A DNA stretch of 64,000 bases from positions 62,001 through 126,000 of the forward strand of contig NZ_VHLH01000007.1 in NCBI RefSeq assembly GCF_006516965.1. Direction: 5' to 3'. The position numbers and the translations under genes were made by a program. The number at the start of each line of letters is the position of its first letter. Positions within the stretch are counted from its first letter, which is position 1. Shown piece after piece: positions 1-64,000 of the stretch. Source of the stretch: Pararhizobium mangrovi (lineage in GTDB: Bacteria; Pseudomonadota; Alphaproteobacteria; Rhizobiales; Rhizobiaceae). Under the pieces are notes generated by a model. That model ran no database searches. It worked only from the letters and a program-made list of their open reading frames with translations, and was not told where the DNA came from.

Positions 1-465
1 CTGGTCGGAGACCGGGCGCTCGCGATCGAAGCGATCGACGAAGTCCTGATGGTGGAACCAGCTCACGCAGCAGCGATAGCCTTCGAGAAGGCCGGCTTCC
101 TGCAGGATGAAGACGCCCGTGCACAGGCCGACGAGCGGCACGCTGGTTTCCGCCTGCTCGCGCAGGAAGGCGCGTTCCTCGCGCCCGAGCACGCTGCGGT
201 CGCCGATCAGCCCGCCGACGACCACGATGTAGTCGTAGGTTCCCCCGCCGTTCAGGCGCCGGTCTGGCTGCACCTTGACCCCGCAACTCGAGGTCACGCT
301 TTCGAGCGTATGCGAAAGCACGCTCCATTCGCACAGGATCGGCCGCGAGCGATCGGCCTCGTCCGCGGCCAGCCGAAGGACGTCGACGAAGTTCGCAAAG
401 GCCGACAGCGTGAAGCGATCGGCGAGCACGAAACCGACGCTGAGGCGCTTCCTTGCGGTCGTCAT
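1..465 (-). CDS. GlxA-type AraC-family transcriptional regulator (N-terminal part, truncated by window edge)
   Basis: The minus-strand frame starts at an ATG at 465 and runs off the left edge, so 155 residues are visible. The text MTTARKRLSVGFVLADRFTL, then a YDYIVVVGGL strand and a VGLCTGVFILQEAGLL segment, is the DJ-1/PfpI-like sensor domain of GlxA-type regulators. In that family an AraC helix-turn-helix domain follows, here beyond the edge. The gene starts 10 bp after the stop of the flavoprotein demethylase gene, so the two are probably co-transcribed. GlxA-type regulators often control quaternary-amine and N-methyl amino acid catabolism, which fits the neighbour. The regulated genes are inferred, not seen. 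Confidence 0.85.
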   Translation of the reverse strand, partial: MTTARKRLSVGFVLADRFTLSAFANFVDVLRLAADEADRSRPILCEWSVLSHTLESVTSSCGVKVQPDRRLNGGGTYDYIVVVGGLIGDRSVLGREERAFLREQAETSVPLVGLCTGVFILQEAGLLEGYRCCVSWFHHQDFVDRFDRERPVSDQ

Positions 466-475
466 GCGACCATCC

Positions 476-2512
476 TCACACCGCCTTCATCAGGCGTAGC
501 GCATCGAAGATCGCGGCGTGCGTGTTGCGCGCCGCGACGGCGTCACCGATGCGGAAGAGCTGGTATGTGCCTTCGCGGTTGCGCACGATCTTCTGCTTCC
601 GTCCCGCGACCAGGGCCTCGTAGTCGACTTCGCCCTCGTTGAGGGAGTCCGGGCGCAGGCCGAAATAAAGGTCGTCGAGCGGGCGCGTGCCGTGATTGAC
701 GATCACCTGGTCGACCTCGCGCTCGCGGGTGACGCCCCCATAGTCGCTGCCGAGGACGGCGTGCAGCATGTTGCCCTCGCGGCGCACCGCCTCGAGCTTC
801 CAGGTTACCGTGAAGGTCACGTCGTGCTTTTGCAGCGCGCGCATCGCCGGGGTTAGCGACATGCCCATGACTTCGCTCGAGATCATCCGGTCGCGGGTCA
901 TGATCTCCACCTTCGCGCCGGTCGTGGCAATCGTTTCGGCCGCCTGCAGGGCGGCATAGTCGCCGGCGTCGTCGTAGATGAGGACGTTCGTTCCGGGTCG
1001 GGCGTCGCCCGTCAGGATGTCCCAGGCGGAAACGACGAGTGCGCCGCCTTCGCTGAGAACCTCGGTATCGGGCAGGCCGCCGGTTGCGACGACGACGACG
1101 TCCGGCGCTTCGGCGAGCACGGTTTCCTCGTCGGCGAAGCTGTTGAAATGGAAGGTGACGCCCATGCGGGTGCATTCTTCGAACCGCCACGCGATCAACG
1201 AGATCATCTCGTGGCGACGGGGCGTCTGCGCGGTGAGGCGGACCTGACCGCCGGGATCGTTCGCCGCCTCGTGGACGATCACTTCATGGCCGCGCTCGGC
1301 GGCGACACGTGCGGCCTCGAGCCCGGCCGGCCCGGCACCGACGACCACGACCCGCCGGCGCTTTTCGGCCGGAGCGACGACGTGCGGCTGCTCCAGCTCG
1401 CGTCCGCTTGCGGGGTTGTGCAGGCAGAGCGCCGCGCCGCCCTGATAGATGCGATCGAGGCAGTAGTTCGCGCCGACGCAGGGGCGCACGCGCTCTTCCT
1501 CGCCGCGCATGATCTTGGCTACGATATGCGGGTCGGCGAGGTGGGCACGCGTCATGCCAACCATATCGAGCTTGCCGCTGGCGATCGCATGGCGTGCGGT
1601 GGCCAGATCCTGGATCTTGGCGGCATGGAAGGTCGGGAAATCGGTCGCCGCACGGATGTCGCCGGCAAAATCGAGGTGAGGGGCGCTGCGCATGCCCTGC
1701 ACCGGAATGACGTCGGTGAGCGCGGCATCGGTCGTCATGTTGCCCCGGACGACGTTGAGGAAATCCACCATGCCGCAGCTCTTGAGGCGATTGGCGATCT
1801 CCAGCCCCTCTTCGCGCACGATGCCGCCCGGAAGGCTTTCGTCGCCGCTGAACCGGATGCCGACGATGAAGTCGTCGCCGACCTTTTCACGCACGGCCTT
1901 CAAGACATCGAAGGTGAAGCGCATCCGGTTGTCGAAGCTGCCGCCATAGGGGGCTTCGAGTTCGTTGGTGAGCGGGGACCAGAACTGGTCCAGCAGGTGC
2001 CCGTAGGCGACGAGTTCCACACCGTCGAGGCCTGCCGCCTTCATGCGTTCGGCCGCGGCAGCATAGTCGCCGATGATGCGGGCGATGTCCCAGTCTTCCG
2101 CCACCTTGGGGAACGCGCGATGCGCCGGCTCGCGATCGTGCCCGGAGGAGACGATCGGCAGCCAGTCGCCGCCGTCCCACCGGGTGCGCCGTCCCATGTG
2201 GGTAAGCTGGATCATCACCGCGCAGCCGTGTTCGTGACACTCGTCGGCGATCTTGCGCATCCATCCGACCACCTCATCCTTGTAGGCAAGCACGTTGCCG
2301 AAAGCTTGAGGGCTATCGCGCGAGACGACGGCGGAACCGGCCGTCATCGTCAGCGCGATGCCGGCGCGTGCGCGCTCCACGTGGTAGGCGCGGTAGCGAT
2401 CCTTCGGCATGCCGTCCTCGGTGTAGGACGGTTCGTGGCTGGAGATCATCAGCCGGTTCTTGAGCGTCAGATGCTTCAGTTGGAATGGCTGGAGAAGGGG
2501 GTCGTGCAGCAT
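476..2512 (-). CDS. NADH:flavin oxidoreductase, N-methylproline/dimethylglycine demethylase-like
   Basis: This 678-residue protein has an Old-Yellow-Enzyme FMN TIM barrel (about 1-370) followed by an FAD/NAD(P) Rossmann region starting with VVVVGAGPAGLEAA near residue 390. That is the layout of trimethylamine dehydrogenase and of the StcD/DgcA-type demethylases. The N-terminal HEPSYTEDGMPKDRY stretch and the MTAGSAVVSRDS loop resemble the demethylase branch rather than 2,4-dienoyl-CoA reductases. The iron-sulfur region keeps Cys345, Cys351 and Cys363, but the position of the second Cys of the trimethylamine dehydrogenase motif is Ala348. It is divergent from a TetR regulator and followed by a GlxA-type regulator. 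Likely role: oxidative N-demethylation of a methylated amino acid. The exact substrate is not proven. Confidence 0.82.
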   Translation of the reverse strand: MLHDPLLQPFQLKHLTLKNRLMISSHEPSYTEDGMPKDRYRAYHVERARAGIALTMTAGSAVVSRDSPQAFGNVLAYKDEVVGWMRKIADECHEHGCAVMIQLTHMGRRTRWDGGDWLPIVSSGHDREPAHRAFPKVAEDWDIARIIGDYAAAAERMKAAGLDGVELVAYGHLLDQFWSPLTNELEAPYGGSFDNRMRFTFDVLKAVREKVGDDFIVGIRFSGDESLPGGIVREEGLEIANRLKSCGMVDFLNVVRGNMTTDAALTDVIPVQGMRSAPHLDFAGDIRAATDFPTFHAAKIQDLATARHAIASGKLDMVGMTRAHLADPHIVAKIMRGEEERVRPCVGANYCLDRIYQGGAALCLHNPASGRELEQPHVVAPAEKRRRVVVVGAGPAGLEAARVAAERGHEVIVHEAANDPGGQVRLTAQTPRRHEMISLIAWRFEECTRMGVTFHFNSFADEETVLAEAPDVVVVATGGLPDTEVLSEGGALVVSAWDILTGDARPGTNVLIYDDAGDYAALQAAETIATTGAKVEIMTRDRMISSEVMGMSLTPAMRALQKHDVTFTVTWKLEAVRREGNMLHAVLGSDYGGVTREREVDQVIVNHGTRPLDDLYFGLRPDSLNEGEVDYEALVAGRKQKIVRNREGTYQLFRIGDAVAARNTHAAIFDALRLMKAV

Positions 2513-2551
2513 CGGAAGCTCCTTGCCGTTTCGACAAGGATTTCCCTAAAT

Positions 2552-2589
2552 GTTCATTGGTGTCAAGTGAGAGTTCATCGATGTCCAAT
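2552..2589. promoter_or_regulatory. candidate operator: 17-bp direct repeat spaced 21 bp
   Basis: In the 118-bp gap between the divergent demethylase and TetR genes, GTTCATTGGTGTCAAGT (2552-2568) is repeated as GTTCATCGATGTCCAAT (2573-2589), with 13 of 17 bases matching. The period is 21 bp, two helical turns, so bound regulators would sit on the same face. It lies 42 bp upstream of the TetR start and 40 bp upstream of the demethylase start. It could be the TetR autoregulatory site or the GlxA-type regulator site. The repeat is seen; its use as an operator is inferred. Confidence 0.4.
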
Positions 2590-2630
2590 TCGTGTTGTGG
2601 CGGCGGTCGAACCCGGATAGGTTCCAACCC

Positions 2631-3296
2631 ATGGATGAGCGAACGGCGACGACGAACGACACAAGACCGTCCGGCTGGCGAGGCTCGCGCGAGCTGTGGC
2701 TGGATGCCGCGAAGGACGCTTTCCTACAAAGCGGGCTCGAAGCGGTGAAGATTCAGCCGCTTGCCGCGCAGCTCCAGCTCTCGCGCACGAGTTTCTATTG
2801 GTTCTTCAGGGATCGGAACACATTGCTGGATGCTCTGCTTGAAGACTGGGAAACGAAGAACACGGGCGCTTTCGTCTCCGCCTGTGAAGCCTATGCCGAT
2901 ACGATCACCGAGGCGGTGCTCAACCTCCTTTCGGTGTTCCACGAAGAGGCGGTCTTCGAACCGCAGATGGATTTCGCGATCCGCGGCTGGGCGCACCAGT
3001 CGGAGGACGTGATGGGCCGCGTCAATATCGCCGACGAGCGGCGGCTCGATGCCATCCGCGCGATGTTCGAACGCTTCGGCTACGAGGGCGACGAGGCGGA
3101 CGTGCGCGCGCGCACCGTCTATCTCGCCCAGATCGGCTACATCTCCATGCAGGTCAACGAGACGCAGGCGACCCGAATGGCCCGCGTTCCCGCCTACGTG
3201 AAGACCTATTCCGGCTACGCGCCGACGGAGCGCGAAATGGCCCGCTTCCACTCACGCCACGGCTACGTCTCTTCCATGAAGAGAGTTTCGCTTTGA
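2631..3296 (+). CDS. TetR/AcrR-family transcriptional regulator
   Basis: This 221-residue protein has an N-terminal helix-turn-helix (about residues 20-66), with LDAAKDAFLQSGLEAVKIQPLA leading into the recognition helix SRTSFYWFFRDRNTLLDALLEDWE, typical of TetR proteins. The C-terminal ligand domain ends with a tail rich in aromatic and charged residues. I chose the ATG at 2631; an upstream in-frame TTG at 2592 would overlap the repeated operator candidate. It is divergent from the demethylase gene, so it probably controls that gene or itself. The ligand is unknown. Confidence 0.87.
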   Translation: MDERTATTNDTRPSGWRGSRELWLDAAKDAFLQSGLEAVKIQPLAAQLQLSRTSFYWFFRDRNTLLDALLEDWETKNTGAFVSACEAYADTITEAVLNLLSVFHEEAVFEPQMDFAIRGWAHQSEDVMGRVNIADERRLDAIRAMFERFGYEGDEADVRARTVYLAQIGYISMQVNETQATRMARVPAYVKTYSGYAPTEREMARFHSRHGYVSSMKRVSL

Positions 3297-3634
3297 CCAA
3301 CGCCACCGCATGGACGCTTCCCGATCGCGACAACCATGCGTCGACCGGATTGGGGCGCTCAACGTCACACCTGTGGCGATCTTTGGATCGCCGGAGTAAC
3401 ATCCTGAAATTCCCGCAGGAAATCCTAGACAAAATAGAAACTTAGCGAAACGTCCCCGTCGAGACAGATGAGCACCGTTGCCCTTATGCTACTTGCACGC
3501 GACGTCGGGCGCAGGTAGAAAAGGCCGGGCTTATTGAGGATTCGAAGGCCGACAGCGGCCGTGCCGACCGATCGCCGTTTGGTCGGAAAAGGGCTCCTTT
3601 AAGAACGCACGAACGTAAAGAACCATCCTTTTTG
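3297..3634. other. intergenic region with small hairpins, no gene seen
   Basis: This 338-bp gap separates the TetR gene from the flippase-like gene. It holds a perfect 7-bp stem with a TTTG loop at 3375-3392 that could end TetR transcription, although no T-run follows. A 6-bp stem pairs 3564-3569 with 3581-3586. I see no convincing coding frame. The promoter of the downstream operon presumably lies here, but I cannot pick out boxes with confidence. Confidence 0.5.
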
Positions 3635-4537
3635 ATGAAACATATTTCGAAGCAACGCTTACAGAAATGGCTTCATCGGCTCGGCTCCGTGCTCGGCATA
3701 GCAGGCGTCGGGTTCGTCGTGTTCAAGCTCTACAGCTATTCCGATACGCTGCGTACGATCGATCTTACGACCAGCGACTACGTCGCACTCGTCTGCCTTG
3801 CCGCCCTTTACGGTGCGATCTGCACGTTCCAGGCGACCGCCTGGCGTGAGCTTCTCGCGATGCTCGGCGTCAACGTCACCCCGAAATGGGCGGTCGCCAC
3901 CTTCGCGACGACGCAAATCGGCAAATACGTCCCAGGCAACATCTTCCAGTACGCCGGCCGACAGGCGGTCGGCGCGGCGGCGGGCCTTCCGAACGTGCCG
4001 CTCGCAAAGTCGACGCTCTTCGAACTGATGATGATCTGCGCGATCAGCCCGCTCTTCGCCGTGCTCATCGTGCCACTCTTCTTTCCAGACGTTCCGAGCT
4101 GGATCGCCCTTGTCGGCTTCGTGTTCGTGGCCGCCCTTGCGATCGCAATCGCCCGGTTGATCGGCGGGCTGCATCTCGCAAGGGGCGCCGTCGCCTATCT
4201 GCTCTTCATGATCCTCAACGGAGCGGTGTTCATGACGACGCTCGGCCTGATCGATCCCAAAGCCCTGTCGCTCGCCGGTGTGCCGGTCGTGATCGGTGCC
4301 TACGTCGTTTCCTGGCTCGTCGGCCTCGTGACGCCCGGCGCGCCGGCCGGCCTCGGCGTGCGGGAGACGGTGCTCGTCTACCTCTTCACCGACTCGATCG
4401 TCTCGTCCGTCATCCTGCTCGCTGTCCTCGTCGGGCGCATCGTCACGGTTTCCGGCGATCTGATGTTCTACGGCGCGGGGCGCGCCATGGCATCGCGGGT
4501 GCCGCACGGCGCACAAGCCGAACAGGGAAGCGCATGA
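3635..4537 (+). CDS. flippase-like integral membrane protein (LPG synthase TM / AglD-like domain family)
   Basis: This roughly 300-residue, very hydrophobic protein has about eight predicted membrane segments. It carries features of the lysylphosphatidylglycerol-synthase transmembrane/YbhN-like family, such as the IGKYVPGNIFQYAGRQ motif near residues 95-110 and the GLVTPGAPAGLGVRE motif near 225-240. The start is the ATG at 3635 (a TTG directly precedes it); no clear ribosome-binding site is visible. The stop overlaps the ATG of the next gene (ATGA), so the glycosyltransferase is translationally coupled. Such proteins are often encoded beside DPM1-like glycosyltransferases and are suspected to move or help modify polyprenyl-linked sugars. 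The substrate is unknown. Confidence 0.8.
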   Translation: MKHISKQRLQKWLHRLGSVLGIAGVGFVVFKLYSYSDTLRTIDLTTSDYVALVCLAALYGAICTFQATAWRELLAMLGVNVTPKWAVATFATTQIGKYVPGNIFQYAGRQAVGAAAGLPNVPLAKSTLFELMMICAISPLFAVLIVPLFFPDVPSWIALVGFVFVAALAIAIARLIGGLHLARGAVAYLLFMILNGAVFMTTLGLIDPKALSLAGVPVVIGAYVVSWLVGLVTPGAPAGLGVRETVLVYLFTDSIVSSVILLAVLVGRIVTVSGDLMFYGAGRAMASRVPHGAQAEQGSA

Positions 4538-5553
4538 ACATCGTCACGCCGCACGTACGCACGAGCCAGGAGAAGCCCGTGAACACGATCAGCCTGATCA
4601 TTCCGGTAAAGGACGAGCAGGATACGCTCGGCACGCTCGTCAGCGGTATCGTCGAGAGCGTCGGTGCGCTCGAAGGCAACGATCTTCGCGAGATCGTCTT
4701 CATCGACGACGGCAGCCGGGACCGAAGCTGGAAGGTCATGGGCGAACTGACCGAGACGTATCCGGGGATCGTGCGCGCGCTGCGGCTTCGCCGCAATTTC
4801 GGCAAGGCGATCGCGCTCGAGGCCGGGTTTCGTCTCGCGAGCGGGGACGTCATCATCACCATGGATGCGGACCTTCAGGACGATCCGAAGGAGATCCCGC
4901 GTTTTCTCGAAGAACTGCGGTCCGGCTTCGACATGGTGTCGGGCTGGAAACGCCGGCGTCACGATCCACTGTCGAAGACCCTGCCGTCGCGGCTCTTCAA
5001 CAAGGCGACCGCGAAGGTGAGCGGCCTCGCGCTTCATGATTTCAACTGCGGGTTCAAGGCCTATCGCCGGGAGGTCATCGACAGCCTGCGGCTTTACGGC
5101 GAACTGCACCGCTACATTCCCGTGCTCGCGCATGATGCCGGATTCACCGTCGGCGAGATCGAGGTCGAGCATCACGCGCGCCAACACGGCGTGTCGAAAT
5201 ACGGGATCGAGCGATACGTGCGCGGCTTTCTCGACCTGCTCGCGATCCTCGTGACGACCCGTTATCTGCTCCGTCCAGGGCACATGTTCGGAGGCGTCGG
5301 GGTCGGGACCGGGCTGCTCGGTTTCCTGATCCTCTTCTATCTGAGCTGCCTCTGGCTTTTCGGATACGGCCCCATCGGCACACGGCCGCTCTTCTTCCTC
5401 GGCTTCCTGCTGATGGTGGTTTCAGTGCAGATGATCGCCACCGGCGTCGTCGCCGAACTGCTGATCCGCGTCCAGGCACCGCGGGTTTCGGCCGACCTCA
5501 TCGTGGCCGATATTTCCGCCGAGGCAGCGGGGGAGCCCGTGCCCGGTGAATAG
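4534..5553 (+). CDS. GT2-family glycosyltransferase, dolichol/polyprenyl-phosphate mannose synthase-like
   Basis: This 339-residue protein has a GT-A catalytic domain (about 15-230) with the TISLIIPVKDEQ start, the FIDDGSRD nucleotide-sugar site, the metal-binding DAD at 111-113, and RNFGKAIALEAGF. Two or three C-terminal membrane helices (about 250-315) follow. This is the layout of ArnC/GtrB/DPM1-like enzymes that load a sugar onto a polyprenyl phosphate at the inner face of the membrane. The ATG at 4534 overlaps the preceding stop; a GTG at 4579 with AGGAG upstream is an alternative start giving 324 residues. The transferred sugar cannot be told from sequence. Confidence 0.9.
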   Translation: MNIVTPHVRTSQEKPVNTISLIIPVKDEQDTLGTLVSGIVESVGALEGNDLREIVFIDDGSRDRSWKVMGELTETYPGIVRALRLRRNFGKAIALEAGFRLASGDVIITMDADLQDDPKEIPRFLEELRSGFDMVSGWKRRRHDPLSKTLPSRLFNKATAKVSGLALHDFNCGFKAYRREVIDSLRLYGELHRYIPVLAHDAGFTVGEIEVEHHARQHGVSKYGIERYVRGFLDLLAILVTTRYLLRPGHMFGGVGVGTGLLGFLILFYLSCLWLFGYGPIGTRPLFFLGFLLMVVSVQMIATGVVAELLIRVQAPRVSADLIVADISAEAAGEPVPGE

Positions 5554-5700
5554 CGGATCCGGCAACGGTTGCACGACACGACGCGAACGTCACGGCGACG
5601 AAGAAACACAAGCTCTTCCTCAGCGCTAAGCAGCCTGCACGCACTTCCATCCATGTCCAAGAACGACGGCAGCCAGACCGCGACCGATCGAGGCAAAGCC

Positions 5701-7257
5701 ATGACGACACCGACGAGCCAATCCACCGTCTCGACCGGCCATCGCGCCGTGAACGGCGTCCTGCGTTTCCTGGAGAGCCGCACCTTCGTGGTCTTCTTCA
5801 TCCTGCTGACGATCGTCGTTGTCTTCCTGACCTATCGCTACTACGGCTTCAGCTACGACGAGACCTATGCGCAGGAACGCGGAATGCGTCTGTGGCGCTA
5901 CTATTTCCATGGACATACGCTTTCGTTCATGAAAACCAACTTTTACGGGATGTTCCCCGACTTCGTTGCGGTAGCGCTTCAGCATCTGATACCCGCCATG
6001 AGCTACTGGAGCCGCCATCTCGTCTCGGCGCTCTTCGGGGTCGTCGGCATCGTCTATGTGTACAAGATCGGTTCCGCATTCTTTGGACGGCTCACCGGCA
6101 GCCTCGCCATGGTGTTCCTGACCGTCAATCCGATGTGGAACGGCTACATGTTCATCAACATGAAGGACATTCCCTTCGCCACGTTCATGGTCGCTGGCTT
6201 CTATTACTGCATGCGCGCCGCACTCGGGCGATACACATCCAGATCGATCTGGGTCGGTGTCGCCGTTTCCGTCGGCTTGCTTGCCACGGCCAAGGTCATC
6301 GGCGTCGTGATCCTGGGCTCGTTCTGCTTCGTGGCGCTCGGCGCCTACCTGATCTTCGATCCCGAGACGCGCCTCGACAAGGCGCTCGCCGTTCGGATCG
6401 CCAAGATCATCGGCGCTGTGGTCATTGGCTGTATCGTCATGCTCGCCCTGTTCTGGCCGCAGATCTATCTCTACACGCCGAAACAACTGATGACGGCGAT
6501 CCTCGCGTTCACCGATTTCGACTACAATGGACGCGTGATCCTGAACGGCATCACCTATCACGCGCAGACAGGTCCGCGCATCTACATGCTGACCTATCTG
6601 ACCATCTGCATGCCGATCTTCCTGCTGATCGCCGTCATCGCCGGCGGCGTGCTGACGCCGATCCGCCGCCATCCGATGGCCGTCGCATGCGTCGGTATCA
6701 TTGTCCTCTATATCGTCTACCAGGCCGTCACGCATGCGACGGTCTACGGCGGCTATCGCCACTTCACCTTCCTGATCCCGCTCGCCATGCTCGTGGCGGC
6801 GTGGGCGGCGGCGAAGATGCTCGGCGACCGGCGACCGGAGGTCGTGCGTGTCGCAGGCGTCGCGGTCCTTCTACTCGGTACCGCCTGGACGCTCGTTGGC
6901 ACCTATCGCGTCTTTCCCTACCAGTACTCGTTCTACAACGTCCTGGTCGGCGGGCTGAAAGGGGCCGAAAACAGCTACGAGGTCGACGTCTGGCGCACCG
7001 CGCCGACCTATTACCTGAACCGCCTCGCGACCACCGCGCGGCTGACAGGTGAAAGGCCCAAGGTTCACGATTGCTCGACCCGCCTACGAAAGAAGATTTA
7101 TCCGGAAATCGACTTCGTCGACCGCGACGACGCGCAATACCTGATCACCAATCGTCGAAGCTGCACGAAGTACCCGGACGTCCCGACGATCTCGACGCTC
7201 AGCCGCGAAGGCGTTGTCCTGTCCGAACTCCACGAGCGGCAGCCGGCGAGCGAGTGA
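5701..7257 (+). CDS. GT-C-type membrane glycosyltransferase (dolichyl-phosphate-mannose-protein mannosyltransferase-like)
   Basis: This 518-residue protein has about ten membrane helices. The first periplasmic loop holds GFSYDETYAQERG, with the Asp53-Glu54 pair expected as catalytic acids in GT39/GT83-like enzymes, and MKDIPFATFM follows. A C-terminal soluble portion of about 80 residues begins near YSFYNVLVGGLKGAENSYEVDVWRTA, a motif common in bacterial proteins of this type. I chose the ATG at 5701, preceded by GAGGCAAAG; an in-frame ATG at 5653 has no ribosome-binding site. With the two preceding genes it suggests a cytoplasmic loading, flipping and periplasmic transfer pathway. The acceptor is unknown. 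Confidence 0.82.
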   Translation: MTTPTSQSTVSTGHRAVNGVLRFLESRTFVVFFILLTIVVVFLTYRYYGFSYDETYAQERGMRLWRYYFHGHTLSFMKTNFYGMFPDFVAVALQHLIPAMSYWSRHLVSALFGVVGIVYVYKIGSAFFGRLTGSLAMVFLTVNPMWNGYMFINMKDIPFATFMVAGFYYCMRAALGRYTSRSIWVGVAVSVGLLATAKVIGVVILGSFCFVALGAYLIFDPETRLDKALAVRIAKIIGAVVIGCIVMLALFWPQIYLYTPKQLMTAILAFTDFDYNGRVILNGITYHAQTGPRIYMLTYLTICMPIFLLIAVIAGGVLTPIRRHPMAVACVGIIVLYIVYQAVTHATVYGGYRHFTFLIPLAMLVAAWAAAKMLGDRRPEVVRVAGVAVLLLGTAWTLVGTYRVFPYQYSFYNVLVGGLKGAENSYEVDVWRTAPTYYLNRLATTARLTGERPKVHDCSTRLRKKIYPEIDFVDRDDAQYLITNRRSCTKYPDVPTISTLSREGVVLSELHERQPASE

Positions 7258-7571
7258 TCGCGCAGACGGCGGAATGGCATCAAGCTGCTACCAGGGCACA
7301 TATCGCCGATCGGGTTTTCCACGTTTGTGGACCGTAAGACCGCGAAGGTGTGCGGTGCCTTCGTCGTCGACCGCTCGGTTTCCGGTCGCTCGCATCACCG
7401 AACATTCCGACGGGGATCGTCAACGATGCAAAAGCGCTTCGCGACCTGATTGAATCGGTCCGGCGCTCTATCTCTCCGCATAGCGCATGGTTGCGACGCC
7501 GGACTGGATCAGTCGGGCAGGAAACGCTCTGGAACGAGTGGCAGCTGCGTTCGTAGTGGTCGGAGAGTAAT
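7258..7571. other. intergenic region, no gene seen
   Basis: This 314-bp gap lies between the GT-C gene and the FNT-family gene. Short frames here have no recognisable product. A weak 6-bp hairpin (CGAAGG/CCTTCG) lies near 7343-7365. GGAG sits a few bases before the FNT start. I see nothing else that I can support. Confidence 0.4.
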
Positions 7572-8411
7572 ATGAGCGAGAGTAAAGAGGGGGCCGAGGA
7601 AGATCGGGGGCGGCTCAGCGAGAAGGACGAAGAGGACGTCCAGAAGAACAGGAGCCTGAGCCCCGTCTCGGTCTATGCTGTCGTTCACGAGGAGGGACGG
7701 GAGGAACTTGATCGGCCGCTCCTGTCGCTATGGTGGTCGGGCGTTGCCGCCGGCATCGGGATATCCGCATCGGTACTGGCGGAGGGAACGCTGCATGCGG
7801 TGCTCGGGGATGGAGCGGCCGCGGTCGCCGTCGCCGATCTCGGCTACACGATCGGCTTCGTTCTCGTGATCCTCGGTCGGCTTCAGCTCTTCACCGAGAA
7901 CACGATCACCGCGATCCTGCCGCTCCTCTCGCGCCCCTCCGCGCGCATGGTGTGGTGCACGGCGCGGCTTTGGGGCATCGTGCTCGTCGCAAATCTCGTC
8001 GGCACGTTTTGCTCCGCCGCGCTTTCGACCTGGGTCGGCGTCGTGCCGCCCGAACATATCGCCGGGATGCTGGCGATCTCACGCGATTTCGCCGCGCTCG
8101 AACCCTACCAGGCCTTCGCGCGGGGAATTCCGGCCGGCTTCTTCGTCGCCGCGATCGTATGGATGCTGCCTTCCGCGCGGGCGGCCTCGATCTTCGTCAT
8201 CATCATGTTCACCTACCTGATCGCCATCGGCGGCTTCACCCACGTGATCGCAGGCTCGACGGAACTCTTCCTGCTGGCCCTTTCGGGCGACGCGACTATC
8301 GGCCATTCGGCGGCGCTCATTGGGGCCACCCTCGTCGGCAACATCGCCGGCGGAACCGGCCTCTTCGCGCTCCTCGCCTACGGCCAGGTCGTCAACGAAC
8401 TGCCTTCCTGA
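7572..8411 (+). CDS. formate/nitrite transporter (FNT) family protein, YfdC-like
   Basis: This 279-residue protein has a charged, acidic N-terminal tail of about 45 residues followed by six hydrophobic segments. The GRLQLFTENTITAILPLL segment (about 102-119) and the ARGIPAGFFVAAIVWMLP segment match the YfdC branch of the formate/nitrite channel family, which forms pentameric inner-membrane channels. The substrate of the YfdC branch is not settled. It is flanked by long non-coding gaps and has no evident operon partner. Confidence 0.87.
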   Translation: MSESKEGAEEDRGRLSEKDEEDVQKNRSLSPVSVYAVVHEEGREELDRPLLSLWWSGVAAGIGISASVLAEGTLHAVLGDGAAAVAVADLGYTIGFVLVILGRLQLFTENTITAILPLLSRPSARMVWCTARLWGIVLVANLVGTFCSAALSTWVGVVPPEHIAGMLAISRDFAALEPYQAFARGIPAGFFVAAIVWMLPSARAASIFVIIMFTYLIAIGGFTHVIAGSTELFLLALSGDATIGHSAALIGATLVGNIAGGTGLFALLAYGQVVNELPS

Positions 8412-8770
8412 CGTTGGCGGATGGGTTTCGCTCGATCGAAAGAAGGACGCCCCGATCGTATGCACCCATTACGAGACGTTGCCTTACCGCATGAACAAGA
8501 ACGTCGTCGGCTCCGAGATAAGCCCGACATCGAGCTTGAACATGGACGAGGTCGGGTTTGCGAAATGAACCATTCGGCGCTCTCTCGAGGGATCATCGCC
8601 TCGTGTCACGACGGAAGGATTCAACCCGTTCGCGGCGCGAGCGGACGAACGGAGACGCGGCCGGACCGATCGTTTGAGTGCGTCCGGTTCGTTCCGATGC
8701 ACCGGTGCGTGAACACTTCGAAGCCGATCGGGCATGCGGACGGTCGCCCGGTCGGCGTTCCGGCGCGGGA
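8412..8770. other. intergenic region, no gene seen
   Basis: This 359-bp gap lies between the end of the FNT gene and the end of the XRE/MmyB gene (convergent). A plus-strand frame at 8421-8789 stays open but overlaps the 3' end of the regulator and looks like no family I know. No strong terminator hairpin stands out. Confidence 0.4.
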
Positions 8771-9601
8771 TCACATGCGGGCCAGGTAGGCGCGGATACG
8801 GGCGGCGATTTCGTCGTTTGCGGGGTTGTAGACGACCATGCCGAGTTCCGGTCGTCCATCGACGGCGAAGGAGGAAAACTCGAGATCGAGCAGGCCGAGA
8901 TCGGGATGATGCAGGCGCTTCGATCCCTCGCCGTGGGCGACGACGTCGTTCCGGCCCCATAGCTCGGCGAATTCGGGGCTTTGCCGCGATAGCTCCTCGA
9001 CAAGGCCGGCGATCTCCGCGGAGGCGCCGGCGCGAGCCGCATCGGCCCGGAAGGCGCCGACGACGAACTCCGCTACCGACCACCAGTCGTCCTGCCGCTC
9101 GCGCACGCCCGTATCGGCGAAGATCAGCCTCAGGATGTTGCGTTCTCCGCGCGCAAGCTTCGAATAATCGGTCAGAAGTGCCGCGGCCGCACGGTTCCAG
9201 GCGACGACGTCCCACGTTGCGGTCTTGACGATCGCGGCACTGACCTCAAGGGCGTCGAGCACGCGCTGCAGGCGTGGGGAAACGTCGTCGACCGGTGCGT
9301 AGTGCGCCTCGGGCGGACGACCGAGCCCGAGCATGAAGAGGTGCTCGCGTTCCGGCCGGGTCAGCATCAGGCCGGTCGCGATCCGGTCGAGGACGTCGGC
9401 AGAGGGTGCGCCGCCGCGTCCCTGTTCCAGCCATGTGTACCATGTCGGGCTGATGTTGGCGCGCTGGGCGACCTCTTCGCGCCTCAGCCCGGGCGTGCGT
9501 CTGCGCCCGACCGGGAAGCCGAATGCCGCCGGGTCAAGGCGCGTACGCCGGTCGCGCAAATACGTGCCGAGCGGATTGTCGGGTCGGTTTCGCGTGTCCA
9601 T
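8771..9601 (-). CDS. XRE-family transcriptional regulator with MmyB-like ligand-binding domain
   Basis: This 276-residue protein has an N-terminal helix-turn-helix (about 10-90) that includes the diagnostic RRRTPGLRREEVAQRANISPTWYTWLEQGR. A C-terminal domain (about 108-270) with ATWDVVAWNRAAAALL, NILRLIFAD and LDLEFSSFAVDGRPELGMVVY follows. This is the PAS-like MmyB ligand domain, which binds fatty acids in characterised relatives. It is divergent from an SDR gene at 9695, a very common pairing in which the regulator controls the neighbouring oxidoreductase. The 93-bp divergent gap contains TGATACGATCA (9621-9631), a small palindrome that could be an operator. Confidence 0.92.
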   Translation of the reverse strand: MDTRNRPDNPLGTYLRDRRTRLDPAAFGFPVGRRRTPGLRREEVAQRANISPTWYTWLEQGRGGAPSADVLDRIATGLMLTRPEREHLFMLGLGRPPEAHYAPVDDVSPRLQRVLDALEVSAAIVKTATWDVVAWNRAAAALLTDYSKLARGERNILRLIFADTGVRERQDDWWSVAEFVVGAFRADAARAGASAEIAGLVEELSRQSPEFAELWGRNDVVAHGEGSKRLHHPDLGLLDLEFSSFAVDGRPELGMVVYNPANDEIAARIRAYLARM

Positions 9602-9694
9602 CCTGTTGGCGATTATACCCTGATACGATCACGACTTTTCCATGAGAAAGAATAGAGCGATGCTGGCGCCGAAACAATTCAGGGAGATCGTTCC

Positions 9695-10597
9695 ATGCGT
9701 GTTTTTCTTACCGGCGCGACCGGTTTCATCGGCTCGCGCATCGTACCCGAACTAATCGAGGCCGGCCATCAAGTGCTCGGTGCGACCCGCTCCGAGGCAG
9801 GCGCGGCCGAACTCGAAAAGGCAGGCGCGCAAGCCCATCGCGCCACGCTCGAGGATCCGAAGACGATGGCCGACGGCGCGGCGAAGGCGGACGCGGTCAT
9901 CCACACGGCGTTCGACCACGACTTTTCGCGCTTCGTCGAGAACTGCGAGAAGGATCGTCGCGTCATCGAAGCGATGGGTGATGCACTCGCGGGCTCCGGC
10001 CGGCCGCTGATCATCACCTCCGGGGTCGGGCTCGGAAGCGTCGAAGGTGGCGGGCTCGCCCGCGAGGACGTGATCGACCGCAAGCATGCCAATCCGCGTC
10101 GCGCCTCGGAGCTTGCCGGCGAAGCCGTAGCAGCACGCGGTGTCTCGGTTGCCGCCATGCGCCTTCCGCAGGTGCACGACACGCAGAGACAGGGGCTGGT
10201 CTCGCCGCTTATCGACCACGCTCGCCAGACCGGCGTCTCCGCCTATGTCGGCGAAGGCGACAACCGCATGGCCGCCGCCCATGTGAGCGACGTCGCGCGG
10301 CTCTATCGTCTGGCGCTCGACAACCACGAGGCCGGCGTGCGCTGGAACGGCGTCGCGGAGGAGGGCGTGCCGGTGCGCGACATCGCCGAGACGATCGGCA
10401 AGGGCCTCGGCGTTCCGGTGAAGTCGATTTCGCCCGAGGAAGCCGAAAGCCATTTCGGATGGCTCGCCATGTTCGCCGGCATGAACATGGCCGCCTCGAG
10501 CGCGATCACGCGCGAAAAGCTCGGATGGGAGCCGACGGGCCCAACGCTCCTCGAAGATCTGCGCAACATGGATTACGACGCCGCTGAAACGACCTGA
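9695..10597 (+). CDS. NAD(P)-dependent SDR, atypical/extended, epimerase-like
   Basis: This 300-residue protein starts MRVFLTGATGFIGSRIVPELIEAGHQVLG, giving the GxxGFIG Rossmann fingerprint at residues 7-13. It lacks a canonical YxxxK in the usual position, as is common in the NmrA/atypical branch, and ends with a substrate region containing GLGVPVKSISPEEAESHFGWLA. It is divergent from the XRE/MmyB regulator, its likely controller. GGGAGAT precedes the ATG. The substrate is unknown. Confidence 0.85.
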   Translation: MRVFLTGATGFIGSRIVPELIEAGHQVLGATRSEAGAAELEKAGAQAHRATLEDPKTMADGAAKADAVIHTAFDHDFSRFVENCEKDRRVIEAMGDALAGSGRPLIITSGVGLGSVEGGGLAREDVIDRKHANPRRASELAGEAVAARGVSVAAMRLPQVHDTQRQGLVSPLIDHARQTGVSAYVGEGDNRMAAAHVSDVARLYRLALDNHEAGVRWNGVAEEGVPVRDIAETIGKGLGVPVKSISPEEAESHFGWLAMFAGMNMAASSAITREKLGWEPTGPTLLEDLRNMDYDAAETT

Positions 10598-10672
10598 AGG
10601 GGCACCGACCAGAGCATTTCCCAGCCGGACCGGTCCAGTCTGGCGTCGCGAACAATGCGCAAAATAGAGAGA

Positions 10673-10711
10673 TAGAGCGCTGGACCTGATCCAATCAGGT
10701 CCAGCGCTCTA
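10673..10711. terminator. perfect 18-bp palindrome between convergent SDR and rhaI; likely terminator within a dispersed repeat
   Basis: The arms 10673-10690 and 10694-10711 pair perfectly over 18 bp with a 3-base loop. The right arm contains the TAG stop of rhaI (10709-10711), so the element sits exactly at the 3' end of the rhaDI transcript and just past the SDR stop. Upstream bases (AGAGCATTTCC near 10613 and GGACCGGTCC near 10628) resemble a mosaic intergenic repeat often seen in rhizobial genomes. It probably ends transcription from both sides. The repeat-family assignment is from memory of similar sequences. Confidence 0.6.
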
Positions 10712-12001
10712 GATAATGCCGCCGCCGGTACCGCTCGTTTCGGGCCGCTCCCGGCCGACCTTGGCTCGGTAGCCAGCGGCGCGATAGGTCGCGACCGGTG
10801 CAATGGCACCGCCGACATCGAGACGCGCCTTGGCGAGGATCGGTTCGACGTCCGTGCGAAACGCCGTCTTGAGCGTTTCGGACGCCATCAAAGCGTCGTT
10901 GTCTTCCTGATAGCCCGAAAGGGCCGTCCGATCGACGATCAGCGCTTGCGCATAGGCGCGCTGCACCTCCATCGCGCTCGTCATCAGGCTTTCGATCGGA
11001 TCGGTGACGTTGTGCGACTGGTCGAGCATGTGGGCGGGGTCGAAATTCGCCGCACCGCGCTCGCCGGCGTCGACCAGCTCGTTGAAGACGAGGAAGAGCC
11101 GGTACGGATCGATCGCACCGGTGTCGAGGTCGTCGTCGCCATATTTCGAATCGTTGAAGTGGAAGCCTCCGAGCTTGCCGAACTGGACGAGCCGGGCGAC
11201 GATCATCTCGATGTTGACGGTCGGCGCATGGTGGCCGAGATCGACGAGGCAGAAGGCCTTGGGTCCCAGTTCCTGCGCGATCAGGTAGTTCGTGCCCCAG
11301 TCCTGCACGACGGTCGAATAGAAGGCCGGCTCGAAGATCTTGTGCTCGGTAAAGACGCGCCAGTCCTCCGGCAGGGCGGCGTAGACGGCCTTCATCGATT
11401 CGAGATAGCGCTCGAAGGCGCGTGTCATGTGGCTCTGGCCGGGGAAGTTCGAGCCGTCGCCGACCCACACCGTCAGCGCCTTCGAACCGAGCGCCTGGCC
11501 GATCTCGATGCATTCGAGGTTGTGATCGATCGCCTGCCGGCGCGTCGCCGGGTCCGTATGAGAGAGCGAGCCGAACTTGTAGGAGCGTTCCTGGCCCGGA
11601 TGATCCTGGAACGTGTTGGAGTTCATTGCGTCGAAGCCGAGACCGTGTGCGGCGGCGCGTTCCGTCAGTTCGGAAAGATCGGCCACCTTGTCCCACGGAA
11701 TGTGCAGGGAAACGCGCGGCGTGGCTCGGGCGAGGCGATGGATGACGGCGCAATCGTCCAGCTTGTCGAAGATGTTGCGTGGTTCGCCGGATCCCGGGAA
11801 CCGGGCGAAGCGCGTGCCGCCGGTGCCGACACCCCAGGACGGCACGGCGACGCCATAGGCCGCGACCTTCGCCCGGACGGCTTCGATGTCGACGCCGCGC
11901 CGGTCGAGATGCGCGCCGAGCGCTTCGTAGTCGGCTTCGAGCGCCTTTGCGCGCTTCTCGTTTTCCGCCTCGACGACGGCCGGATCGATCGGTTCGGCCA
12001 T
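10709..12001 (-). CDS. rhaI: L-rhamnose isomerase, rhizobial type
   Basis: This 430-residue xylose-isomerase-like TIM barrel converts L-rhamnose to L-rhamnulose in the cytoplasm. Typical segments are MNSNTFQDHPGQERSYKFGS, LTVWVGDGSNFPGQ, FTEHKIFEPAFYSTVVQDWG, CLVDLGHHAPTVNIE and HFNDSKYGDDDLDTGAIDP; their His, Asp and Glu residues form the two-metal site in this fold. It starts at the ATG at 12001, 27 bp after rhaD, with GGGAGG upstream. The pair forms the rhaDI transcript known from Rhizobium. A longer open frame reaches 13228 in the same phase, but it covers rhaD coding sequence read in another frame. Confidence 0.95.
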   Translation of the reverse strand: MAEPIDPAVVEAENEKRAKALEADYEALGAHLDRRGVDIEAVRAKVAAYGVAVPSWGVGTGGTRFARFPGSGEPRNIFDKLDDCAVIHRLARATPRVSLHIPWDKVADLSELTERAAAHGLGFDAMNSNTFQDHPGQERSYKFGSLSHTDPATRRQAIDHNLECIEIGQALGSKALTVWVGDGSNFPGQSHMTRAFERYLESMKAVYAALPEDWRVFTEHKIFEPAFYSTVVQDWGTNYLIAQELGPKAFCLVDLGHHAPTVNIEMIVARLVQFGKLGGFHFNDSKYGDDDLDTGAIDPYRLFLVFNELVDAGERGAANFDPAHMLDQSHNVTDPIESLMTSAMEVQRAYAQALIVDRTALSGYQEDNDALMASETLKTAFRTDVEPILAKARLDVGGAIAPVATYRAAGYRAKVGRERPETSGTGGGII

Positions 12002-12027
12002 GGTTTCCCTCCCGAATGCGTTACGGT

Positions 12028-14127
12028 TCAGCGCGTGAAAGCCTGCGCGTTGCCGGCGTCGACGTTGACGATATTGCCCGTCGATTTCGCCGCCATGTCC
12101 GAGGCGAGGAAGTAGACGGCCTCCGCCACATCCTCGGGAAAGACGCTGCGCTTGAGCATGGAGCGCTGGCGATAATGCTCCTCGAGTTCGTCCGGGGCCA
12201 TGTTGTAGGCCGCAGCGCGCTGCTCGCGCCATTCGCCGGTCCATATCTTCGAACCGCGCAGAACCGCATCGGGATTGACCGTGTTGACGCGAATGCCGTC
12301 GCCCGCACCCTCCAGCGCGAGACAGCGGGCAAGATGGATTTCGGCGGCCTTCGCCGTGCAGTAGGCAGACGCGTTCGGGGAAGCGGCAAGTCCGTTCTTC
12401 GACGCGATGAAGACGATCGCACCGCCAAGCCCCTGCACCTTCATCGTGCGGAAGGCCTGCCGAGCAACAAGGAAGTAGCCGGTCGCCAGGATTTCCAGGT
12501 TGCGGTTCCAGAGCGAAAGCTCCGTATCCTCGATCGGCGAGGCCGACGAGATGCCGGCGTTCGAGACGAGAATGTCGATCCCGCCATATTCGACGGCCGT
12601 CTCTGCAAAGGCGTAGAGCACGCCGGCCTCGGCGGTGACGTCGAGCCGTGTCGCCCGTATGACGTCGGCGCTCCAGCCGTCTTCGAGTTCCGCGCGCGCC
12701 CTGCCGAGTGCTTCCTCGTCGATATCGGCGAGCACGACGCACGCCCCTTCGCCGAGCAGCCGCCGGGCCGTCGCCTTGCCGATGCCGCCGCCGCCGCCGG
12801 TGACGAAGGCGACCTTGCCGGCGAGCGGCTTCGGCTTCGGCATACGCTGAAGCTTCGCCTCTTCGAGTAGCCAGTATTCGATGTCGAAGGCTTCCTGCTC
12901 GGGCAGTCCGCGATAGGTCGAAACGGAAGACGCCCCGCGCATGACGTTGATGGCGTTGACGTAGAATTCGGCCGAGATGCGCGCCGTCGCCTTGTCGCGG
13001 GCGAAGGTGATCATGCCGACGCCCGGCACGAGGTAGACGACGGCGTTCGGGTCGCGCATCGCCGGGCTGTCGGGCCGCTTGCAGCGTTCGTAATAGGCCG
13101 CGTAGTCGGCACGGTAGGCCTCGATCGCGGCCGGCAGGCCTTCGACCGTCTTTTCGACGTCGGGATCGGCCGGATCGAAATCGACCACCAGCGGGCGGAT
13201 CTTGGTGCGCAGGAAATGATCCGGACAACTCGTGCCGAGCGGTGCCAGATCATCGAGTGCGTTCGAACCGACGAATTCGAGCACGGCGTCGCTGTCGTCG
13301 AAATGACCGATCTTGGCCTGGTCGGCACCGATCAAACCGCGGATCACCGGCATCAGGCGGGCGGCGGTCGCCCGGCGCTCCTCTCCGCCGAGCGGTGCGA
13401 CGCGCTCCCCGCCGAAGGCTTCGCCGCCGGCCTTTTCGGCGAACCACGCGATCGCCCGGTTGATGATCTCGATCGTCGTCTCGTAGCACGTCTCGGCCGT
13501 ATCGCCCCATGTGAAGAGGCCGTGGCTTTCGAGGACCACGCCGCGCGCGTCGGGATTTTCCCGGCAGAATGTCTCGAGCCATAGGCCGAGTTCGTAGCCG
13601 GGGCGCTTCCAGGGTAGCCAGCCGATCTCACCTTTGAAGATCTCTTCGGTCAGCCGCTCGGAATCGGCCGAAGCGGCGATCGCGATTACAGCGTCAGGAT
13701 GCATGTGGTCGACATGCGGCTTGGGGACGTAGGCATGAAGCGGCGTGTCGATCGAGGCCGCGCGCGGGTTGAGGTCGAAGGTACAGTGCGGCAGGTAGCC
13801 GACCATCTCGTCCTCGTGTTCGGGGCCGCGATAGAGCCCCTTCAGCGCGTTCAGCTTGTCCATGTAAAGCGTGGCGAAGCCGTCCATGGTGATCGTTCCG
13901 ACGTCGCCGCCGGAGCCCTTCACCCACAGCACATCAACGCTTTCGCCGGTCAGCGGATCGGTCTCCGCGATCTTTGCCGAGGTGTTGCCGCCGCCGTAAT
14001 TGGTGATGCGCTTGTCCGAGCCGAGGAGGTTGGAGCGGTAGAGCAGCTTTTCCGCCTCGCTCATGCCCGCGGCACGCTCCACGTCCCACAAATTGGCGAG
14101 CCGCGACTCGTCGTGCTGGTCGAGCAT
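12028..14127 (-). CDS. rhaD: bifunctional rhamnulose-1-phosphate aldolase / short-chain dehydrogenase
   Basis: This 699-residue fusion is the size of rhizobial RhaD. Residues 1-430 are a class II aldolase domain with the metal-site HMHPDAVIA near 141-149 and ESHGLFTWGD near 200-209. Residues 436-699 are an SDR with the NAD motif TGGGGGIG (443-450), SNAG (522-525) and catalytic Tyr589-x3-Lys593. The aldolase cleaves L-rhamnulose 1-phosphate to dihydroxyacetone phosphate and L-lactaldehyde, and the dehydrogenase can act on the aldehyde. I chose the ATG at 14127 because GGAGTTCACCC precedes it. It is divergent from rhaR with a paired operator between them. Confidence 0.95.
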   Translation of the reverse strand: MLDQHDESRLANLWDVERAAGMSEAEKLLYRSNLLGSDKRITNYGGGNTSAKIAETDPLTGESVDVLWVKGSGGDVGTITMDGFATLYMDKLNALKGLYRGPEHEDEMVGYLPHCTFDLNPRAASIDTPLHAYVPKPHVDHMHPDAVIAIAASADSERLTEEIFKGEIGWLPWKRPGYELGLWLETFCRENPDARGVVLESHGLFTWGDTAETCYETTIEIINRAIAWFAEKAGGEAFGGERVAPLGGEERRATAARLMPVIRGLIGADQAKIGHFDDSDAVLEFVGSNALDDLAPLGTSCPDHFLRTKIRPLVVDFDPADPDVEKTVEGLPAAIEAYRADYAAYYERCKRPDSPAMRDPNAVVYLVPGVGMITFARDKATARISAEFYVNAINVMRGASSVSTYRGLPEQEAFDIEYWLLEEAKLQRMPKPKPLAGKVAFVTGGGGGIGKATARRLLGEGACVVLADIDEEALGRARAELEDGWSADVIRATRLDVTAEAGVLYAFAETAVEYGGIDILVSNAGISSASPIEDTELSLWNRNLEILATGYFLVARQAFRTMKVQGLGGAIVFIASKNGLAASPNASAYCTAKAAEIHLARCLALEGAGDGIRVNTVNPDAVLRGSKIWTGEWREQRAAAYNMAPDELEEHYRQRSMLKRSVFPEDVAEAVYFLASDMAAKSTGNIVNVDAGNAQAFTR

Positions 14128-14219
14128 GGGTGAACTCCTCCCGGTCTGGCTGCCGCCGTGGCGCAAACGCGGTCCACGGTCGTCATCGTCCATCGCATCT
14201 TCGATCCAGGCGCCAGACC

Positions 14220-14292
14220 TGTCAATCAAAAACGATCACAACCACGCATACTGCGGTGCACCAACCATGGTAATGATCGAAATTGATTGACA
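14220..14292. promoter_or_regulatory. divergent rhaDI/rhaR control region: 19-bp inverted repeat carrying two outward TTGACA boxes
   Basis: TGTCAATCAAAAACGATCA (14220-14238) and TGATCGAAATTGATTGACA (14274-14292) are inverted copies matching at 16 of 19 positions across a 35-bp spacer. The outer end of each arm is a TTGACA hexamer facing outward. On the plus strand 14287-14292 is followed 17 bp later by AACGGT, towards rhaR. On the minus strand the box at 14220-14225 points towards rhaD. A repressor bound to both arms would cover both -35 boxes. RhaR is the obvious candidate. The repeat is seen; the promoter roles are inferred. Confidence 0.65.
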
Positions 14293-14339
14293 ATGCATGC
14301 TCGCGGTGGAACGGTACGGCCCATCAGGGAGGCGCTGCG

Positions 14340-15149
14340 GTGCACGAGAAGGAACGCCATCGCATCATTCTGTCGGCCGTTCAGGACCGGCCGGTCGCGA
14401 CCGTGACGGAACTCGTTGACCTTACCGACAGCTCCGAGGCCACCATTCGTCGCGACATCGCCGCCCTTCACGTGCAGAAGCGGTTGCGGCGCGTTCGCGG
14501 CGGCGCCGAAGCGCTGAACCCACCCCAGTTTCCGGGGCTTGCCGGCCGGCCGTTCCGCGTCAACGAAACGATCAACATCGCCCGCAAGCGTGCGATCGCG
14601 AAGGAAGCCGTCGCGCTCTGCGAGGACGGCGAATCGATCATCGTCAATGGCGGAACGACGACGTTCCAGATGGTGCACTGGCTGGCCTCGCGCCGCCTGC
14701 AGGTCTTCACGAATTCCTTTCCGATCGCCGAGCACCTGCTCAAGCATTCGAAGAACTCGGTGATGCTGCCCGGCGGCACGATCTACCGCGAGCAGAACAT
14801 CGTGCTCAGCCCCTTCGACAACGACGTTACGCGCAATTTCTACGCACGGCGCATGTTCATGGGCGCGCAAGGGCTCGGGCCGCTCGGCCTGATGGAAGCC
14901 GATCCATTGCTCGTGCAGGCCGAGCAGAAGCTCGTCGATCAGGCCGACGATCTCGTCGTGCTGATCGATTCGTCGAAGTTCGATCAGCGCTCGAGCCTCA
15001 TTCTCTGCGGCCTCGACCGAATATCGACGGTGATTACCGACGACGCACTCGAGGATCGCCACGCCGCGATGCTCGACAGCGCCGGCGTCGCGCTGATCGT
15101 CGCCGAACCGGGCGAGGAGGCGAAAACCCGAACCCGCTCCTCGGCCTGA
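14340..15149 (+). CDS. rhaR: DeoR/GlpR-family regulator of rhamnose catabolism
   Basis: This 269-residue protein has a DeoR helix-turn-helix (about 1-58) with RHRIILSAVQDRP and DSSEATIRRDIAALHVQKRLRRVRGGAE. A sugar-phosphate sensor domain follows, with IVNGGTTTFQMV, VFTNSFPIAEHL and VVLIDSSKFDQRSS. I chose the GTG at 14340 because AGGGAGG precedes it; an upstream TTG at 14283 lies inside the operator repeat. It heads the rhaRSTPQUK gene order of Rhizobium and faces rhaD. It probably represses both transcripts until a rhamnose intermediate binds. Confidence 0.92.
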   Translation: MHEKERHRIILSAVQDRPVATVTELVDLTDSSEATIRRDIAALHVQKRLRRVRGGAEALNPPQFPGLAGRPFRVNETINIARKRAIAKEAVALCEDGESIIVNGGTTTFQMVHWLASRRLQVFTNSFPIAEHLLKHSKNSVMLPGGTIYREQNIVLSPFDNDVTRNFYARRMFMGAQGLGPLGLMEADPLLVQAEQKLVDQADDLVVLIDSSKFDQRSSLILCGLDRISTVITDDALEDRHAAMLDSAGVALIVAEPGEEAKTRTRSSA

Positions 15150-15189
15150 CGCCGGGGCGCCGTCTTTCAATCCAGGGAGGAGACCAGAC

Positions 15190-16185
15190 ATGAAGGCATT
15201 CAGGAAAATCGTGATGGCGGCGGCCGTATCCGCCATGGCCATCGGTGCCGCGCACGCCGCGGACAAGACCAAGATCGCGCTCGTCGTGAAGAGCCTCGGC
15301 AACGGCTTCTTCGAGGCCGCGCACGAGGGCGCCGATGAAGCCGCCAAGAAGCTCGGCGACGTTCAGGTCATCTATACCGGGCCGACCGACACCACGGCCG
15401 AGGGCCAGATCCAGGTGCTGAACACGCTGATCGCCCAGCACGTCGACGCCATCGCGATATCGGCCAACGACAAGGATGCGGTGGTGCCGACGCTTAAAAA
15501 GGCGATGCAGCGCGGCATCGACGTCATCTCCTGGGACTCGGCCGTCGCGCCGGCCGGCCGCGAGATGCACCTCAACCCGTCCTCGAACGAACTGATCGGC
15601 CAGACGCTCGTCAAGCTTGCCCAGCAGGCGCTGCCGGACGGCAAGGGCAAGATCGCCATCCTTTCGGCATCGGCCACCGCGACCAACCAGAACACGTGGA
15701 TCGCGGCGATGAAGGACCAGCTCAAGGACCATCCCGACATCGACCTCGTCACCACGGTCTATGGCGACGATCTTTCCGACAAGTCCTACCGCGAGGCGGA
15801 AGGCCTGATGAAGAGCTATCCGGACCTGAAGGCGATCGTCGCGCCGACGTCGGTCGGCATCGTCGCGGCCGCCCAAGCCGTCGAGGATGCGGGCAAGACC
15901 GGCCAGATCAACGTCACCGGCCTCGGCTTGCCCTCCGAGATGGCCGGGCACGTGAAGACCGGGGCGTCGAAGTCCTTCGCGCTGTGGAACCCGATCGATC
16001 TCGGCTACGCCGCGACGATGATCGCCTACCAGCTCGCGACCGACAAGGCCGAGGCGAAGGATGGGGCGACGATCGATATCGGCCGGCTCGGCTCCGTAAA
16101 GCTTGACAGCGACAACGAAGGCGTGATGGGCGAGCCCTTCGTCTTCAACGCCGACAACATCGACAAATACGCCAAGATGTACTGA
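15190..16185 (+). CDS. rhaS: rhamnose ABC transporter, periplasmic substrate-binding protein
   Basis: This 331-residue protein has a Sec signal peptide (MKAFRKIVMAAAVSAMAIGAAHA, cleaved after about residue 23) and a type I periplasmic binding fold with KIALVVKSLGNGFF, DAIAISANDKDAVVPTLKKA and IDVISWDSA. Position between rhaR and rhaT, and similarity to the rhizobial RhaS type, point to L-rhamnose as ligand. GGGAGGAG precedes the ATG. A stem-loop (16197-16223) lies between it and the ATPase gene, which may favour a high level of binding protein relative to the membrane parts. Confidence 0.93.
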   Translation: MKAFRKIVMAAAVSAMAIGAAHAADKTKIALVVKSLGNGFFEAAHEGADEAAKKLGDVQVIYTGPTDTTAEGQIQVLNTLIAQHVDAIAISANDKDAVVPTLKKAMQRGIDVISWDSAVAPAGREMHLNPSSNELIGQTLVKLAQQALPDGKGKIAILSASATATNQNTWIAAMKDQLKDHPDIDLVTTVYGDDLSDKSYREAEGLMKSYPDLKAIVAPTSVGIVAAAQAVEDAGKTGQINVTGLGLPSEMAGHVKTGASKSFALWNPIDLGYAATMIAYQLATDKAEAKDGATIDIGRLGSVKLDSDNEGVMGEPFVFNADNIDKYAKMY

Positions 16186-16196
16186 TCCGGTTCACC

Positions 16197-16223
16197 GCCC
16201 GGCGGCCTTTGGGTCTGCCGGGC
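16197..16223. terminator. intercistronic stem-loop between rhaS and rhaT
   Basis: GCCCGGC (16197-16203) pairs with GCCGGGC (16217-16223) across a 13-base loop, 12 bases after the rhaS stop. No T-run follows, so it is more likely an mRNA-stabilising or attenuating structure than a full terminator. Confidence 0.4.
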
Positions 16224-16261
16224 AGGCATGTTCCCGCTCATTCGACAGGCGGCATTTTCCC

Positions 16262-17785
16262 GTGCTTCACGACAGCTCCATCGCCGCATCGGTACCCGCG
16301 ATCGCGCTTTCCGGCGTCTCGAAATCCTTTCCGGGCGTCAAGGCGCTGAACGCGGTGGCGCTGACGCTTCACGCCGGCGAGGTGACGGCGCTCGTCGGCG
16401 AGAACGGGGCCGGCAAGTCGACCCTCGTCAAGATCCTGACCGGCATCCATCAGCCGGATGCCGGCGAGATCACGGTGCGCGGCGAGCCGATGCGCTTCGC
16501 GACGCCGCAGGCCGCGGCCGAAGCCGGCGTTACTGCCATTCACCAGGAAACGGTCCTCTTCGACGAGCTTTCGGTCGCGGAGAACGTCTTCCTCGGTCAC
16601 GCGCCGAGGACGCGCTTCGGCTTCGTCGACTGGGCGACGATGGAACGCCGCGCGCGCGATCTCCTGAAGGGCATCGGTGCCTCGATCGATCCGCGCCTGC
16701 CGCTGAAGGATCTCGGCATCGCCAACCAGCACCTTGTCGCCGTCGCTCGCGCCCTTTCGACCGACGCGCAGGTCGTCATCATGGACGAGCCGACCGCCGC
16801 CCTTTCGCAAAAGGAGATCGAGGAACTCTACACCCTCGTCGAGACGCTGAAGGAAAACGGCAAGGCGATCCTCTTCATCAGCCACAAGTTCGACGAGATC
16901 TTCCGCATCGCCGACCGCTACACCGTCTTCCGCGACGGGGAGATGGTTGCCGAAGGGCGGATCGCCGAAACCGATTCCAATGCGCTCGTGCGGCTGATGG
17001 TAGGGCGCGCCGTCGACACGATCTTTCCCGAGCGCGAGACGAAGGCCGGCGAGCCGGTCCTGACGGTCTCCGGCTACAGCCACCCGACCGAGTTCGCCGA
17101 TATCGGCTTCGAGCTCAGGCGCGGCGAGATCCTGGGCTTCTACGGGCTCGTTGGGGCAGGGCGCAGCGAATTCATGCAGGCGCTCTTCGGCATCACCAAA
17201 CCGTCGAAAGGCGCGATCCGCATCGACAGCGAGGTCGCCGTCATCCGCTCGCCCGCCGAGGCGATCGAAAAGGGCATCGTCTACGTTCCGGAAGAGCGCG
17301 GCCGGCAGGGTGCCGTCGGCCCGCTGCCGATCTTCCAGAACATCACGCTGCCCTCGCTGACGCGCACCTCGCGCAGGGGCTTCCTGCGGCTCGCCGAGGA
17401 ATTCGCGCTCGCGCGGCAGTACGGCGAACGGCTCGATCTGAGGGCGGCCAGCCTCGACCAGCCGGTCGGCAACCTTTCGGGCGGCAACCAGCAGAAGGTC
17501 GTCATCGCCAAATGGCTGGCGACGCAGCCGAAGATCATCATTCTGGACGAGCCGACGAAGGGCGTCGACATCGGCTCGAAGGCGGCCGTCCACGCCTTCA
17601 TGAGCGAACTCGTGGAACAGGGGCTGTCGATCATCATGGTCTCCTCGGAGATCCCGGAAATCATGGGCATGTCGGATCGCGTCATCGTCATGCGCGAAGG
17701 CCGGATCGCCGCGACCTACGAACGCGAGGCGATCACGGCGGAAAAGCTGGTGCGCGCGGCAGCGGCGATCGGGGAGGCGGCCTGA
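16262..17785 (+). CDS. rhaT: rhamnose ABC transporter, ATP-binding protein (two-domain, CUT2 type)
   Basis: This 507-residue protein has two fused ABC domains as in RbsA-like CUT2 importers. The N-terminal domain has Walker A GENGAGKST, and VVIMDEPTAALS is the Walker B region. The C-terminal domain has the degenerate P-loop GLVGAGRSEF, signature LSGGNQQK and IIILDEPTKGVDIG. It powers rhamnose import. It starts at a GTG at 16262, and its TGA overlaps the ATG of rhaP, so translation is coupled. Confidence 0.94.
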   Translation: MLHDSSIAASVPAIALSGVSKSFPGVKALNAVALTLHAGEVTALVGENGAGKSTLVKILTGIHQPDAGEITVRGEPMRFATPQAAAEAGVTAIHQETVLFDELSVAENVFLGHAPRTRFGFVDWATMERRARDLLKGIGASIDPRLPLKDLGIANQHLVAVARALSTDAQVVIMDEPTAALSQKEIEELYTLVETLKENGKAILFISHKFDEIFRIADRYTVFRDGEMVAEGRIAETDSNALVRLMVGRAVDTIFPERETKAGEPVLTVSGYSHPTEFADIGFELRRGEILGFYGLVGAGRSEFMQALFGITKPSKGAIRIDSEVAVIRSPAEAIEKGIVYVPEERGRQGAVGPLPIFQNITLPSLTRTSRRGFLRLAEEFALARQYGERLDLRAASLDQPVGNLSGGNQQKVVIAKWLATQPKIIILDEPTKGVDIGSKAAVHAFMSELVEQGLSIIMVSSEIPEIMGMSDRVIVMREGRIAATYEREAITAEKLVRAAAAIGEAA

Positions 17786-18768
17786 TGAACGCGCTCCTCT
17801 TCCGTCCGCGGGACCTGCTGCTCGCCGGCGCCATCGTGCTTCTGGCAATTGCCATCTCGACGCGCTACGGCGCCTTCGTCTCGCTCTCGAACCTCCTCAA
17901 CGTCTACAACGACACCGCCATCCTGATCATGCTCGCCTTCGCGCAAACGGCAGTGATCCTGACGCGCTGCATCGATCTCTCGGTCGCCGCCAACCTCGCC
18001 CTGACCGGCATGATCGTGGCGCAACTCAATACGATCGCGCCAGGTGTGCCGATCCTCGCGCTCATCGCGCTGGCGCTCCTGATCGGTGCCGTCCTCGGCG
18101 CGATCAACGGCTTTCTGGTCTGGAAGATCGCCATCCCGCCGATCGTCGTGACGCTCGGCACGCTGACCATCTATCGCGGCCTCATCTTCGTCATCGCCGG
18201 CGGGGAGTGGGTCAATGCGCACCAGATGAGCGACGCTTTCAAGGCATTCCCGCGCGAAACGCTGTTCGGCGTGCCGGTGCTTTCCTGGATCTCGCTTCTT
18301 CTGATCGTCGTCATGGGCCTCGTGCTGACGCGCACGGCGCTCGGCCGGTCCTTCTACGCCGTCGGCGGCAATCCGGCCGCTGCGGTCTATGCCGGGATCG
18401 ATCCCGGTCGCGTCCGCTTCCTTGCGTACACGATCTCCGGCGCGATTTCGGGCCTGTGCGGCTATCTCTGGGTCTCGCGATACGCCGTCGCCTATGTCGA
18501 CATCGCCAACGGCTTCGAGCTCGACGTCGTCGCGGCCTGCGTCATCGGCGGCGTGTCGATCGCCGGCGGCATCGGCACCACCGCCGGCGCCGTGCTCGGC
18601 GCGCTCTTTCTCGGCGTCATCAAGAACGCGTTGCCCGTCATCGACGTCTCGCCCTTCTGGCAGATGGCGATCTCGGGGGCGGCGATCATCCTTGCCGTCG
18701 CCTTCAACGCACGCGCAGAACGCACGAAGGGCCGCATCATCCTGAAGCGGGCGGAGACGACGGCATGA
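17785..18768 (+). CDS. rhaP: rhamnose ABC transporter permease
   Basis: This 327-residue protein has about nine membrane helices and the features of RbsC-like CUT2 permeases, such as TAILIMLAFAQTAVILTRCIDLSVAANLALTG, VVTLGTLTIYRG and GGVSIAGGIGTTAGAVLGALFLGVI. It pairs with RhaQ to form the membrane channel for RhaT. The ATG overlaps the rhaT stop (TGATG), and its own stop overlaps the rhaQ start (ATGA). Confidence 0.93.
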   Translation: MNALLFRPRDLLLAGAIVLLAIAISTRYGAFVSLSNLLNVYNDTAILIMLAFAQTAVILTRCIDLSVAANLALTGMIVAQLNTIAPGVPILALIALALLIGAVLGAINGFLVWKIAIPPIVVTLGTLTIYRGLIFVIAGGEWVNAHQMSDAFKAFPRETLFGVPVLSWISLLLIVVMGLVLTRTALGRSFYAVGGNPAAAVYAGIDPGRVRFLAYTISGAISGLCGYLWVSRYAVAYVDIANGFELDVVAACVIGGVSIAGGIGTTAGAVLGALFLGVIKNALPVIDVSPFWQMAISGAAIILAVAFNARAERTKGRIILKRAETTA

Positions 18769-19769
18769 GCGAGACTGCGGCCAATCCCCGGCGCATTCCC
18801 GATCGCCTTTCCGGCCGGGGCATGGCGGCGCTGCAGAGCTGGGAGAGCCTGCTCGTCGTGGTGGCGATCGCCGTCTTCGTCGCGAACACGCTCGCCTCGC
18901 CCTATTTCCTCGATCCCTACAGCCTCTCCGACGCGACCTACAATTTCACCGAGCGCGCGATGATCGGCTTCGCCATGGCGCTGCTCATCATTTCGGGCGA
19001 GATCGACCTTTCCGTCGCGTCGATCATCGCGCTCGCCTCGACGGCGATGGGTGCGGCGGCTGCCGCCGGCTTCGGCATTCCCGTGCTGGTCGTCGTCGCG
19101 CTCGTCGTCGGCCTCGTCTGCGGCGCGTTCAACGGCTTCCTCGTCACCCGGCTCGGCCTGCCGTCGATCGTCGTGACGATCGGTACGCTCAGCCTCTTCC
19201 GCGGCATCGCCTTCATCGTTCTCGGGGATCAGGCCTATACGAGCTATCCGTCCGGCTTTTCGTGGTTCGGCATGGGCTACGTCTTCTGGGTCGTGACCTT
19301 CGAACTGGTGCTCTTCGTCGTCTTCGCCGTGATCTACGGCATCGTGCTGCACAAGACGAATTTCGGCCGCCAGGTCACTGTGATCGGCAACAACCCGACG
19401 GCCGCGCTCTTTTCCGGCATCCGCGTCGCGCGCGTGAAGTTCATTCTCTTCCTGCTGACGGGCGTCATGTCGGGCATCGCCGCGGTCTGCCTGACGGCGC
19501 GCCTCGGCTCGACGCGGCCTTCCATCGCGCTCGGCTGGGAGCTCGAGGTCGTCACCATGGTCGTGCTCGGCGGCGTCAACATTCTCGGCGGTTCGGGCAC
19601 CATCCCCGGCGTCGTGCTCGGCGCGATGATCATGGGCATGGTCACCTTCGGCCTCGGCCTTCTCAACGTGCCGGGCACCGTCATGTCGATCTTCACCGGC
19701 ATCCTGCTGATCGCCGTCATCGCGCTTCCGATCGTCTGGCGCCGGGTGCGCACGAGGATGCGCACATGA
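18765..19769 (+). CDS. rhaQ: rhamnose ABC transporter permease
   Basis: This 334-residue second CUT2 permease of the rhamnose importer has [53 protein letters not shown] and [29 protein letters not shown]. It overlaps rhaP by 4 bp and is followed 22 bp later by the mutarotase. As in Rhizobium, two different permeases rather than a homodimer serve this transporter. Confidence 0.93.
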
Positions 19770-19791
19770 GGTTCCACATATGAGGCCGGGC

Positions 19792-20106
19792 ATGGAAAAG
19801 CACGCCGTGCGCATGCGCCTGAAACCCGGATGTACGGACGAATACAAGGCGCGCCACGATGCCATCTGGCCCGAGCTCGTCGCGCTTTTGAAGCAGGCGG
19901 GCGTCGAGGATTATTCGATCCATCTCGACGCCGAGACGAACTTCCTCTTCGCGGTGATGTGGCGGCGCACCGACCACGGCTTGGACGCGCTCGCCGACCA
20001 CCCGGTCATGCGCCGCTGGTGGGCGATGATGGCCGACATAATGGAGACCCACGAAGACGACGCGCCCTTGACTGCATCGCTTTCCACCGTCTTCCACATG
20101 GAATGA
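19792..20106 (+). CDS. rhaU: L-rhamnose mutarotase
   Basis: This 104-residue protein matches RhaM/RhaU in length and has the family hallmarks [17 protein letters not shown] (with the catalytic His22), YSIHLD and [12 protein letters not shown]. It interconverts the alpha and beta anomers of L-rhamnose so that the isomerase and transporter receive the right form. Another ATG at 19780 would add four residues; I prefer 19792 for its agreement with family length and the GAGG upstream. rhaK starts 4 bp after its stop. Confidence 0.93.
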
Positions 20107-20110
20107 GCCG

Positions 20111-21481
20111 ATGGCGCCCGCGAGACACGTCGCCGTCGTCGACATCGGCAAGACCAACGCGAAGATGGCGCTGGTCGATCTCATGACGACGAGCGAAATC
20201 GCGGTCCGGCGACAGCCGAACCGCGTATTACAAGGCCCGCCATATCCCCATTACGACATCGAGGCGTTATGGGCGTTCATCCTAGCCGGACTGCGGGAAT
20301 TCCAGGCGCAGCACGGGGTGGACGCGATCACGGTCACCACGCACGGAGCCTGCGCCGCGCTGCTCGATGCCGGCGGCGATCTCGCGGCCCCCGTGCTCGA
20401 CTACGAGCATGACGGTCCCGATACGCTTTCGATGCGATACAATCCGATACGCCCGGCATTTACGGAAACCGGTACGCCCCGCTTGCCGCTCGGTCTCAAT
20501 CTCGGCGCGCAGCTCTTCTGGCAGTTCGAGACGTTTCCCTGGATCCGGCAGCGGACGCGGACGATCCTCACCTATCCCCAGTACTGGACCTATCGGCTGT
20601 GCGGTGTCGCCTCGAACGAGGTGACGTCGCTCGGCTGCCATACCGATCTCTGGAACCCGCACGAGGGTGCGTTCTCCTCGCTCGTCGAGCGGATGGGGTG
20701 GGGCGGCCTGATGGCACCCGTACGCAAGGCGACCGAGCAGCTCGGAACCCTCGAGCCGGCGATCGCCGCACAAACGGGAGTACCCGAAGGCACGCCGGTC
20801 GTCTGCGGCATTCACGATTCCAACGCGTCCCTCTATCCGCATCTTGCCGCGGGCGATCCACCGTTTGCTGTCGTGTCCACCGGCACATGGGTCATCTGCA
20901 TGGCCGTCGGCGGTAAAGCGGTGTCCCTCGATCCGTCACGTGACACGCTGATCAACGTGAATGCGTTCGGCAATCCGGTCCCGTCGGCCCGCTTCATGGG
21001 CGGGCGCGAATTCGAACGCCTGATGGAAGGGCGCCGACGGGACTGCACCGCGGCAGATGTGGATGCCGTCCTGAAAGGCGGCGCAATGCTGTTGCCCGCC
21101 GTGGAAAACGGCTCGGGTCCCTTTCAGGGTCGCAGGCCCGAATGGACGGTGGACGAGGCATCGCTTCCCGACGGCGAGCGATATGCGGCGGTCTCGTGCT
21201 ACCTGGCAATGATGACGGCGACATGCCTCGAAATGGTCGGTGCGGCCGGCTCGACGATCGTCGAAGGCCCGTTCGCGATGAACGCGGTCTATCGAAACGT
21301 CCTGGCGGCCGCCACGAAAAGACCGGTCGTCGCGGTCGAGGGCACAGGCACCAGCATCGGCGCGGCCATGATGATCGATGCGCATGCGGGCAGGGCACGG
21401 CCGGCGAGGGCGGAACGCACCGATCCGCACCGCCGCTTCTTCCGATATGTGGAGAGGTGGCGCGAAGCGCTCGTCGGTTAA
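20111..21481 (+). CDS. rhaK: rhamnulokinase (FGGY family)
   Basis: This 456-residue sugar kinase of the rhizobial RhaK type phosphorylates L-rhamnulose at the expense of ATP. The first ATP-binding strand is VAVVDIGKTNAKMALVD (8-24). The catalytic base is Asp236 in VCGIHDSNASLYPHL, and the second phosphate motif is FAVVSTGTWVICMAVGG. It is the last gene of the rhaRSTPQUK transcript. In Rhizobium leguminosarum the kinase is also needed for rhamnose uptake, so the same link may apply here; that is established knowledge of a relative, not shown by this sequence. Confidence 0.95.
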   Translation: MAPARHVAVVDIGKTNAKMALVDLMTTSEIAVRRQPNRVLQGPPYPHYDIEALWAFILAGLREFQAQHGVDAITVTTHGACAALLDAGGDLAAPVLDYEHDGPDTLSMRYNPIRPAFTETGTPRLPLGLNLGAQLFWQFETFPWIRQRTRTILTYPQYWTYRLCGVASNEVTSLGCHTDLWNPHEGAFSSLVERMGWGGLMAPVRKATEQLGTLEPAIAAQTGVPEGTPVVCGIHDSNASLYPHLAAGDPPFAVVSTGTWVICMAVGGKAVSLDPSRDTLINVNAFGNPVPSARFMGGREFERLMEGRRRDCTAADVDAVLKGGAMLLPAVENGSGPFQGRRPEWTVDEASLPDGERYAAVSCYLAMMTATCLEMVGAAGSTIVEGPFAMNAVYRNVLAAATKRPVVAVEGTGTSIGAAMMIDAHAGRARPARAERTDPHRRFFRYVERWREALVG

Positions 21482-21612
21482 TCCACATGCGGGTAGCCAT
21501 CTGCTTCCCGGGAAGGAACCCGCCGGATTCCATGCGATAACCGCATTTCGTTTCCGTGGAGTGTGCTCAGGCGATGCCGCTGAAATTAATGGGGAGGTGA
21601 AGCGGAGCGGGG

Positions 21613-21640
21613 TTGCGTGACCGGCCGGTGTCGGCATAAT
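21613..21640 (+). promoter_or_regulatory. candidate promoter for the oligopeptide ABC operon
   Basis: TTGCGT (21613-21618) is followed after 16 bases by CATAAT (21635-21640), 40 bp upstream of the binding-protein ATG. The -10 match is good and the -35 match weak. It is in the 198-bp gap after rhaK, so the peptide transporter probably has its own promoter. Confidence 0.3.
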
Positions 21641-21679
21641 CGCTAAAAGCCCGATTAATCCGATATTTAGGGGAAACTG

Positions 21680-23266
21680 ATGAAGAGAACGATCGGTACG
21701 ACGTTTGCAAGCGTGATGGTGCTATCCCTCATGATGGCCGGCGTGGCTTCCGCCGAGACCGTCTACAACCGCGGCAACGACACCGATCCGACGACGCTCG
21801 ACATCGACAAGACGACGACCGTCGCCGAAGCGAACCTCTCGCGCGATCTCTATGAAGGCCTCGTCGTCTACGACGCGAACGCCAAGGTCGTGCCGGGCGT
21901 CGCCAAGAGCTGGGACGTCTCCGACGACGGAAAGACCTACACCTTCCACTTACGCGACGACGCGAAGTGGTCGAACGGCGATCCGGTCAAGGCGAGCGAT
22001 TTCGTCTTCGCGTTCCGCCGCCTTGAAAATCCGAAGACCGCGGCGACCTACGCCAACATCCAGTACGTGATCAAGAACGCCGAGGCGGTGAACAAGGGCG
22101 ACATGCCGCCCGAAAAGCTTGGCGTGAAGGCGATCGACGACCATACGCTCGAGATCGACCTCGAAAATCCGACGCCGTATTTCCTGGAGCTTCTCACGCA
22201 CCAGACGGCGTTGCCGCTTCACCAGAAGTCGGTCGAAAAGTACGGCAGCGATTTCACGAAGCCGGGCAACCTCGTCACCGACGGCGCATACAAGCTGAAG
22301 TCGTTCACACCCAACGAGAAGATCGTCATGGTGAAGAACGACAACTACTATGACGCCGACAACGTTCAGATCGACACGGTCAACTACATCCCCTTCGAGG
22401 ATCGTTCCGCCTGCCTGCGCCGTTTCCAGGCGAACGAGGTCCAGTCGTGTTCGGACATTCCGGCCGAGCAGATCGACTACATGAAGAAGAACCTTGGCGA
22501 TCAGGTTCACATCGCACCGTATCTCGGCACCTATTATCTGCCGATCGACGTGCGCGAGAAGAAGCTTTCCGATCCGCGCGTGCGCAAGGCGATCTCGCTC
22601 GTCATCGATCGCCAGTTCCTGGCCGACGAGATCTGGCGCGGCACCATGCTGCCGGGCTACTCGATGGTGCCGCCCGGCATCGGCAACTACTTCGATCCGG
22701 TCTACATCGAATCCAAGGGCAAGGATCTCTTCGACCGCGAGGACGAAGCCAAGAAATTGTTGAAGGAAGCCGGCGTCCAGCCCGGCGACCTGACGGTCGA
22801 GCTGCGCTACAATACCAGCGAGAACCACAAGAACACGATGACGGCCGTCGCCGACATGCTGAAGAACATCGGCATCAAGGCCAAGCTCGTGGAGATGGAA
22901 GGAACCGGCTACTTCGACTATCTGAAGAGCGGCGCCAAGTACGACATCGCCCGGGCCGGCTGGATCGGAGACTATTCCGACCCGCAGAACTTCCTGTTCC
23001 TGTTCAAGTCCCAGAACGACGGCTTCAACTACCCGCACTGGAAGAACCAGAAGTACGATCAGCTGATGCAGAAGGCGAGCACCATGCAGGACCTGCATGC
23101 GCGCTCCAAGGTGCTGAGCCAGGCCGAACAGCTTCTTCTTTCCAAGATGCCGATCATTCCGGTGATGTACTACTCGTCCCGTTCGCTCGTCTCGAAGAAC
23201 CTGAAGGGCTGGAAGGACAACATCCAGAACGTCCACATCACGCGCTACATGTCGATCGAAAAGTAG
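21680..23266 (+). CDS. oppA: oligopeptide ABC transporter, periplasmic substrate-binding protein
   Basis: This 528-residue family 5 extracellular solute-binding protein has a Sec signal peptide (about 1-25, ending ASA-ET). The body shows DPTTLDIDKTTTVAEANLSRDLYEGLVVYD, YTFHLRDDAKWSNGDPVKASDFVFAFRRL and KYDIARAGWIGDYSDPQNFLFLF, all typical of OppA/MppA proteins that bind peptides with little side-chain selectivity. It is first in an operon with two permeases and a fused ATPase. A strong stem-loop follows it. The ligand could also be a murein peptide. Confidence 0.9.
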   Translation: MKRTIGTTFASVMVLSLMMAGVASAETVYNRGNDTDPTTLDIDKTTTVAEANLSRDLYEGLVVYDANAKVVPGVAKSWDVSDDGKTYTFHLRDDAKWSNGDPVKASDFVFAFRRLENPKTAATYANIQYVIKNAEAVNKGDMPPEKLGVKAIDDHTLEIDLENPTPYFLELLTHQTALPLHQKSVEKYGSDFTKPGNLVTDGAYKLKSFTPNEKIVMVKNDNYYDADNVQIDTVNYIPFEDRSACLRRFQANEVQSCSDIPAEQIDYMKKNLGDQVHIAPYLGTYYLPIDVREKKLSDPRVRKAISLVIDRQFLADEIWRGTMLPGYSMVPPGIGNYFDPVYIESKGKDLFDREDEAKKLLKEAGVQPGDLTVELRYNTSENHKNTMTAVADMLKNIGIKAKLVEMEGTGYFDYLKSGAKYDIARAGWIGDYSDPQNFLFLFKSQNDGFNYPHWKNQKYDQLMQKASTMQDLHARSKVLSQAEQLLLSKMPIIPVMYYSSRSLVSKNLKGWKDNIQNVHITRYMSIEK

Positions 23267-23288
23267 CCGCCGGACCGGACGACGATCG

Positions 23289-23322
23289 CGAGGACCGAAG
23301 CACGCATACGCTTCGGTCCTCG
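23289..23322. terminator. intercistronic 13-bp stem-loop between oppA and oppB
   Basis: CGAGGACCGAAGC (23289-23301) pairs perfectly with 23310-23322 across an 8-base loop, and flanking ACCGGA/TCCGGT bases extend the structure. It lies 22 bp after the oppA stop. There is no T-run. It probably slows decay from the 3' side or causes partial termination, keeping binding protein in excess. Confidence 0.55.
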
Positions 23323-23386
23323 TCCGGTTCCACGCGCCGCTGCCCACATCCATGGGGGCATATAGCGCGGCAGGAGATGAGAGCCC

Positions 23387-24310
23387 ATGTTCTCCTACGT
23401 GATCAGACGCTTCGGCAGCGCGCTTCCGACGCTCTTCATCGTCATCACGCTTTCCTTCTTCATGATCCGGCTCGCGCCGGGCGGGCCCTTCGACCTGCAG
23501 CGCCCGCTCGACCCGCTGATCATGCAGCACCTCAAGCACGCCTATCATTTCGACGAGCCGCTGTGGAAACAGTACCTGCTCTACCTGAACAACCTCGCCC
23601 ATTTCGATCTCGGGCCGAGCTTCACGCGGCGTGACTTCTCCGTCCTCGACCTCTTCCGCACCGGTCTGCCGGTCTCGATCGAACTCGGCGGGTTTGCGCT
23701 CCTCATCGCCCTCGTCGTCGGATCGATCCTCGGCGCCTTCGCCGCGCTCAAGCAGAACTCCTGGAACGACTACGGCGTCGTGGCGCTCGCCACGCTCGGC
23801 ATCACCATCCCGACCTTCGTCATCGCACCGCTCCTGAGCCTCGTCTTCGGTGTCATGCTGGACTGGTTGCCTGCCGGCGGCTGGGGAGGGGGCGACTTTT
23901 CGCACGTCATCCTGCCGGTCGTAACGCTCGCCCTACCGCAGATCGGCATCATCGCCCGCCTGACCCGCGGCGCGACCATCGAGGCGCTGCGCTCCAACCA
24001 CGTACGCACGGCTCGCGCCTACGGGCTGCCGTCCTTCGTGGTCGTCGGCGTCCATGCGATGCGCGCGGCGATCCTGCCGGTCGTCTCCTATCTGGGCCCC
24101 ACGGCCGCCGCCCTTCTTACCGGTTCCGTCGTGGTCGAGACGATCTTCGGCGTGCCCGGCATCGGCCGTTATTTCGTCCAGGGCGCGCTCGGGCGCGACT
24201 ATACGCTGGTGATGGGCACCGTGATCGTCGTCGCGGTCTTCGTCATCGTCTTCAACCTGATCGTCGACATTCTCTACGCGCTGCTCGATCCGCGCGTGCG
24301 CTTCGACTGA
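23387..24310 (+). CDS. oppB: oligopeptide ABC transporter permease (OppB type)
   Basis: This 307-residue inner-membrane permease starts with FSYVIRRFGSALPTLFIVITLSFFMIRLAPGGPF, the OppB/DppB N-terminus. The EAA loop is in the RTARAYGLPSFVVVGVHAMRAAILPV region, which contacts the ATPase. The C-terminal segment GSVVVETIFGVPGIGRYFVQGALGRDYTLVMG is diagnostic. The next gene starts 11 bp downstream. Confidence 0.93.
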   Translation: MFSYVIRRFGSALPTLFIVITLSFFMIRLAPGGPFDLQRPLDPLIMQHLKHAYHFDEPLWKQYLLYLNNLAHFDLGPSFTRRDFSVLDLFRTGLPVSIELGGFALLIALVVGSILGAFAALKQNSWNDYGVVALATLGITIPTFVIAPLLSLVFGVMLDWLPAGGWGGGDFSHVILPVVTLALPQIGIIARLTRGATIEALRSNHVRTARAYGLPSFVVVGVHAMRAAILPVVSYLGPTAAALLTGSVVVETIFGVPGIGRYFVQGALGRDYTLVMGTVIVVAVFVIVFNLIVDILYALLDPRVRFD

Positions 24311-24321
24311 GGGACCGCTTC

Positions 24322-25470
24322 ATGAGCCAGTCCGACCCGACCATCGCCGAAGAAGGACCGGCCGTTACTGCCGACGCCACGACCGGGCGTTCCTTGTGGC
24401 AGGATGCGTGGATCCGATTGCGTCGCAACCGCGCGGCCGTCGCGAGCGCCGTCGTGCTTCTCGTCTTCGTCGTCGCCGGCGTCTTCGGCCCGATGGTCGC
24501 ACCGCATCCCTACGATGCCATCTACACGCAATATGTGCGCGTCCCTGCAAGCCTCGAAGCCTATCCGCGCGCCGACACGATCGAGCCCGCCTTCGAGCGT
24601 GCGCTGAAGCGCGCCCGCGTCGACGTCGGCAAGGTCACCGTCGACGGGTCGAGCGTCAGTGCACCGATCTCGAAGGACGAGAAGATCGATCCGCGCATCG
24701 TGCGCTACCTCGATCGTTCGGACATCTTCCACGACGCGACGATCACGGATCTGAACGATGCCGTCACGCAAGGGGTGATGACGGCCGCCGTCACGCGCGA
24801 GCTCTTCCCCTTCGGAACGGACGCGAACGGGCGCGACCTCTTAAGCCGCATCCTCATCGGCGTGCGCGTTTCTCTCGCCATCGGCGTGCTCGCCTCCTTC
24901 ATGTCACTCGTGCTCGGCGTCGGCTACGGCGCGGTGTCGGGCTATCTCGGCGGGCGTGTCGACGATGTCATGATGCGGATCATCGACATTCTCTATTCGC
25001 TGCCCTTCATCTTCTTCGTCATCCTGCTCGTCGTCTTCTTCGGCCGGAATTTCGTGCTGATCTTCATCGCCATCGGCTGTACCGAATGGCTCGACATGGC
25101 GCGCATCGTGCGCGGGCAGACGCTGACGCTGAAGCGTCAGGAGTTCGTCCAGGCCGCGGAAGCGCTCGGCGTCGGGGACATGGGCGTCCTCAAGCGCCAC
25201 ATTATTCCGAACACGCTCGGGCCTGTGATGGTGTTCGTCACGCTGCTCGTGCCGAAGGCGATCCTGCTCGAAAGCCTGCTTTCCTTCCTCGGCCTCGGCG
25301 TTCAGGAGCCGATGACGAGCCTCGGCGTGCTCATCTCGGAAGGGGCGGCGAACATGCGCAGCGCCACCTGGCTGCTTCTCTTCCCCGCCGCGGCACTGAC
25401 GATCATGCTCTTCGCATTGAACTTCCTGGGCGACGGCCTGCGCGACGCGCTCGACCCGAAGGACCGCTGA
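24322..25470 (+). CDS. oppC: oligopeptide ABC transporter permease (OppC type) with long periplasmic insertion
   Basis: This 382-residue protein is about 80 residues longer than ordinary OppC. A first membrane helix (about 35-57) is followed by roughly 100 extracytoplasmic residues (about 58-155) containing IDPRIVRYLDRSDIFHDATITD before the FPFGTDANGRDLLSRILIGVRVSL segment. The EAA region RQEFVQAAEALGVGDMGVLKRHIIPN is intact. Such an insertion is found in a subset of OppC proteins. It ends 2 bp before the ATPase gene. Confidence 0.9.
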   Translation: MSQSDPTIAEEGPAVTADATTGRSLWQDAWIRLRRNRAAVASAVVLLVFVVAGVFGPMVAPHPYDAIYTQYVRVPASLEAYPRADTIEPAFERALKRARVDVGKVTVDGSSVSAPISKDEKIDPRIVRYLDRSDIFHDATITDLNDAVTQGVMTAAVTRELFPFGTDANGRDLLSRILIGVRVSLAIGVLASFMSLVLGVGYGAVSGYLGGRVDDVMMRIIDILYSLPFIFFVILLVVFFGRNFVLIFIAIGCTEWLDMARIVRGQTLTLKRQEFVQAAEALGVGDMGVLKRHIIPNTLGPVMVFVTLLVPKAILLESLLSFLGLGVQEPMTSLGVLISEGAANMRSATWLLLFPAAALTIMLFALNFLGDGLRDALDPKDR

Positions 25471-25472
25471 CC

Positions 25473-27101
25473 ATGAGCGAGAACGCCAAGCCCATCCTCG
25501 CCGTTCGCGGTCTCGACGTGCGCTTCGAAACCAATGACGGGCCGGTTCAGGCGGTCAACGGCATCGATCTCGACATCATGCCCGGCGAAACGGTCGCCGT
25601 CGTCGGCGAATCCGGTTCGGGCAAGAGCCAGACCATGATGGCGATCATGGGCCTGCTCGCTTCCAACGGAAGGGCGACCGGCTCGGCGAAATATCGCGAT
25701 CAGGAACTCATCGGGCTCGGCGAGAAGCGGTTGAACCGCGTTCGCGGCGCGAAGATGACGATGATCTTCCAGGAACCGATGACCTCGCTCGATCCGCTCT
25801 ACCGGATCGGCCGCCAGATCGCCGAGCCGCTCGTGCACCATGCCGGTATGGGGCGGTCTGCCGCGCGAAAGCGCTGTATCGAACTGTTGCGCCTGGTCGG
25901 GCTTCCGGAGCCGGAACGGCGCATCGATTCCTTTCCCCACGAGCTGTCCGGTGGCCAGCGCCAGCGCGTGATGATCGCCATGGCGCTCGCCAACGACCCG
26001 GATATCCTCATCGCCGACGAGCCGACCACGGCGCTCGACGTGACCATCCAGGCGCAGATTCTGGAGCTTCTGGCCGATCTGCAGAAGCGCCTCGGCATGG
26101 CGATCGTCTTCATCACCCACGACCTCGGCGTCGTGCGCCGCTTCGCCGAGCGCGTCTACGTGATGAAGCTCGGCGATGTGGTCGAGGAGGGCAGGACGGC
26201 CGCGATCTTCGACGACCCCACCCACGACTATACGCGCATGCTGATCAAGGCGGAACCCAGCGGAAGCAAGCCGCCGGTCGAAGAGAGTTCGCCGGTCCTG
26301 CTCGAGGGGAAGGACGTCGTCGTCGGCTTCCGGCAGGAGAACGCCGGCTGGTTTTCGGGATCGAGCGAATTTCGCGCCGTCGACGGCATCTCGCTTCGCC
26401 TTCGGCGAAAGCAGACGATCGGCGTCGTCGGCGAATCCGGGTCCGGCAAGTCGACGCTTGGTCGTGCGCTCCTGCGCCTCGTCCACGGCAGGGGCACCGT
26501 TCGATACGGCGACCGGGACATATCGAGCCTCGACAAGCGCGGCATGCGGCCGCTGCGCAAGGAACTCCAGATCGTCTTCCAGGATCCCTTCGGCTCGTTG
26601 TCACCGCGCATGACCGTCGGCCAGGTCATTACGGAGGGCCTGCTTGTGCACGAGCCGGATCTTTCCCGGCGCGAGCGGGACAAGCGTGCCATCGATGGGT
26701 TGAAGGACGTCGGCCTCGACCCGGCAATGCGCAACCGGTATCCGCACGAATTTTCCGGCGGCCAGCGCCAGCGCATTGCCATCGCCCGAGCGGTCATCCT
26801 CAAGCCGAAGGTCATGGTGCTCGACGAACCGACCTCCGCGCTCGATCGCTCGGTGCAAAAGCAGATCGTGGAACTCCTGCGCCGGCTGCAGGAGGAACAC
26901 GACCTTTCCTACGTCTTCATCAGCCACGATCTCGCGGTCGTACGCGCCATGTCCGACTACATCCTCGTCATGAAGGACGGCAAGGTCGTGGAAGAGGGCG
27001 TCGCCGAGCGCATCTTCGACCATCCCGAGAAGGAATACACGCAGGCCCTCGTGCAGGCGGCGATGGATACGGATCCGATAACCGTTTCCGCAGCACGTTG
27101 A
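25473..27101 (+). CDS. fused oligopeptide ABC transporter ATPase (OppD-OppF)
   Basis: This 542-residue protein carries two complete ABC domains. The first has Walker A GESGSGKSQT (about 45-54), signature LSGGQRQR and ILIADEPTTALD. The second has Walker A GESGSGKST (about 319-327), the FSGGQRQR signature and VMVLDEPTSALD. Each domain ends with the oligopeptide-binding-type C-terminal tail. Usually OppD and OppF are separate genes; fused forms (YejF/GsiA type) are common in Proteobacteria. It completes the operon. The 3' end faces the kinase gene, 27 bp away. Confidence 0.93.
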   Translation: MSENAKPILAVRGLDVRFETNDGPVQAVNGIDLDIMPGETVAVVGESGSGKSQTMMAIMGLLASNGRATGSAKYRDQELIGLGEKRLNRVRGAKMTMIFQEPMTSLDPLYRIGRQIAEPLVHHAGMGRSAARKRCIELLRLVGLPEPERRIDSFPHELSGGQRQRVMIAMALANDPDILIADEPTTALDVTIQAQILELLADLQKRLGMAIVFITHDLGVVRRFAERVYVMKLGDVVEEGRTAAIFDDPTHDYTRMLIKAEPSGSKPPVEESSPVLLEGKDVVVGFRQENAGWFSGSSEFRAVDGISLRLRRKQTIGVVGESGSGKSTLGRALLRLVHGRGTVRYGDRDISSLDKRGMRPLRKELQIVFQDPFGSLSPRMTVGQVITEGLLVHEPDLSRRERDKRAIDGLKDVGLDPAMRNRYPHEFSGGQRQRIAIARAVILKPKVMVLDEPTSALDRSVQKQIVELLRRLQEEHDLSYVFISHDLAVVRAMSDYILVMKDGKVVEEGVAERIFDHPEKEYTQALVQAAMDTDPITVSAAR

Positions 27102-27128
27102 TGCCGGCGGCGCGCTCGCCCGATCAGG

Positions 27129-28088
27129 TCAGGTCAGGGCGCCGGTTGTCTTCGCAAGGGCTTCGATTTCGTTCGCCGATGCCGCGCCCTCCATCGGGCC
27201 CTGTTTCGTGACGGCGATCGCGCCGGCGGCTGCCGCCATCTGCAGGCAGGCCTTCGGAGCGTATCCGCGCAGCCAGTAGGTGAGGAACGTTGCGCCGAAA
27301 CTGTCGCCGGCGCCGGTCGGATCCGTTTCATCGACCGGAAAAGCGGACTGATCGATCGTGAGGGCGCGATCGTGATAGCGCGCGCCGGCGCTACCGCGTT
27401 TATGCACGACGACCGTGACGCCGTTGTCGAAAAGAGCGTCCAGCGCCTCGCGTTCCCTCGAGCCGGGATGGGCGATGAAGAGTTCGTCGCCGGACGGCAG
27501 GAAGACATCCGTCTGCGACAGGATAGCCGGAAGCGAGTGGTGAAGAAAACCGTCCGCAATGGCTTCCGGACGGACATTCGGATCGAACGAAACCGTGCCG
27601 CCGCGTGCCTTGACGCGCGAGATCCCGTCGAGCGTCAGCGCCGCGAGGGATTCCGAGAACAGCGACGATCCCATGACATGGAGGTGGTCGGTCCTGTCGA
27701 CCATCGCATGGAGGGGCTCGCTCTCGGCGATTTCGCCGCATGCGCTGTGGGCGATGTTGAAGATGAACTGCCGGGACCCGTCGGCTGCATAGCGCACGAA
27801 AGCGGAGCCGGTCGGTCGTGTCCTGCTGATGGCGACCGCGCGCACATCCACCCCGCTTATGCGAAGCCGATCGAGGTTCATTCGCCCAAAATCGTCGTCT
27901 CCGACGCACGAGGCGATGCCGCAAGCCTGACCGAGCAACGCGGCCTGATGGATGAAGATCGCCGGAGCGCCGGAGGCGAACGGACCGACGAAAGGCTGCG
28001 CTTCGGTGAAGCCGTCGCCGCGTTCGCTCGCCATGATCTCGACGACGATCTCGCCGATGGCAGCGATATAACGGTCCCGCTTTTCCAT
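27129..28088 (-). CDS. PfkB-family sugar kinase, tagatose-kinase-like
   Basis: This 319-residue ribokinase-fold protein has the N-terminal GEIVVEIMASERGDGF, the substrate-side GDDDFGRMNLDRLRISGVDV and PTGSAFVRY, and the C-terminal DPTGAGDSFGATF (256-268) with catalytic Asp262. The N-terminal and HSACGEI regions resemble enzymes annotated as tagatose kinase in Rhizobiales, but that substrate is a family inference. AAGGA precedes the ATG at 28088. It is divergent from a LacI-type regulator with a small palindrome between them. Confidence 0.85.
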   Translation of the reverse strand: MEKRDRYIAAIGEIVVEIMASERGDGFTEAQPFVGPFASGAPAIFIHQAALLGQACGIASCVGDDDFGRMNLDRLRISGVDVRAVAISRTRPTGSAFVRYAADGSRQFIFNIAHSACGEIAESEPLHAMVDRTDHLHVMGSSLFSESLAALTLDGISRVKARGGTVSFDPNVRPEAIADGFLHHSLPAILSQTDVFLPSGDELFIAHPGSREREALDALFDNGVTVVVHKRGSAGARYHDRALTIDQSAFPVDETDPTGAGDSFGATFLTYWLRGYAPKACLQMAAAAGAIAVTKQGPMEGAASANEIEALAKTTGALT

Positions 28089-28162
28089 GGCGCGCATCCT
28101 TCCGTCCACTCGGACTTCTCCGGTCATTCCAGCATGATGTCCGGCGACCGGACAAGAAGAAC

Positions 28163-28175
28163 TTTACGCGTGAAA
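28163..28175. promoter_or_regulatory. candidate LacI-type operator in the kinase/regulator divergent gap
   Basis: TTTACGCGTGAAA (28163-28175) is a near-palindrome around ACGCGT with TT and AA flanks. It lies 75 bp upstream of the kinase start and about 43 bp upstream of the regulator start. It resembles the TTTACGCGCGTCAA element in front of the sugar-binding-protein gene at 33209 but has a 2-bp shorter core. This makes it a plausible but weaker site for the same regulator. Confidence 0.35.
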
Positions 28176-28217
28176 AGATTTGTCGTCTAACGGAAGCGGA
28201 TCGAACGGACGTTCCGG

Positions 28218-29258
28218 GTGCCGGATAAAAAAATGCAGAAAATGCGTACCATGGAAGAGCTGTCGGTCGCATGCGGCATCTCGCGCCCGACGCTGTCGAA
28301 ATATTTCCACAATCCAGCAAGCGTGCGAACGAGCACGCGGGCGCGCATCGAGGATGCGCTTTCGGTCTTCGATTACCGGCCGAACCTCTTCGCCATCAAT
28401 CAGAACCGGGAACGACCGAAGACGATCGGGATCGTCGTTCCCCAGATGACGGATCCGTTCTATGCCGAGCTGGTACGCGAGATCGAGCTTCGGTGCATCG
28501 ATGCGGGTTTCTGGCCGATCGTCCTCAGTTCCCACGGCTCGCCGGACCTCGAAGCGCGCGCGCTCGGCACGCTGCGTTCGCTCAGGCTTGCCGGCGCGAT
28601 CCTCGCGCTTCTCGGCAACGAGGCGCGCGACGATGCGGTTTCACGTCTTGCCGAAACGATCCCGATCGTGCTCCTCGACAGCAGACGGGACACGGAGCTT
28701 CCCTTCGTCGGCACCGACAATGCCCACAGCATCGCCCTTATCGTCGAATATCTGCACCGTTCCGGCGAGCATCCGTGCTTCCTGGAGATGCCGTCCGTCA
28801 ACGCGAATGCCGAAGAGCGCCGCGAAGGCTATCGGCGCGCCATGGAAGAGGTAGGCGCCGAGCCGATCCTGCTTGCGCCCTCCACGCACGGATGGGATTT
28901 CGAAGAGATCGGCTACCGGAGCGCCGAAGCGGTCATGAACGATGGCGGATTCCCGACCCGTACGGTGCTTTGTGCCAACGACCGCCTCGCGATCGGCGTC
29001 CTCGCGGCGGCGTGTGCGCGTAACGTCCGGGTGGGGGTAGAGGAGGGGTGCCAGTTGCGCGTCGCGGGGCACGACGACCATCCGATGGCACGCTACACCT
29101 GCCCGCCGCTTACCACCGTCGCGCAGAACTTCGAGCAGCTCGCGGCACAAAGCCTCGATCTTCTTCTCGCCCGGGTCGAAGGCCCCGAGCGGCCGGGCGG
29201 AGAGCGGATTCAGGAACGGCGGCTGAAGGGCAGTCTCGTCCTGCGACGTTCCGCCTGA
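28218..29258 (+). CDS. LacI-family transcriptional regulator
   Basis: This 346-residue protein has an N-terminal LacI helix-turn-helix (about 11-60) reading TMEELSVACGISRPTLSKYFHNPASVRTSTRARIEDALSVFDYRPN. A periplasmic-binding-like effector domain with TIGIVVPQMTDPFYAELVREIE, GAILALLGNEA, VGTDNAHSIALIVEYL and VLCANDRLAIGVLAAA follows. The start is uncertain: GTG at 28218, or ATG at 28233 or 28242, none with a strong ribosome-binding site. It sits among a PfkB kinase, an SDR and a CUT2-type ABC transporter and is their likely regulator. Confidence 0.9.
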   Translation: MPDKKMQKMRTMEELSVACGISRPTLSKYFHNPASVRTSTRARIEDALSVFDYRPNLFAINQNRERPKTIGIVVPQMTDPFYAELVREIELRCIDAGFWPIVLSSHGSPDLEARALGTLRSLRLAGAILALLGNEARDDAVSRLAETIPIVLLDSRRDTELPFVGTDNAHSIALIVEYLHRSGEHPCFLEMPSVNANAEERREGYRRAMEEVGAEPILLAPSTHGWDFEEIGYRSAEAVMNDGGFPTRTVLCANDRLAIGVLAAACARNVRVGVEEGCQLRVAGHDDHPMARYTCPPLTTVAQNFEQLAAQSLDLLLARVEGPERPGGERIQERRLKGSLVLRRSA

Positions 29259-29278
29259 ACGCAGGCGGTGCCGTACCG

Positions 29279-29309
29279 GTCGGAAACGCGTGCGTTCGGA
29301 GTTTCCGAC
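29279..29309. terminator. bidirectional hairpin between convergent lacI-type and SDR genes
   Basis: GTCGGAAAC (29279-29287) pairs perfectly with GTTTCCGAC (29301-29309) across a 13-base loop. It lies 20 bp past the regulator stop and 45 bp past the SDR stop, as expected of a shared terminator. Confidence 0.5.
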
Positions 29310-29354
29310 ACGAGCGATGCTCGCCGGCTCCGCGCCCGCCGTCACCCGCAGGGC

Positions 29355-30080
29355 TCACACGGCGGTATAGCCGCCGTCGATGGGAAGCGAGACGCCGGAG
29401 ATCATCGATGCCCCGTCGCTCAGCAGAAAGGCGATCGGGGCGGCGATCTCTTCTTCCGTCGCCCAGCGGCCGAGAGGCATCTTTTCGAGGAAAGGGCCGC
29501 CGATGTCCTCGCGACCCCAGTAGAATGCGGACATTTCCGTCATCACCACGGTCGGATGAACGCCGTTGACGCGAATGCCGTATTCGCCGAGTTCGAGCGC
29601 GGAGACCCGCGTGATGTTGTCGAGGGCGGCCTTCGAAGATCCATAGGAGATATGACCCCTGAGGCCGACGAGTGCTGCCTGGCTCGAAACGTTGACGATG
29701 GCGCCGCCCTTGCCGAGCCGGATCATGCTCTTCGAGGCGTATTTCGTAACCAGAAGCGCGCCGCGCGCATTGACGGCGATCACCTCGTCGAAGACGGAAA
29801 TGTCGGTTTCCATCGGCGTCGCGATCTCGCCTCCGAAGCCGCCGCAATTGACGACTCCCCAGAGATCGAGATCCTGAAGGGCGTCGCGCACGCTTTCTTC
29901 GGATTTGAGATCGAACGGCAGAGCCCGTGCGCCGGTCTCGTTCGCAAGCTCGTCGAGCTTTTCGACATTGCGTCCGCTCGCGATTACGTCGGCTCCTTCG
30001 CGGCGAAGGTGCCTCACCGTCGCAGCACCAATTCCTCCCGAAGCGCCCGTTACCAGTATCGCTCCCTGATCAAAGGACAT
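29355..30080 (-). CDS. SDR-family oxidoreductase (sugar/polyol dehydrogenase-like)
   Basis: This 241-residue classical SDR has the NAD(P) motif GASGGIG (about 12-18), a WGVVNCGGFGG strand in place of NNAG, catalytic Ser in IVNVSSQAALVG, and YGSSK (Tyr-x3-Lys). The C-terminus ISGVSLPIDGGYTAV is typical. I chose the ATG at 30080, which has GAGGAGG upstream. Its place between a LacI-type regulator and a sugar ABC transporter suggests oxidation of a polyol or ketose taken up by that transporter. The substrate is not determined. Confidence 0.88.
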   Translation of the reverse strand: MSFDQGAILVTGASGGIGAATVRHLRREGADVIASGRNVEKLDELANETGARALPFDLKSEESVRDALQDLDLWGVVNCGGFGGEIATPMETDISVFDEVIAVNARGALLVTKYASKSMIRLGKGGAIVNVSSQAALVGLRGHISYGSSKAALDNITRVSALELGEYGIRVNGVHPTVVMTEMSAFYWGREDIGGPFLEKMPLGRWATEEEIAAPIAFLLSDGASMISGVSLPIDGGYTAV

Positions 30081-30244
30081 CGTCGTGGCCTCCTCGTTTC
30101 CGTTATTCGATTGATGATGCGGCGTTGCAAGCCGTCTCGGAAAAGCACTGGCTGGAAGGCATGTTCGCGGCACGGGCGAGCAAGGTCATTACAAGCATGC
30201 GCCGGCGACCCGGTCCTATCCATCGCAGTTCACGCCGGCGTGCC

Positions 30245-30985
30245 CTAATCGCTTGCGCCCATCATCAGCCGAACGATCTCTTCGTCACTCGTCTCGGAAG
30301 GCATCCGCGTACCGGCGACCCTGCCGCGGGCGAGTACGACGATGCGGTCGGCGGCGGCGAAGATGTCGGGCAGATTGTGCGAAATCAGAATGATGCCGAC
30401 ATCCTGCGTCTTCAGCCGCTCGATCAGCGCCATCACCTCGCGCTGCTCGGGCACGCCGAGGGCTGCCGTTGGTTCGTCCATGATGACGAGTTGCGCCTTC
30501 CAATGGATCGCCCGTGCGATGGCGATCGCCTGACGCTGTCCGCCCGACATCTCGCGCACGGCCGCGCTGGGATCGGGCAGGGCGATCCCGAGGCTTTTCA
30601 TGACGGCGGCGGCGTCGTTGCGCATCGTCTTCCGGTCGAGCACGGGGATGCCCATGACCCGCCGCATCTTCTCGCGGCCGAGATAGAGGTTGAGACCGGG
30701 ATCGAGATTGTCGGCCAGCGCGAGATCCTGATAGATCGTCTCGAGCCCGGCCGCGCGCACCGCCTCGGGCGATTTTCCCGTCAGTTTCTCGCCCTTGAAA
30801 CGGACTTCGCCGGCCGTCGGCGTATAGACGCCGGAAATCATCTTGATGACGGTCGACTTTCCCGCCCCGTTGTCCCCGGCGACGACGACGCATTCGCCGG
30901 GATGAACGTCGAAGGAGACGCCGCTCACGGCCTCGTTTCCGCCGAAGCGCTTCTTCAGGCCGTCGACTTCCAGCAACGCGCTCAT
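30245..30985 (-). CDS. sugar ABC transporter ATP-binding protein (single-domain, CUT2 type)
   Basis: This 246-residue single ABC domain has Walker A GDNGAGKST (37-45), signature MSGGQRQAIAIARA and Walker B LVIMDEPTAALG. Members of this FrcA-like group work as a homodimer, in contrast to the double-domain RhaT elsewhere in the window. It overlaps the permease gene by 4 bp and is last in the binding protein-permease-ATPase order. Likely function: energising import of the sugar bound by the protein at 31993. Confidence 0.93.
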   Translation of the reverse strand: MSALLEVDGLKKRFGGNEAVSGVSFDVHPGECVVVAGDNGAGKSTVIKMISGVYTPTAGEVRFKGEKLTGKSPEAVRAAGLETIYQDLALADNLDPGLNLYLGREKMRRVMGIPVLDRKTMRNDAAAVMKSLGIALPDPSAAVREMSGGQRQAIAIARAIHWKAQLVIMDEPTAALGVPEQREVMALIERLKTQDVGIILISHNLPDIFAAADRIVVLARGRVAGTRMPSETSDEEIVRLMMGASD

Positions 30986-31980
30986 GTCTGACTTCCCGAA
31001 AAGCGATCTCTGGACTGGTCGACGACCACCGCGACGATGATGACGAGGCCGACGGCGATGAACTGCCAGTATGGCGGCAACCCGCTGAAGACCAGGCCGA
31101 ACTGGATGACGGCGATGATCAACGAGCCGATGACCGTGCCGATGATGGTTCCCTGTCCACCGGTCAGCGAGGCGCCACCGATGAAGACGGCGGCGACGGC
31201 GTAGAGCAGGATCGGCTCTCCGGCATTGGCCGCACCGGCCGAAAAGCGTCCGGTGTAGACCAGTCCGCCGGCGGCCGCCGTGACGGCCGACAGGACGAAG
31301 AGGATCATCAAATGGCGTTTGACGTCGACGCCGGCCCGCTCGACCGATGCGCGGCTCGCTCCGAGCGCATAGGTGTGGACGCCGAACTTGGTGTGCGTCA
31401 GCACGTAGTGGCAGAAAAGCGCGAGCACGCCAGCGATGATCGCCGGCAGGGGAACGCCCGCCACGGTGCCGTTTCCGAACACGCGGGCCGAGTCGTTCTG
31501 GATGGAGACGACGGCACCGCCCGCCACGATCAAGGCCGCGCCACGGGCGATCCCGTAGGTTCCGAGCGTGCCGATGAAGCTCGGGACGTTGATGTGTGCG
31601 ATCAGCCAACCGTTGACCAACCCGACGATCGCACCCGCACCGATGCCTGCGGCGAGACCGGCCAGGAAGATCAGGAAGCCGGAATCCATGCCGCCGAGAC
31701 GGATGACGAGCGCCATGACGACGGCCGCGAAGCCCGAACTGAAGGCGATCGAAAGGTCGATATGACCCGCCACGACGACGAGGGTCAGCCCGAGCGCGAG
31801 AAGCAGGATCTGGGATGCCGCCGTCAGGATCGCCTGGATGGAGTAGACCCTGAACAGGAAGGTGGCACCGACCTCGGTCTGCGCGTAGATCTCGAAGAAG
31901 ATGAGAATGATCGCGAGGAACAGCCAGGACCACGCGTTGAGAAGGGGCTTCAGAACTGAAGCCCCGTTGGTATTTGCCAT
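30982..31980 (-). CDS. sugar ABC transporter permease (CUT2 type)
   Basis: This 332-residue RbsC/FrcC-like permease has about nine helices and the segments ILLLALGLTLVVVAGHIDLSIAFSSGFAAV, VPSFIGTLGTYGIARGAALIVAGG and AAVFIGGASLTGGQGTIIGTVIGSLII. It lies 12 bp after the binding-protein stop and overlaps the ATPase start. A single permease gene suggests a homodimeric channel. Confidence 0.93.
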   Translation of the reverse strand: MANTNGASVLKPLLNAWSWLFLAIILIFFEIYAQTEVGATFLFRVYSIQAILTAASQILLLALGLTLVVVAGHIDLSIAFSSGFAAVVMALVIRLGGMDSGFLIFLAGLAAGIGAGAIVGLVNGWLIAHINVPSFIGTLGTYGIARGAALIVAGGAVVSIQNDSARVFGNGTVAGVPLPAIIAGVLALFCHYVLTHTKFGVHTYALGASRASVERAGVDVKRHLMILFVLSAVTAAAGGLVYTGRFSAGAANAGEPILLYAVAAVFIGGASLTGGQGTIIGTVIGSLIIAVIQFGLVFSGLPPYWQFIAVGLVIIVAVVVDQSRDRFSGSQT

Positions 31981-31992
31981 CCGCCTGGACCT

Positions 31993-33006
31993 TTATTCCG
32001 AGTAGATGAACTTCTGAACGGCGTCATCGGTTACATTGTCGGAATCCAGCACCGTGAACCCCGTGCCGATCTTGGTCGGAACGGATTGGCCGGCGAGAAT
32101 GGCATAGGCCGTCATGACGCCGTAGTACCCGATCTCCGCGGGGTGCTGGGCGATGGTAGCGTCGATCTTGCCGGACTTGATGTCGTTGACGATGCTCGGC
32201 GGCGCGTCGAAGCCGATCACGGTCACGTCGTCGCTCTTGTTGGCGGCCGCCACGCCGTTCGCCGCACCGATTGCAGAGAACAGGTTGGCGCCGAACACGC
32301 CCTTGATGTCCGGATTGCGCGCGAGCACCGCCTGGAACTGGGATGCCGCCCGCGAGGCGTCGTTGTCGTTGTACTGGGTCGGCAGAACCTCGATGTTGGG
32401 ATGGTTCTGCTTCAGCTCCTCCTTGAAGCCTTTCTCGCGCTGATCCATGGTCGAAACGCCGGGACGAAGGTGCGCTACGTAGACCTTTCCCTTGTCGCCG
32501 ATCCGCTTGGCCATGGCCCTTGCCGCCACGCGGCCGCCGAGTTCGTTGTCCGACGCGATGTAGGAAAGCGGAAAGTCGCCGTCGCCGGATCCGTCCTGGT
32601 ACTTGCCGTCGCCGATGTAGGTATCGAGCGTCACGACGGGGATGCCGGCGTCGCTCGCGCGCTTCAGCGGATCGACGAGCTGCGTCGTATCGGTCGGCGC
32701 GATGAGGATCGCGTCGGGATGCCGGGCAATGACGGCGTCGAGCACCGGGGTCTGCAGGACGGGATCGAATTCCTCGGCGCCCTGGAAGTTTACGGTGATG
32801 CCGAGCGCCTTCGCCGCGAGCTGTGCTCCGCGATTCATGGTGATGTAGAACGGATCGGTCGTAAGGCCCGGAATAAGCGTTATCTGGACGTTCTTCGGCA
32901 CCTTGGCGGATTGCGCGTCGGATGATTTGTCCTGCGCCATGGCCGGCGCGCACATTCCAAGAGCCAACACGGCCGCGACAGCGGCACGCTGCAAATTGTA
33001 TCGCAT
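31993..33006 (-). CDS. sugar ABC transporter, periplasmic substrate-binding protein
   Basis: This 337-residue type I periplasmic binding protein has a Sec signal peptide (1-23, ending AMA-QD). Segments such as VQITLIPGLTTDPFYITMNRGAQLAAKALGI, DAILIAPTDTTQLVDPLKRASDAGIPVVTLDTYIGDG, YIASDNELGGRVAARAMA and GFDAPPSIVNDIKSGKIDATIAQHPAEIGYYG place it in the ribose/fructose-like CUT2 class. The ATG at 33006 has GGAGG six bases upstream. Unlike the other binding-protein genes here it has no stem-loop before its permease. Two LacI-like operators stand upstream. The ligand is unknown. Confidence 0.92.
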   Translation of the reverse strand: MRYNLQRAAVAAVLALGMCAPAMAQDKSSDAQSAKVPKNVQITLIPGLTTDPFYITMNRGAQLAAKALGITVNFQGAEEFDPVLQTPVLDAVIARHPDAILIAPTDTTQLVDPLKRASDAGIPVVTLDTYIGDGKYQDGSGDGDFPLSYIASDNELGGRVAARAMAKRIGDKGKVYVAHLRPGVSTMDQREKGFKEELKQNHPNIEVLPTQYNDNDASRAASQFQAVLARNPDIKGVFGANLFSAIGAANGVAAANKSDDVTVIGFDAPPSIVNDIKSGKIDATIAQHPAEIGYYGVMTAYAILAGQSVPTKIGTGFTVLDSDNVTDDAVQKFIYSE

Positions 33007-33059
33007 GATATCCTCCCACAGATCGGACCAGACGGCCCGACATGGAGTGTGTCGCCGAA

Positions 33060-33077
33060 ATTTACCCGCGTCAACTG
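33060..33077. promoter_or_regulatory. candidate LacI-type operator, promoter-proximal copy
   Basis: ATTTACCCGCGTCAACTG (33060-33077) matches the more distal copy at 33209 in 16 of 18 bases. Read on the minus strand it contains TTGACG at 33069-33074, 63 bp upstream of the binding-protein ATG, so repressor bound here would block a promoter. One half-site is degenerate (CCC). Confidence 0.45.
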
Positions 33078-33208
33078 CGCCGTGTTCCCTCTGCGCGGCT
33101 GGGTCGAGGTCAACGGCGGCGAGAAGCGGGGCGATGGCAGCACATGCGGACTTTTCGACAAACGCACCAAAAGATCCGGCCACGAAAATCGAGCTGGATG
33201 GGAGCATT

Positions 33209-33226
33209 ATTTACGCGCGTCAATTG
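33209..33226. promoter_or_regulatory. candidate LacI-type operator, distal copy
   Basis: ATTTACGCGCGTCAATTG (33209-33226) contains the 16-bp palindrome ATTxACGCGCGTxAAT, with a C/G-centred core as usual for LacI-family operators. It lies 149 bp from the proximal copy, a distance compatible with looping. The LacI-type regulator at 28218 is the likely ligand-responsive protein. Confidence 0.5.
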
Positions 33227-33459
33227 ATGGCGCCGGTGCGGCTGCGCCCCGGCCGGGCGATTGGCTTGGGGCACGGCATCGCATGGAAACGCACGATCCC
33301 GGTTCGGTTCACGACGATCGACTGTGGACAACCGTTTCTCCAACGAGCGGCGACCGAGGTACCGTCAATGCGTCGTGATGCGCCGTATGGGTGCCCTCGG
33401 CCAGTGCGGCCGCGTCTTGCGGATCGCGCATACCCTCCAGTCTCAAGCGCTCGTACCGC

Positions 33460-35274
33460 TCATGCTGCGTTGAGGGACGGCGATGCGGAAACTGCGTCGC
33501 CCGGCGGCTGATAGACCGGCGTGTCGACGCCTTCCATGCGCGCTTTGAGCTGCAGGGCGAGGATCTTCGAATAGAAGCGCGACAGCGCAAGGTTGCCGCC
33601 GTGAAACCACAGGGCTTCCTGTGCCGTCGGCTTCCACATGTTGCGCAACTCGCCGTGCCAGGGCTCCGGATCATGCTTCGTGCCCGAGCCGAGCCCCCAG
33701 CACGGGCCTACGCGATCGGCGGTCTCGCGCGATACGATCCGTGCGACGGTCTCGTGCATCGAATGATAGCCGATGCACGACACGATCGCATCGGCCCTGA
33801 TCTCCTCGCCGTCTTCCATGACCATACCGGACCGCGTGAGTCGCGCGATACCGGAACCGCTTTTGACCCTTATCTTTCCCTCGATGATCAGGTCGCACGC
33901 GCCCACGTCGATGTAATAGCCGGATCCCGTGCGGTACGCCTTCATCATGTGTCCGGTCTCGTCGTCGCCAAAATCGATCGCGAAGCCGGCGTCCTGAAGC
34001 CGCTCGTAGAAATCCGCATCGCGCGTTCGGATCGTCTCGTAGAGCGCCTTCTGGCTCTCGGGCAGGACGGCGAACGGCGTGGAAGCAACCTTGATGTCGG
34101 CGATATCTACGGTAATGCCGCGCTCGATCGCATGCTCGGAATAGACGTCGAACGCCAGTTCCATCAGCGTGTCCGACTTGACCACGGTCGTCGGCGAACG
34201 CTGGATCAGCGTGACGTCGGCGCCGCGCTCCCAAAGATCGACGCTGACGTCGTGTCCTGAACTGGCAGCGCCGATCACCGCGCACGCCTTGCCGCGAAAG
34301 CGGTCTCCGTCGAAATAACGGCTCGAATGCAGGATCTCACCGTCGAAGTCGTCGGCGCCGGGCAGATCGATTTCGCGCGGCGGACCGTAGGCGCCCGTCG
34401 CGAAGACGAGCTGTTTGGGCTCGAGGACGATGCGTTCGCCGTCGCGGTCGACCTCGACCGTCCAGGTCTTCGTCTCGTCGTCGAAGGCTGCCCGCACGCA
34501 TTCGCTCGATGTCCAGTAGTCGAGTTCCATGACCTTGGCGTACATCTCCAGCCAGTCGCCCATCTTGTCCTTGGGCGTGAAGACGGGCCAATGCTCCGGA
34601 AACGGAATATAGGGCATATGGTCGTACCAGACCGGGTCGTGCAGCACGAGCGTACGGTATCGGTTGCGCCATGAATCCCCCGGCCTCTCGTTCTTTTCGA
34701 GAATGAGGGTCGGAACGTCGAGTTGCTTGAGACGCGCGCCAAGCGCCATCGCGCCCTGACCGCCGCCGATGATGACGCAGAAGGGCTGTCGCGTGCGGCC
34801 GAGTTCCTGCTGCTCGCGCCGGCGCGCTTCCGTCCATGTCCGGCGATCCGGATCGGCCCCATGCTGGACGCCGAGGGGGCGGCGAACGCCCTTCGCCTCC
34901 TCGAACCCCTTCAGATCGTCCATCATCGTGAACATGGTCCAGCAGCGGCCTTCTCTGAGGCGGAAAATGCCGCGACCGTGGGCCGAGTGCGTATCGAAGG
35001 TGAACCAGGCCTCGATCGTCTCGCCGTCGACCGTCGGTTCGCCGTCGATGCGCAGATGCGACGGGCGTGCGGCGGGCAGGGTGGCACGAAGCATGTCGGC
35101 AACCGCTTCCCTGCCTTCCATGGTCTTGATGTTCCATGTGAAGGTCAGAAGGTCGCGCCAGTAACACTCCTCCCGAAAGAGATCGAGCGCAGCCTCGACG
35201 TCGGCGGTCTCGAGCGCGCGGGCGAAGCTTTCGAGCCAGGCCGCAGCCTGCTTGGACGGTTTCGTATCGAGCAT
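33460..35274 (-). CDS. flavin-dependent monooxygenase with N-terminal NTF2/SnoaL-like domain
   Basis: This 604-residue protein has two parts. Residues about 10-125 form a SnoaL/NTF2-like cone (LETADVEAALDLFREECYWRDLLTF, RIDGEPTVDGETIEAWFTFDT). Residues 165-600 form a class B-type flavin monooxygenase with the FAD motif VIIGGGQGAMALG (167-179), the WRNRYRTLVLHDP region and the second dinucleotide motif VIGAASSGHDVSVDLW (about 333-348). Such proteins are usually annotated as NAD(P)/FAD-dependent oxidoreductases with unknown substrates. It stands alone between the sugar ABC locus and the RpiR gene. I chose the ATG at 35274 because the domain begins directly after it. Confidence 0.85.
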   Translation of the reverse strand: MLDTKPSKQAAAWLESFARALETADVEAALDLFREECYWRDLLTFTWNIKTMEGREAVADMLRATLPAARPSHLRIDGEPTVDGETIEAWFTFDTHSAHGRGIFRLREGRCWTMFTMMDDLKGFEEAKGVRRPLGVQHGADPDRRTWTEARRREQQELGRTRQPFCVIIGGGQGAMALGARLKQLDVPTLILEKNERPGDSWRNRYRTLVLHDPVWYDHMPYIPFPEHWPVFTPKDKMGDWLEMYAKVMELDYWTSSECVRAAFDDETKTWTVEVDRDGERIVLEPKQLVFATGAYGPPREIDLPGADDFDGEILHSSRYFDGDRFRGKACAVIGAASSGHDVSVDLWERGADVTLIQRSPTTVVKSDTLMELAFDVYSEHAIERGITVDIADIKVASTPFAVLPESQKALYETIRTRDADFYERLQDAGFAIDFGDDETGHMMKAYRTGSGYYIDVGACDLIIEGKIRVKSGSGIARLTRSGMVMEDGEEIRADAIVSCIGYHSMHETVARIVSRETADRVGPCWGLGSGTKHDPEPWHGELRNMWKPTAQEALWFHGGNLALSRFYSKILALQLKARMEGVDTPVYQPPGDAVSASPSLNAA

Positions 35275-35345
35275 CGACGGTGTTCCCCTTGTATCACGCT
35301 GGATCGGCCATTCGCTTCGCGACCGCGACGCGGCAAGCCGCGGTT

Positions 35346-36299
35346 TCAGTCGCCCAGCGGCTCCATCTCTTTGCCTTTGCGGTGGTTGAGCACGTTGTAT
35401 TTGATGCGCCGCAATGTCTCGCGTGCCGTGCCTTCGAGCTTGTATCCGGCGGCCACCGAAAGAAGGTCGATCGTCGCCAGGAAGGCATAGCGCGATGCGG
35501 TCGGCTTCAGCGTGTCGGGATATTCCGGGATCTTCAACGTCAGCCCGACGTCGCAAGCGCAGGCGAGATCGGTGTTCGGCGCCGTGATGCAGATGGTACT
35601 CGCACCGTAGTGTTTGGCCAGTTCGACTGCCTCGATCACCTCGCGGGTGCGCCCGGTCGCAGAAATGGCGATCACCAGATCGTCCGGCTTCAAAGCCGAA
35701 GCCGTCATGCGCATGATGTAGGGGTCATTGTGGGCACCGACGGTCACCCCGTAGCGAAACAGACGATATTGCGTCTCCTGCGCCAATGCCGAGGAACTGC
35801 CGCCGAGGCCGAACACCACCACCTGCCGCGCGCCGGCGATCAGGGTCGCGGCCTTTTCCACGGCCGCGGGACCGATCTGCTTTTCGGCTTCTTCGAGCGC
35901 TTGGCGCGCCTTGCCGAACACCGCGCTCCAGAACGATATCGTATGGTCTTCGTGCGCCCGTGCCGACTTTTTCAGGAACAGCGCGCCGACGACGAGGCTC
36001 TGCGCGAGCTTGAGCTTGAAGTCGCGCACGCCGTCGCATCCGATCGCGCGGCAGAAGCGGGTCACCGTAGGCTCGCTCACCTCGGCCTTGCGTGCCAGCG
36101 CTGCATTCGAAGCCTCGACTGCGAACTTTACGTCGTCGAGGACGACCTCCGCAACGCGCCGCTCGGCCGGACGCAGGTTGGCATAGGCATCCTTGATCTG
36201 CGAAATGAGGTCGGGAATGTTCTTGGCGCGCAGGAGTTCTTTCGCTTCTTCATGCGCTTCCTGCACATCGCCGATCTGCTCCTGCTCCACATCGGTCAC
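35346..36299 (-). CDS. MurR/RpiR-family transcriptional regulator
   Basis: This 317-residue protein has an RpiR helix-turn-helix (about 27-103) with LRPAERRVAEVVLDD, AALARKAEVSEPTVTRFCRAIGCDGVRDFKLKLAQ. A SIS sugar-isomerase-like domain (about 140-275) with VVVFGLGGSSSALAQE and LVIAISATGRTREVIEAVELAK follows. RpiR regulators bind sugar phosphates or amino sugars. The GTG at 36299 is preceded by AGGGG. It is divergent from a NitT/TauT-type ABC operon, its likely target. A 20-residue acidic N-terminal tail precedes the DNA-binding domain. Confidence 0.93.
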   Translation of the reverse strand: MTDVEQEQIGDVQEAHEEAKELLRAKNIPDLISQIKDAYANLRPAERRVAEVVLDDVKFAVEASNAALARKAEVSEPTVTRFCRAIGCDGVRDFKLKLAQSLVVGALFLKKSARAHEDHTISFWSAVFGKARQALEEAEKQIGPAAVEKAATLIAGARQVVVFGLGGSSSALAQETQYRLFRYGVTVGAHNDPYIMRMTASALKPDDLVIAISATGRTREVIEAVELAKHYGASTICITAPNTDLACACDVGLTLKIPEYPDTLKPTASRYAFLATIDLLSVAAGYKLEGTARETLRRIKYNVLNHRKGKEMEPLGD

Positions 36300-36424
36300 G
36301 GAACGACCCCTTTTTCACGACTCGAGCTGGCGATCCATCAGTTTGCTTTTCAGTCCGCTGAAACAATCCTTTTTCGAGTAGCACAAAAAACAGCAAGACG
36401 AACATGGCGGCCACCGTGTTGCAA

Positions 36425-36462
36425 ACTAACATGGCGCTGGACCGTATAGAAGTCCTGTTAGT
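36425..36462. promoter_or_regulatory. candidate operator: inverted repeat ACTAACA / TGTTAGT
   Basis: ACTAACA (36425-36431) and TGTTAGT (36456-36462) form a perfect 7-bp inverted repeat with a 24-bp spacer, in the middle of the 298-bp gap between the rpiR-type gene and the ABC operon. The position suits the RpiR protein. The evidence is only symmetry and place. Confidence 0.3.
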
Positions 36463-36515
36463 CAGGCCTTTCGGTCGACTGCATACTTTCGCGTCTGTGT
36501 TGGCGCAGCTCTCGC

Positions 36516-36544
36516 TTGACAGTCCAGGTGATATAGTCACTAGA
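36516..36544 (+). promoter_or_regulatory. candidate promoter for the NitT/TauT-type ABC operon
   Basis: TTGACA (36516-36521) is a perfect -35 hexamer, followed after 17 bases by ACTAGA (36539-36544), a weak -10. GTGATATAGTCAC (36528-36540), a small palindrome, lies in the spacer. Transcription would begin about 45 bp upstream of the ATPase start. Confidence 0.4.
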
Positions 36545-36597
36545 TTGCCGAAAGAACGGCGAACTTCGAACAGAGCCGCGAGCCTTTAGAGGTGCGC

Positions 36598-37416
36598 ATG
36601 AACGTCACCGTCTCGAGATCTCCCAAGCTCGCCGTAAAGGCGGCGACGAAGGTGTATCGCACCGCTTCCGGCGACTTCATGGCGCTGCAGCACTGCAGCC
36701 TCGATGTCCACCGAAACGAGATCGTCTCCATCGTCGGCCCGTCGGGTTGCGGAAAGACGACGCTCTTACGGGCAATGTCCGGCTTGCACGGGCTGACCGA
36801 GGGCGAAGTCATGCTCGACAACCAGAAGATCACCGGGCCGCATCCGGATATCGGCATCGTCTTTCAGGAAGCCAACCTGCTTCCCTGGCGCGACCTCGAT
36901 GCGAACATCCGCTTTCCCTTCGAGATCAAGCGCGAACGGCCGGATCGCCAATGGATCGAGCATCTGCTGCATAGTGTCGGCCTCGATGGGTTCGGGGGCA
37001 AGTATCCGCGCGAACTGTCCGGAGGCATGCAGCAGCGCGCCGCGATGGTGCGTGCGCTCGCGCTCAAGCCTTCCGTTCTGCTCATGGACGAGCCATTCGG
37101 GGCCCTCGACACGTTCACGCGCGAAGAGATGAACCGGCTCGTCGAAAGTATCTGGCTCGATACCCGGACGACGATCGTCTTCATTACCCATAGCATCGAG
37201 GAAGCCATCTTCCTCTCCGATCGCGTGATCGTCCTCACCGGCGGGCCGGGCCGCGTCGCGCGGGAATATCCCGTGCGGTTCGAACGCCCCCGCTCTTCGG
37301 AGGTGATGGCGACGCGCGAGGTCTTCGACCTTACGAACGCGATCAAGAGGGACATCGTCGGCGAGCGTGAAAGCCGACTGAACGGCAGTGCCCCGCAGCG
37401 CGAAGCGACCAGTTGA
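36598..37416 (+). CDS. ABC transporter ATP-binding protein (NitT/TauT/SsuB type)
   Basis: This 272-residue ABC ATPase has Walker A GPSGCGKTT (47-55), the Q-loop VFQEANLLPWRDLDANI typical of the SsuB/TauB group, signature LSGGMQQRAAMVRAL (140-154) and Walker B LLMDEPFGALD. I chose the ATG at 36598 with AGAGG upstream; a GTG at 36592 is possible. It opens an operon of permease, binding protein, dehydrogenase and amidase. The imported compound is unknown and could be a nitrogenous or sulfonate-like metabolite. Confidence 0.92.
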   Translation: MNVTVSRSPKLAVKAATKVYRTASGDFMALQHCSLDVHRNEIVSIVGPSGCGKTTLLRAMSGLHGLTEGEVMLDNQKITGPHPDIGIVFQEANLLPWRDLDANIRFPFEIKRERPDRQWIEHLLHSVGLDGFGGKYPRELSGGMQQRAAMVRALALKPSVLLMDEPFGALDTFTREEMNRLVESIWLDTRTTIVFITHSIEEAIFLSDRVIVLTGGPGRVAREYPVRFERPRSSEVMATREVFDLTNAIKRDIVGERESRLNGSAPQREATS

Positions 37417-37428
37417 GGACAAGCAATC

Positions 37429-38277
37429 GTGGACAGCTCAGAAACGATCCCGGAGTTTCGCAAGGGTGGCGCCAGTAAGGGCGGAGAGGCGAGCCTTGCC
37501 AACCTGTCGGCGTTCTCCCGTGGTTCGGGAATGGCGTCTGCGAAGGAAGTCCTTGCCATCCTGGGTGTCGCCGTCGTCGTGATCGGCGGTATCGAACTTG
37601 CTCTGCGTTTCTTCAACGTGCCGCAATACATCATGCCGACGCCGAGCGCGATCGCCTACGCGCTGTTCACGGACTTTCCGCTGATCCTTCCGCATCTCGG
37701 TGACACGCTGGTCGAGCTTTTGGGCGGCTTTGCCATCGGTGCGTGCGTCGGACTGATCCTCGCGGCCGTCATCACGCAGTTTCCCTTCGCCGAGAAAATC
37801 GTCGCGCCCTACATTCTCATCCTCGTTACGACGCCCATGCTGGCACTCGTCCCGCTCCTGATCCTGCGCTTCGGCTTCGGCTATACGCCGCGCATCATCG
37901 TGGTCGCGCTCGCATCCGGTCCGATGGTGATGATCAACGCCGCCACGGGCTTTCGCCGGGTCGACAGCGCGAAGATCGCGCTCGCTCGATCCTATGGCGC
38001 GAATACGCTTCAGATGTTCTGGAAGATCCGTGCGCCGATGGCGCTGCCGATGATCCTGGTGGGCCTGATGATCGGTGCCATCTTCGGTCTTCTGACGGCG
38101 GTCGGCGCGGAGATGGTCGGCGGCGGGTTTGGCCTCGGCAATCGGCTCACGACCTACTCCTCGATGATCCAGATGCCGCAGTTCTTTGCCGTGGTCGTGA
38201 TCCTCTCCGCTCTCGGCATTCTTATCTACACGATCTTCTTCCTCATCGGAAAGAAGTGGGCGAGCTGGGAGGCATAG
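37429..38277 (+). CDS. ABC transporter permease (NitT/TauT/SsuC type)
   Basis: This 282-residue permease starts at a GTG at 37429, preceded by GAGGA. An N-terminal cytoplasmic tail of about 35 residues leads to six helices. It shows VPQYIMPTPSAIAYAL, LGDTLVELLGGFAIGACVGLILAAVI, VTTPMLALVPLLILRFGFGYTPRIIVVAL and the EAA region ARSYGANTLQMFWKIRAPMALPMILVG, all typical of SsuC-like permeases. It starts 12 bp after the ATPase stop. Confidence 0.92.
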   Translation: MDSSETIPEFRKGGASKGGEASLANLSAFSRGSGMASAKEVLAILGVAVVVIGGIELALRFFNVPQYIMPTPSAIAYALFTDFPLILPHLGDTLVELLGGFAIGACVGLILAAVITQFPFAEKIVAPYILILVTTPMLALVPLLILRFGFGYTPRIIVVALASGPMVMINAATGFRRVDSAKIALARSYGANTLQMFWKIRAPMALPMILVGLMIGAIFGLLTAVGAEMVGGGFGLGNRLTTYSSMIQMPQFFAVVVILSALGILIYTIFFLIGKKWASWEA

Positions 38278-38366
38278 CCATTCCGTCCTGCATGAAGGGC
38301 GGCGTCCACGGACTTTCGTGAGGATCGGTATCGAGGCGACAGGCCAAACACAGAGGGAACAATGCG

Positions 38367-39542
38367 ATGACGCGTGACGATGGCGTGAAGAAGACCGTGC
38401 AGGCCGGAATGAGCCGGCGTTATTTCCTCCAGGTTTCGGCAGCCGGCGCCGTCACCGCGACGGCGCTCGGCGCATCGGGTTTCGTCCGGCCCGCCAAGGC
38501 TGCCGCCTATGACACGTTCACATGGATATCGCCGCGCGGCACGCTCGAAGTGCTCGACGACTATGCCTACTGGTCTGCCGCGAAGATGGGCTATTTCGGC
38601 GACATGAAGACGGAGATGCAGCCCGGTCCGTCCGATGGTACGGCAACCGTGAAGTTCGTCGACGTGGGTCAGGCCGACATGGGCTTTCCGTCGCCGGGCG
38701 TCTACTCCTTCTCCATCCAGAACGGCATGGATCTGATTTCCGTCTTCAACGAGGGTGCGCTCGATACGTTCAGCTTCGCCTTCCGCAAGGGCGAAGGCAC
38801 GAAGGATCTCAAGAAGCTAGAAGGCAAGACCATCCTTCTCGGGTCGGCCGCCTGGCAGTCCATCACCGATCCGCTTTTGGCATCCCAGGGCGTCGACGTT
38901 TCCAAGGTCAAGTATGTCGAGGCCGGTTGGCCTGCCTGGGGCACGGCTCTCCAGAGCGGGCAGGGCGATGCCGCCCTTTCCTGGGAAGGCCTGCGGGCCG
39001 AATGGGTCGCCAAGGGCCTCAACTTCGAATACTGGCTCGGCGTGCAGAACTCCAAGTTCCCGGCCAATACCTTCGTGGTGCGCAAGTCGGACATGGCCGA
39101 CCGCGACAAGAAGGCCTACATCGAGCGCTATCTGCGGGGTTGGGCCATGGGGCTGCAGTTCGGCTACGAGAACCCGCGCGCTTCGGTCGAGATCGTCTTC
39201 GACAAGTTCCCGACATTGGCGAAGAACCTCGGTCCCGAGATCGGAACCACCTCCATCCTGCAACAGATCCACGTGTTCCGCGGCGATATGGCCGAACGCG
39301 AGGGGTGGGGTGCGCACGACATGAAGAGCTGGCAGGCCTTCTTCGACACCCTGAAGGACATCGGCCAGATCACCAAGGACGTGAAGGCCGAAGACGTGCT
39401 TACCAACGAACTCATCGCCGGCGCGAACGACTTCGACAAGGACAAGGTGAAGTCGGACGCCGGGTCTTACGAACTGTCCAAGGATATGCAGGCCGTCGAT
39501 ATCGATAAGATCAGGCAGCATCTCTACGACCAGGCGATCTAG
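38367..39542 (+). CDS. ABC transporter substrate-binding protein (NitT/TauT-type) with Tat signal
   Basis: This 391-residue protein has the twin-arginine signal SRRYFLQVSAAGAVTATALGASG (16-38), with likely cleavage after AKA near residue 45. The mature part is a type II periplasmic fold with TFTWISPRGTLEVLDDYAYWSAAKMGYF, DVGQADMGFPSPGVYSF and GKTILLGSAAWQSITDPLLASQGVD. It is longer than most SsuA/TauA proteins. Tat export suggests folding in the cytoplasm. A stem-loop (39549-39577) follows the stop. Confidence 0.88.
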   Translation: MTRDDGVKKTVQAGMSRRYFLQVSAAGAVTATALGASGFVRPAKAAAYDTFTWISPRGTLEVLDDYAYWSAAKMGYFGDMKTEMQPGPSDGTATVKFVDVGQADMGFPSPGVYSFSIQNGMDLISVFNEGALDTFSFAFRKGEGTKDLKKLEGKTILLGSAAWQSITDPLLASQGVDVSKVKYVEAGWPAWGTALQSGQGDAALSWEGLRAEWVAKGLNFEYWLGVQNSKFPANTFVVRKSDMADRDKKAYIERYLRGWAMGLQFGYENPRASVEIVFDKFPTLAKNLGPEIGTTSILQQIHVFRGDMAEREGWGAHDMKSWQAFFDTLKDIGQITKDVKAEDVLTNELIAGANDFDKDKVKSDAGSYELSKDMQAVDIDKIRQHLYDQAI

Positions 39543-39548
39543 CGCGGG

Positions 39549-39577
39549 ACCGCCCGTTCCTCGATGGGGCGGGCGGT
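39549..39577. terminator. intercistronic stem-loop after the binding-protein gene
   Basis: ACCGCCCG (39549-39556) pairs perfectly with CGGGCGGT (39570-39577) over a 13-base loop, 6 bp past the stop. It precedes the dehydrogenase gene of the same operon, so read-through is expected. Confidence 0.45.
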
Positions 39578-39624
39578 ATCGGGATGCTTCGACCAACTGC
39601 CAACCACAAGCCGGGAGTTCAGTG

Positions 39625-40713
39625 GTGCCTGACAAGGTGAAGGTTCTCGTCGTAGGCCTGGGCAACATGGGCGCGTCCCATGCCAGCGCCTATCATAGGC
39701 TGGAAGGTTTCGAGATCGTCGGTCTGATGAGCAGGTCGATCAAGGACAGGGCGATACCCGAGGAGCTCTCGGGCTATCCGCTATTCGAGGATTTCGACGA
39801 CGCGATCGCGCAGACGAAGCCCGATGCCGTTTCGATCAACTCGTGGCCCAACACGCATGTCGACTACGCGCTTCGGGCCATGAATGCCGGTTGCCACGTC
39901 TTCATGGAAAAGCCGATCGCCACGACGGTGGAGGATGCCGAAAGGGTGGTCGCGCTGGCGCGCGAGAAGAATCGCAAGCTGGTTCTCGGCTATATCCTTC
40001 GCGTCCACCCTTCCTGGATCAAGTTCATCGAGATGGGCCGGACGCTCGGCAAGCCCCTGGTCATGCGGCTCAACCTGAACCAGCAGAGCAGCGGGCCCGC
40101 CTGGCATTGGCATAAAAACCTGATCGACTCGCTGATCCCGATCGTCGACTGCGGCGTGCACTATGTCGACGTCATGTGCCAGTTAACCGGCGCAAAGCCG
40201 GTGCGCGTCCACGGCATCGGCGCCAAGCTGTGGAACGAAGCGAGCAAGCAGAACTACGGCCATCTTCACGTGACGTTCGATGACGGATCCGTCGGCTGGT
40301 ACGAAGCCGGCTGGGGACCGATGATGAGCGAGACGGCCTACTTCGTGAAGGATGTCGTCGGCCCCAACGGTGCGGTCTCGATCGTCGCCGGACAATCCGA
40401 TGCGGGCGGGCGGGAAGAAGAGGAGCTTTCGGATTCGGCCGACATCAACCGGCATACGAAGACCGATGCGCTGAAGATCCATTACGCGGAATTGGACGCG
40501 GACAAGAACTTCGCCAGGAAGGATACGCTGCTCAGCATGGAGGACGAGCCCGGCCATCAGGACCTTTGCGACCGGGAGCAGGAATTCTTCCTCCGCGCGA
40601 TAAGGGAGGATCTCGATCTGTCCGAATCGATGAATGCTGCCGTCGACAGCCTGCGGATCGTGCTGGCCGCCGAGCGGAGCATTCTCGAGGAAAAGGCGAT
40701 CGAGTTGAATTGA
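39625..40713 (+). CDS. Gfo/Idh/MocA-family oxidoreductase
   Basis: This protein of about 362 residues has an N-terminal NAD(P) Rossmann domain with VKVLVVGLGNMGASHASAYHRL and the family motif VFMEKPIATT near residues 92-101. The C-terminal dimerisation/substrate domain includes IPIVDCGVHYVDVMCQLTGAKPV. Starts at GTG 39622 or GTG 39625 are possible; I prefer 39625 because GGGAG is seven bases away. It probably oxidises a sugar-like or inositol-like metabolite. It follows the binding-protein gene and precedes the amidase in one operon. Confidence 0.9.
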   Translation: MPDKVKVLVVGLGNMGASHASAYHRLEGFEIVGLMSRSIKDRAIPEELSGYPLFEDFDDAIAQTKPDAVSINSWPNTHVDYALRAMNAGCHVFMEKPIATTVEDAERVVALAREKNRKLVLGYILRVHPSWIKFIEMGRTLGKPLVMRLNLNQQSSGPAWHWHKNLIDSLIPIVDCGVHYVDVMCQLTGAKPVRVHGIGAKLWNEASKQNYGHLHVTFDDGSVGWYEAGWGPMMSETAYFVKDVVGPNGAVSIVAGQSDAGGREEEELSDSADINRHTKTDALKIHYAELDADKNFARKDTLLSMEDEPGHQDLCDREQEFFLRAIREDLDLSESMNAAVDSLRIVLAAERSILEEKAIELN

Positions 40714-40759
40714 TCCGGGAAAATCCCCGGAACGCGAAGGGAAGGGAGGACGATCGAAG

Positions 40760-42202
40760 ATGGCATCCGGTAGCGACGGTCTGGTCGAAACATATGTGCA
40801 GTCCGACGCTCTCGATCTGGCGGGGCTCGTGCAGACCGGGCAGGTGTCGCCGCAGGAGTTGGTCGAGGCCGCCGTCACGGTGATCGAACGTCTGAACCCG
40901 GAACTCAATGCCGTCGTTCACCGGCTATACGACATGGGGCGAGAGCAGGCGAAGACCGTCGATCTCGGGGCTGCCTTTGCCGGCGTACCGTTTCTTCTCA
41001 AGGAACTCGCATCGCAATGGGCGGGTGCACCGGTCACCAATGCGTCCCGGTACTTTCAGGACCTCGTGGCGCAGAGCGACACCGAAGCCGTAAAGCGCAT
41101 GAAACGGGCCGGTCTGGTGCTCGTCGGCAAGTCCAATGCACCCGAAAACGGCTGGTCGATCACAACCGAGCCGAAGATGTACGGCGCCACGCGCAATCCC
41201 TGGTCGGCGGACGTGACGGCGGGCGGCTCGAGCGGCGGCACGGCCGCGGCCGTCGCCTCGCGCATGATTCCGATCGGCGAGGCGAGCGACGGCGCGGGCT
41301 CGATCCGGATTCCGGCCTCGTGTTGCGGGGCCGTCGGTCTCAAGCCTTCACGCGGACGGGTGAGCGTCGCTCCGCTCGGCGATTACTGGTATGGCGGCGC
41401 CTATTTCCTCGCCATCACGCGAACCGTACGCGATACCGCGGCCTATCTCGACGCTCTGGCGGGTGCGCTGCCGGGAGACCCGTACACGCCGTTTACGCCG
41501 GAGATGCCATGGGCCGAACTCACGCGTCGGCCTCCGAAAACGCTACGCATCGGCTATTCCGTCACCCCACCGAATGGCGGCTCGATCGATCCGGAGGTGA
41601 AGGCCACCGTTCTTGCCGCAGCGTCCACGCTGGCAAAGCTCGGCTACGACGTCGAGGAACACGACATGGCCCTCGATGCGGAAAGGGCCTGGGCGGTCTA
41701 TACGCGCATGACCTGCGTGCAGACCGCGGCGATGTTCGACTGGCTAGCACCGCTCGTCGGGCGACGCGTGAGCGAGGACGACGTCGAGCCCGTGACGTGG
41801 GCGATCATCGAACGAGGCCGATCGATCGGCGGCGTGGATCATATTACCGACGTCGAGGAACTGCGAACGACGGGGAGGGGCATCGTCGGCGACCTCGGAG
41901 CCTACGACATCTTCATGACGCCGACCCTGACTCAGTTGCCCCGGCCAGTCGGCTACTACGATATGTCCGAACCCGACATCGATCGCTACAACGCGAAATG
42001 GAGCGATTCCTTCTTCGCGTTTCCCTTCAATATCTCAGGACAGCCGGCGATCTCCCTGCCGGTCGGCATGTCGCAAACCGGCGTACCGATCGGTATCCAA
42101 CTCGTCGGCCGCTACGGCGACGAAGCGACCGCGCTCGCTACGTCGAGCGTATTGGAGCAGGAATTGCCTTGGGCGGAACGAAGACCGCCCGTGAGCGCGT
42201 AA
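40760..42202 (+). CDS. amidase (amidase signature family)
   Basis: This 480-residue protein carries the amidase-signature Ser-cisSer-Lys triad. Lys81 is in VPFLLKELA, the cis-Ser in GGSSGG at 155-160 is Ser157, and the nucleophile Ser181 is in DGAGSIRIPAS. The family hydrolyses amide bonds to carboxylate and ammonia in the cytoplasm. GGGAGGA precedes the ATG. It is the last gene of the ABC-dehydrogenase-amidase operon, so it may hydrolyse the imported compound or a product of the dehydrogenase. The substrate is unknown. Confidence 0.92.
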   Translation: MASGSDGLVETYVQSDALDLAGLVQTGQVSPQELVEAAVTVIERLNPELNAVVHRLYDMGREQAKTVDLGAAFAGVPFLLKELASQWAGAPVTNASRYFQDLVAQSDTEAVKRMKRAGLVLVGKSNAPENGWSITTEPKMYGATRNPWSADVTAGGSSGGTAAAVASRMIPIGEASDGAGSIRIPASCCGAVGLKPSRGRVSVAPLGDYWYGGAYFLAITRTVRDTAAYLDALAGALPGDPYTPFTPEMPWAELTRRPPKTLRIGYSVTPPNGGSIDPEVKATVLAAASTLAKLGYDVEEHDMALDAERAWAVYTRMTCVQTAAMFDWLAPLVGRRVSEDDVEPVTWAIIERGRSIGGVDHITDVEELRTTGRGIVGDLGAYDIFMTPTLTQLPRPVGYYDMSEPDIDRYNAKWSDSFFAFPFNISGQPAISLPVGMSQTGVPIGIQLVGRYGDEATALATSSVLEQELPWAERRPPVSA

Positions 42203-42272
42203 CCATCGGGACCGTCTTCATGGCGCAAGCTTTGCAACGTGCCGATTCACCGAAAAGCGGAATGGTAAGCGG

Positions 42273-42764
42273 TCAACCGTTCTTCGACAGCGGGTGCGGG
42301 ATGTAGCCGACGAAGCCGGTTATCTTCCATCGCTCGTCTATCAGGGAGCAGAAATAAAGCGTCTGCCAGTTCAGGCGTTCTGTCTCGCCGTTCGCCCGTT
42401 CGAGCGTTCCGTCGAACTTCTTGTGAACGAGGGCGCGATCGCCGTTGATGTCGATGTCCCGCATGTTCGTCACACGGAAGAGTGCTTCGCGAAGCGGCTC
42501 GGCGAAGACGATGTCGGCGGTCTCCTTGCTCTGGCGCAGCCATTCGTCGCGATAGGCATCGAGCGTCGGGAAGGACAGGCGCCAGGAGTCCGGGTTCGAG
42601 AGGAAATGGCCGTGAACGCCGAAAAAGCGGTCGGCCGCGAAGTCGTCCTGAACCAGAGACCAGTCGCTGGTCACGAAGGCTTCGATGTCGCGGCTGACGA
42701 GCATTTCCCAGATCGCGTGCCGATCGGCATCGGCCTCGGGAAAGGGGTTCGTATCGTAGAGCAT
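42273..42764 (-). CDS. SnoaL/NTF2-like protein of unknown function
   Basis: This 163-residue protein is rich in aromatic residues and has the alpha/beta pattern of SnoaL-like domains. AIWEMLVSRDIEAFVTSDWSLVQDDFAAD, TLDAYRDEWL, ALVHKKFDGTLERANGETERLNWQTLYFCSLIDERWKITGFVGYIP matches the end of this fold. Such proteins may be small enzymes or binding proteins. It follows the D-threonine-aldolase-like gene by 28 bp and is likely co-transcribed. I cannot assign a reaction. Confidence 0.72.
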   Translation of the reverse strand: MLYDTNPFPEADADRHAIWEMLVSRDIEAFVTSDWSLVQDDFAADRFFGVHGHFLSNPDSWRLSFPTLDAYRDEWLRQSKETADIVFAEPLREALFRVTNMRDIDINGDRALVHKKFDGTLERANGETERLNWQTLYFCSLIDERWKITGFVGYIPHPLSKNG

Positions 42765-42792
42765 CGCGTCTCTCTTCGCTTATGAATGGAAC

Positions 42793-43851
42793 TTACTGGA
42801 GGCGACCGCGCGCGGCGACCGGGACGGCTTCCGCCGTTTCTCCGTCCGCCGTCAGGTGAACGGTGTCGAAAAGGTTCGATACGACGCATGCGTGGTTCGG
42901 GACGACGCGGACCTTTTCGCCGATGCGGGGGGTGCGGGCGCACCGGCTCACGTCGACGATCGCGTGCTCCTCGCTCAGACCCGTGATGACGGCTTCCGGA
43001 TAGGCCGTTATGTAGCCATGGCCGGGCTCGGCGCAGGTGTCGGCAGCGAGCGCCTTGGAGCCGGCGTCGAGGACCACGCGGTCGGAGGTCGGATGGCTGA
43101 CGACGGTGGTCACGACGGTCAGGGCGCAATCGTCCAGGGTGCCCAGACCGAACGAGACCTGCATTCGATCGGAATAGATATAGGTGCCCGGGCGATGCTC
43201 GGTGGCGACACCGACCTCGGCGGCACTGTAGAGATCGGGCGACCCGCCGCTCGAGATCCGTACGGGTGGAAGCCCCTCGGACAAGAGCAGGTTCTTCGCT
43301 CTTGCGAGCCAGTCGTTCACCTGTTCGGCGCCGTTTCGCGGCGGATAGGTCATCAGTCCCTGGAAGGACAGGCCGGGTGCTGCATCGATCCGGCGGGCGA
43401 GCTGCAGCGCTTCTTCAGGCGAGGCGACGCCGCATCGTCGCGCGCCGGTATCGCACTCCACGAGAACGGCGAGAGGATGATCCGCATCGCGGAAAGCGTC
43501 CGCGTAGCCGGCCACCGTTTCCGCACTGTCCGCAGTCACCGAGAGCGTGACGCGACGGTGAAGCTCGGCCAGACGCGCAAGCTTGCGCGCACCGAGAATG
43601 TTATAGGGAATGAAGATGTCCGAGAGCCCGGCGTCGGCCATCACTTCGGCCTCGCCGATCTTCTGGCATGTGATGCCGATCGCGCCGAGCTCTACCTGAC
43701 GTAGGGCAAAGCGTGGCAGCTTGTGCGTCTTGATATGCGGGCGCAACGGCAGGCCGTGGCGATCCGCATAGGCCTGGGCGCGCGCGAGGTTCGCCTCGGC
43801 GATGCGGCAGTCGACCAGGACGGCCGGCGTTTCTATGTCTTCGATGTTCAT
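42793..43851 (-). CDS. D-threonine aldolase-like PLP enzyme (alanine racemase fold)
   Basis: This 352-residue protein has an N-terminal alanine-racemase TIM barrel with the PLP lysine in LRPHIKTHK (Lys41). A C-terminal D-serine-dehydratase-like domain carries the metal-binding pair His320 and Cys322 in VPNHACVVSNLF. The family includes D-threonine aldolase, D-serine dehydratase and 3-hydroxy-D-aspartate dehydratase, all acting on beta-hydroxy D-amino acids. The gene lies 152 bp after the ABC ATPase and 28 bp before the SnoaL-like gene. Which reaction it performs cannot be decided by eye. Confidence 0.88.
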   Translation of the reverse strand: MNIEDIETPAVLVDCRIAEANLARAQAYADRHGLPLRPHIKTHKLPRFALRQVELGAIGITCQKIGEAEVMADAGLSDIFIPYNILGARKLARLAELHRRVTLSVTADSAETVAGYADAFRDADHPLAVLVECDTGARRCGVASPEEALQLARRIDAAPGLSFQGLMTYPPRNGAEQVNDWLARAKNLLLSEGLPPVRISSGGSPDLYSAAEVGVATEHRPGTYIYSDRMQVSFGLGTLDDCALTVVTTVVSHPTSDRVVLDAGSKALAADTCAEPGHGYITAYPEAVITGLSEEHAIVDVSRCARTPRIGEKVRVVPNHACVVSNLFDTVHLTADGETAEAVPVAARGRLQ

Positions 43852-44003
43852 TCGGCTCGCTCCCGGTCGGCGTACTCAGGTCGTGAATGTCTGAGCTATT
43901 AAGCCAATGACGTGCATTCTGCGAGAGCGACGCCGTTTCAACCGGACCGCAACCCGTTCGGTGAAATCGACAGGGGCACCGCTTGCCGCGCCGATCGTTC
44001 GGT

Positions 44004-45074
44004 TCACGGCCCGAGGCGTACGCCGTTCGTGGCATCGAAGAGATGCACGTGTTCGCTCGGCACGGAAAGGCGGATGGTTTCGCCGGGTTCGGGCAGTAGG
44101 CGGTCGCGAAAGACCGCACGAACCTCGGTATCGGCGATATGTCCGAACACGTGGATTTCCGGCCCGGTCGGCTCGACCACTTCGGCCGTCAGCGCAAGCG
44201 GCCCCTGTTCGTCGCGCACGTAGGTTTCCGGCCGGATACCCACCGCGACGGCCTCGCCGTTTTCCGCGGAGCAGGGCGCTACGGGAACCACCGCGCCGTT
44301 CGTCAGCACGACACGCTCGCCGTTCTCATCCGTTTCGTAGCGGCCGTCCAGAAAGCTCATCGCCGGCGCGCCGATGAAGCCGGCGACGAAGCGGTTGGCC
44401 GGACGGTCGTACAGTTCGAGCGGCGTGCCGACCTGCTCGATGCGCCCGCCATTCATGACGACGATGCGATCGGCCATCGTCATGGCTTCGATCTGGTCAT
44501 GGGTGACGTAGACGATCGTCGAGCCGAGGCGCTGGTGCAAAGCCTTGATTTCGGTGCGCATTTGCACGCGCAGCTTGGCGTCCAGGTTGGAAAGCGGTTC
44601 GTCGAAGAGAAAGACCTTCGGGTCGCGAACGATCGAGCGGCCCATGGCCACGCGCTGCCGCTGCCCGCCGGAAAGATGGGCCGGCCGCCGATCGAGATAG
44701 TCGCCGAGATTGAGGATCTTCGAAGCGCGAGACACGCCCTTTTCGATCGTCTCCGACGTCTCGCCGCGCACGCGCGGGCCGAAGTCGATGTTGCGCCGCA
44801 CGTTCATATGGGGAAAGAGCGCGTAGGATTGAAATACCATCGAGATGTTGCGGTTTTGCGGCGAGACGTCGTTGGTGCGCTCGCCTCCGATGACGAGTTC
44901 TCCGCCGGAGATCGATTCCAGCCCCGCGATCATGCGCAGCAACGTCGACTTGCCGCAGCCCGATGGGCCGACGAGGACCAGGAACTCGCCGTTCCTTACC
45001 GATAGCGACAGATCGTCGATGACGTTCACCGGGCCGAAGCGCTTGGCGACGTTTGTCAGTTGCAGGTCGGCCAT
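44004..45074 (-). CDS. ABC transporter ATP-binding protein (UgpC/MsmK/MalK type)
   Basis: This 356-residue carbohydrate-uptake-1 ATPase has Walker [10 protein letters not shown] (36-44), Q-loop [12 protein letters not shown], signature LSGGQRQR (134-141) and Walker [16 protein letters not shown]-terminal OB-fold regulatory domain (about 235-356) contains [10 protein letters not shown]. It lies 12 bp after an SDR gene. The matching binding protein and permeases are on the opposite strand (46048-49113), so this transporter is split across a divergent promoter region. Confidence 0.94.
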
Positions 45075-45086
45075 TTGTCCGGGGTC

Positions 45087-45842
45087 CTAACCGATGATCT
45101 GTTCGATGAAGCGCATGTTGCTCGCCGTAAGCCCGCCGTCCACCGGCAACGTCGCGCCGGTTATGCCGCTTGCGAGCGGAGAGACGAGAAAGGCCACGGC
45201 GTTGGCGACCTCGTCCGGTTCGACGAGACGCTCCAGCGGATAAAGGGCGGAAACCTTCTCGACGATCTGCGGATCCCGCGCCAGCCGATGATCCCAGGCC
45301 GCCGTGCGGATCGAACCGGGCGCGACGGCATTCGCCCGGATGCCATGGCGACCCTCCTCGCCAGCCAAAGCGCGCATCCAGGCGAGAAGCCCGGCCTTTG
45401 CGGCGGAATAGGCCGGATTGCCGTAATGGGCGAGGGCGTTGACCGACGATACGAAGACGAAGACGCCCGAAGAGCGGCTTCGCATCGCTGGCAGGAACGC
45501 GCGCGAAAGTCGGGCGGCGCTGGTGAGATTGATATCGATCTCGTGGTCGAAAGACGCGTCGTCGACCAGGTTCAGCGTCTCCGCCCGCGTCCAGCCGGCG
45601 TTCGAGACGAGCGCGTCGACATCACCACGCCGAAGGATGCGTGCGGCAGCCTTCTCGGTGGCTTCGGCATCCGTAAGGTCGAAGGCTTCGCATTCCGCGA
45701 TTGCGGGATCGGAAAGGTCGGCTTCGGGTACGTCGCACGCGACGACGGTGGCGCCGAACCCGGCGAGGCGCGTCACCAAAGCGCGGCCAAGTCCCCCGGC
45801 CGCCCCGGTTATCACGACCCTCATGCCGTCCAGATCGACCAT
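45087..45842 (-). CDS. SDR-family oxidoreductase
   Basis: This 251-residue classical SDR has the NAD(P) motif TGAAGGLG (about 12-19), VSNAG, a catalytic SSVNALAHYGNPAYSAAK segment (Ser, Tyr-x3-Lys), and the usual C-terminal ITGATLPVDGGLTAS. It heads the minus-strand transcript containing the ABC ATPase and faces the sugar-binding-protein gene at 46048. Probably it oxidises the imported sugar, polyol or hydroxy-acid. The substrate is unknown. Confidence 0.9.
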   Translation of the reverse strand: MVDLDGMRVVITGAAGGLGRALVTRLAGFGATVVACDVPEADLSDPAIAECEAFDLTDAEATEKAAARILRRGDVDALVSNAGWTRAETLNLVDDASFDHEIDINLTSAARLSRAFLPAMRSRSSGVFVFVSSVNALAHYGNPAYSAAKAGLLAWMRALAGEEGRHGIRANAVAPGSIRTAAWDHRLARDPQIVEKVSALYPLERLVEPDEVANAVAFLVSPLASGITGATLPVDGGLTASNMRFIEQIIG

Positions 45843-45913
45843 GCCGTCGGTTCCCGCTCGCCACGCTCGCTCTTCCTGCCGAAGACGAACGAAAACGCAG
45901 CATGCGTAGATTT

Positions 45914-45930
45914 GTGTAACAAGGCAACAC
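45914..45930. promoter_or_regulatory. candidate operator in the divergent SDR / binding-protein gap
   Basis: GTGTAACAAGGCAACAC (45914-45930) has GTGT/ACAC ends in the 205-bp divergent gap. Its complement GTGTTGCCTTGTTACAC shares GTGTTGC with a site at 36416 near the RpiR gene. One regulator could serve both operons, but the likeness is short and may be chance. Confidence 0.22.
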
Positions 45931-46047
45931 GCTTTCCAGAAACCGCTTGATTTATGGTCCGTGATGTAAAAGCCTCAAATAAACGCGCCGCGTACGGCAT
46001 CCGAGTTTGGATCTAACCTTTCGAGCCGAACCAGAGGGAGACGAAGA

Positions 46048-47280
46048 ATGATGAAGAGATGGACCACGGGGCTGGCAGCGACCCTGGCGCTCGTCGCGGT
46101 GGCCGGCATTGCCCACGCCGAGACGATACGCGTCACGGTCGCCGAATACAGCAAGAAGACCGGACCGTATTTCAACGATGCGGCAAAGGCCTTCGAGAAG
46201 GATCATCCGGATGCCAAGGTGCAGATCGAGGTCGTTCCGTGGGACAACCTGCTGCAGAAGCTGACGACCGACATTTCGGCTGGTGCGAACGCGGACGTCT
46301 CCATCATCGGCACCCGCTGGCTGATCGATTTCGTGAGCCAGGATATCGTCACGCCGCTCGACCCGTACATGACGCAATCGTTCAAGGACCGATTCTTTCC
46401 GGTCTTCTTCAAGCCGGCCGTCATGGACGGCAAGACCTACGGCCTGCCGATCGCCGCTTCGGCGCGCGCCATGTATTACAACAAGGCGCTCTTCAAGAAG
46501 GCCGGCATCGACACGCCGCCGGATACCTGGAGCGAACTCGCCGCCGACGCGAAGAAGATCAGCGCCCTCGGCGACGACATCGCCGGGTTCGGTCTTCAGG
46601 GCAAGGAGATCGAGACGGATGTCTATTTCGACTACGCGTTCTGGGCCTATGGCGGAGAGCTTGTAACCAAGGACGGCAAGTCGGGCCTCGATAGCAAGGC
46701 GGGTTACGACGCCGCCAATCTCTACAAGAAGATGATCGACGACGGCTCGACCCAGCCCGGCGTCACCTCCTACACGCGTGAGGACGTCCAGAACCTCTTC
46801 AAGCAGGGCAAGGTCGGCATGATGATCACCGCGCCTTTCCTTTCCAAGCAGATCAAGGCCGAGGCGCCGAACCTCGACTACGGCGTCGCAGCGATACCGG
46901 CCGGCCCCAACGGCGACCGCGGCACCTACGGAGTGACCGACTCCATCGTGATGTTCAAGAACTCCGAGCACAAGAAGCTCGCATGGCAGTTCATGGACAT
47001 GCTTTTCACGAAGAAATGGCGCGAGCGCTTCACGTCGTCGGAGGGCTTCCTGCCGGTGAACAAGGAGGTCGCGAAGATGCCGGAGTTTGCCGACGACGCC
47101 GACCTCAAGCAATTCACGAACCTTCTGCCGGATGCGCGGTTCGCGCCCGTCATCTCCGGCTGGGAGCAGATCGCCGACACCACGAAGAACGCGCTGCAGA
47201 CGATCTATCTCGGCAAGGGTGAGGTCAAGCCGACGCTCGACCAGGCAGCCCAGCAGATCAACGAGCTGCTGAAGCAGTAA
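46048..47280 (+). CDS. sugar ABC transporter substrate-binding protein (CUT1, MalE/UgpB-like)
   Basis: This 410-residue family 1 extracellular solute-binding protein has a Sec signal peptide (1-24, ending AHA-ET). It shows AFEKDHPDAKVQIEVVPWDNLLQKLTTDISAGANADVSIIGTRWLIDF, GKTYGLPIAASARAMYYNKALFKKAGI and a C-terminal FTSSEGFLPVNKEVAKMPEF. The ligand is probably a sugar or glycoside-like compound. GGGAG precedes the ATG. A 14-bp stem-loop separates it from the permease genes. Confidence 0.92.
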   Translation: MMKRWTTGLAATLALVAVAGIAHAETIRVTVAEYSKKTGPYFNDAAKAFEKDHPDAKVQIEVVPWDNLLQKLTTDISAGANADVSIIGTRWLIDFVSQDIVTPLDPYMTQSFKDRFFPVFFKPAVMDGKTYGLPIAASARAMYYNKALFKKAGIDTPPDTWSELAADAKKISALGDDIAGFGLQGKEIETDVYFDYAFWAYGGELVTKDGKSGLDSKAGYDAANLYKKMIDDGSTQPGVTSYTREDVQNLFKQGKVGMMITAPFLSKQIKAEAPNLDYGVAAIPAGPNGDRGTYGVTDSIVMFKNSEHKKLAWQFMDMLFTKKWRERFTSSEGFLPVNKEVAKMPEFADDADLKQFTNLLPDARFAPVISGWEQIADTTKNALQTIYLGKGEVKPTLDQAAQQINELLKQ

Positions 47281-47308
47281 GCCACCCTCGTGAGGGGGCC
47301 CATGCCAG

Positions 47309-47352
47309 TGCGCGCCCGCCGGATCCCGTCGATCGAGACCGGCGGGCGCGCA
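47309..47352. terminator. intercistronic 14-bp stem-loop between binding-protein and permease genes
   Basis: The arms 47309-47322 and 47339-47352 pair perfectly over 14 GC-rich base pairs with a 16-base loop. It lies 28 bp past the binding-protein stop. The absence of a T-run suggests mRNA stabilisation or partial termination rather than a full stop. Confidence 0.55.
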
Positions 47353-47416
47353 TTCCGAAAGACGTGCCGGCGAAACCCTTGTCATCACGCCGTCCCACGA
47401 GCGCGAGCCTAAAGTC

Positions 47417-48292
47417 ATGCACCGCTCCGCCCTGATCAATCCCTACGTGCTGGTGCTGCCGGGCTTCCTGCTCGCCGCCTTCATCATCCTCTGGCCGCTC
47501 TATCAGCTCGGCGTCATCTCGCTGAGCGAAGTCAATCGCTTCGGGCAGCTGAAGGGCTTTGCGGGTCTCGAGAACTATCTCGCGGTCTTCGCCGATCCCG
47601 ATTTTCTGGGAGCGCTGTGGCGTACCTTCGTCTGGACCTTCGGCATCGTCATCGGTGCGCTCGTCGTCGCCATGCCGGTGGCGCTGATCCTCAACGAGGA
47701 TTTCTACGGCCGATCCGTGGCGCGCGTCATCGTCATGCTGCCCTGGGCCGTCTCGCTGCCGATGACCGCCATCATCTGGCGCTGGGCCCTGAACGGCCAG
47801 AGCGGCATGCTCAATTCCGGGCTTCGCGACCTCGGCGTCCTCGACCATAACATCCAGTGGCTCGCGCAGGCATCGACGGCCTTCCCGATGCAGATCCTGA
47901 TCGGCATCCTCGTGACCATTCCCTTCACGACCACGATCTATCTCGGCGGTCTCTCCTCGATCCCGACCGACCTCTACGAAGCCGCCAGGCTCGAGGGCGC
48001 AGGCCGCTGGCAGATGTTCCGCGAGATCACGCTGCCGCTGATGCGCCCCTTCGTGAACATCTCGGTGGTTCTGAACGTCATATACGTCTTCAATTCCTTC
48101 CCGATCATCTGGGCGACGACGCAGGGCGGGCCGGCGAACTCGACCGACATTCTGGTCACGTATCTCTACAAGCTCGCCTTTCGCTACGGAAAGCTCGGCG
48201 AGGCTTCCGGCCTGTCGATCATGATGTTCGCACTTCTTCTCTTCTTCACTCTTCTCTATGTCGTTCTCGCGGTGAGGGGAGACGAGGAATGA
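47417..48292 (+). CDS. sugar ABC transporter permease (CUT1, MalF/UgpA type)
   Basis: This 291-residue six-helix permease has [23 protein letters not shown] at the N-terminus. The EAA motif is in [27 protein letters not shown], where it contacts the ATPase. The 3' end overlaps the next permease gene by 4 bp. Confidence 0.93.
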
Positions 48293-49113
48293 GTGCCAAG
48301 GCCAAACGCACGATCGTCGCCTGGCTGCTTCTGCTGCCGCTCATCGTTCTCGTCTTCTTTCCGTTCGCTGTCATGTTCCTGACCGCCGTGAAACCGGCCG
48401 ACGAGGTGCTGCAGCCGACCTGGTGGCCATCCGATTTCGCCTGGAGCAATTTCCTGACCATGTGGTCGGAGGCCAATTTCGGGCCGGCGCTGCTGAACTC
48501 GCTCTACGTCTCGATTCTCTCGACCCTGCTCGCCCTCGTTGTATCGATCCCGGCAGCTTACGCGCTGAGCCGCTTCCGCTTTGCCGGCCGCGGGTTCTTC
48601 CGGCAGTTCCTGCTGGTCACGCAGATGCTCTCGCCGATCGTCCTCGTCATCGGACTGTTCAGGCTGATCGTCTGGCTCGGCCTGATCGACAACGTGAATT
48701 CGCTGGTTTTCCTGTACGCCGCGTTCAACATCGCCTTCTCGGTATGGATGCTCCAGAGCTATTTCGCGACGATCCCCAGGGAGCTAGAGGAGGCCGCCTG
48801 GATGGAAGGCGCCAGCCCCGCCACGGCGCTCGTCAAGGTATTCCTGCCATTGGCGGTTCCCGCCATCACCGTCACCGCGATCTTTTCCTTCATCAACGCG
48901 TGGAACGAGTTCGTCATCGCGCTGACGATGCTCAGACGGCAGGAAAGCTATACGCTTCCGATCCAGATCTTCTCGCTCGTTTCCGGCCGCTATACCGTCG
49001 AGTGGACCAACGTCATGGCCGCCACGTTCGTGGCGACCATTCCCGTGGCGATTATCTTCGCCTGTCTGCAGCGTTATCTGGTACGTGGTCTCGCCCTCGG
49101 CGCGGTGAAATAG
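48289..49113 (+). CDS. sugar ABC transporter permease (CUT1, MalG/UgpE type)
   Basis: This 274-residue permease has a long first periplasmic loop ([27 protein letters not shown]), [30 protein letters not shown], and the EAA region [28 protein letters not shown]. Together with the preceding gene it forms the membrane channel. Translation is coupled through the ATGA overlap. RidA follows 31 bp downstream. Confidence 0.93.
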
Positions 49114-49144
49114 TGCCGGCCGAAAAATCGAAGGAGATCTCGTC

Positions 49145-49510
49145 TTGCCCAAACAGTGCTTCGGAAATGCGCCCGTACCGCTCTCGCCGGCCGTGCGTGC
49201 CGGAGATTTCGTCTATATCTCCGGCCAGACGCCCGCCGGCCCCGACGGCACGATCGTCGTCGGGGGCATCACCGAACAGACGACGCAGGTGATGGCCAAT
49301 GTCGAGGCGGCCCTGAAGCTTGCCGGATGCACGCTCGCCGACATCGTCAAGACGACGGTCTGGCTCGAAGACGCCCGCGATTTCGCCGCCTTCAACAAGG
49401 TCTACGGAAGCTGTTTCCCGAGCGACCCGCCGGCCAGAACCACCGTCGAGTCGAGGCTCATGGTGGACATCAAGATCGAGGTCGAGGCGGTGGCTTACAA
49501 GCCTGAGTGA
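49145..49510 (+). CDS. RidA-family (YjgF/YER057c/UK114) protein
   Basis: This 121-residue protein has the RidA fold: APVPLSPAVRAGDFVYISGQTP, QTTQVMANVEAALKLAGCTLADIVKTTVWLEDARDFAAFNKVYGSCF and ARTTVESRLM, where Arg is the imine-binding residue. It starts at a TTG at 49145, chosen because AAGGAG stands eight bases upstream. RidA proteins hydrolyse reactive enamines or imines. In a catabolic cluster with a PLP enzyme and an amidase, a role in clearing 2-aminoacrylate-like intermediates is plausible. Confidence 0.92.
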   Translation: MPKQCFGNAPVPLSPAVRAGDFVYISGQTPAGPDGTIVVGGITEQTTQVMANVEAALKLAGCTLADIVKTTVWLEDARDFAAFNKVYGSCFPSDPPARTTVESRLMVDIKIEVEAVAYKPE

Positions 49511-49567
49511 ACGCCACCCCGGCAGGTGAGACGTGAGCGATCCTTCTCGCTCGTGCCTTTCCTGTCG

Positions 49568-49585
49568 TCGAAGCAAGCGCTTCGA
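49568..49585. terminator. hairpin between convergent ridA-type and M81 peptidase genes
   Basis: TCGAAGC (49568-49574) pairs perfectly with GCTTCGA (49579-49585) across an AAGC loop. It lies 58 bp after the RidA stop and 6 bp beyond the peptidase stop, so it may serve both transcripts. A 6-bp stem (49535-49540 with 49547-49552) precedes it. Confidence 0.45.
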
Positions 49586-49590
49586 ACCTC

Positions 49591-51093
49591 TCAGTCTTGC
49601 CGATCCGCTCCGTCATCCTGCCGGAGCGGATCGGCAACTTTCGGCCAGATCGATCGCGTCAGCTTCCGGTAGTTCGTTTCGACCGGATCGGTGGGGTAGG
49701 AGGAGGGCGCAGCGACATGGATGATGCGGGAGGAGACGGGCTCGAAACCGGCGTAGAAGTGGTTGGTCGATTTCACGAGGAGCAGCGCCTTCCCGGAGAT
49801 GTCGATGCCCATATTAGTGAAAATCGACGGTTCGTAGGTCTGAGTTCGGCTCGAAATCAGAATGATGTCGATCTGCGTACCGACAAGCCGGACGACCGCC
49901 GCACGGCCGAGAGTGACGCGGCTTCTTCGAAATGTCTGCCATCCCTCGTCGGCAAGGGTGAGGATATCGACCTCCGCATCGATCGGCGGACCGGCATCCG
50001 GGCTCGCCTTGCCGGCAAGACGCATCCGCAACCGCGCGCCTTCGCCGGCGGCGTGGCAGAAGCCGACCGCCACGGGATCCCAGATCGTCGCTACCGCGAC
50101 GTCCTCGATGCCACGCTGCATGATGGCCTTCAGAACGTGCGTGCCGTCTCCCGCGGTTCCGCCACCGGGATTGTCCCATGTATCGGCGATGGTGACCGGC
50201 TTGTCGGGATGTTCGCGTCGGGTCGAAAGGGCGGCGTCGAGGCCGTCCTCGACCGGCAGGATCGGCATGGCCGTGCGACCGCGAAGGCGGTAGAGATCGA
50301 GGCCGATTTCACGGGCGAGACGGTCGCCGCCTTCGCGATCGTCGTCGGTGGCGACGAGGATGCGCGTTCCGATCTCCGGCACGTCGCCCGCCATGAAGCC
50401 ATGGATGATCGAGACGGAGAGAACCGAACCGGTGCCTTCCAGCTGCTTCAGGCGATCGACGAAGGAACGCATCGGCTCTTGCGTCGTCGGATAGATGCCG
50501 ATCATCCGGCAATCGAAGGCCGATAGAACGGGCCTGATCTCGCCACGCAACGCACGCAGGCTGATATCGACGACGTGCTCTCCGCGTTCGTAGAAATCCG
50601 TATGTGGAAATTCGAGAAACGCAGCGGCGAAGTTCAGCTGCGCAACGCGCTTCGGCGTCAGGTGGCTGTGCGGATCGAACTCGCACGACAGGAACCGATC
50701 CGGCCCGATGATCGTGCGCACGCGCTCGAGAAGATCGCCTTCGCAGTCGTCGTAGCCCTGCGCGACCATGGCGCCGTGAAGGCCGAGAACGACGCCGTCC
50801 ACCGGCATGGCCTCATTCAACTGGTCGAGGATCTCGTCGCGCAGGTCCTCGTAAGTTTCCTTCTTGATCAGGCCGGCCGGCTCGGCCCAGGAAGACGATC
50901 CCTCGACGATCTCCAGGCCCTCGTCGTCGCGCCCGCGTTGACGCAGGATCACGACAGGCGACGAGCACAATGTCGGCGTCTCCGGATGAAGGCCGGGTCC
51001 GGCGTAGAAGGCGGCCTCGAAGGCCCGCCGATCGGTCGGAACGGGAGAGAACGTGTTGGTTTCCGTCGCAAGCGATGCCGTAAAAATCCGCAT
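49591..51093 (-). CDS. M81-family metallopeptidase (microcystinase C / MlrC-like)
   Basis: This 500-residue protein has the M81 N-terminal domain with FTASLATETNTFSPVPTDRRAF, VVLGLHGAMVAQGYDDCEGDLLERVR, FDPHSHLTPKRV and FLEFPHTDFYERGEHVV, which hold the likely zinc ligands. The MlrC C-terminal domain has TIADTWDNPGGGTAGDGTHVLKAIMQRGIEDVAVATIWDP. Relatives cleave small peptides or open lactam-like rings; in catabolic operons their substrates are mostly unknown. It converges on RidA. The last 15 or so codons form a 16-bp perfect hairpin (49597-49637). Confidence 0.92.
   Translation of the reverse strand: MRIFTASLATETNTFSPVPTDRRAFEAAFYAGPGLHPETPTLCSSPVVILRQRGRDDEGLEIVEGSSSWAEPAGLIKKETYEDLRDEILDQLNEAMPVDGVVLGLHGAMVAQGYDDCEGDLLERVRTIIGPDRFLSCEFDPHSHLTPKRVAQLNFAAAFLEFPHTDFYERGEHVVDISLRALRGEIRPVLSAFDCRMIGIYPTTQEPMRSFVDRLKQLEGTGSVLSVSIIHGFMAGDVPEIGTRILVATDDDREGGDRLAREIGLDLYRLRGRTAMPILPVEDGLDAALSTRREHPDKPVTIADTWDNPGGGTAGDGTHVLKAIMQRGIEDVAVATIWDPVAVGFCHAAGEGARLRMRLAGKASPDAGPPIDAEVDILTLADEGWQTFRRSRVTLGRAAVVRLVGTQIDIILISSRTQTYEPSIFTNMGIDISGKALLLVKSTNHFYAGFEPVSSRIIHVAAPSSYPTDPVETNYRKLTRSIWPKVADPLRQDDGADRQD
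49597..49637. repeat. 16-bp perfect inverted repeat inside the 3' end of the M81 coding sequence
   Basis: The arms 49597-49612 and 49622-49637 are perfect inverted copies over 16 bp with a 9-base loop. They end four bases before the peptidase stop codon and encode its C-terminal residues ADPLRQDDGADRQD. It may be the peptidase terminator, or a palindromic element that was captured into the coding frame. Confidence 0.55.
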
Positions 51094-51683
51094 GGTGTTC
51101 CCCGTCCGCGCAATGGCAGGCCAGATCCTGCCCGCTCCGTCTCCGGTCCTGAATAGCGCGTCCCATCCCCGGCTCGAAAGCTTAAATCGTATGGCTCCCT
51201 CACGTGCCGGCGTCTCACCAGGCGATATCCGCCAGCGGAGGCGTGCACGGCTCGGCTATCTTCGAGATCGCAAATCCTTCCGTCCGTAGCCGCATGATGG
51301 AAAACGGTCGATAGCCTTCCGGATGGCAAGAGCGGGACAGGCCCTGATGGACGATCGGGATACCGACCCTATCCCCATCCAAGCCCGCGCTTGCGAGCCG
51401 TATATTCTACTTCTGATTTAAACGGCGGGCTTGAGCGTAATGAATGGTCGTGTTCAGTTGGACGAGGTGGCGACATTGAAGACGCCCATGAAGTGGAAGC
51501 ATCGTGGTCGGATCATCGTGGACGGTCGACCATAGCCAACGTCGACCGTCGCCATTCGGGGATTTTGGGGATGACGCGAACGGCAAGATCGTTCGAGGTA
51601 GTGCATCGGCGAACGTCTGGTGAGGCGAACCTTGCAGCGGTACGTGACCGCGAAACGTCGGTGGTGAAGGTAAGGAGGAGGGG
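51094..51683. other. intergenic region upstream of the Shango-like operon
   Basis: This 590-bp gap separates the divergent M81 and sngA genes. The clearest structure is a perfect 10-bp inverted repeat at 51521-51550. A short AT-rich patch near 51400-51420 (TATATTCTACTTCTGATTTAAA) could hold a promoter. Several short frames look like no known protein. Confidence 0.45.
51521..51550. promoter_or_regulatory. perfect 10-bp inverted repeat upstream of sngA
   Basis: GACGGTCGAC (51521-51530) and GTCGACCGTC (51541-51550) are exact inverted copies around a 10-base spacer, 133 bp before the sngA start. It could be an operator or a 5'-leader hairpin. The symmetry is seen; the role is inferred. Confidence 0.4.
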
Positions 51684-54377
51684 TTGCGTGCTTTTCTGCA
51701 GATGCTTCGGATCGCGTTCCTGTACGCGATCCTGTTCTTCCTTTGCATGATGGTTCTCGTTCCGTTGCAGAACGTGTGGCCGATCGGTTTCCAGATGCTG
51801 TTTGTGTTTGCGACGCCCGCGGCCATCGTCTGGTGGTTCGAGCGCTCCCGGTCGAAGCGAAAAGAAAACCGGATAGCGAAGCGCGTCGAACCGGAACTAT
51901 CCATTCCAAAACGACCACAGAGACGTTCGTCAAAACCCGCGATGGCGCTAGATACGGCGGACCCCACCGAAGATCCCTTACTGAGCGACGTGCGTTCCGC
52001 CTTGCCGAAGCAGGCATCGGCACAGGAAGCCGTCTTGCCGACTGATCAGGATACTCCATCGTCGACATCACCGGATACGCCGGAACGTGGTCGCGCGGAC
52101 GATCCGCCGGCGTCCAAGCCGATGTCGCAACCGCGGAAAAACGACGATACCGAACCATCGAACGCATCACGTTACGTTCCACCGGAACAGGACAATGCCA
52201 AGCTCGCGCAGATCGCACGTCGGATCGGCCCGGAAATGGCAGCGATCGCTGCCCGGCAGCAGGCGCAGAAAGCCTCCGTGCGCCACACGAAGCGCATCCA
52301 AGGGTGGATCCCCTTCGGCGACAGCACATCGGTTGCGGGACGCGACCTAGGCGGCTTGATCTATGTCGGGACGCCGCCTTCGCTAAGCGACGGTGGATAC
52401 GGACAAAAGTGTCGCGCTTATATCGATCCGTCGTTGCCGGTCGCGAGACCGGGCCTCGATCGAGACGGGCGGGAGATGCCCTATTGGCCGGGGTATTCCA
52501 ACATCCCTGCGCGCTGTCGTGCGACTTATCTCGACTGGCTCGCGGGCGGCCGCACCGATCGATCCCGTGATCCCGGCTATATGTTCCTTTATTTCTACGG
52601 CCTGGAAAGACGCTTCTTCGTCGACAACCCTTCGGACGAGGAAAGGCAACAAATCGTCGACGAAGTCCGGCGTCTTGTCCAGCTTTACGCGGATAACGGT
52701 TCCGTCCAGCGCTACCTCGGCGAATTCATCGATATCGCGCAGGTAGCAACGATGGAGATCGAAGCGATCGAGCCGATCTTCGAGCGGTCCGGTTGGGATC
52801 TGCCGCTTTCGCTGCGGATCGCGATCGGGACGCGCATTGGGCGGGAAGAGCCGCTCGATGCGCGATGGATGGCGAGCTGGCTCTTTTGCCATCCGGAGCA
52901 CAGTCTGCGGACCGCTGCGACGCGATGCCGGGACGAATTCCTTGCCCTGTTCCGGATCCGGTTCGGCGAGCGCTTTCCCGACGGTTTGAAGGTGAACAAG
53001 CCGAAGAGGGTGCTGAAGGCAACGTACCGGGCTGCCTCGAGCGAGTTTACCGGAACGCTCGCTCCGACGGTTGACGACAAGCCGATCCCGGATATTGGCC
53101 GGCTTCGCAAGCCTGTCGAGATCGCACAGTCGATCGCCGACGAGGTGATGGACGAACTCGACAAGCTGAGCCGGTTCCTCGGTCGCCGGCCGGACGAGCG
53201 TTCGAGCGCGGCGGCACACGCGCTTCTCCCGGCCAAGCTTCGGCCTCTCTTTCCGTCCGCGGAACTGGAGGCACTGAGGGGATGGGCGGCGGACCGCGTA
53301 GCGGAAGGCGGCTTCGTTACCCTTGCCGACGCGATCGAACGACTGGAGGGCGAACGGCCGGGAAAGATCGGCAAGCGACAGTTCACCGGTGCTGCCGATG
53401 CGCTTGCACGCACCGGCTTCGGGCTCGCACCCGACCCCCGCTTTGCCCTGCGCTCGCCGAAGCCCGACGAGCCGGTCGTCGTGTTCGATCTTGGCGAGCG
53501 CGTCGAAAAGCTCGAGGACGTTTCGCACCGTTACCGCAGCGTATTGATGGAAATCGCGCTCGGCTCGTTCGTCGCCCATGCGAATGGCCACGTCGCGGAT
53601 GGCGAACGGCAGTCGCTCGAGGAACGGATCGCGTCGAGCGACGGTCTGAACGATCAGGAACGGCGCCGGCTCGCCGCCAATCTCGCCTGGTTCCTCGCGG
53701 TGCCGCCGGACATGAGCCTGCTTCGCCGCAAACTCAAGGACATGGCGGAACGAGACGAAACCGCTATCCGCGCTGCACTTGTTGCCGCCGCCCGTTCCGA
53801 CGGAACGATCCATGCCGAGGAGGTGGCCAGTCTTGAGCGGGTCTACAAGGCGCTCGGCCTCGATGCGAACCGCGTCTATTCCGATCTGCATTCCGGAGAC
53901 CTGGCGGACACCCTTCCAGTCGTGCGGGCAGCGCGGACGGGCGCACCCGGCGAGGCCATACCGGGCGATCGAGACCATGCGGGACCGATGCTGGACACCT
54001 CGCGGATCGCCGCGATCCGGTCCGATACGCAACGGGTCTCGTCCGTCCTGGGAGAGATTTTCGACATCGAAGAGGAAGACGATGTTCCGGACGTTGAGGC
54101 CGGACTGCCTGGCGGTCTCGACCGGAACCATGCCGCGCTCGTGCGTGCGCTGATCACGATGCCGCATTGGAGCGAAGAGGAATTCGCCGAACTCTGCGAA
54201 AGGCATTCGTTGCTTGCGTCGGGCAGTCTCGAAACCATCAACGAATGGGGCTTCGAGAGGTACGACGAAGCATTGCTCGACGAGTACGAAGGCTACGACA
54301 TCACGCCGGAGGTCGCCGCTGCGATCGGCCGGGAAACGATTGGGGAGAGGGGAAATGTCGAAACTGAAACCGCGTGA
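51684..54377 (+). CDS. sngA: TerB-N/TerB/TerB-C domain protein, SngA of a Shango antiphage system
   Basis: This 897-residue protein begins with two likely membrane helices (about 8-27 and 33-52). A basic stretch and a long disordered Pro/Ser/Asp-rich linker (about 60-195) follow. TerB-N spans about 205-410 (QGWIPFGDS, YWPGYSNIPARCRATYLDWLAGGR, GYMFLYFYGLERRFF). A TerB domain lies at about 615-735 with the paired acidic turns HANGHVADGERQSLEERI and AARSDGTIHAEEVASLE. TerB-C is at about 815-880 (ALITMPHWSEEEFAELCERHSLL, GFERYDEALLDEYEGYDITPEV). The TTG start has AAGGAGGAG upstream. It overlaps sngB by 23 bp. The name rests on gene order with an ATPase and helicase. Confidence 0.87.
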   Translation: MRAFLQMLRIAFLYAILFFLCMMVLVPLQNVWPIGFQMLFVFATPAAIVWWFERSRSKRKENRIAKRVEPELSIPKRPQRRSSKPAMALDTADPTEDPLLSDVRSALPKQASAQEAVLPTDQDTPSSTSPDTPERGRADDPPASKPMSQPRKNDDTEPSNASRYVPPEQDNAKLAQIARRIGPEMAAIAARQQAQKASVRHTKRIQGWIPFGDSTSVAGRDLGGLIYVGTPPSLSDGGYGQKCRAYIDPSLPVARPGLDRDGREMPYWPGYSNIPARCRATYLDWLAGGRTDRSRDPGYMFLYFYGLERRFFVDNPSDEERQQIVDEVRRLVQLYADNGSVQRYLGEFIDIAQVATMEIEAIEPIFERSGWDLPLSLRIAIGTRIGREEPLDARWMASWLFCHPEHSLRTAATRCRDEFLALFRIRFGERFPDGLKVNKPKRVLKATYRAASSEFTGTLAPTVDDKPIPDIGRLRKPVEIAQSIADEVMDELDKLSRFLGRRPDERSSAAAHALLPAKLRPLFPSAELEALRGWAADRVAEGGFVTLADAIERLEGERPGKIGKRQFTGAADALARTGFGLAPDPRFALRSPKPDEPVVVFDLGERVEKLEDVSHRYRSVLMEIALGSFVAHANGHVADGERQSLEERIASSDGLNDQERRRLAANLAWFLAVPPDMSLLRRKLKDMAERDETAIRAALVAAARSDGTIHAEEVASLERVYKALGLDANRVYSDLHSGDLADTLPVVRAARTGAPGEAIPGDRDHAGPMLDTSRIAAIRSDTQRVSSVLGEIFDIEEEDDVPDVEAGLPGGLDRNHAALVRALITMPHWSEEEFAELCERHSLLASGSLETINEWGFERYDEALLDEYEGYDITPEVAAAIGRETIGERGNVETETA

Positions 54378-55662
54378 ACGCGATGCCATCGTTCAGGCGT
54401 TGCGCGCCGGCGTCGTGCCAAAACTCGGTCTGCGCCACGTGCAGGTCGGTCGGGTGCGCGAGATCGAGGAACTCGTCAAGGATATGGATCGCATTGCCGA
54501 AGGGGGGGGCGCCATCCGTCTTGTCGTCGGCGAGTACGGATCGGGCAAGACCTTCTTCATGAACCTGATCCGGTTGGTCGCGCTCGAAAAGGGTCTGGTC
54601 GTCATGTTCGCAGATCTTGCGCCCGATCGGCGTCTGCAGGCGACCGGTGGCCAAGCGCGCGGGCTGTACGCGGAAATGGCGCGCAACCTTTCGACCCGGA
54701 CGAAACCCGACGGCGGTGCGCTGGCGAGCGTCGTCGAGCGCTTCGTTTCGCAGGCGCAGCGCGACGCCGAGACGCGCGACGTGCCGACGGGCTCGATCAT
54801 CCGCGAACGGCTCGGATATTTCGAGGAGCTGACCGGCGGCTTCGAATTCGCCGAGGTGATCCGTCGCTACTGGGAAGGTCACGAGACCGGCGACGACGAG
54901 CTGAAATCCGCCGCTCTGCGCTGGCTGCGCGCAGAATTCGCGACCCGTACCGACGCGCGCAAGGCGCTCGGCGTCCGCACGATCATCGACGATGCGAGCG
55001 TCTACGACCATCTCAAGCTGATGTCGGCCTTCGTGCGCGAGGCGGGCTACAAGGGTTTGCTCGTCGGCCTCGACGAAATGGTGAACCTCTACAAGCTCGC
55101 GTCCGCCCAAGCACGGAACGCCAATTACGAACAAATCCTGCGCATTCTCAATGACGTCCTGCAGGGCAGTGCGGAGCATCTCGGTTTCCTCCTTGGCGGT
55201 ACGCCGGAATTCTTGATGAACACGCGCCGCGGCCTTTACAGCTACGAGGCGCTACAGTCCCGGCTTGCGGAAAACACCTTTGCGCGTGACGGGCTCGTCG
55301 ACCTTTCCGGGCCCGTGATCCGGCTTTCGAACCTGACGCCGGAGGATCTGTTCGTGCTTCTCTCGAACGTGCGCCGTGTCGTGCAGGGCAAGGACGAGGC
55401 GATCCCGGACGAAGCGCTCGAAGCGTTCATGGCGCATTGTGCCAACCGCATTGGCGAGGCGTATTTCCGCACGCCGCGGAACACCGTTACCGCGTTCGTC
55501 AATCTGCTGGCGATCCTCGAACAGAACCCCGGCGTCGAATGGCGCGATCTCATCGAGGAGATCGAGGTCACGGAGGATCGTGGCGAAGATCTCGCCGACG
55601 TCGACGAAGCGGCCGGTGCGCAAACGCCGGGCGACGACGACCTCGTCAGCTTCAAGCTCTGA
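54355..55662 (+). CDS. sngB: BrxD-like P-loop ATPase (DUF2791 type), SngB of a Shango system
   Basis: This 435-residue protein has Walker A VVGEYGSGKTFFMNLIRL (57-74), Walker B GLLVGLDEMVNLYKL (234-248) with Asp240-Glu241, and a sensor-like FLLGGTPEFLMNTRRGLYSYEALQSRL (about 278-304). An early VGRVREIEELVKDMDRI segment also matches BREX BrxD-type ATPases. The ATG at 54355 lies inside the end of sngA, with GGGAGAGGGG before it. In related defence loci such ATPases act with a superfamily II helicase, here encoded next. It is probably the motor or switch of the complex; that role is inferred. Confidence 0.9.
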   Translation: MSKLKPRERDAIVQALRAGVVPKLGLRHVQVGRVREIEELVKDMDRIAEGGGAIRLVVGEYGSGKTFFMNLIRLVALEKGLVVMFADLAPDRRLQATGGQARGLYAEMARNLSTRTKPDGGALASVVERFVSQAQRDAETRDVPTGSIIRERLGYFEELTGGFEFAEVIRRYWEGHETGDDELKSAALRWLRAEFATRTDARKALGVRTIIDDASVYDHLKLMSAFVREAGYKGLLVGLDEMVNLYKLASAQARNANYEQILRILNDVLQGSAEHLGFLLGGTPEFLMNTRRGLYSYEALQSRLAENTFARDGLVDLSGPVIRLSNLTPEDLFVLLSNVRRVVQGKDEAIPDEALEAFMAHCANRIGEAYFRTPRNTVTAFVNLLAILEQNPGVEWRDLIEEIEVTEDRGEDLADVDEAAGAQTPGDDDLVSFKL

Positions 55663-55671
55663 CGTCGTACG

Positions 55672-57846
55672 GTGAGCGAGGTTTTCGACACACTGGCGCA
55701 TCCGGTTCGAAAGTGGATCCGGAACCAAGGCTGGCGCGAGCTGCGCGCCATACAGGCAAACGCGATCCGATCGATCTACGGGCGCGACGGCGATCTGATC
55801 GTCGCTGCGTCCACGGCTGGTGGCAAGACCGAGGCCGCGTTCCTTCCGCTGCTTTCGCAGGTCATCGACGATCCGAGCGACGAAGGCGGTTTCGACCTTC
55901 TCTATATCGGCCCGCTCAAGGCGTTGATCACGGATCAGGCGAACCGGCTCGACGACATCTGCAGGGAGGCGGAGCTACCGGTCGTTCCGTGGCACGGCGA
56001 CGTATCGCAATCGATCAAGGCTCGCGCGCTGAAGCGGCCTCGCGGCGTTCTTATGATTACGCCGGAATCGCTCGAAGCGCTGTTCATTCGGCGCGGACTG
56101 GAGATACCGCGTCTCTTCGGTGCGACCCGGGCCGTCGTCATCGACGAACTCCACACCGTGCTCGACAGCGAACGCGGTGTGCAACTCGCTTCGCTTCTCA
56201 ACCGGCTGGAACTTACGGTCGAACGGCGGATCCGTCGGGTCGGGCTTTCCGCAACGCTTGGGGACATGGATCTGGCGCGTGCATATCTCCGATCGGAGGA
56301 TGCCGCTGATGTCGACCTGATCGAGGCCGAAAGCAGCGAGGCGGAATTGCGGCTGCAGCTTCGCGGCTACCTTGCAGGCGGAAAGGGTGACGATGCGCCA
56401 CCGGCGACCGATGCCGTCGCTTCTCACCTTTTTGCGCATCTTCGAGGCAGCGACAATCTTGTCTTCGCCGGCGCACGCGCATCCGTGGAAGTTTATGCGG
56501 ATCGGCTTCGTGCCCTCTGTGAGCGGGAAAACCTGCCACAGGAATTCTATCCGCATCACGCCAGCCTGTCGCGCGACCATCGCGACTTCGTGGAACGCCG
56601 GCTCAAGGATGACGGCAAGCCGACGACCGCCGTGTGCACCTCTACCCTAGAGCTCGGCATCGATATCGGGGATGTCGTTTGCGTCGCACAGATCGGCGCG
56701 CCGTTCAGTGTCGCCGCACTGAGGCAGCGGCTCGGCCGCTCCGGTCGGCGGCCTGGCCAGCCGGCAATCCTGCGCCAATATGCGGTCGAGTCGCGACTGA
56801 CGGCCGAAAGCAACTTTGCGGATCGTCTACGGCTCGGGCTGGTCCGTGCGGTGGCGATGATCGAGCTCTTGCTCGAAGGATGGTGCGAACCGCCGAAGCC
56901 GCAGGCACTTCACCTCTCGACGCTCACGCATCAGATCCTTTCCGTCATCGCCGAACGCGGTGGCGCCTCCGCAAGCCATCTCTACCGTGTGTTATGCCGC
57001 ACCGGTCCGTTCCGCATGGTCACCAAGGCGATCTTTGCGGATCTTCTCCGCGTGCTTGGCAATGCCGATGTCGGCTTGATCGAACAGAGCGGAAGCGGAC
57101 TTCTTCTGCTCGGACCGACTGGCGAGAGGCTCGTCGAGCACTACGGCTTCTACGCGGTCTTCAACACGCCCGAGGAATACCGGCTCATCGCCGGCGGCAA
57201 CGATCTTGGCACCGTTCCGGTCGACAACGTTCTGTCGCCCGGCATGATGCTGATCTTTTCCGGCCGGCGCTGGCTCGTCCTCGAGATCCACGAGCGGGAG
57301 AAAGTCATCATGGTCGCCCCTTCCGAAGCGGGTACGCCGCCGACCTTCCGCGGCACACCGGGCGATATCCACGATACGGTCGTCGAGCGGATGTTCGAGC
57401 TTCTCAAAGGTGATGCGAAGCCCGTCTACATGGATTCCTTGGCTCTTGAAATGCTGGACGAAGCACGAGCGAACTATGCGCGCATCGGCTTTCGCAAGGA
57501 TCGCATCGTCTCGACCGGTGAGCGCTCGACCATCCTCGCCACCCGTGCCGGTACCGTGAAGACGACCACGCTGGCGCTCGCGCTTCGATCCTTCGGCCAC
57601 AAGGTGGAGCCGCACGACGGCTTTCTGACGATCAACGAGAACGATGATGGTCCGGTTGTCACCGAGGCGCTGGCACGCCTTGCCGGCGAAGAGGAAAGGG
57701 AGGTTTTCGGCGACGGGGCAAACCTGATCTTCGAGAAGTTCCACCCCTATCTGTCGCGCGAACTGTTGGTGAAGGACGCGCTGTCGTCGAGGGTCGATCT
57801 TCCCGCTTTGCCGAAGCTCTGCGCATCGTTGCTATCCAGCGAATAG
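55672..57846 (+). CDS. sngC: Lhr/BrxHI-like superfamily II DNA helicase, SngC of a Shango system
   Basis: This 724-residue DEAD/DEAH-type helicase has motif I ASTAGGKT (46-53), Ia GPLKALITDQ, Ib TPESLEALF, motif II DELH (158-161), motif III SAT (193-195), motif V TSTLELGIDIG (323-333) and motif VI QRLGRSGRRPGQ (352-363). The remaining C-terminal half contains an Lhr-like winged-helix and unknown domain. It begins at a GTG at 55672, 9 bp after sngB. As part of the TerB/ATPase/helicase module it likely acts on invading DNA. A hairpin follows the stop. Confidence 0.92.
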   Translation: MSEVFDTLAHPVRKWIRNQGWRELRAIQANAIRSIYGRDGDLIVAASTAGGKTEAAFLPLLSQVIDDPSDEGGFDLLYIGPLKALITDQANRLDDICREAELPVVPWHGDVSQSIKARALKRPRGVLMITPESLEALFIRRGLEIPRLFGATRAVVIDELHTVLDSERGVQLASLLNRLELTVERRIRRVGLSATLGDMDLARAYLRSEDAADVDLIEAESSEAELRLQLRGYLAGGKGDDAPPATDAVASHLFAHLRGSDNLVFAGARASVEVYADRLRALCERENLPQEFYPHHASLSRDHRDFVERRLKDDGKPTTAVCTSTLELGIDIGDVVCVAQIGAPFSVAALRQRLGRSGRRPGQPAILRQYAVESRLTAESNFADRLRLGLVRAVAMIELLLEGWCEPPKPQALHLSTLTHQILSVIAERGGASASHLYRVLCRTGPFRMVTKAIFADLLRVLGNADVGLIEQSGSGLLLLGPTGERLVEHYGFYAVFNTPEEYRLIAGGNDLGTVPVDNVLSPGMMLIFSGRRWLVLEIHEREKVIMVAPSEAGTPPTFRGTPGDIHDTVVERMFELLKGDAKPVYMDSLALEMLDEARANYARIGFRKDRIVSTGERSTILATRAGTVKTTTLALALRSFGHKVEPHDGFLTINENDDGPVVTEALARLAGEEEREVFGDGANLIFEKFHPYLSRELLVKDALSSRVDLPALPKLCASLLSSE

Positions 57847-58205
57847 GGGCCCGAGCTCGCATGTCGCGTCCCCGAAATCATCCCGCGGAATGCCTGTCTG
57901 GCGTCGGGGACGTTTAGTCGTCCGTCATCGGCAGTGTGCCGACGAAGCGGACTGCACGAAAACGGTGTATCGAATGCGGCTGGTGCGGTCGTCCTCGTAA
58001 TGAGCAAGGTCGATTCCTCCGTCCGCCTTTTGGATAGTCTGAACGGCCCGCGCCTTGATCGGGGCGCACGCGACGATGGCGACGCAGATGAACGCCTTCT
58101 TAACTGCGTTACCTTTTCCGATGGAACATAGGGGCGACCCTACTAAGGGTTGTGTTAAGCTGCGGGAGCTAGATTGCTTTCGAGTTTTCGAAAATATCCG
58201 TTCGG
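57847..58205. other. intergenic region after the Shango-like operon
   Basis: This 359-bp gap holds a long-loop hairpin at 57867-57912 and a small TTTCGA/TCGAAA stem at 58178-58193 just before the GGDEF gene. No supported gene is present. Confidence 0.45.
57867..57912. terminator. possible terminator after sngC
   Basis: CGTCCCCGA (57867-57875) pairs perfectly with TCGGGGACG (57904-57912) across a 28-base loop, followed by TTT. It begins 21 bp after the sngC stop. The large loop weakens the case. Confidence 0.35.
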
Positions 58206-59438
58206 ATGATCCAGATGGCTTTGCGTTCCGGTCATGGTCGCCTTTTAGGCAGGGTAAGGATTCCAGAAGCCCTGCGTGACGACTATGCGGCCTTCGTCCT
58301 GAAGCGGCAGGAGCGCACCACGTTGCCGGCGCTCATGGTCGGCACGGCGATCATGGTCGGCCTGTTCGCGCTCGACTGCTGGATCGTGCCCGACGTGCTC
58401 GGCATGGCGGCTGCCATTCGTTTCGGTATCGGCCTGCCTATTGCCGCAGCCTTCTACATCTATCTCTATTCGGGCGGCCGCCCACTGTGGATGCACTATG
58501 CGATCGGCGGTAGCACGGCACTCCTTTTCGGCACGCTTGCCTGCGTGCTCGTCGTCAACTCCTATGCGCCACTCGCGCCAATGTACCTGACGGCGAACAA
58601 CGTCACCGTCATGTTCGTCGTCATCATTCTCGGGTTTCCGCCACCCTTCGCAGCCGCCATGGCGTTGGCGATCATCGTCGTGCAGGCTGGCGTCCTGTCG
58701 ATGTCGCACGCCGCTTCCGTAACGCTCCTCGTTCTGATGACGGGCATCTCGCTGGCAATCGCGGCGGCCGGACTTTACGGCAATCTGTGCATGGACCGCG
58801 ATCGGCGCCTTCAATTCCTCAGCAAGCATCGGGATCGCCAGCAGCTCCGCGCTCTCGCGTCGCAGAACGTGCTGCTCGAACGTCTGTCGGCTCTCGATCC
58901 GCTGACCAGCCTGTCGAACCGGCGCGGTTTCGATGCGGTCATGGCCTCGGCGATCGCCGATGCGCGAGCCGAGCCCGCGACGACTGCGGTAGCGCTCGCC
59001 ATGGTCGATATCGACCATTTCAAGCTCTTCAACGATGCGCGGGGCCATGTTGCCGGCGATGCGGCGCTTCGTGCCGTCGCGGAAGCGCTATCCGGCGCCG
59101 TCGGCGAGCACGACCTCGTCGCACGCTACGGCGGCGAAGAATTCGCCGTGGTCATGCCGGTGACGGAGCCGCTTCTTCTCGAGATGGTGGCGGCACGTCT
59201 TCGCGCAGCCGTCGACCGTCTGTATCTCGACCATCCATCGAGCCCGACGGCGAGGAACATCACCGTATCGATCGGCATCGCCTACGCCGATCGCACGAGC
59301 CTGCCGGGTTTGACGCCACAGGTCCTGACCGAGGCGGCCGACGTCGCGCTCTACAGCGCCAAGAACGCCGGACGCAACCGTTTCGTTATCCGCGCATGCG
59401 GGACGGACCTCGAGCCGCTTGCCGTCAACGCACGCTGA
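58206..59438 (+). CDS. membrane-bound diguanylate cyclase (GGDEF domain)
   Basis: This 410-residue protein has about six membrane helices (40-195) and a cytoplasmic GGDEF domain (225-395). It has DPLTSLSNRRGFD (231-243), VDIDHFKLFNDARGHVAGD and the active-site GGEEF (309-313), so it should make cyclic di-GMP from two GTP. The inhibitory I-site normally reads RxxD five residues before GGEEF, but here it is GEHD, so product inhibition may be absent. An ATG at 58215 is an alternative start. It stands alone after the Shango-like genes. Confidence 0.92.
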   Translation: MIQMALRSGHGRLLGRVRIPEALRDDYAAFVLKRQERTTLPALMVGTAIMVGLFALDCWIVPDVLGMAAAIRFGIGLPIAAAFYIYLYSGGRPLWMHYAIGGSTALLFGTLACVLVVNSYAPLAPMYLTANNVTVMFVVIILGFPPPFAAAMALAIIVVQAGVLSMSHAASVTLLVLMTGISLAIAAAGLYGNLCMDRDRRLQFLSKHRDRQQLRALASQNVLLERLSALDPLTSLSNRRGFDAVMASAIADARAEPATTAVALAMVDIDHFKLFNDARGHVAGDAALRAVAEALSGAVGEHDLVARYGGEEFAVVMPVTEPLLLEMVAARLRAAVDRLYLDHPSSPTARNITVSIGIAYADRTSLPGLTPQVLTEAADVALYSAKNAGRNRFVIRACGTDLEPLAVNAR

Positions 59439-59653
59439 GATCGGTATTCCCTGCGGGAGAGGGCCGGTGACTTCGGCTGTCGACTTCGAGGGGTCGTTGC
59501 CGACGAACCATCAACGACTGACCACGTGGACGGCGGTTGGGCGCGAGCGGGGACCCCGACCCGCAGCACCCCCCGCTTCATTCCGGATGTGGATCCAGCG
59601 TCCATGGTGCCGTTGCGCCGTGCGTGAAGCGACAGCTTTTCCGTTGGAGCGCT

Positions 59654-61330
59654 TCAGGCCGTGTTTCGCAACCGGGTCGTCGAGAGAGCGCCTTCGCGTT
59701 CGAGAAACGGATAGGCGATCGTCGCGAGCAGCGAATTGATCTGCTTGAGATCGCGGATCGTGTCGAGATGGATCGTGCTCGTCTCGAGGCTGCGCTCGGT
59801 GCCGCGACGCAGGCGGTCGAAATGCCGGTTGCTCGTCTCCCGTTCCACCGCGCGCAGATGGTCCTTCTCCATCACGAGCTGGCGGGCCGTCTCCGCGTCG
59901 CCCGTGACGAGGAGGTTGAAGGCCATGCGTGCGTTGGCGGCGACGGCGGCATGGAAGTCGGAGAGTTCGCGCCAGCCCTCTTCGGTGAAGTCGACGCCGC
60001 GATCGAGCTTCTTCTGCACGTGCGCGAGCATGTTGCGGGTCACGATGTCGCCGACATGCTCGAGCTTGACGCAGGCGCCGAGGAGATCTTGGCATGTGCG
60101 GGCCTCGTCGTCGGTCATGCGCTTTTCGGTGATGCGCGCGAGATAAAGCTTGATCGCCGCGTGTCGCCGGTCGAGATCGTCGTCGAGATCGGCGAGCTGG
60201 TCGATCTCGCTCTGGTCGGCGTGTTCGTAGAGGCGAATGATGCGTTCGATCATGACCTCGACAGTCTCGCACATGCGCACCGCCTCCCGCGTGGCGTTGG
60301 CAAGCGCCTGGCTCGGCTGATCGAGCGCGCCCGCGTTTAGCGCGCTCGATTCCTCGATCGGTGGCGGACCGACTTTCCCCTCCTCCTGTTGCGATCCCTG
60401 CATGGCGACGATCGCCTCGCTGGCGCGCAGGATCAGCCGCGAAAGCGGGAGGCCGACGATCAGGACGAGAACGTTGAAGAGAATATGCGCATGGATGATC
60501 TGTCCGCTGGTCGTGGTGCCGAGCAGCGCGATCGACGGATCGGCGAGAAGATAGACGAGGAGTACGAGGATCGAGCCGAGCCCACGCACCAGCAGATTGG
60601 CCACGGGCACCACCCGGAACGCCGGCGGAGAGGCGCGGGTGAGGATCGGCGCGATGAACGACGAGCCGAGATTGACGCCGAGCACCATGACCACGCCGAG
60701 ATCGGGCGAGATCACGCCGCGGGAGGCGAGCGCCACCAGAATCAGCACCGCCGCGATCGAAGAGTGAAAGAGGTAGGTGACGACGGCGGCCAGCAGGAAC
60801 GCGGTAACGGGATCGCCGGAGAGATAGCCGATCACGAGCGGCAGGACAGAGCTGTTGCGCAGAGGCAGCGAAGCCTCGCCCATCATGCGCAGGGAAAGGA
60901 CCAGCAGGCCGATGCCGATCAGGATACGCCCCATCTGACGCCAGCGCCGGCGCTCCGTTGCTAGGAAGGTCGTCGTGCCGACAAGCAGACATATCGGAAC
61001 GAGCAGGGTGAGATTGAGGCTGAGGAGACGCACGAGCAGGGCCGAGCCGACTTCCGCCCCGCGAACCGCCATGATGCCGGACAAGCCGGTGACGATGCCC
61101 GTACCGCTGAAGGAGCCGACGAGAAGGGTTACGGCCGTCGAACTTTGAAGCGCGACGGCCAGCGCCAGGCCTGTCAGCGTCGCGAGCAGCGGATTGTCCA
61201 TCGCGCCGCGCAGGTTTCGGCGCAACGCCGTACCGTAGGCACGCTCGACGCCGGTCCGCACCATACGCGTAGCGTAAAGGAGGAGCGCGACGGCACCTGC
61301 CATATGAAGGAGAAGGACGGATCCGGTCAT
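59654..61330 (-). CDS. Na/Pi cotransporter family protein with PhoU-like C-terminal domain
   Basis: This 558-residue protein has two membrane halves (about 1-310) with the paired QSST-type motifs LAVALQSSTAVTLLVGSF and LFHSSIAAVLILVAL typical of the NptA/SLC34 family. A PhoU-like all-helical domain (about 345-540) includes EHADQSEIDQLADLDDDLDRRHAAIKLYLARITEKRMTDDEA and LEHVGDIVTRNMLAHVQKKL. It may move phosphate across the inner membrane with sodium, regulated by the PhoU-like part. A 438-bp gap lies upstream. Confidence 0.9.
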   Translation of the reverse strand: MTGSVLLLHMAGAVALLLYATRMVRTGVERAYGTALRRNLRGAMDNPLLATLTGLALAVALQSSTAVTLLVGSFSGTGIVTGLSGIMAVRGAEVGSALLVRLLSLNLTLLVPICLLVGTTTFLATERRRWRQMGRILIGIGLLVLSLRMMGEASLPLRNSSVLPLVIGYLSGDPVTAFLLAAVVTYLFHSSIAAVLILVALASRGVISPDLGVVMVLGVNLGSSFIAPILTRASPPAFRVVPVANLLVRGLGSILVLLVYLLADPSIALLGTTTSGQIIHAHILFNVLVLIVGLPLSRLILRASEAIVAMQGSQQEEGKVGPPPIEESSALNAGALDQPSQALANATREAVRMCETVEVMIERIIRLYEHADQSEIDQLADLDDDLDRRHAAIKLYLARITEKRMTDDEARTCQDLLGACVKLEHVGDIVTRNMLAHVQKKLDRGVDFTEEGWRELSDFHAAVAANARMAFNLLVTGDAETARQLVMEKDHLRAVERETSNRHFDRLRRGTERSLETSTIHLDTIRDLKQINSLLATIAYPFLEREGALSTTRLRNTA

Positions 61331-61768
61331 GGAAGAAGGCCGTTCTTTGCTTTGCGCATCCAGGTTCGGTTTGCCCTCGGGGAGACAGACCCATGTGTAT
61401 GATTCATATCGGCCAATTCCGTAAATCGTTCGCTCGGTCCGCGAACGATCTCAACGTATGGCGTGCACCTTTGTATGGCAGTTGATGGCGGATCGAAACA
61501 TGCGATGGTGGCGCATGCGCGTGGAGTTCGTCCTGTCCGGATCCCTCGATCGACATTACCCGCAGTGGGTCGATCCTTTCGCTGCCGAACGCGCTGTTCA
61601 AAGGGTCGTCACGGTCACCATCGTATCGAACGACCGTGCCGTCGTTCTACCTGACCCCGGCTCCTCGAAAAGCGTGATGGTGCACGGACGGGAAAGCCGG
61701 CGTCGTTCCCATCCGGTATCACCATCGTTGCGCGATGAAGACGGACCAGCCGAAGGGTATGCTACTGC
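61331..61768. other. intergenic region with a strong hairpin
   Basis: This 438-bp gap lies between the start of the Na/Pi gene and the end of the HisN-like gene. It contains a 9-bp stem-loop at 61425-61449. Plus-strand frames here are short, lack family likeness, and are not supported as genes. Confidence 0.4.
61425..61449. terminator. 9-bp perfect stem-loop upstream of the Na/Pi gene
   Basis: ATCGTTCGC (61425-61433) pairs perfectly with GCGAACGAT (61441-61449) over a 7-base loop. It is about 95 bp upstream of the Na/Pi start and some 320 bp past the HisN-like stop. It could be a leader structure or an operator. Confidence 0.35.
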
Positions 61769-62584
61769 TCATCGTCGAAGCACTGCAATCGCTTCTTCGT
61801 GAAGCTGTGGCGTTGCCGCGGCGACGACCTGTCCCGTCGAGCCGAAGGTCAGCGGTTCGCCCGCCCAGTCGCTTACGACGCCGTTGGCAGCTTCGATGAT
61901 CGGGATCAGCGCCATGTAATCGAACGGCATGAGGCGCGACTCGACCACCAGATCGATGTAGCCGGACGCAAGCAGGCCGTAGGCGTAACAATCCCCACCG
62001 AAACGAGGGGTTGCCGCGCTCTGCATGATGCGGGTGACCACTTCGCGTTCCCGGTCGTCGAAATAGAGAGGAGAGGTCGTATAGAAGCGGGCGTCGGCAA
62101 GGGCCCGGCAGCGGCTCGTCCGGCAGATTTCACGTCGGCCGGTCCTGGTGACGAATTCCCCGGGCTGACCCGAGTTCGCTATCCAGCGTTCGCCGAGAAC
62201 CGGCATTTCGATCACGCCGAGTTCGGGCCGTCCCCGATGCGTCAGCGATATCAGCGTCCCCCATATCGGCCAACCCGTCACGAAGCTCCGCGTTCCGTCG
62301 ATCGGATCGACCACCCACACATATTCTGCGTCGAGGCGCTCCTGGCCGTGTTCTTCCCCGAAGATTCCGTGATCGGGAAATGCTTCCGCGATCCGGCGCC
62401 GCATCAATGCCTCGATCTCCCGGTCCGCCTCGGTGACCGGGCTCAGGTCTTCCTTGGTAGCGATGTCGATCGGTTTGCGGAACCACTTCGAGCCGAGCGC
62501 CGCCGCCTCGTCGGCAAGCGTCTCGGCGAACCGCAAAAACGTCCGGTCCGTCATTGGCTCGTCTTCCCCGTCGGACAACGTCAT
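61769..62584 (-). CDS. inositol monophosphatase-family phosphatase, HisN (histidinol-phosphatase)-like
   Basis: This 271-residue member of the inositol monophosphatase fold has metal-binding motifs GIFGEEHG (E-E pair), WVVDPIDGTRSF (D-x-I-D-G-T), FGGDCYAYGLLASGYIDLVVE and MPFDYMALIPIIEAANG. This set resembles the HisN-type histidinol phosphatases of Actinobacteria and Alphaproteobacteria, although other sugar-phosphate or inositol-phosphate substrates are possible. I chose the ATG at 62584 with GAAGGA upstream; an ATG at 62554 would give 261 residues. It lies 64 bp after the sulfatase, likely in the same transcript. Confidence 0.87.
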   Translation of the reverse strand: MTLSDGEDEPMTDRTFLRFAETLADEAAALGSKWFRKPIDIATKEDLSPVTEADREIEALMRRRIAEAFPDHGIFGEEHGQERLDAEYVWVVDPIDGTRSFVTGWPIWGTLISLTHRGRPELGVIEMPVLGERWIANSGQPGEFVTRTGRREICRTSRCRALADARFYTTSPLYFDDREREVVTRIMQSAATPRFGGDCYAYGLLASGYIDLVVESRLMPFDYMALIPIIEAANGVVSDWAGEPLTFGSTGQVVAAATPQLHEEAIAVLRR

Positions 62585-62648
62585 ACCGTCAATCCTTCCC
62601 GCGTTCGAAAATGATCCAGAGCATTCGACGGTGCGCGCAGACCGGACG

Positions 62649-64000
62649 TCATATTGCGGACATGCCGAGCGTGCTGTCGGCAAACGTCATCCGATGATCG
62701 ATCATCTTCCGCGACAGACGCTGAAGCTCCGGTGCGAAAGCCGGATCTCCGGCGAGATCCCGGAGTTCGTCCGGGTCGTTTTCGAGGTCGAAAAGCAGCG
62801 GAGGCAGGCCACCGTTGAAGTGTACATACTTGAACCGGTTCTCGCGAAGGACGGCGAGATTGCTGTTTGCGTCTGCGACGTTCAGGGAGCGCTGTAACGT
62901 GTTGAGATGGCCGGCCGAACCGTAGTCCAGTTCGAAGAAGACGTAGTCACGCTTCGCCTTCGATTCCTCGCCGCGCAACTGCGGCAACAACGACCGCCCA
63001 TTGAACGCAGGCGGCGGGGCGAGCCCCAACCAGTCGAGAATCGTCGGTGCGATGTCCACCGCCTCGCTCATGATGTCGAGGGCGGTGTCGTGGGAGCCAG
63101 GCAGCAGCGGATCGCGCACGAGCAGCGGCACGCGGAAAGCGGCATCGTAGAAGGACACCTTGCCCCAGGAATGGTGATCGCCGAGCATTTCGCCATGGTC
63201 CGCCGTGACGATGATCAGCGTTTCGTCGAACTGGCCGGTTGCCTTGAGGTGGTCCACGATGCGTCCGATATGGTGGTCGACCTCGTTGGCGAGCCCCAGA
63301 TAGACGGCGCGTATGGCCTGGATCGCGCTCGCATCGTCGTCGTCGATCCGACCGTCGAAACCGCGCACCGTATCGCCGACCCGCGTGACCCCGAGGAGTG
63401 CTTCGGTAAAGGGATGTACGGCTCGCTCGTCGGTACGGCTGGAATGACTGACGGGAGGCGAGACCTCGGCAGGGTCGTACAAGGTATTGTAGGGGGCCGG
63501 GGCGACGAACGGCGGGTGAGGACGAATGAAGGTCACGTGCGCGAGCCAGTTGCGGTCCTCGCGAACCGAAAGCGCCTCGATCGTGCGGTCGGCGAGGAAC
63601 GCAGTGTCGCTGTCGGCGGCGGTGTAGACGGCCGGGTCGGTTATGGAAGGCGCTCGAGCCGGATCGGCGGCGACCGGTCGGAAAATGTCGTCGGGATCGG
63701 AAGGCAGCGCGTAGCCTTTCCGTTTCAGGTCCGCCCGCCACGGGAGGCTTTCGCCGAATCGCATCTCGACGACTTCGTTGAAGCCCGGCAGAACGTTCTC
63801 ATAGCTTTCGAGATCCGGATCCGCTGGCGGCAGGGTACGCGGATCGCGGGTGGTATCGGTATATCCGAAAAGCAGGGGTTCGTATCCAGCCTTGCGGATT
63901 TCCAGCGCGACGTTCGTATGATGGGCGGACAACGGGCTGCCGTTGCGCACGGATCGATGGTTCATGGCATAGAGCCCGGTCAGCAGGCAGGCCCTTGCCG
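62649..64000 (-). CDS. sulfatase-family hydrolase (truncated at window edge)
   Basis: The reading frame continues from the right edge, with about 449 residues visible. The first bases give ARACLLTGLYAMNHRSVRNG, the end of the sulfatase signature (C/S-x-P-x-R-x3-TG), so the formylglycine residue lies just outside the window. A second metal site is LIIVTADHGEMLGDHHSWGKVSFYDAAFRVPLLV near 250-285. Later DLENDPDELRDLAGDP is the C-terminal sulfatase motif. Family members hydrolyse sulfate or phosphonate esters. It precedes the HisN-like gene by 64 bp. Confidence 0.93.
   Translation of the reverse strand, partial: ARACLLTGLYAMNHRSVRNGSPLSAHHTNVALEIRKAGYEPLLFGYTDTTRDPRTLPPADPDLESYENVLPGFNEVVEMRFGESLPWRADLKRKGYALPSDPDDIFRPVAADPARAPSITDPAVYTAADSDTAFLADRTIEALSVREDRNWLAHVTFIRPHPPFVAPAPYNTLYDPAEVSPPVSHSSRTDERAVHPFTEALLGVTRVGDTVRGFDGRIDDDDASAIQAIRAVYLGLANEVDHHIGRIVDHLKATGQFDETLIIVTADHGEMLGDHHSWGKVSFYDAAFRVPLLVRDPLLPGSHDTALDIMSEAVDIAPTILDWLGLAPPPAFNGRSLLPQLRGEESKAKRDYVFFELDYGSAGHLNTLQRSLNVADANSNLAVLRENRFKYVHFNGGLPPLLFDLENDPDELRDLAGDPAFAPELQRLSRKMIDHRMTFADSTLGMSAI

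What the first reader, a model, noticed from the sequence alone, without database searches (positions are those of the whole stretch)
51684..57846. Three-gene TerB / BrxD-like ATPase / Lhr-like helicase module matching the Shango antiphage system
Seen: a TerB-N/TerB/TerB-C protein, a 435-residue P-loop ATPase and a 724-residue SF2 helicase, tightly packed (23-bp overlap, then 9 bp). Known: Shango is described as exactly TerB-like SngA, ATPase SngB and helicase SngC. Inference: this is a chromosomal Shango locus in a rhizobial-type genome with no visible mobile-element flanks. It is the best candidate for a defence function in the window, although the family itself is not new.
Basis: partly seen in the sequence, partly recalled or inferred. 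Interest (0 to 1): 0.75.

Follow-up and report, generated by a model that had tools for sequence, protein, structure and literature searches.

The report
Intact Shango anti-phage operon, likely acquired
Three adjacent genes form a complete copy of the known bacterial anti-virus system Shango, probably acquired from other bacteria, and comparison with relatives suggests that its first protein sits in the cell membrane, a clue to how this poorly understood system works.

Summary
Window 51684-57846 holds three intact, overlapping or abutting genes (897, 435 and 724 aa). PADLOC profiles call them SngA (1.2e-87), SngB (4.2e-175) and SngC (7.8e-268); gene order matches E. coli, Klebsiella and roseobacter Shango loci. 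ATPase and helicase motifs are intact. It is a new member of a known system, not a new kind.

SngB is 83-89% identical to copies in 16 carrier genomes tested, whose RpoB is only 71-81% identical to the host's; three same-family or same-order genomes show the reverse (RpoB 76-85%, SngB 59-64%). (2) SngA begins with a predicted transmembrane hairpin, a positive stretch and a ~100-residue disordered tether, outside the PADLOC match. A hydrophobic N-terminal segment occurs in 72 of 73 close and 10 of 15 divergent full-length SngAs, E. coli and Klebsiella included. I found no statement of this in the papers I could search. (3) SngB-SngC resembles the BrxD-BrxHI ATPase-helicase pair of type 2 BREX.

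Proposed mechanism (inferred): SngB loads or switches the Lhr-like helicase SngC on phage DNA, tethered by SngA at the inner membrane. The effector step is unknown.

The parts
51672..51679 (+). Ribosome-binding site AAGGAGGA before the TTG start of sngA
   Evidence: sequence
51684..54377 (+). sngA: TerB_N-TerB-TerB_C protein, 897 aa
   Evidence: PADLOC SngA 1.2e-87, matched residues 184-879; Pfam
51711..51830 (+). Predicted transmembrane hairpin of SngA (hydropathy segments at residues 10-28 and 31-49), followed by a positive stretch
   Evidence: hydropathy; AlphaFold helices 2-28 and 34-68
51879..52193 (+). Low-confidence, presumably disordered tether of SngA (residues 66-170)
   Evidence: pLDDT below 50 over 66-140 and 142-171; 12% mean identity for residues 53-207
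52314..52919 (+). TerB_N domain of SngA (residues 211-412)
   Evidence: Pfam PF13208 2e-58
53553..53867 (+). TerB domain of SngA (residues 624-728); position 634 is N where the other 24 of 25 aligned SngAs have D
   Evidence: Pfam PF05099; 2ou3 Z 8.6, rmsd 9.4, 139 aligned; column count
53988..54317 (+). TerB_C domain of SngA (residues 769-878)
   Evidence: Pfam PF15615 1.9e-19
54355..55662 (+). sngB: BrxD-like P-loop ATPase, 435 aa
   Evidence: PADLOC SngB 4.2e-175; Pfam BrxC_BrxD 1.1e-151
54529..54552 (+). Walker A of SngB, GEYGSGKT
   Evidence: identical in 88 of 102 SngBs; G59, G62, G64 and K65 invariant in all 102
55057..55080 (+). Walker B of SngB, LLVGLDEM
   Evidence: D240 and E241 invariant in 102 of 102 SngBs
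55672..57846 (+). sngC: Lhr/BrxHI-like SF2 helicase, 724 aa
   Evidence: PADLOC SngC 7.8e-268; model matches Lhr 5v9x, TMq 0.66
55807..55830 (+). Helicase motif I of SngC, ASTAGGKT
56143..56154 (+). Helicase motif II of SngC, DELH
56725..56748 (+). Helicase motif VI of SngC, QRLGRSGR

Best explanation
It is a complete, probably functional, horizontally acquired Shango anti-phage operon. Shown: three intact genes of the SngA, SngB and SngC families in the usual order, with intact ATPase and helicase motifs. Inferred mechanism: SngA is a membrane-tethered scaffold. Its N-terminal transmembrane hairpin and flexible tether hold the TerB_N-TerB-TerB_C core on the cytoplasmic face of the inner membrane. 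SngB, an AAA+ ATPase related to BrxD (itself classed as ORC/Cdc6-type in PMC12839542), loads or licenses SngC, an Lhr/BrxHI-like helicase, on foreign or replicating phage DNA near the membrane. ATP-driven unwinding then blocks phage DNA establishment or replication, or exposes DNA to nucleases encoded elsewhere, since no nuclease was recognised in the three proteins. Confidence is about 0.95 that it is Shango, 0.8 for horizontal acquisition, 0.75 that SngA is membrane-anchored, and 0.3 for the helicase-loading and unwinding steps. The number below is for the whole statement.
For: Profiles: (SngA 1.2e-87, SngB 4.2e-175, SngC 7.8e-268). Gene order as in annotated loci. Motifs: Walker A/B in 102 SngBs; SF2 motifs I, II, III, V, VI kept, with conservative variants, in 18 SngCs. 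SngC model resembles Lhr bound to ssDNA (5v9x, TMq 0.66, E 1.7e-26). SngA anchor: AlphaFold helices over residues 2-28 and 34-68, block pLDDT 86-95 for residues 1-60; hydropathy segment in residues 1-118 in 72 of 73 close and 10 of 15 divergent full-length SngAs, against 2 of 73 and 1 of 15 anywhere after residue 200; net charge of +3 or more in the 20 residues after the last segment in 51 of 85, against 6% of control 20-mers. Transfer: SngB identity exceeds RpoB identity in 16 of 16 carriers tested, the reverse in 3 of 3 same-family or same-order genomes; the SngB tree puts the window in a 99/99-supported group of those carriers, apart from rhizobial SngBs. Defence role of the family: PA14 Shango lowers plating of many, not all, tested phages 10-100-fold (PMC10250203, passages). 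BrxD-BrxHI described as a linked dyad with a proposed helicase-loading role (PMC12839542, passages).
Against: No phage test of this locus, and none of its clade seen in print. The anchor is a prediction: 3 of 15 divergent SngAs (L142, L164, L167) show no segment even at a lower threshold, so it cannot be essential to every Shango, though upstream starts were not checked there; 34 of 85 anchored SngAs do not reach +3 after the last segment. The loading and unwinding steps are analogies from BREX and Lhr. No effector is identified, and SngB was not folded. N634 in the TerB domain departs from the D of the other 24 aligned SngAs. No clean empty site was found, so the insertion itself was not seen. 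SngB and RpoB evolve at different rates, so the transfer argument rests on the reversed order of identities, not on the values; the RpoB alignment of one kin genome (G003) covers residues 541-1381 only.
Confidence: 0.5

Rival explanations
1. Shango, but SngA is itself the killing effector: SngB-SngC sense phage DNA and trigger the membrane-bound TerB protein to disrupt the membrane or ion balance (abortive infection).
For: Predicted membrane anchor in most full-length SngAs held; TerB domain; no nuclease recognised in the operon.
Against: Only one or two segments in most and a long tether, not a pore-like architecture; [quoted passage not shown]
Confidence: 0.25
2. A remnant of a type 2 BREX system: SngB and SngC are BrxD and BrxHI.
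For: BrxD profile 7.1e-45 and BrxHI 1.9e-116; shared Pfam family BrxC_BrxD.
Against: Shango profiles score far higher; NCBIfam BrxD 149.4 bits against a cut-off of 350; no PglZ (PF08665) in the host genome; sngA directly upstream as in Shango.
Confidence: 0.03
3. A stress-response or DNA-repair operon (Ter-type) kept for reasons other than phages.
For: TerB domains belong to stress-associated Ter systems (recalled); none of the seven neighbouring genes scanned is, on my reading, a defence gene.
Against: Patchy distribution (11 of 398 genomes of the host's phylum at E 1e-60, host included), 695 of 72,556 plasmid records with an SngB-like match, defence and conjugation genes beside relatives, proven phage inhibition by the PA14 homologue.
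Confidence: 0.08
4. An inactive Shango relic.
For: N634 in place of the near-invariant D in TerB.
Against: All three frames open, operon spacing kept, catalytic motifs intact.
Confidence: 0.06

Closest known systems
Shango (PA14 and E. coli; sngABC)
   Same: Three genes, same order, same families; ATPase and helicase families; a predicted N-terminal segment also in E. coli and Klebsiella SngA.
   Different: SngA 897 aa against 769-776 aa in the E. coli and Klebsiella loci read here, with a two-segment anchor and a longer stretch before TerB_N; protein identity to the two E. coli loci 29-30% (SngA), 57-59% (SngB), 40-41% (SngC). The PA14 sequence, and the exact E. coli strain of the founding paper, were not compared.
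Sulfitobacter faviae megaplasmid 4 Shango (NZ_CP116427; PMC10221251)
   Same: SngB 89% identical; published as Shango.
   Different: On a plasmid and followed by a PD-(D/E)XK nuclease gene and a UvrD-helicase gene; the window has neither after sngC.
BrxD-BrxHI pair of type 2 BREX
   Same: Homologous ATPase and helicase profiles, adjacent genes.
   Different: TerB protein instead of the BREX core; no PglZ in the genome; scores below NCBI's BrxD cut-off.
Lhr helicase (Mycobacterium, 5v9x)
   Same: Best solved-structure match of the SngC model, TMq 0.66.
   Different: 21% sequence identity; Lhr is a genome-maintenance helicase (recalled).

Membership tests
Shango | SngA: TerB-domain protein | tested here: met
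   PADLOC SngA 1.2e-87; TerB_N, TerB, TerB_C over Pfam cut-offs
Shango | SngB: BrxD-like ATPase of the SngB family | tested here: met
   PADLOC SngB 4.2e-175, 581 bits against 152 for BrxD
Shango | SngC: SF2 helicase of the SngC family | tested here: met
   PADLOC SngC 7.8e-268, 889 bits against 388 for BrxHI
Shango | Gene order sngA-sngB-sngC in one operon | tested here: met
   order and spacing; compared; co-transcription not tested
Shango | Inhibits phage | not testable with these tools
   shown for PA14 Shango (PMC10250203 passages), not for this locus
Type 2 BREX | BrxD above NCBI's curated cut-off | tested here: not met
   149.4 of 350 bits
Type 2 BREX | PglZ in the same genome | tested here: not met
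   PF08665: no match in the host genome, listed as 99.58% complete
Type 2 BREX | PglX, PglW and BrxC/PglY beside brxD-brxHI | tested here: not met
   the neighbours scanned are ABC-transporter, RidA, M81, GGDEF, phosphate-transporter, IMPase and sulfatase genes; these families were not searched genome-wide

The most novel reading that the evidence does not exclude
Shango is a membrane-tethered version of the BREX-type ATPase-helicase pair: SngA holds SngB-SngC at the inner membrane so that phage DNA is met as it enters or replicates there, and the variable tether and anchor are the fast-evolving part.
Probability: 0.35. Interest if true: 0.6.

Novelty: new member of a known kind. Interest (0 to 1): 0.33.

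Why it matters
As a locus it adds one more Shango, of a type not seen in the 40 relatives searched. The comparison it prompted gives a testable handle on a system whose mechanism I could not find described in the papers searched: most full-length SngAs held here, including those of E. coli and of a Klebsiella IncF plasmid, carry a predicted membrane segment outside the region matched by the standard profile. Deleting that segment would show whether Shango works at the membrane.

Tried and rejected
Truncated or remnant BREX: rejected. Hidden nuclease in SngA: Foldseek against the PDB gave no match at E 0.001 or better; the second look showed TerB (2ou3, Z 8.6) and winged-helix matches of Z 5.1 to 6.6 at the C-terminus, a range that can mean only a common arrangement. 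Domains were not folded alone and SngB was not folded, so a nuclease is not excluded. SngA exchange between loci: one search seemed to show some SngAs (L010, L014, L034, L035, L037) matching the window only near the N-terminus; one search aligned L010 and L034 full length at 55-56% and the others to them at 85-93%, so that was a search artefact. L008 SngA (560 aa) really differs: no N-terminal anchor, different N-terminal half. A conserved fourth gene: the PD-(D/E)XK plus UvrD pair after sngC was seen in 5 of 80 genome loci; of 77 loci with a complete sngC, 15 have too little DNA after it to tell; it is not part of the core. Empty site: of 20 M81 neighbourhoods of the same family, none holds a match to the GGDEF, phosphate-transporter, IMPase or sulfatase genes that lie right of Shango here; five phosphate-transporter neighbourhoods hold neither Shango nor M81. 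The junction is specific to this lineage and no clean empty site was found. Border repeats: only short or imperfect pairs that look like chance. DNA shared by the window's flanks and other Shango loci: none at E 1e-3 apart from the host's own DNA. Integrases: 10 matches in the host genome, 8 over the cut-off, none on this contig. Phage records: no SngB match in 50,697; 4 loci in IMG/VR. One plasmid record falls in the 90-95% band but is not among the listed best; I did not see it. Rows dropped before the anchor counts: ten short or cut SngAs (L001, L003, L008, L043, L060, L077, L166, L168, L169, L172), L009, L065, L066 (no SngA ORF), L171 (no SngA), and L002 and L004, whose genomes are present as L145 and L147. 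The 15 divergent SngAs are not independent: L141, L159, L160 and L162 form one close group. Correction to my notebook: it says the M81 gene follows RidA or permeases on the same strand in 20 loci; the recount is 15 of 20 loci with such a neighbour, same strand in all 15.

Full report
Observation. The TTG start of the first has AAGGAGGA ending four bases before it. Pfam finds TerB_N, TerB and TerB_C in the first, BrxC_BrxD in the second, and DEAD plus Helicase_C in the third.

Identity. PADLOC profiles give SngA 1.2e-87, SngB 4.2e-175 and SngC 7.8e-268. Next best for the last two are BrxD (7.1e-45) and BrxHI (1.9e-116). NCBIfam's BrxD model scores 149.4 against a cut-off of 350, and the host genome has no PglZ match. 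The order sngA-sngB-sngC is that of annotated loci in Sulfitobacter, Bradyrhizobium, Aeromonas, Klebsiella and E. coli. A Sulfitobacter faviae copy is in print as Shango (PMC10221251, passages and table). Shango inhibited many, not all, Pseudomonas phages tested when the PA14 operon was expressed in PAO1 (PMC10250203, passages). The E. coli discovery paper and the 2012 Ter-system analysis were not held and are recalled only.

Intactness. SngB Walker A GEYGSGKT is identical in 88 of 102 aligned SngBs, and Walker B residues D240 and E241 are invariant in all 102. SngC motifs I, II, III, V and VI are kept, with conservative variants, in all 18 aligned SngCs. The SngC model (mean pLDDT 77.0, pTM 0.74) matches Mycobacterium Lhr bound to ssDNA best (5v9x, TMq 0.66, E 1.7e-26).

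SngA anchor. The PADLOC match starts at residue 184 of SngA. Before it lie two hydrophobic segments (10-28 and 31-49), a positive stretch and a tether. The AlphaFold model (mean pLDDT 76.3, pTM 0.53, 25 sequences) gives helices 2-28 and 34-68, with block pLDDT 86-95 for residues 1-60, then values below 50 over 66-140 and 142-171. Mean identity of 24 other SngAs to the window is 33% in residues 1-52, 12% in 53-207, 58% in TerB_N, 61% in 413-620, 55% in TerB, 47% in 731-768 and 53% in TerB_C. A segment of mean hydropathy 1.6 or more within residues 1-118 occurs in 72 of 73 close full-length SngAs (the exception, L047, starts late) and in 10 of 15 divergent ones; two more pass 1.5 (L146, L165); L142, L164 and L167 do not. 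After residue 200 the same threshold is reached in 2 of 73 and 1 of 15. The 20 residues after the last segment carry a net charge of +3 or more in 51 of 85 anchored SngAs (window included), against 6% of control 20-mers, which fits a cytoplasmic core; 34 of 85 fall short, one of them (L141) because a doubtful later segment was taken as the last. Dropped rows are listed under Tried and rejected. I found no statement of a membrane anchor: 'transmembrane' does not occur in PMC10250203; the searches for Shango with transmembrane, membrane-anchored or TerB domain gave three papers, whose passages on Shango say nothing of it. The library lacks most subscription papers.

Horizontal acquisition. The closest SngBs listed are 88-89% identical over the full length, mostly in bacteria named as Rhodobacterales genera, and many of them on plasmids. 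In 16 carrier genomes tested of the 80 found, RpoB is 71-81% identical to the host's (14 of them 71-73%, Maricaulis 75%, Stappia 81%), below the SngB identity (83-89%) in every one. In two same-family genomes and one same-order genome RpoB is 85%, 84% (partial) and 76%, but SngB 64%, 59% and 62%. In the SngB tree (37 rows kept of 97 after removing near-duplicates; midpoint root; bootstrap not fully settled) the window falls in a 21-row group with 99/99 support, made of such carriers plus one gammaproteobacterium (Guyparkeria), with which it pairs weakly (93/75). Two rhizobial-family copies and a Bradyrhizobium copy form another group (98/92). The close type was not seen in the other 40 relatives searched.

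Surroundings. On the left is an ABC-transporter operon with RidA and an M81 peptidase gene; on the right a GGDEF gene, a Na/Pi transporter, an inositol-monophosphatase gene and a sulfatase gene. Of seven neighbours scanned with PADLOC, one matched: the ABC-transporter ATPase to mads_3 (2.2e-31), which I read as a generic ABC match. In relatives, 15 of 20 M81 neighbourhoods hold RidA or the permeases, and in all 15 M81 is on the same strand; in the window it is on the opposite strand. The junctions are specific to this lineage among the genomes examined, and no clean empty site was found.

Distribution. The SngB profile at E 1e-60 matches 11 of 398 genomes of the host's phylum, host included; an SngB-like match occurs in 695 of 72,556 plasmid records, 545 of them predicted conjugative; a match to Klebsiella sngB DNA in 479 of 5426 E. 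coli genomes; none in 50,697 phage records.

Mechanism. Shown: the parts and their motifs. Inferred: SngB acts like BrxD, proposed to load BrxHI (PMC12839542, passages), on the Lhr-like helicase SngC; SngA tethers the pair to the membrane. SngC with BrxHI, DruE and DpdJ has been placed in a potentially distinct defence helicase clade (PMC12278908, passages). No nuclease was recognised in the three proteins. In some relatives a PD-(D/E)XK nuclease and UvrD-helicase pair follows, but the same pair occurs beside BREX and other genes without Shango in the stretch shown, so it is a separate accessory.

Verdict. A confirmed, intact, probably horizontally acquired Shango locus: a new member of a known kind. 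The general point worth testing is the predicted SngA membrane anchor.

Noticed in passing
L088:555-9954 (Sulfitobacter sp. D7 plasmid); L179, L181, L178, L180, L182: A PD-(D/E)XK protein and a UvrD/PD-(D/E)XK protein (AddB- and AddA-like, my reading), in some records with a ResIII-type helicase, form an accessory module; the first protein has a match in 64 plasmid records. The pair follows sngC in Sulfitobacter, Methylorubrum CM4 and, after one small gene, Polymorphobacter, but stands beside BREX genes in Mesorhizobium and beside multiubiquitin/ThiF genes in Rhizobium phaseoli. A candidate defence module in its own right.
   Followed up: partly
window 49591-51093: The M81 (MlrC-type) peptidase gene is on the opposite strand to its RidA and ABC-permease neighbours, whereas 15 of 15 relatives' loci that hold RidA or the permeases have it on the same strand: a small inversion next to the Shango operon.
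   Followed up: partly
window 58206-59438: The GGDEF diguanylate-cyclase gene right of Shango has a 74% identical paralogue on contig C18 of the same genome and no match at E 1e-60 in 150 other genomes of the family.
   Followed up: partly
window 53583-53585 (SngA residue 634): N in place of D in the first acidic repeat of the TerB domain; the other 24 of 25 aligned SngAs have D. The second repeat (D706, E713) is intact.
   Followed up: partly
L008:55-1737: A 560-aa SngA-like protein without an anchor, with a different N-terminal half, upstream of an 89% identical SngB: possible recombinant SngA.
   Followed up: partly
L010:11532-14309; L005:11770-13797; L063:12201-15122; L056:11951-14728; L012:14632-15705: Neighbours of related Shango loci include a HerA-like and SIR2-like pair, an OLD-like TOPRIM ATPase, and MobA/MobL, TraG_N and TrbL conjugation genes: defence and transfer genes around relatives.
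   Followed up: partly
Klebsiella plasmid records; L141 as the one read: 452 of the 695 plasmid records with an SngB-like match are from Klebsiella; only L141 was opened and holds all three Shango genes.
   Followed up: no
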